The translations under genes were made by a program, and so were the position numbers. Below the pieces are notes generated by a model, which ran no database searches, was not told the origin of the DNA, and was given only the letters and a program-made list of their open reading frames with translations. Source: an uncultured Gemmatimonadota bacterium (lineage in GTDB: Bacteria > Gemmatimonadota > Gemmatimonadetes > Gemmatimonadales > Gemmatimonadaceae). Taken from it: DNA of 6,737 nt. The DNA is taken from NCBI GenBank assembly GCA_946478895.1, contig CAMLDY010000125.1, forward strand, positions 1 to 6,737. Direction: 5' to 3'. Positions 1 to 6,737 of the stretch are shown here, piece by piece (the stretch's first letter is position 1; the number at the start of each line of letters is the position of its first letter).

Positions 1-1316
1 ACTCGCCAGATGGTGTTGCCGACGTCGTCGGCGACGAGGAGCGCGCCCGACTTGTCGATCGCGACGCCAACCGGGCGGCCCATCGCGTCGCCGTTGGGCT
101 TGATGAATCCCGTCAGGACGTCGATTGGCTTGCCGCTTGGGCGGCCGCCAGCGAACGGAACGAAGATCACCTTGTAGCCGCTGAACGGTTTGCGATTCCA
201 GGAGCCGTGCTGGCCGACGAACATTCCGCGATTGAATCGCGCCGGCAGTGCCCGTGCACCCGACCAGGCCAGCCCGAGCGAGGCAGTGTGGGAACCTAGT
301 GCGTAGTCGGGAACGATCGCTCGCTCGATCAGACCCGGCTTTTGCGGGCTGACGCGATAGTCCGTGTGCCGGCCGTAGTAGCTGAATGGCCAGCCGTAAA
401 AACCGCCGTCGCGTACCGACGTGATGTAGTCGGGAACGAGATCGCTGCCCAGCTCGTCGCGCTCGTTGACCGCGACCCAGAGCTTTCCGCTCTCCGGCTC
501 CCAGGCGAGTCCGACGGGGTTGCGCAGGCCAGTAGCGAAGACGCGATGTTTGCCCGTCGCGCGATCGATCTCCCAGATCGCCGCGCGTCCCTGCTCGTGC
601 AACAGATCGTTCTCGGCCACGTTGCTGTTGGAGCCGACGGACGCGTAGAGCTTCGAGCCGTCGGCGCTGGCAATCACGTTCTTGGTCCAGTGGTGATTGA
701 TCCGACCGCCGGGGAGATCCACGACTTTTGTTGGCGCGGCGGTTATTGAAGTGGCGCCGCTCACGTATGGGACGCGAACGATCGCATCGCTGTTGGCGAC
801 GTAGAGTTGGTTGCCGACCAGCGCCATCCCGAACGGCGCGTAGAGTCCGGACAAAAAGATCGACTTCGCGTCGGCGACACCGTCGCCATCGGTGTCGCGG
901 AGGAGGACGATGCGGTTCTGGCTGGGAACTGCGCCGCCACCTTTGCTGAGAAAGAGCCGGAAGAAAAATCCCTTTATGCCTTTGCCGTCGTCTGGCCGTT
1001 TCGGGGCGTTGGTCTCCGCAACGAGTACGTCGCCGTTGGGCAGAACGTAGAGCCAGCGCGGATGATCGAGCCCGCGCGCAAACGGGCGCACCGCCAGACC
1101 GTCAGCAGCGACCGGCATGTGCTCGTCTCGCCAGCCTTTGGCGGTGACGACGTTGATCACCGGGACGATCGATTCCTTCGGTGGCGGGATGACGGGCCTG
1201 ACGCCGGATTCAGCCGCGATCGGAACTCGCGCCGGTGCGCCGCAAGCCGCAAACGCCGCGGTGAGAATGAGCGGGATCGCTACATGAACAACTGAACGGA
1301 GACGATCGCGGCGCAT
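1..1316 (-). CDS. PQQ-dependent sugar (sorbosone-type) dehydrogenase lipoprotein, 3' end cut by window
   Basis: The reverse strand stays open from an ATG at 1316 to the left edge (438 codons, no stop), so only the last few residues are missing. The protein resembles the glucose/sorbosone dehydrogenase beta-propeller family (COG2133), periplasmic or surface enzymes that oxidise sugars with pyrroloquinoline quinone. Residues 1-25 look like a lipoprotein signal: basic start (MRRDRLR), hydrophobic core, and FAAC with Cys25 as probable lipid site. Family landmarks are LDHPRWLYVLPNGDVLVAE (about 83-101), a calcium-loop-like DTDGDGVAD (141-149), NHHW (207-210), the GLRNPVGLAW block (263-272) whose Arg265 matches the catalytic-site Arg of soluble PQQ glucose dehydrogenase, GQHGSWNR (368-375), and a C-terminal DDVGNTIWR. 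No clear ribosome binding site precedes the ATG. Substrate is not determinable; PQQ use is inferred from family. It is divergent from the hydrolase gene. Confidence 0.88.
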   Translation of the reverse strand, partial: MRRDRLRSVVHVAIPLILTAAFAACGAPARVPIAAESGVRPVIPPPKESIVPVINVVTAKGWRDEHMPVAADGLAVRPFARGLDHPRWLYVLPNGDVLVAETNAPKRPDDGKGIKGFFFRLFLSKGGGAVPSQNRIVLLRDTDGDGVADAKSIFLSGLYAPFGMALVGNQLYVANSDAIVRVPYVSGATSITAAPTKVVDLPGGRINHHWTKNVIASADGSKLYASVGSNSNVAENDLLHEQGRAAIWEIDRATGKHRVFATGLRNPVGLAWEPESGKLWVAVNERDELGSDLVPDYITSVRDGGFYGWPFSYYGRHTDYRVSPQKPGLIERAIVPDYALGSHTASLGLAWSGARALPARFNRGMFVGQHGSWNRKPFSGYKVIFVPFAGGRPSGKPIDVLTGFIKPNGDAMGRPVGVAIDKSGALLVADDVGNTIWR

Positions 1317-1372
1317 TCGAATAAAGCGCGCAAGAATCACGCAATTCGCGGCCGAATGATAAGTTTGAAGCC
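1317..1372. promoter_or_regulatory. Divergent intergenic region with two ATTCG dyads
   Basis: These 56 bp separate two divergent start codons and must hold, or overlap, the promoters of both genes unless the real starts lie elsewhere. No convincing -35/-10 pair is visible on either strand. The region contains a perfect dyad ATTCG-cggc-CGAAT (1344-1357), and a second short palindrome ATTCGAAT (1315-1322) overlaps the start codon of the leftward gene. The shared ATTCG half-sites could be an operator, but this is speculative. Confidence 0.3.
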
Positions 1373-2095
1373 ATGTCCCAACGCGAACGGCAACACGCGC
1401 GCGGTGAATGGCGAGTCGCTGTCGGTGATCAGGAAACCTCGGCGGTCTTCGAGGCGGCAACCGGAGACTCGCTCGGCGATCTGGTCTGCATCTGCGCCCA
1501 CGGCGCGGGTGGCAACATGAACGATCGCAGCGTGCTGAGCACCGCGAACGCCCTGCGGGCGCGCGGCTTCGGGGTGGTGCGTTTCAACTTTCTGTACAAG
1601 GAAAAGAAGTCTGGTCGTCCGGATCCGATGCCGAAGCTCAAGGATTGTTACGCGGCGGTGGTCGCGCGGGTGCGCAACGAGCTCGCGCCCGACACGCTGG
1701 TGATCGGTGGACGCTCGATGGGTGGTAGGGCAGCATCGATGCTCGCCGCCGATGGATTCGACTGCGACGGGCTGCTACTCCTTGCTTATCCGCTGCATCC
1801 ACCGGGCAAACCGGATCAGCTTCGGGACGCGCACCTTCCCGCGATCAAAGTTCCTGTCATTTGCTTCAATGGCACCCGCGATCCCTTCTGCACACAAAGC
1901 CTGATGGAACAGGTTCTGAAGCGATTGGGATCGAATTGGGAGATGCATTGGGTCGACGGCGCAGACCACAGCTTTCACGTGCTCAAGTCGTCCGGAAAAA
2001 CCGATGCGCAGGTGATGAACGAGATCGCCGATGCAAGCGCGACGTGGGCGGCGGGCATCACCGGCACAACAAGGAGTCGAGATGCTCGGAGCTAA
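1373..2095 (+). CDS. KANL3/Tex30-type alpha/beta hydrolase
   Basis: A 240-residue cytoplasmic protein with a full alpha/beta-hydrolase layout and no signal peptide. The early HGAGGNM segment (43-49) is the oxyanion-hole-type turn of the family. The nucleophile elbow is GGRSMGG (112-118) with Ser115 as nucleophile. The acid is probably Asp170 in NGTRDPFC (166-173), and the base is His199 in GADHSF (196-201). The order and spacing (VVRFNFLY near 68-75, then DCYAAV, then the elbow) match bacterial members of the KANL3/Tex30 hydrolase family, usually about 200-240 residues. These are presumed esterases or hydrolases of unknown substrate. The ATG at 1373 has only a weak GAAG just upstream, so it may be weakly translated or leaderless; the N-terminal basic stretch could also mean a slightly later start. 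The 3' end overlaps the VOC gene by 14 nt, suggesting translational coupling. Confidence 0.82.
   Translation: MSQRERQHARGEWRVAVGDQETSAVFEAATGDSLGDLVCICAHGAGGNMNDRSVLSTANALRARGFGVVRFNFLYKEKKSGRPDPMPKLKDCYAAVVARVRNELAPDTLVIGGRSMGGRAASMLAADGFDCDGLLLLAYPLHPPGKPDQLRDAHLPAIKVPVICFNGTRDPFCTQSLMEQVLKRLGSNWEMHWVDGADHSFHVLKSSGKTDAQVMNEIADASATWAAGITGTTRSRDARS
2071..2076 (+). promoter_or_regulatory. Ribosome binding site deciding the VOC gene start
   Basis: AAGGAG lies 5 nt before the ATG at 2082, inside the last codons of the upstream hydrolase gene. This favours 2082 over the in-frame upstream start at 2031, which would add 17 basic, low-complexity residues not expected of a VOC domain. Confidence 0.8.
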
Positions 2096-2456
2096 AGATG
2101 CAACCGCCACCGTTGCGGTGAGCGACCTCGGAGTTGCGAGAAAATTCTATGAGGGCAGCGTCGGCCTCAGGCCGCTTCCGAGTGAGCAGCCCGAAGTCGT
2201 CGAATACAAGACCGGCAACGCGACGCTGCTCGTCTACCGCTCACAGTTCGCCGGAACCAACAAAGCGACTGCGGTGACGTGGTCCGTCGACAACACCGAG
2301 GAAGAAGTGCGAGCGCTCAAGTCGAAAGGCGTGGTATTCGAGCACTATGACATGCCCGGCGCGACGCTCAAGGGCGACGTCCACGTGATGGGCCCGATGA
2401 AGGCGGCGTGGTTCAAGGACCCCGACGGGAACATCCTCGCTATCGTCGGCCGCTGA
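2082..2456 (+). CDS. VOC-family (glyoxalase/bleomycin-resistance fold) protein
   Basis: A 124-residue single-domain protein with the vicinal-oxygen-chelate pattern. The first beta strand and helix read ATVAVSDLGVARKFYEGSVGL (about 8-28), with the typical DL..A..FYE..VGL signature. The C-terminal signature is AAWFKDPDGNILAIV. In catalytic VOC enzymes a His early in the first strand and a Glu a few residues after DPDGN hold the metal; here the corresponding places look like small or non-ligating residues (Thr/Ala region and Ala). The protein may therefore not bind metal in the classical way and could be a binding protein; the assignment of ligand positions is by eye. The AAGGAG site and the 14-nt overlap with the hydrolase gene indicate one transcript. 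Substrate unknown. Confidence 0.85.
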   Translation: MLGAKDATATVAVSDLGVARKFYEGSVGLRPLPSEQPEVVEYKTGNATLLVYRSQFAGTNKATAVTWSVDNTEEEVRALKSKGVVFEHYDMPGATLKGDVHVMGPMKAAWFKDPDGNILAIVGR

Positions 2457-2625
2457 CCGACCAGGCGCAGCGCGAAATCAGAAGTAGCGCGGCCGCAACA
2501 ACTTAGAGGTCTCAAAAAAATTTCCGGGTGCGTGTCGATTTCCGCCGCGCCCGTTCGTCGCTCTGGTAGAAGACGAGGAGCCGCGAAAGTCGCGGCGAAA
2601 ACTCTTAACGGAAAGGGAGACAACG
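2457..2625 (+). other. Intergenic leader region of the DGPF-sigma operon
   Basis: This 169-bp gap holds an A7 run (2514-2520), the predicted sigma promoter (2533-2559), and a small perfect hairpin GCCGCG-aaagt-CGCGGC (2580-2596) in what would be the 5' leader. A ribosome binding site, AAGGGAG (2613-2619), precedes the DGPF ATG by 6 nt. No clear intrinsic terminator for the hydrolase-VOC pair is visible, so some read-through into the next operon is possible. Confidence 0.6.
2533..2559 (+). promoter_or_regulatory. Predicted ECF42-type sigma promoter (autoregulatory)
   Basis: TGTCGA (2533-2538) is followed after 17 nt by CGTC (2556-2559). From memory, the motif described for ECF42 sigma factors in Streptomyces is TGTCGA at -35 and CG(A/T)C at -10, so both elements match. 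The site lies upstream of two DGPF genes and a sigma gene of that same group. Transcription would start near 2566, giving a leader of about 60 nt. TGTCGA alone occurs by chance a few times in this window, so the weight rests on spacing, the second element and location. Confidence 0.6.
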
Positions 2626-3075
2626 ATGCCGCGGTTCATAGTGATGGTGAAAGCCACCAAGGAGTCGGAAGCCGGCGTGATGCCGACCGAGCAGGATTTT
2701 GCCGCGATGGGCAAGTACAACGAAGAGCTGGCAAAGGCGGGCATCATGCTCGCCGGCGAAGGCTTGCAGCCTAGCTCCAAGGGAGCGCGCGTCAGATTCA
2801 ACGGTAAGAACAGAACCGTTGTTGACGGCCCGTTCGCGGAGACCAAGGAGCTCGTCGCCGGGTTCTGGATCTGGCAGGTTAAGTCCCTCGCCGAAGCGAT
2901 CGAGTGGGTGAAGCGCTGCCCGAATCCGATGCCCACCGGCGAATCAGTGATCGAGATCCGTCAGATCTTCGAGGCCGAGGATTTCGGCGCCGAGTTCACG
3001 CCGGAGCTGCGCGAGTACGAGGAGAAGATCGGGAAAATGACGAAGAAGAACGCGGAAAAAAGCGCGAAGCGATAA
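2626..3075 (+). CDS. DGPF/YciI-domain protein, first of a tandem pair
   Basis: A 149-residue soluble protein of the YciI-like (DGPF) family, a ferredoxin-like-fold group with no established reaction. Landmarks are the first strand RFIVMVKAT (3-11), the PTEQDFAAMGKYNEEL helix (20-35), AGEGLQPSSKGARV (43-56), and the naming motif VVDGPFAETKEL, with DGPF at 67-70. The last strand region ends near residue 115. After it comes an unusual charged tail (about 122-149, lysine- and glutamate-rich, ending KKNAEKSAKR) that the sister protein lacks. The ATG at 2626 is supported by AAGGGAG 6 nt upstream. It is clearly paralogous to the next gene. DGPF genes beside ECF42 sigma genes are a well-known pairing, so a role in the sigma pathway (ligand sensing or an output) is inferred. 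Confidence 0.9.
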   Translation: MPRFIVMVKATKESEAGVMPTEQDFAAMGKYNEELAKAGIMLAGEGLQPSSKGARVRFNGKNRTVVDGPFAETKELVAGFWIWQVKSLAEAIEWVKRCPNPMPTGESVIEIRQIFEAEDFGAEFTPELREYEEKIGKMTKKNAEKSAKR

Positions 3076-3108
3076 CCGGGCGGTCAAATCAACGAGGGAG
3101 ATCCACCA

Positions 3109-3504
3109 ATGCGAATCATGACGCTATACAAGCCGGGCCGCGAAACGACCGTCCCACCGACCGAGCAGGAGATGGCGGCGATGGGCGAGCTGATCGAGGA
3201 GTTCTCGAAGGCCGGCGTGCTCGTCACCACCGATGGGTTACAGCACAGCTCCAAGGGCAAGCGGGTGAGCATCGACGCCAACGGGAAATTCACCGTCACC
3301 GACGGACCGTTCACCGAGACCAAGGAGCTGGTCTCGGGCTACGCGATCCTGCAGGTGAGGGACATGGACGAGGCTGTCCGTCTGACGAAGCGCTTTCTGC
3401 AGGTCGTCGGCGAAGGCGAGAGCGAAATCAGGTTGATGCACGATGCGCCGGCATTCGACGGGACTGGCGCGGATCAGTTCAGCGCGAGTGGCGCGAACCG
3501 GTAG
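3109..3504 (+). CDS. DGPF/YciI-domain protein, second of a tandem pair
   Basis: A 131-residue soluble protein, paralogous to the preceding gene: shared blocks include PTEQ..AAMG (17-26), KAG (34-36), GLQ.SSKG..V (43-53) and the TDGPFTETKELVSG motif with DGPF at 65-68. It starts directly at the first strand (MRIMTLYKPG) and ends soon after the last strand, so it is close to the normal family length and lacks the lysine-rich tail of its neighbour. GAGGGAG at 3094-3100, 8 nt before the ATG, supports the start. The gap to the upstream gene is 33 nt and to the sigma gene 44 nt, so the three are almost certainly one operon. The biochemical function of the family is unknown. Confidence 0.9.
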   Translation: MRIMTLYKPGRETTVPPTEQEMAAMGELIEEFSKAGVLVTTDGLQHSSKGKRVSIDANGKFTVTDGPFTETKELVSGYAILQVRDMDEAVRLTKRFLQVVGEGESEIRLMHDAPAFDGTGADQFSASGANR

Positions 3505-3548
3505 GCATCGGGCCGCGCCCCTTGCACCGGAGGAAGAAGGTGGTGTGA

Positions 3549-3571
3549 TTGGAGGCCGTGACGGCCTCCGA
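3549..3571 (+). repeat. Near-perfect palindrome/hairpin over the sigma-factor start codon
   Basis: The arms GGAGGCCGT (3551-3559) and ACGGCCTCC (3561-3569) are exact reverse complements around a single base. As RNA this gives an 8-bp stem with a UGA loop, extendable by a G-U and a U-A pair to 3549-3571. It contains both candidate start codons. The CCTCCG at 3565-3570 could alternatively pair with CGGAGG at 3528-3533, next to the ribosome binding site. Either way it may limit sigma-factor translation; it could instead be a protein operator. Confidence 0.6.
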
Positions 3572-4841
3572 TACCCACCGCGCGATCGACGCGGTCTGGC
3601 GAATTGAGTCGGCGAAATTGATCGCTGGACTGACGCGCATCGTGCGCGATGTCGGTCTCGCCGAAGATCTCGCGCAGGACGCGCTCCTCGCCGCGCTCGA
3701 GAAGTGGCCGGAGACGGGAGTACCCGACAATCCGGGCGCGTGGCTGATGGCGACGGCGAAGCACCGTGCAATCGACACCTTCCGGCGCGCGGAGCGCGTC
3801 CAGCGCAAGCACGAAGAGATTGGCCACGAGCTGGAGACCAGGCAGGAGGCGATGGTGCGGGAGCTCGAGGAAGCGATCGACGACGACATCGGCGACGATG
3901 TGCTGCGACTGATCTTCATGTCGTGCCATCCGATCCTGTCGCGCGAAGCGCGCGCCGCTCTCACTCTGCGCCTGCTCGGCGGACTCACCACGGACGAGAT
4001 CGCGCGCGCGTTTCTGGCGCCCGAGGCGACCATCGCCCAGAGAATCGTGCGCGCCAAGCGCACTCTCACCGATGCCCACGTACCCTTCGAGGTGCCGCGT
4101 GGGGCTGAGCTGGCGTCGCGGCTCGCGTCGGTGCTGGAGGTGATCTATCTGATCTTCAATGAAGGTTACGCCGCCACCGCCGGCGACGATCTCGTGCGTC
4201 CGGGGTTGTGCGAGGACGCGCTGCGGCTCGGCCGCGTTCTCGCCGAGCTGGCGCCGAGCGAGCCGGAAGTCCACGGACTGGTGGCGCTGATGGAGATCCA
4301 CGCATCGCGGTTCCGCGCGCGCACCAATGCGGCGGGAGAGCCGATCCTGCTGCTCGATCAGGATCGGGGACGGTGGGACCGGCTCTTGATTCAGCGCGGT
4401 CTCGCGGCTCTCGAGCGCGCCGAACGTCTGGGCGGCGCGAACGGACCGTACGCGCTCCAGGCAGCGATCGTCGCGTGTCACGCGCGCGCGCGCACCGCTG
4501 AGGAAACCGACTGGCGGCGGATCGCGTCGCTATACGACGCCCTCGCGGAAGTGGTTCCGTCGCCGATCGTCGAGCTCAATCGGGCGGTAGCAGTGGGAAT
4601 GGCATTCGGTCCGGCCGACGCTCTCGAGATAATCGACGCGATTGCCGACGAGCCCGCGCTCAAGGGCTATCACCTGGTTCCCGCCGCGCGCGCCGATATG
4701 CTGGAGAAGCTCGGACGCAACGACGAAGCGCGCGGCGAGTTCGAGCGCGCCGCATCGCTGACGCGGAATGCGCGCGAGCGGGAGCTGCTGCTCAAGCGCG
4801 CCAGGTCGAACGAAGACCCGCGGAAACAGGCGCGACCATGA
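3549..4841 (+). CDS. ECF42-type RNA polymerase sigma factor with long C-terminal extension
   Basis: A 430-residue group-IV sigma factor, about twice the length of a minimal ECF sigma. Region 2 spans about 17-82 (LIAGLTRIVRDVGLAEDLAQDALLAAL, then NPGAWLMATAKHRAIDTFRR). Region 4 spans about 117-173 (MSCHPILSREARAALTLRLLGGLTTDEIARAF, then the recognition helix IAQRIVRAKRTL). From about 185 comes the DUF6596/TPR-like extension with conserved NEGY (204-207), RPGLCEDALRLGRVL (217-231), LLLDQDRGRWD (267-277) and VELNRAVAVG (341-350). These features mark the ECF42 group, where the extension rather than an anti-sigma factor is reported to control activity; none is encoded nearby. A TGA at 3546-3548 limits the start to TTG 3549 (AAGAAGG 8 nt upstream) or GTG 3558. 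The latter gives a family-typical MTASDTHRAIDAVWRIES start but a poor RBS. A palindrome covers both candidates. Confidence 0.92.
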   Translation: MEAVTASDTHRAIDAVWRIESAKLIAGLTRIVRDVGLAEDLAQDALLAALEKWPETGVPDNPGAWLMATAKHRAIDTFRRAERVQRKHEEIGHELETRQEAMVRELEEAIDDDIGDDVLRLIFMSCHPILSREARAALTLRLLGGLTTDEIARAFLAPEATIAQRIVRAKRTLTDAHVPFEVPRGAELASRLASVLEVIYLIFNEGYAATAGDDLVRPGLCEDALRLGRVLAELAPSEPEVHGLVALMEIHASRFRARTNAAGEPILLLDQDRGRWDRLLIQRGLAALERAERLGGANGPYALQAAIVACHARARTAEETDWRRIASLYDALAEVVPSPIVELNRAVAVGMAFGPADALEIIDAIADEPALKGYHLVPAARADMLEKLGRNDEARGEFERAASLTRNARERELLLKRARSNEDPRKQARP

Positions 4842-4864
4842 TGCCGTCGGATTTGCGCACTTGA
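4838..4864 (+). other. Eight-codon mini-ORF bridging the sigma and MATE genes
   Basis: An ATGATG at 4838-4843 overlaps the sigma stop codon (TGA 4839-4841) and opens a frame encoding MMPSDLRT. Its TGA (4862-4864) overlaps the TTG that is the best MATE start (4861). The arrangement could couple translation of the two genes by re-initiation. The peptide itself is probably not functional, and chance is possible at this length. Confidence 0.25.
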
Positions 4865-6318
4865 CCGAAGTAACCGCGCCGGTCACAGCGACACCGGAAG
4901 CAGGAGCGTCCGCGACCAGGCCCGAACGCCGGCGCTACGATCGCTCGATCGTCGAGGGTCCGCTGCTCCCCGCCGTCTGGAAGCTGGCGTGGCCGACGAT
5001 GCTCACCAACGTCGTCGGCGGACTGCAGGCGATGGTCGATCAGGCGCTGGTCGGACACCTGATCGGCTACCAGGCCAACGCCGCGATCGGCGTCAGCTCC
5101 CAGATCTTTCTCGTCGTCGTGATTTTCATCTCGTCGTTGTTCAGCGGGATGAGCGTGCTGGTCGCGCGATTCGCCGGCGCCGGCGATCACGACATGGTCG
5201 ATCGCACCGTCTATCAGGCGTTCGTCACCGCGATCGGGATCGCGCTCCTGATCATGGCGCCGATCGGCTACATCGCGTCGCCGGCTCTGCTCGACTTCGT
5301 GAACGCCGCGCCCGCGGTGAAGGCCGAGGCGCTGCCGTTCCTCCGCATCTCCTTCGTCTTCAGCAGCGGCATGCTGGTGTTCTTCATGCTGGGCGGCGCG
5401 TTGCGCTCGGCGGGCGATGCGCGGACACCGATGATACTTGGCGTCTCGCTCACGGTGCTCAACGTCGTGTTCAACGTGATTCTGATTCGCGGCCTCGGGC
5501 CGATTCCCGCGTTCGGCACCAAGGGTGCGGCGATGGGGACGAGTCTCGCGTCGGGACTGCTCGCGGTCTATTCGCTCTGGAAGTTGTGGACGGGCGGCTG
5601 GGTTGTTTCGTTCCCGCGCGGTCGTGGGTGGGGACTCGACTGGGAGATTATCCGTGCGCTGTTCCGCTTCGGGTTGCCGACCGGCTTTCAGGGCATCGCG
5701 ATGAACATCGGCGGCGTGCTGATGCTGGCATTTATCGGATCGCTCGAGCAGAGCGCGGCGGCGCAGGCGGCGTTCGCGGTCTGCTACTCGCAGCTCTTCT
5801 CGCTGGTGACGTGGACTTCGGTCGGCTTGATGGGCGCGTCCGCGGCGATCGCCGGCCAGAACCTCGGCGCAGGCAAGGCCGATCGCGCGTCGGCGGCGGT
5901 CCACGTCGCGGCGCGGATCGGAATTGCCAGCGCGGCGATCGTGGGAGCAATGTTTCTTCTGATCCCGCGTCAGCTGCTCGAGATCTTCGGCATGAACGAT
6001 CCGGTGGTGGTCCGGATTAGTGTCCAGCTACTTCACGTGCTCAGCGTCTCCGGTCTGCTTATCGCCACCGCGCTGACCTACACCGGCGGGCTGCAGGGAA
6101 CCGGCGACACCAAGAGCCCGCTCTACATCTCGATCGTTTCGCAGATGGTCGTCCCGCTCGGCATCTGCTTCGTCATCAAGCAGGTCAGCACCCTCCATCC
6201 GATCGACATCTGGATCGCGATCCTCGTCGGGCATGCGACCCGCTGCGCTCTGAGTGTGCTGAGGTTCAATCAGGGACGCTGGCGGAATATCGCGGTCGGG
6301 GTGCACAGGTCCGCTTAG
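4861..6318 (+). CDS. MATE-family multidrug/metabolite exporter
   Basis: An inner-membrane secondary transporter, expected to exchange cationic or toxic compounds for Na+ or H+. From the TTG at 4861 it has 485 residues, normal for MATE proteins (about 440-480). A hydrophilic tail of about 30 residues precedes GPLLPAVWKLAWPTML. About twelve hydrophobic segments follow, in two homologous halves. Half 1 begins at about 40 and half 2 at about 261 (WEIIRALFRFGLPTGF). The internal duplication is visible as GGALRSAGDARTP (178-190) against GGLQGTGDTKSP (409-420), and VARFAGAGD (101-109) against AGQNLGAGKAD (about 331-341). No good ATG exists: an in-frame ATG at 4768 would overlap the sigma gene by 74 nt and add unlikely sequence. 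The TTG has only a weak GTCGGA upstream. It lies 19 nt after the sigma stop, so it is probably in the same transcript. Substrate unknown. Confidence 0.88.
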   Translation: MTEVTAPVTATPEAGASATRPERRRYDRSIVEGPLLPAVWKLAWPTMLTNVVGGLQAMVDQALVGHLIGYQANAAIGVSSQIFLVVVIFISSLFSGMSVLVARFAGAGDHDMVDRTVYQAFVTAIGIALLIMAPIGYIASPALLDFVNAAPAVKAEALPFLRISFVFSSGMLVFFMLGGALRSAGDARTPMILGVSLTVLNVVFNVILIRGLGPIPAFGTKGAAMGTSLASGLLAVYSLWKLWTGGWVVSFPRGRGWGLDWEIIRALFRFGLPTGFQGIAMNIGGVLMLAFIGSLEQSAAAQAAFAVCYSQLFSLVTWTSVGLMGASAAIAGQNLGAGKADRASAAVHVAARIGIASAAIVGAMFLLIPRQLLEIFGMNDPVVVRISVQLLHVLSVSGLLIATALTYTGGLQGTGDTKSPLYISIVSQMVVPLGICFVIKQVSTLHPIDIWIAILVGHATRCALSVLRFNQGRWRNIAVGVHRSA

Positions 6319-6352
6319 AAGGGGAACGGCAAAAGAAGACACTACCGGCGGG

Positions 6353-6366
6353 CGGCGGGGGGCGGG
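6353..6366 (+). other. 14-nt G-rich insertion unique to the left arm
   Basis: CGGCGGGGGGCGGG has no partner in the right arm: the bases on either side (6352 and 6367) pair with adjacent bases 6592 and 6591. With flanking GG and GGG runs from 6347 it could form a two- or three-layer G-quadruplex. It is either an insertion after the repeat formed or a functional bulge. Confidence 0.5.
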
Positions 6367-6442
6367 CCGGCCCGCGGCTGCGGGCTGAATCTTAAGTATC
6401 ACTGAAGACTACCAGCTAATAGCGATGGGCGGAGCAGCGGGC

Positions 6443-6479
6443 GGCTCCGAGCTTCTTTTTGGAAACAGCACTCGGAGCC
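6443..6479 (+). other. Competing internal hairpin at the apex of the inverted repeat
   Basis: GGCTCCGAG (6443-6451) is exactly complementary to CTCGGAGCC (6471-6479), giving a 9-bp stem with a 19-nt loop that holds a T5 run. The left half of this stem also pairs with the right arm of the large repeat (6505-6514), so the two folds exclude each other. Confidence 0.55.
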
Positions 6480-6619
6480 AAGCCACGCTGTTCATCCAAC
6501 ACGTGCTCGGTGCCGCCGGCTGCTCCGCTCGAAGCTCCTGGCTGGTAGTCTTCTTTAGCATTTAGGATACGAGCCCGCGGCCTCGAGCCGGCCCGCCGGT
6601 AGTCTTCTTTTGCCGTCGT

Positions 6620-6737
6620 CTAATGCCCTATCCTATTGTGCACTAAAGCAAGCGCCGTATTGTCCGGCCCTGGCTCGCACCTCGACCTCCGCAATCCCCA
6701 CAGCTGCACCGCGACCGAGATCGTTTGCTCGATCGCC
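6620..6737 (-). CDS. Possible C-terminal end of a convergent gene, cut by window
   Basis: On the reverse strand a frame enters from the right edge and runs 38 codons to a TAG at 6622-6620. Its third codon positions are strongly G/C for the first two dozen codons, as in the other genes here; the last few codons are more AT-rich. The visible peptide (beginning AIEQTISVAVQLWG and ending LVHNRIGH) matches no family I recognise. If real, it converges on the MATE gene with the inverted repeat between them. The other frames of this stretch give less convincing peptides. The alternative is that 6617-6737 is non-coding. Confidence 0.3.
   Translation of the reverse strand, partial: AIEQTISVAVQLWGLRRSRCEPGPDNTALALVHNRIGH

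Follow-up and report, generated by a model that had tools for sequence, protein, structure and literature searches.

A gene for a MATE efflux protein and the 3' end of a second, convergent reading frame are separated in the analysed window (the whole 6,737-nt stretch of DNA) by a gap of 301 nt between their stop codons (6319-6619), and within this gap lies a long hairpin (6325-6616). Upstream of these genes, positions 2626-4841 hold two YCII-domain genes and, after them, a sigma-70-like gene with DUF6596, a common regulatory layout. The two neighbours of the hairpin are:

4861..6318, plus strand: MATE efflux protein gene, upstream neighbour (PF01554 MatE, E 5.8e-44; start codon inferred)
6620..6737, minus strand: 3' end of the convergent reading frame (...ALVHNRIGH*), downstream neighbour (stop codon 6620-6622)

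The hairpin and the complementary blocks described in the original prediction are real. Positions 6326-6340 pair with 6602-6616 (15/15), 6341-6353 with 6591-6603 (13/13) and 6361-6386 with 6572-6597 (88% over 26 nt), and an inner arm pair of 64 nt (75%) joins 6389-6452 with 6505-6568. The RNA fold of 6310-6630 reaches -203.3 kcal/mol, against a mean of -131.9 for 100 dinucleotide shuffles (z -11.97), with 0/100 shuffles as good. No gene was seen within the hairpin, in agreement with the earlier claim that it lacks protein-coding content, and the sole listed ORF of at least 60 aa that overlaps it (6028-6402, minus strand) is mostly antisense to the MATE gene. A search of the window against Rfam (E up to 1) returned two weak matches, neither within the hairpin, and no rRNA match. 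The hairpin DNA matched plasmids in just two 27-nt segments of Streptomyces records (E 0.9) and had no match among phages, and the MATE protein, sought in viral contigs, was confirmed in none.

The hairpin consists of four copies of one unit of approximately 60 nt, two in each orientation, as delimited with a sequence-only model (R1) built from 35 unit copies of other genomes; the model contains no window letters, yet is not free of window bias, since these copies were retrieved by BLAST with the window. The parts of the hairpin are:

6325..6386, plus strand: unit A, left arm of the outer doublet (R1 35.2 bits, E 6.8e-11; nhmmer match 6325-6385)
6387..6397, no strand: left remainder of the outer loop, 11 nt (gap between R1 matches)
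6398..6453, plus strand: unit B, left arm of the inner doublet (R1 38.6 bits, E 6e-12)
6454..6504, no strand: loop of the inner doublet, 51 nt, no gene seen (gap between R1 matches)
6505..6563, minus strand: unit B', right arm of the inner doublet (R1 38.8 bits, E 5.1e-12)
6564..6571, no strand: right remainder of the outer loop, 8 nt (gap between R1 matches)
6572..6616, minus strand: unit A', right arm of the outer doublet, without 14 unit positions (R1 24.7 bits, E 1.3e-7)

The four GAAGACTACC motifs, two per orientation, that had been noted earlier are present in the front part of the four units, the motif of the first unit being broken by two bases (GAAGACACTACC). The unit consensus begins AACTGCAACTGAAGACTACCGGCCGGGGGC, and its copies occur as singlets or as convergent inverted doublets. 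Among the 30 distinct doublets outside the window, the loops measure 19-32 nt in sixteen, 129-196 nt in five, 378-509 nt in eight and 2 nt in one. The outer pair of the window encloses a loop of 185 nt, of which 11 + 8 = 19 nt remain once the inner doublet is subtracted. As this remainder falls inside the 19-32 nt range of the sixteen gene-less doublets, the loop lengths suggest that one doublet was inserted into the loop of another, but the inner loop of 51 nt lies outside the usual range and counts against the nested reading. In general, the two arms of one doublet are more alike than arms across doublets (0.826 vs 0.783; 0/2000 permutations, 32 doublets). Truncated unit starts of 22-34 nt lie in tandem just outside the full units of L100, L104, L112 and L124, which gives the impression that the outer end was copied a second time. 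Several runs of at least three G are apparent by reading on the G-rich strand of the unit (e.g. window 6341-6386); this strand might form a G-quadruplex, a structure that has been reported for heptamer repeats (PMC4692102).

An origin of the hairpin from a repeated unit, which the original prediction had proposed along with a BLAST comparison against relatives, was borne out by multiple dispersed copies. BLAST searches with the hairpin in eight relative genomes yielded between 7 and 36 matches each (E up to 1), the strongest of which fall in two modules. Matches to model R1 are present in at least 13 of 41 relatives of genome G001, with 2-48 copies each and at least 283 in sum, a count for which 133 candidates were scored per genome under strict filters, so that weak copies are missed. 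With the doublet as BLAST query (E 1e-4; at most eight candidates scored per genome), a match was obtained in at least 12 of 99 relatives. The unit-bearing relatives of known taxon belong to the Gemmatimonadota (L003 aside). Nearly all of these genomes are recorded as MAGs, in which contig ends may hide or create gaps.

Some of the doublets flank a gene. The common inner stretch of the long pairs in L108, L109 and L139 encodes a TIGR02436 'four helix bundle protein', which resembles PDB entries 2gsc (E 7e-9), the XCC0516 protein of Xanthomonas campestris, and 2rld. The corresponding family, PF05635 (23S_rRNA_IVP, four-helix bundle), was found in 10 of 12 unit-bearing genomes (42 matches at 41 loci), and at eight of these 41 loci (6/30 in the first set and 2/11 in the remainder) the unit of the window stands on both sides of the gene. 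These eight loci are the same as the eight doublets with loops of 378-509 nt; the gene is partial in L176 and split in two in L269. Within four arm families, dN values of 0.08-0.34 at dS values of 1.0 or more, or not computable, suggest that the IVP protein of these elements is kept by selection. Searches for the IVP protein in phages found none. The arms of the window hairpin are thus homologous to arms that flank PF05635 genes elsewhere, and since its 51-nt loop holds no gene it was filed as a gene-less derivative, rather than as a full element.

Inverted repeats around PF05635 genes extend beyond the Gemmatimonadota. Stretches of 400 nt to the left and right of the PF05635 domain were compared for inverted similarity (cut-off 35 bits) at 91 of 99 loci, the other eight having flanks under 150 nt; L216 and L218, which are two pieces of one broken gene, are both counted among the 91. 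A flanking inverted repeat above the cut-off was found at 68/91 loci in three phyla, comprising 24/26 loci of Gemmatimonadota, 36/55 of Acidobacteriota (assigned by record title or group draw) and 8/10 on cyanobacterial plasmids (10 of the 15 plasmid records with a match were covered). No such repeat was found at the remaining 23/91 loci, nineteen of which are among the 55 of the Acidobacteriota. When left and right flanks of different loci were mismatched, 1/182 exceeded 35 bits, namely the pair L180 with L167, whose arms do match, and the flanks of MATE genes, used as a control, exceeded it in 0/77 cases (maximum 28.3; 77 of 80 loci with long enough flanks). Among later Gemmatimonadota PF05635 loci with long enough flanks, nine of ten had such arms.

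The arms of the PF05635 loci belong to many sequence families and are often degenerate tandem repeats of approximately 7 nt. Mean self-identity at lags of 7, 14 and 21 nt amounts to 0.42, 0.39 and 0.38 in the cyanobacterial set, 0.35, 0.32 and 0.32 in the mainly Acidobacteriota set (which includes L193 and L198 of a Gemmatimonadetes genome, that of L020) and 0.32, 0.29 and 0.27 in the Gemmatimonadota set, with a background of 0.25-0.29 at the same three lags farther from the gene. Few single arms exceed one-half identity at a lag (3/20 cyanobacterial, 11/116 mainly Acidobacteriota and 3/54 Gemmatimonadota). Only two heptamer arrays were found in 100 kb of the Nostoc plasmid pNe_5, which therefore gives no sign of many gene-less arrays. 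STRR repeats of cyanobacteria were reportedly described by Mazel in 1990.

Arm and protein sequences are largely co-inherited. Among 87 loci with arms above 30 bits, arms are common to both members in 28/30 protein pairs of at least 70% identity, in 17/101 pairs of 60-70%, in 3/246 pairs of 50-60% and in 9/3364 pairs below 50%, the last of these counts including pieces of broken genes. Protein pairs with 60 or fewer aligned residues or no match were scored as 0 or 20% identity, and some of the eight arm-sharing pairs below 40% are therefore such pieces. Placed on a protein tree of 33 of the 41 loci, the arm labels require 11 changes, against a mean of 18.3 when shuffled (0/200 as low). Arm family U, to which the window hairpin belongs, occupies one side of a weakly supported branch (71/49), and family Y one side of a strongly supported branch; families V, W and Z are not single on this tree, partly owing to contig-end rows without an arm label.

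Comparison of corresponding sites revealed positions both with and without the element. The gene pair of the window, recognised by the protein end ...ALVHNRIGH* downstream of MATE in L006, L007 and L008 and by eye in L001, has a spacing of 9 nt in L006 and L008 and of 33 nt in L007, with the element absent. In L001, the nearest relative, the two genes are approximately 197 nt apart (counted by eye), with a different hairpin between them. This hairpin (about 8450-8570) resembles by eye arm family W, the GAAGCAGGGAGCTG arms of PF05635 loci L162, L169 and L170. Together with the dispersed copies, the absence from the same place in relatives agrees with the MITE-like nature that the original prediction had suggested. 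A second site, which adjoins the SRP RNA gene (RF00169), has both flanks on one contig in 7 of 12 genomes. It is empty in G004 and G009, and is occupied by a gene-less doublet in G001, a doublet with a longer loop in G003, a PF05635 gene between arms in G008, arms with an internally deleted gene in G006, and a gene-less hairpin of other arms, by eye like arm family V, in G005. In G002 the flanks are on two contigs with a unit near each, G011, G012 and G015 match one flank only, and in G007 the gene alone is matched. The site beside the SRP RNA gene (L273-L279) thus holds hairpins from at least two arm families, which suggests that this is a preferred place.

Filled and empty sites were also found on cyanobacterial plasmids. 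At cmr2|cmr3 one strain has arms and gene and its relative has neither (gap 428 vs 12 nt; flanks 90% identical), the 12-nt gap being that of Picosynechococcus strain PCC 7002, and the same pattern of presence and absence holds at nrdB|nrdA (gap 497 vs 40 nt; flanks 85% identical). At cas6|cas4 the relative Pseudanabaena ABRG5-3 (89%) is without arms and gene and has a 36-nt array of another 7-mer (ATTACGA-like; L259, 857-892), which fills the gap, so that this is not a clean empty site; one 7-mer array can thus stand alone where a relative has the full element. The comparison of Anabaena 90 with Dolichospermum at cas6|cas4 was not counted as an empty site, the alignment being poor. Several of these four-helix-bundle genes lie in CRISPR operons on the plasmids (L221, L222, L227), the sites being cas6|cas4 in Pseudanabaena galeata and Anabaena 90 and cmr2|cmr3 in Picosynechococcus PCC 7003. 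Neither a target-site duplication nor a constant end base was recognised by eye at the sites compared. Insertion, rather than repeated deletion, would nonetheless be the simpler reading of the pattern of presence and absence.

Several other explanations for the hairpin were considered. One is that the hairpin serves the two convergent genes locally, as a bidirectional terminator or structured RNA that selection maintains. This would accord with the very stable fold and with the position between two convergent stop codons, but is made highly improbable by the 9- or 33-nt spacing of the same gene pair in three loci and the approximately 197 nt with another hairpin in L001, by the dispersal of the units and by the lack of an Rfam match in the hairpin. 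As regards a conserved local terminator in particular, BLAST of the hairpin on 80 MATE loci gave nothing longer than 30 nt and four loci have the same gene pair without the hairpin, for which reason such a terminator is unlikely. By reading, the hairpin also lacks the form of an intrinsic terminator (a short GC-rich hairpin with a T run after it), since its arms extend over 290 nt and the stem is followed by no run of T on either strand. Repeated-unit origin and MITE-like nature are the parts of the original prediction that stood, and the conserved local terminator was not upheld, nor was a recombination or replication site, as nothing seen marks the hairpin as one; the suggestion of a structured RNA likewise found no Rfam match in the hairpin at E up to 1. 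A REPIN of a RAYT system would likewise show inverted doublets and singlets with short loops, numerous copies and a gene between copies of the repeat. This identity is nevertheless scarcely credible here, with a unit that is 60 nt long and by reading has no internal palindrome, a Y1 transposase (PF01797) in only 1/12 repeat-bearing draft genomes, and PF05635 as the gene that the repeat flanks. CTAC/GTAG is found in the unit, by reading not beside a palindrome. A RAYT was rejected as the responsible enzyme in view of the same 1/12 count, and a resident reverse transcriptase as general helper is unsupported (2/12 draft genomes).

Two further explanations concern the relation between arms and gene. 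The elements may be MITEs moved in trans by an ordinary transposase, with the IVP gene as mere cargo of some copies. Gene-less copies are far more common (16 units at eight gene loci against at least 283 units, PF05635 having been sought in 12 of the 13 genomes), and MITEs typically show such an excess, but gene-bearing loops of just 378-509 nt leave little space besides the IVP gene, a Y1 transposase occurs in 1/12 and a reverse transcriptase (PF00078) in 2/12 genomes (drafts, which may miss genes), and arms and protein are largely co-inherited, with other arm sequences at the PF05635 genes of other phyla; this explanation is consequently regarded as unlikely. It is also rather improbable that the arms are host repeats, multiplied as short tandem repeats by slippage or otherwise, pairs of which the IVP gene prefers. 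The arms are indeed often degenerate 7-mers, a class reported from genomes with no mention of an IVP gene (PMC4692102, PMC4679880), and at cas6|cas4 the strain that has no gene carries one array of a different 7-mer. Against this, the strains without the gene at cmr2|cmr3 and nrdB|nrdA also lack the arms (gaps of 12 and 40 nt), neither gene nor arms are present in G004 and G009, and the arms track protein similarity.

The elements share features with several published systems. Intervening sequences (IVSs) of 23S rRNA with an S23/IVP frame are known in Coxiella, Leptospira and others, and consist, like the elements described here, of one IVP gene in a few hundred nucleotides (428 in Coxiella, where the IVS has been called a selfish element), with tandem 7-mers upstream of the frame and decay of the frame also reported in Coxiella (PMC4990558). 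In CPR bacteria, rRNA insertions encode members of this protein family too (PMC11270868). However, IVSs are located inside rRNA and are cut out by RNase III in Coxiella (PMC4990558), whereas the present elements are found outside rRNA, their long arms fall into many sequence families, and they include gene-less copies with the same arms; the window hairpin is situated between two protein frames. With REPIN/RAYT (PMC3116915) and TIRtrons (PMC3733652) they have in common hairpins formed from inverted doublets, singlets in decay and a dedicated gene that stands between copies of the repeat, the TIRtrons also being flanked by long inverted repeats (PMC3733652). The REP is a short palindrome and the RAYT a tyrosine transposase, unlike the 60-nt unit, non-palindromic by reading, and the four-helix bundle found here. 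Heptamer repeats have been reported in Xanthomonas and Nostoc (GGGAATC / GGGGA(T/C)T; PMC4692102) and in Beggiatoaceae (TAACTGA; PMC4679880), and are similar in being 7-nt tandem repeats mostly located between genes; convergent inverted heptamer pairs number 70 and 75 in two Xanthomonas genomes, with only a few reported in Nostoc PCC 7120 (PMC4692102). The words S23 and four-helix are absent from both texts. PF05635 is also said to resemble Avd of diversity-generating retroelements, and an alignment of 4DWL with 2GSC suggests homology (PMC10053308), but a reverse transcriptase would hardly fit into the loops of the present elements, and a PF00078 match was obtained in only 2/12 genomes.

Taken together, the hairpin of the window is very likely a gene-less and probably non-autonomous relic belonging to a mobile hairpin family, the full members of which comprise two long inverted arms and one 23S_rRNA_IVP gene. 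Its membership in a family of elements that carry the IVP gene is well supported, and movement of the family is inferred from comparison of sequences. The best reading of the element is that it would be organised like a RAYT/REPIN system in which a four-helix-bundle protein replaces the transposase. When single-stranded, as DNA or RNA, the arms would fold, the IVP protein, which has no known catalytic function, would bind its own arms as RAYT does its REPs, cutting and joining would be performed by host enzymes or by a helper yet to be found, and copies without the gene would spread in trans or simply decay; binding by the IVP protein and recourse to host enzymes are proposed because a Y1 transposase is found in 1/12 and a reverse transcriptase in 2/12 genomes.

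A wider proposal, put forward tentatively and with somewhat less than even confidence, is that there exists a class of mobile elements in at least three phyla whose only product, the IVP four-helix-bundle protein, acts on its own arms, with dispersed gene-less hairpins and some of the 7-nt intergenic repeats as derivatives and the 23S IVSs as members residing in rRNA. Many bacterial genomes contain four-helix-bundle (S23/IVP) genes, which have been described as functionally uncharacterised (PMC11270868). Were the proposal true, these genes would gain a role as part of hairpin elements with their own arms and would be linked to rRNA intervening sequences, dispersed hairpins and heptamer repeats would have a testable origin, and a mobile element would be at hand with a single protein that is not among the known transposases, integrases or reverse transcriptases. 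Direct tests of the idea are possible at the plasmid sites that are filled in one cyanobacterial strain and empty in a related one. Among the papers listed from PubMed Central, outside of which most subscription papers and bioRxiv lie, no report was found that joins PF05635/S23 genes with dispersed inverted or heptamer repeats, and priority is not established. In the window, the element takes up almost all of the gap between the two convergent genes and may there end transcription that arrives from either of them. A listing for Flavobacterium columnare places a four-helix gene between those for guanylate kinase and a nicotinic acid mononucleotide adenylyltransferase (PMC5524665), an arrangement that would fit an insertion.
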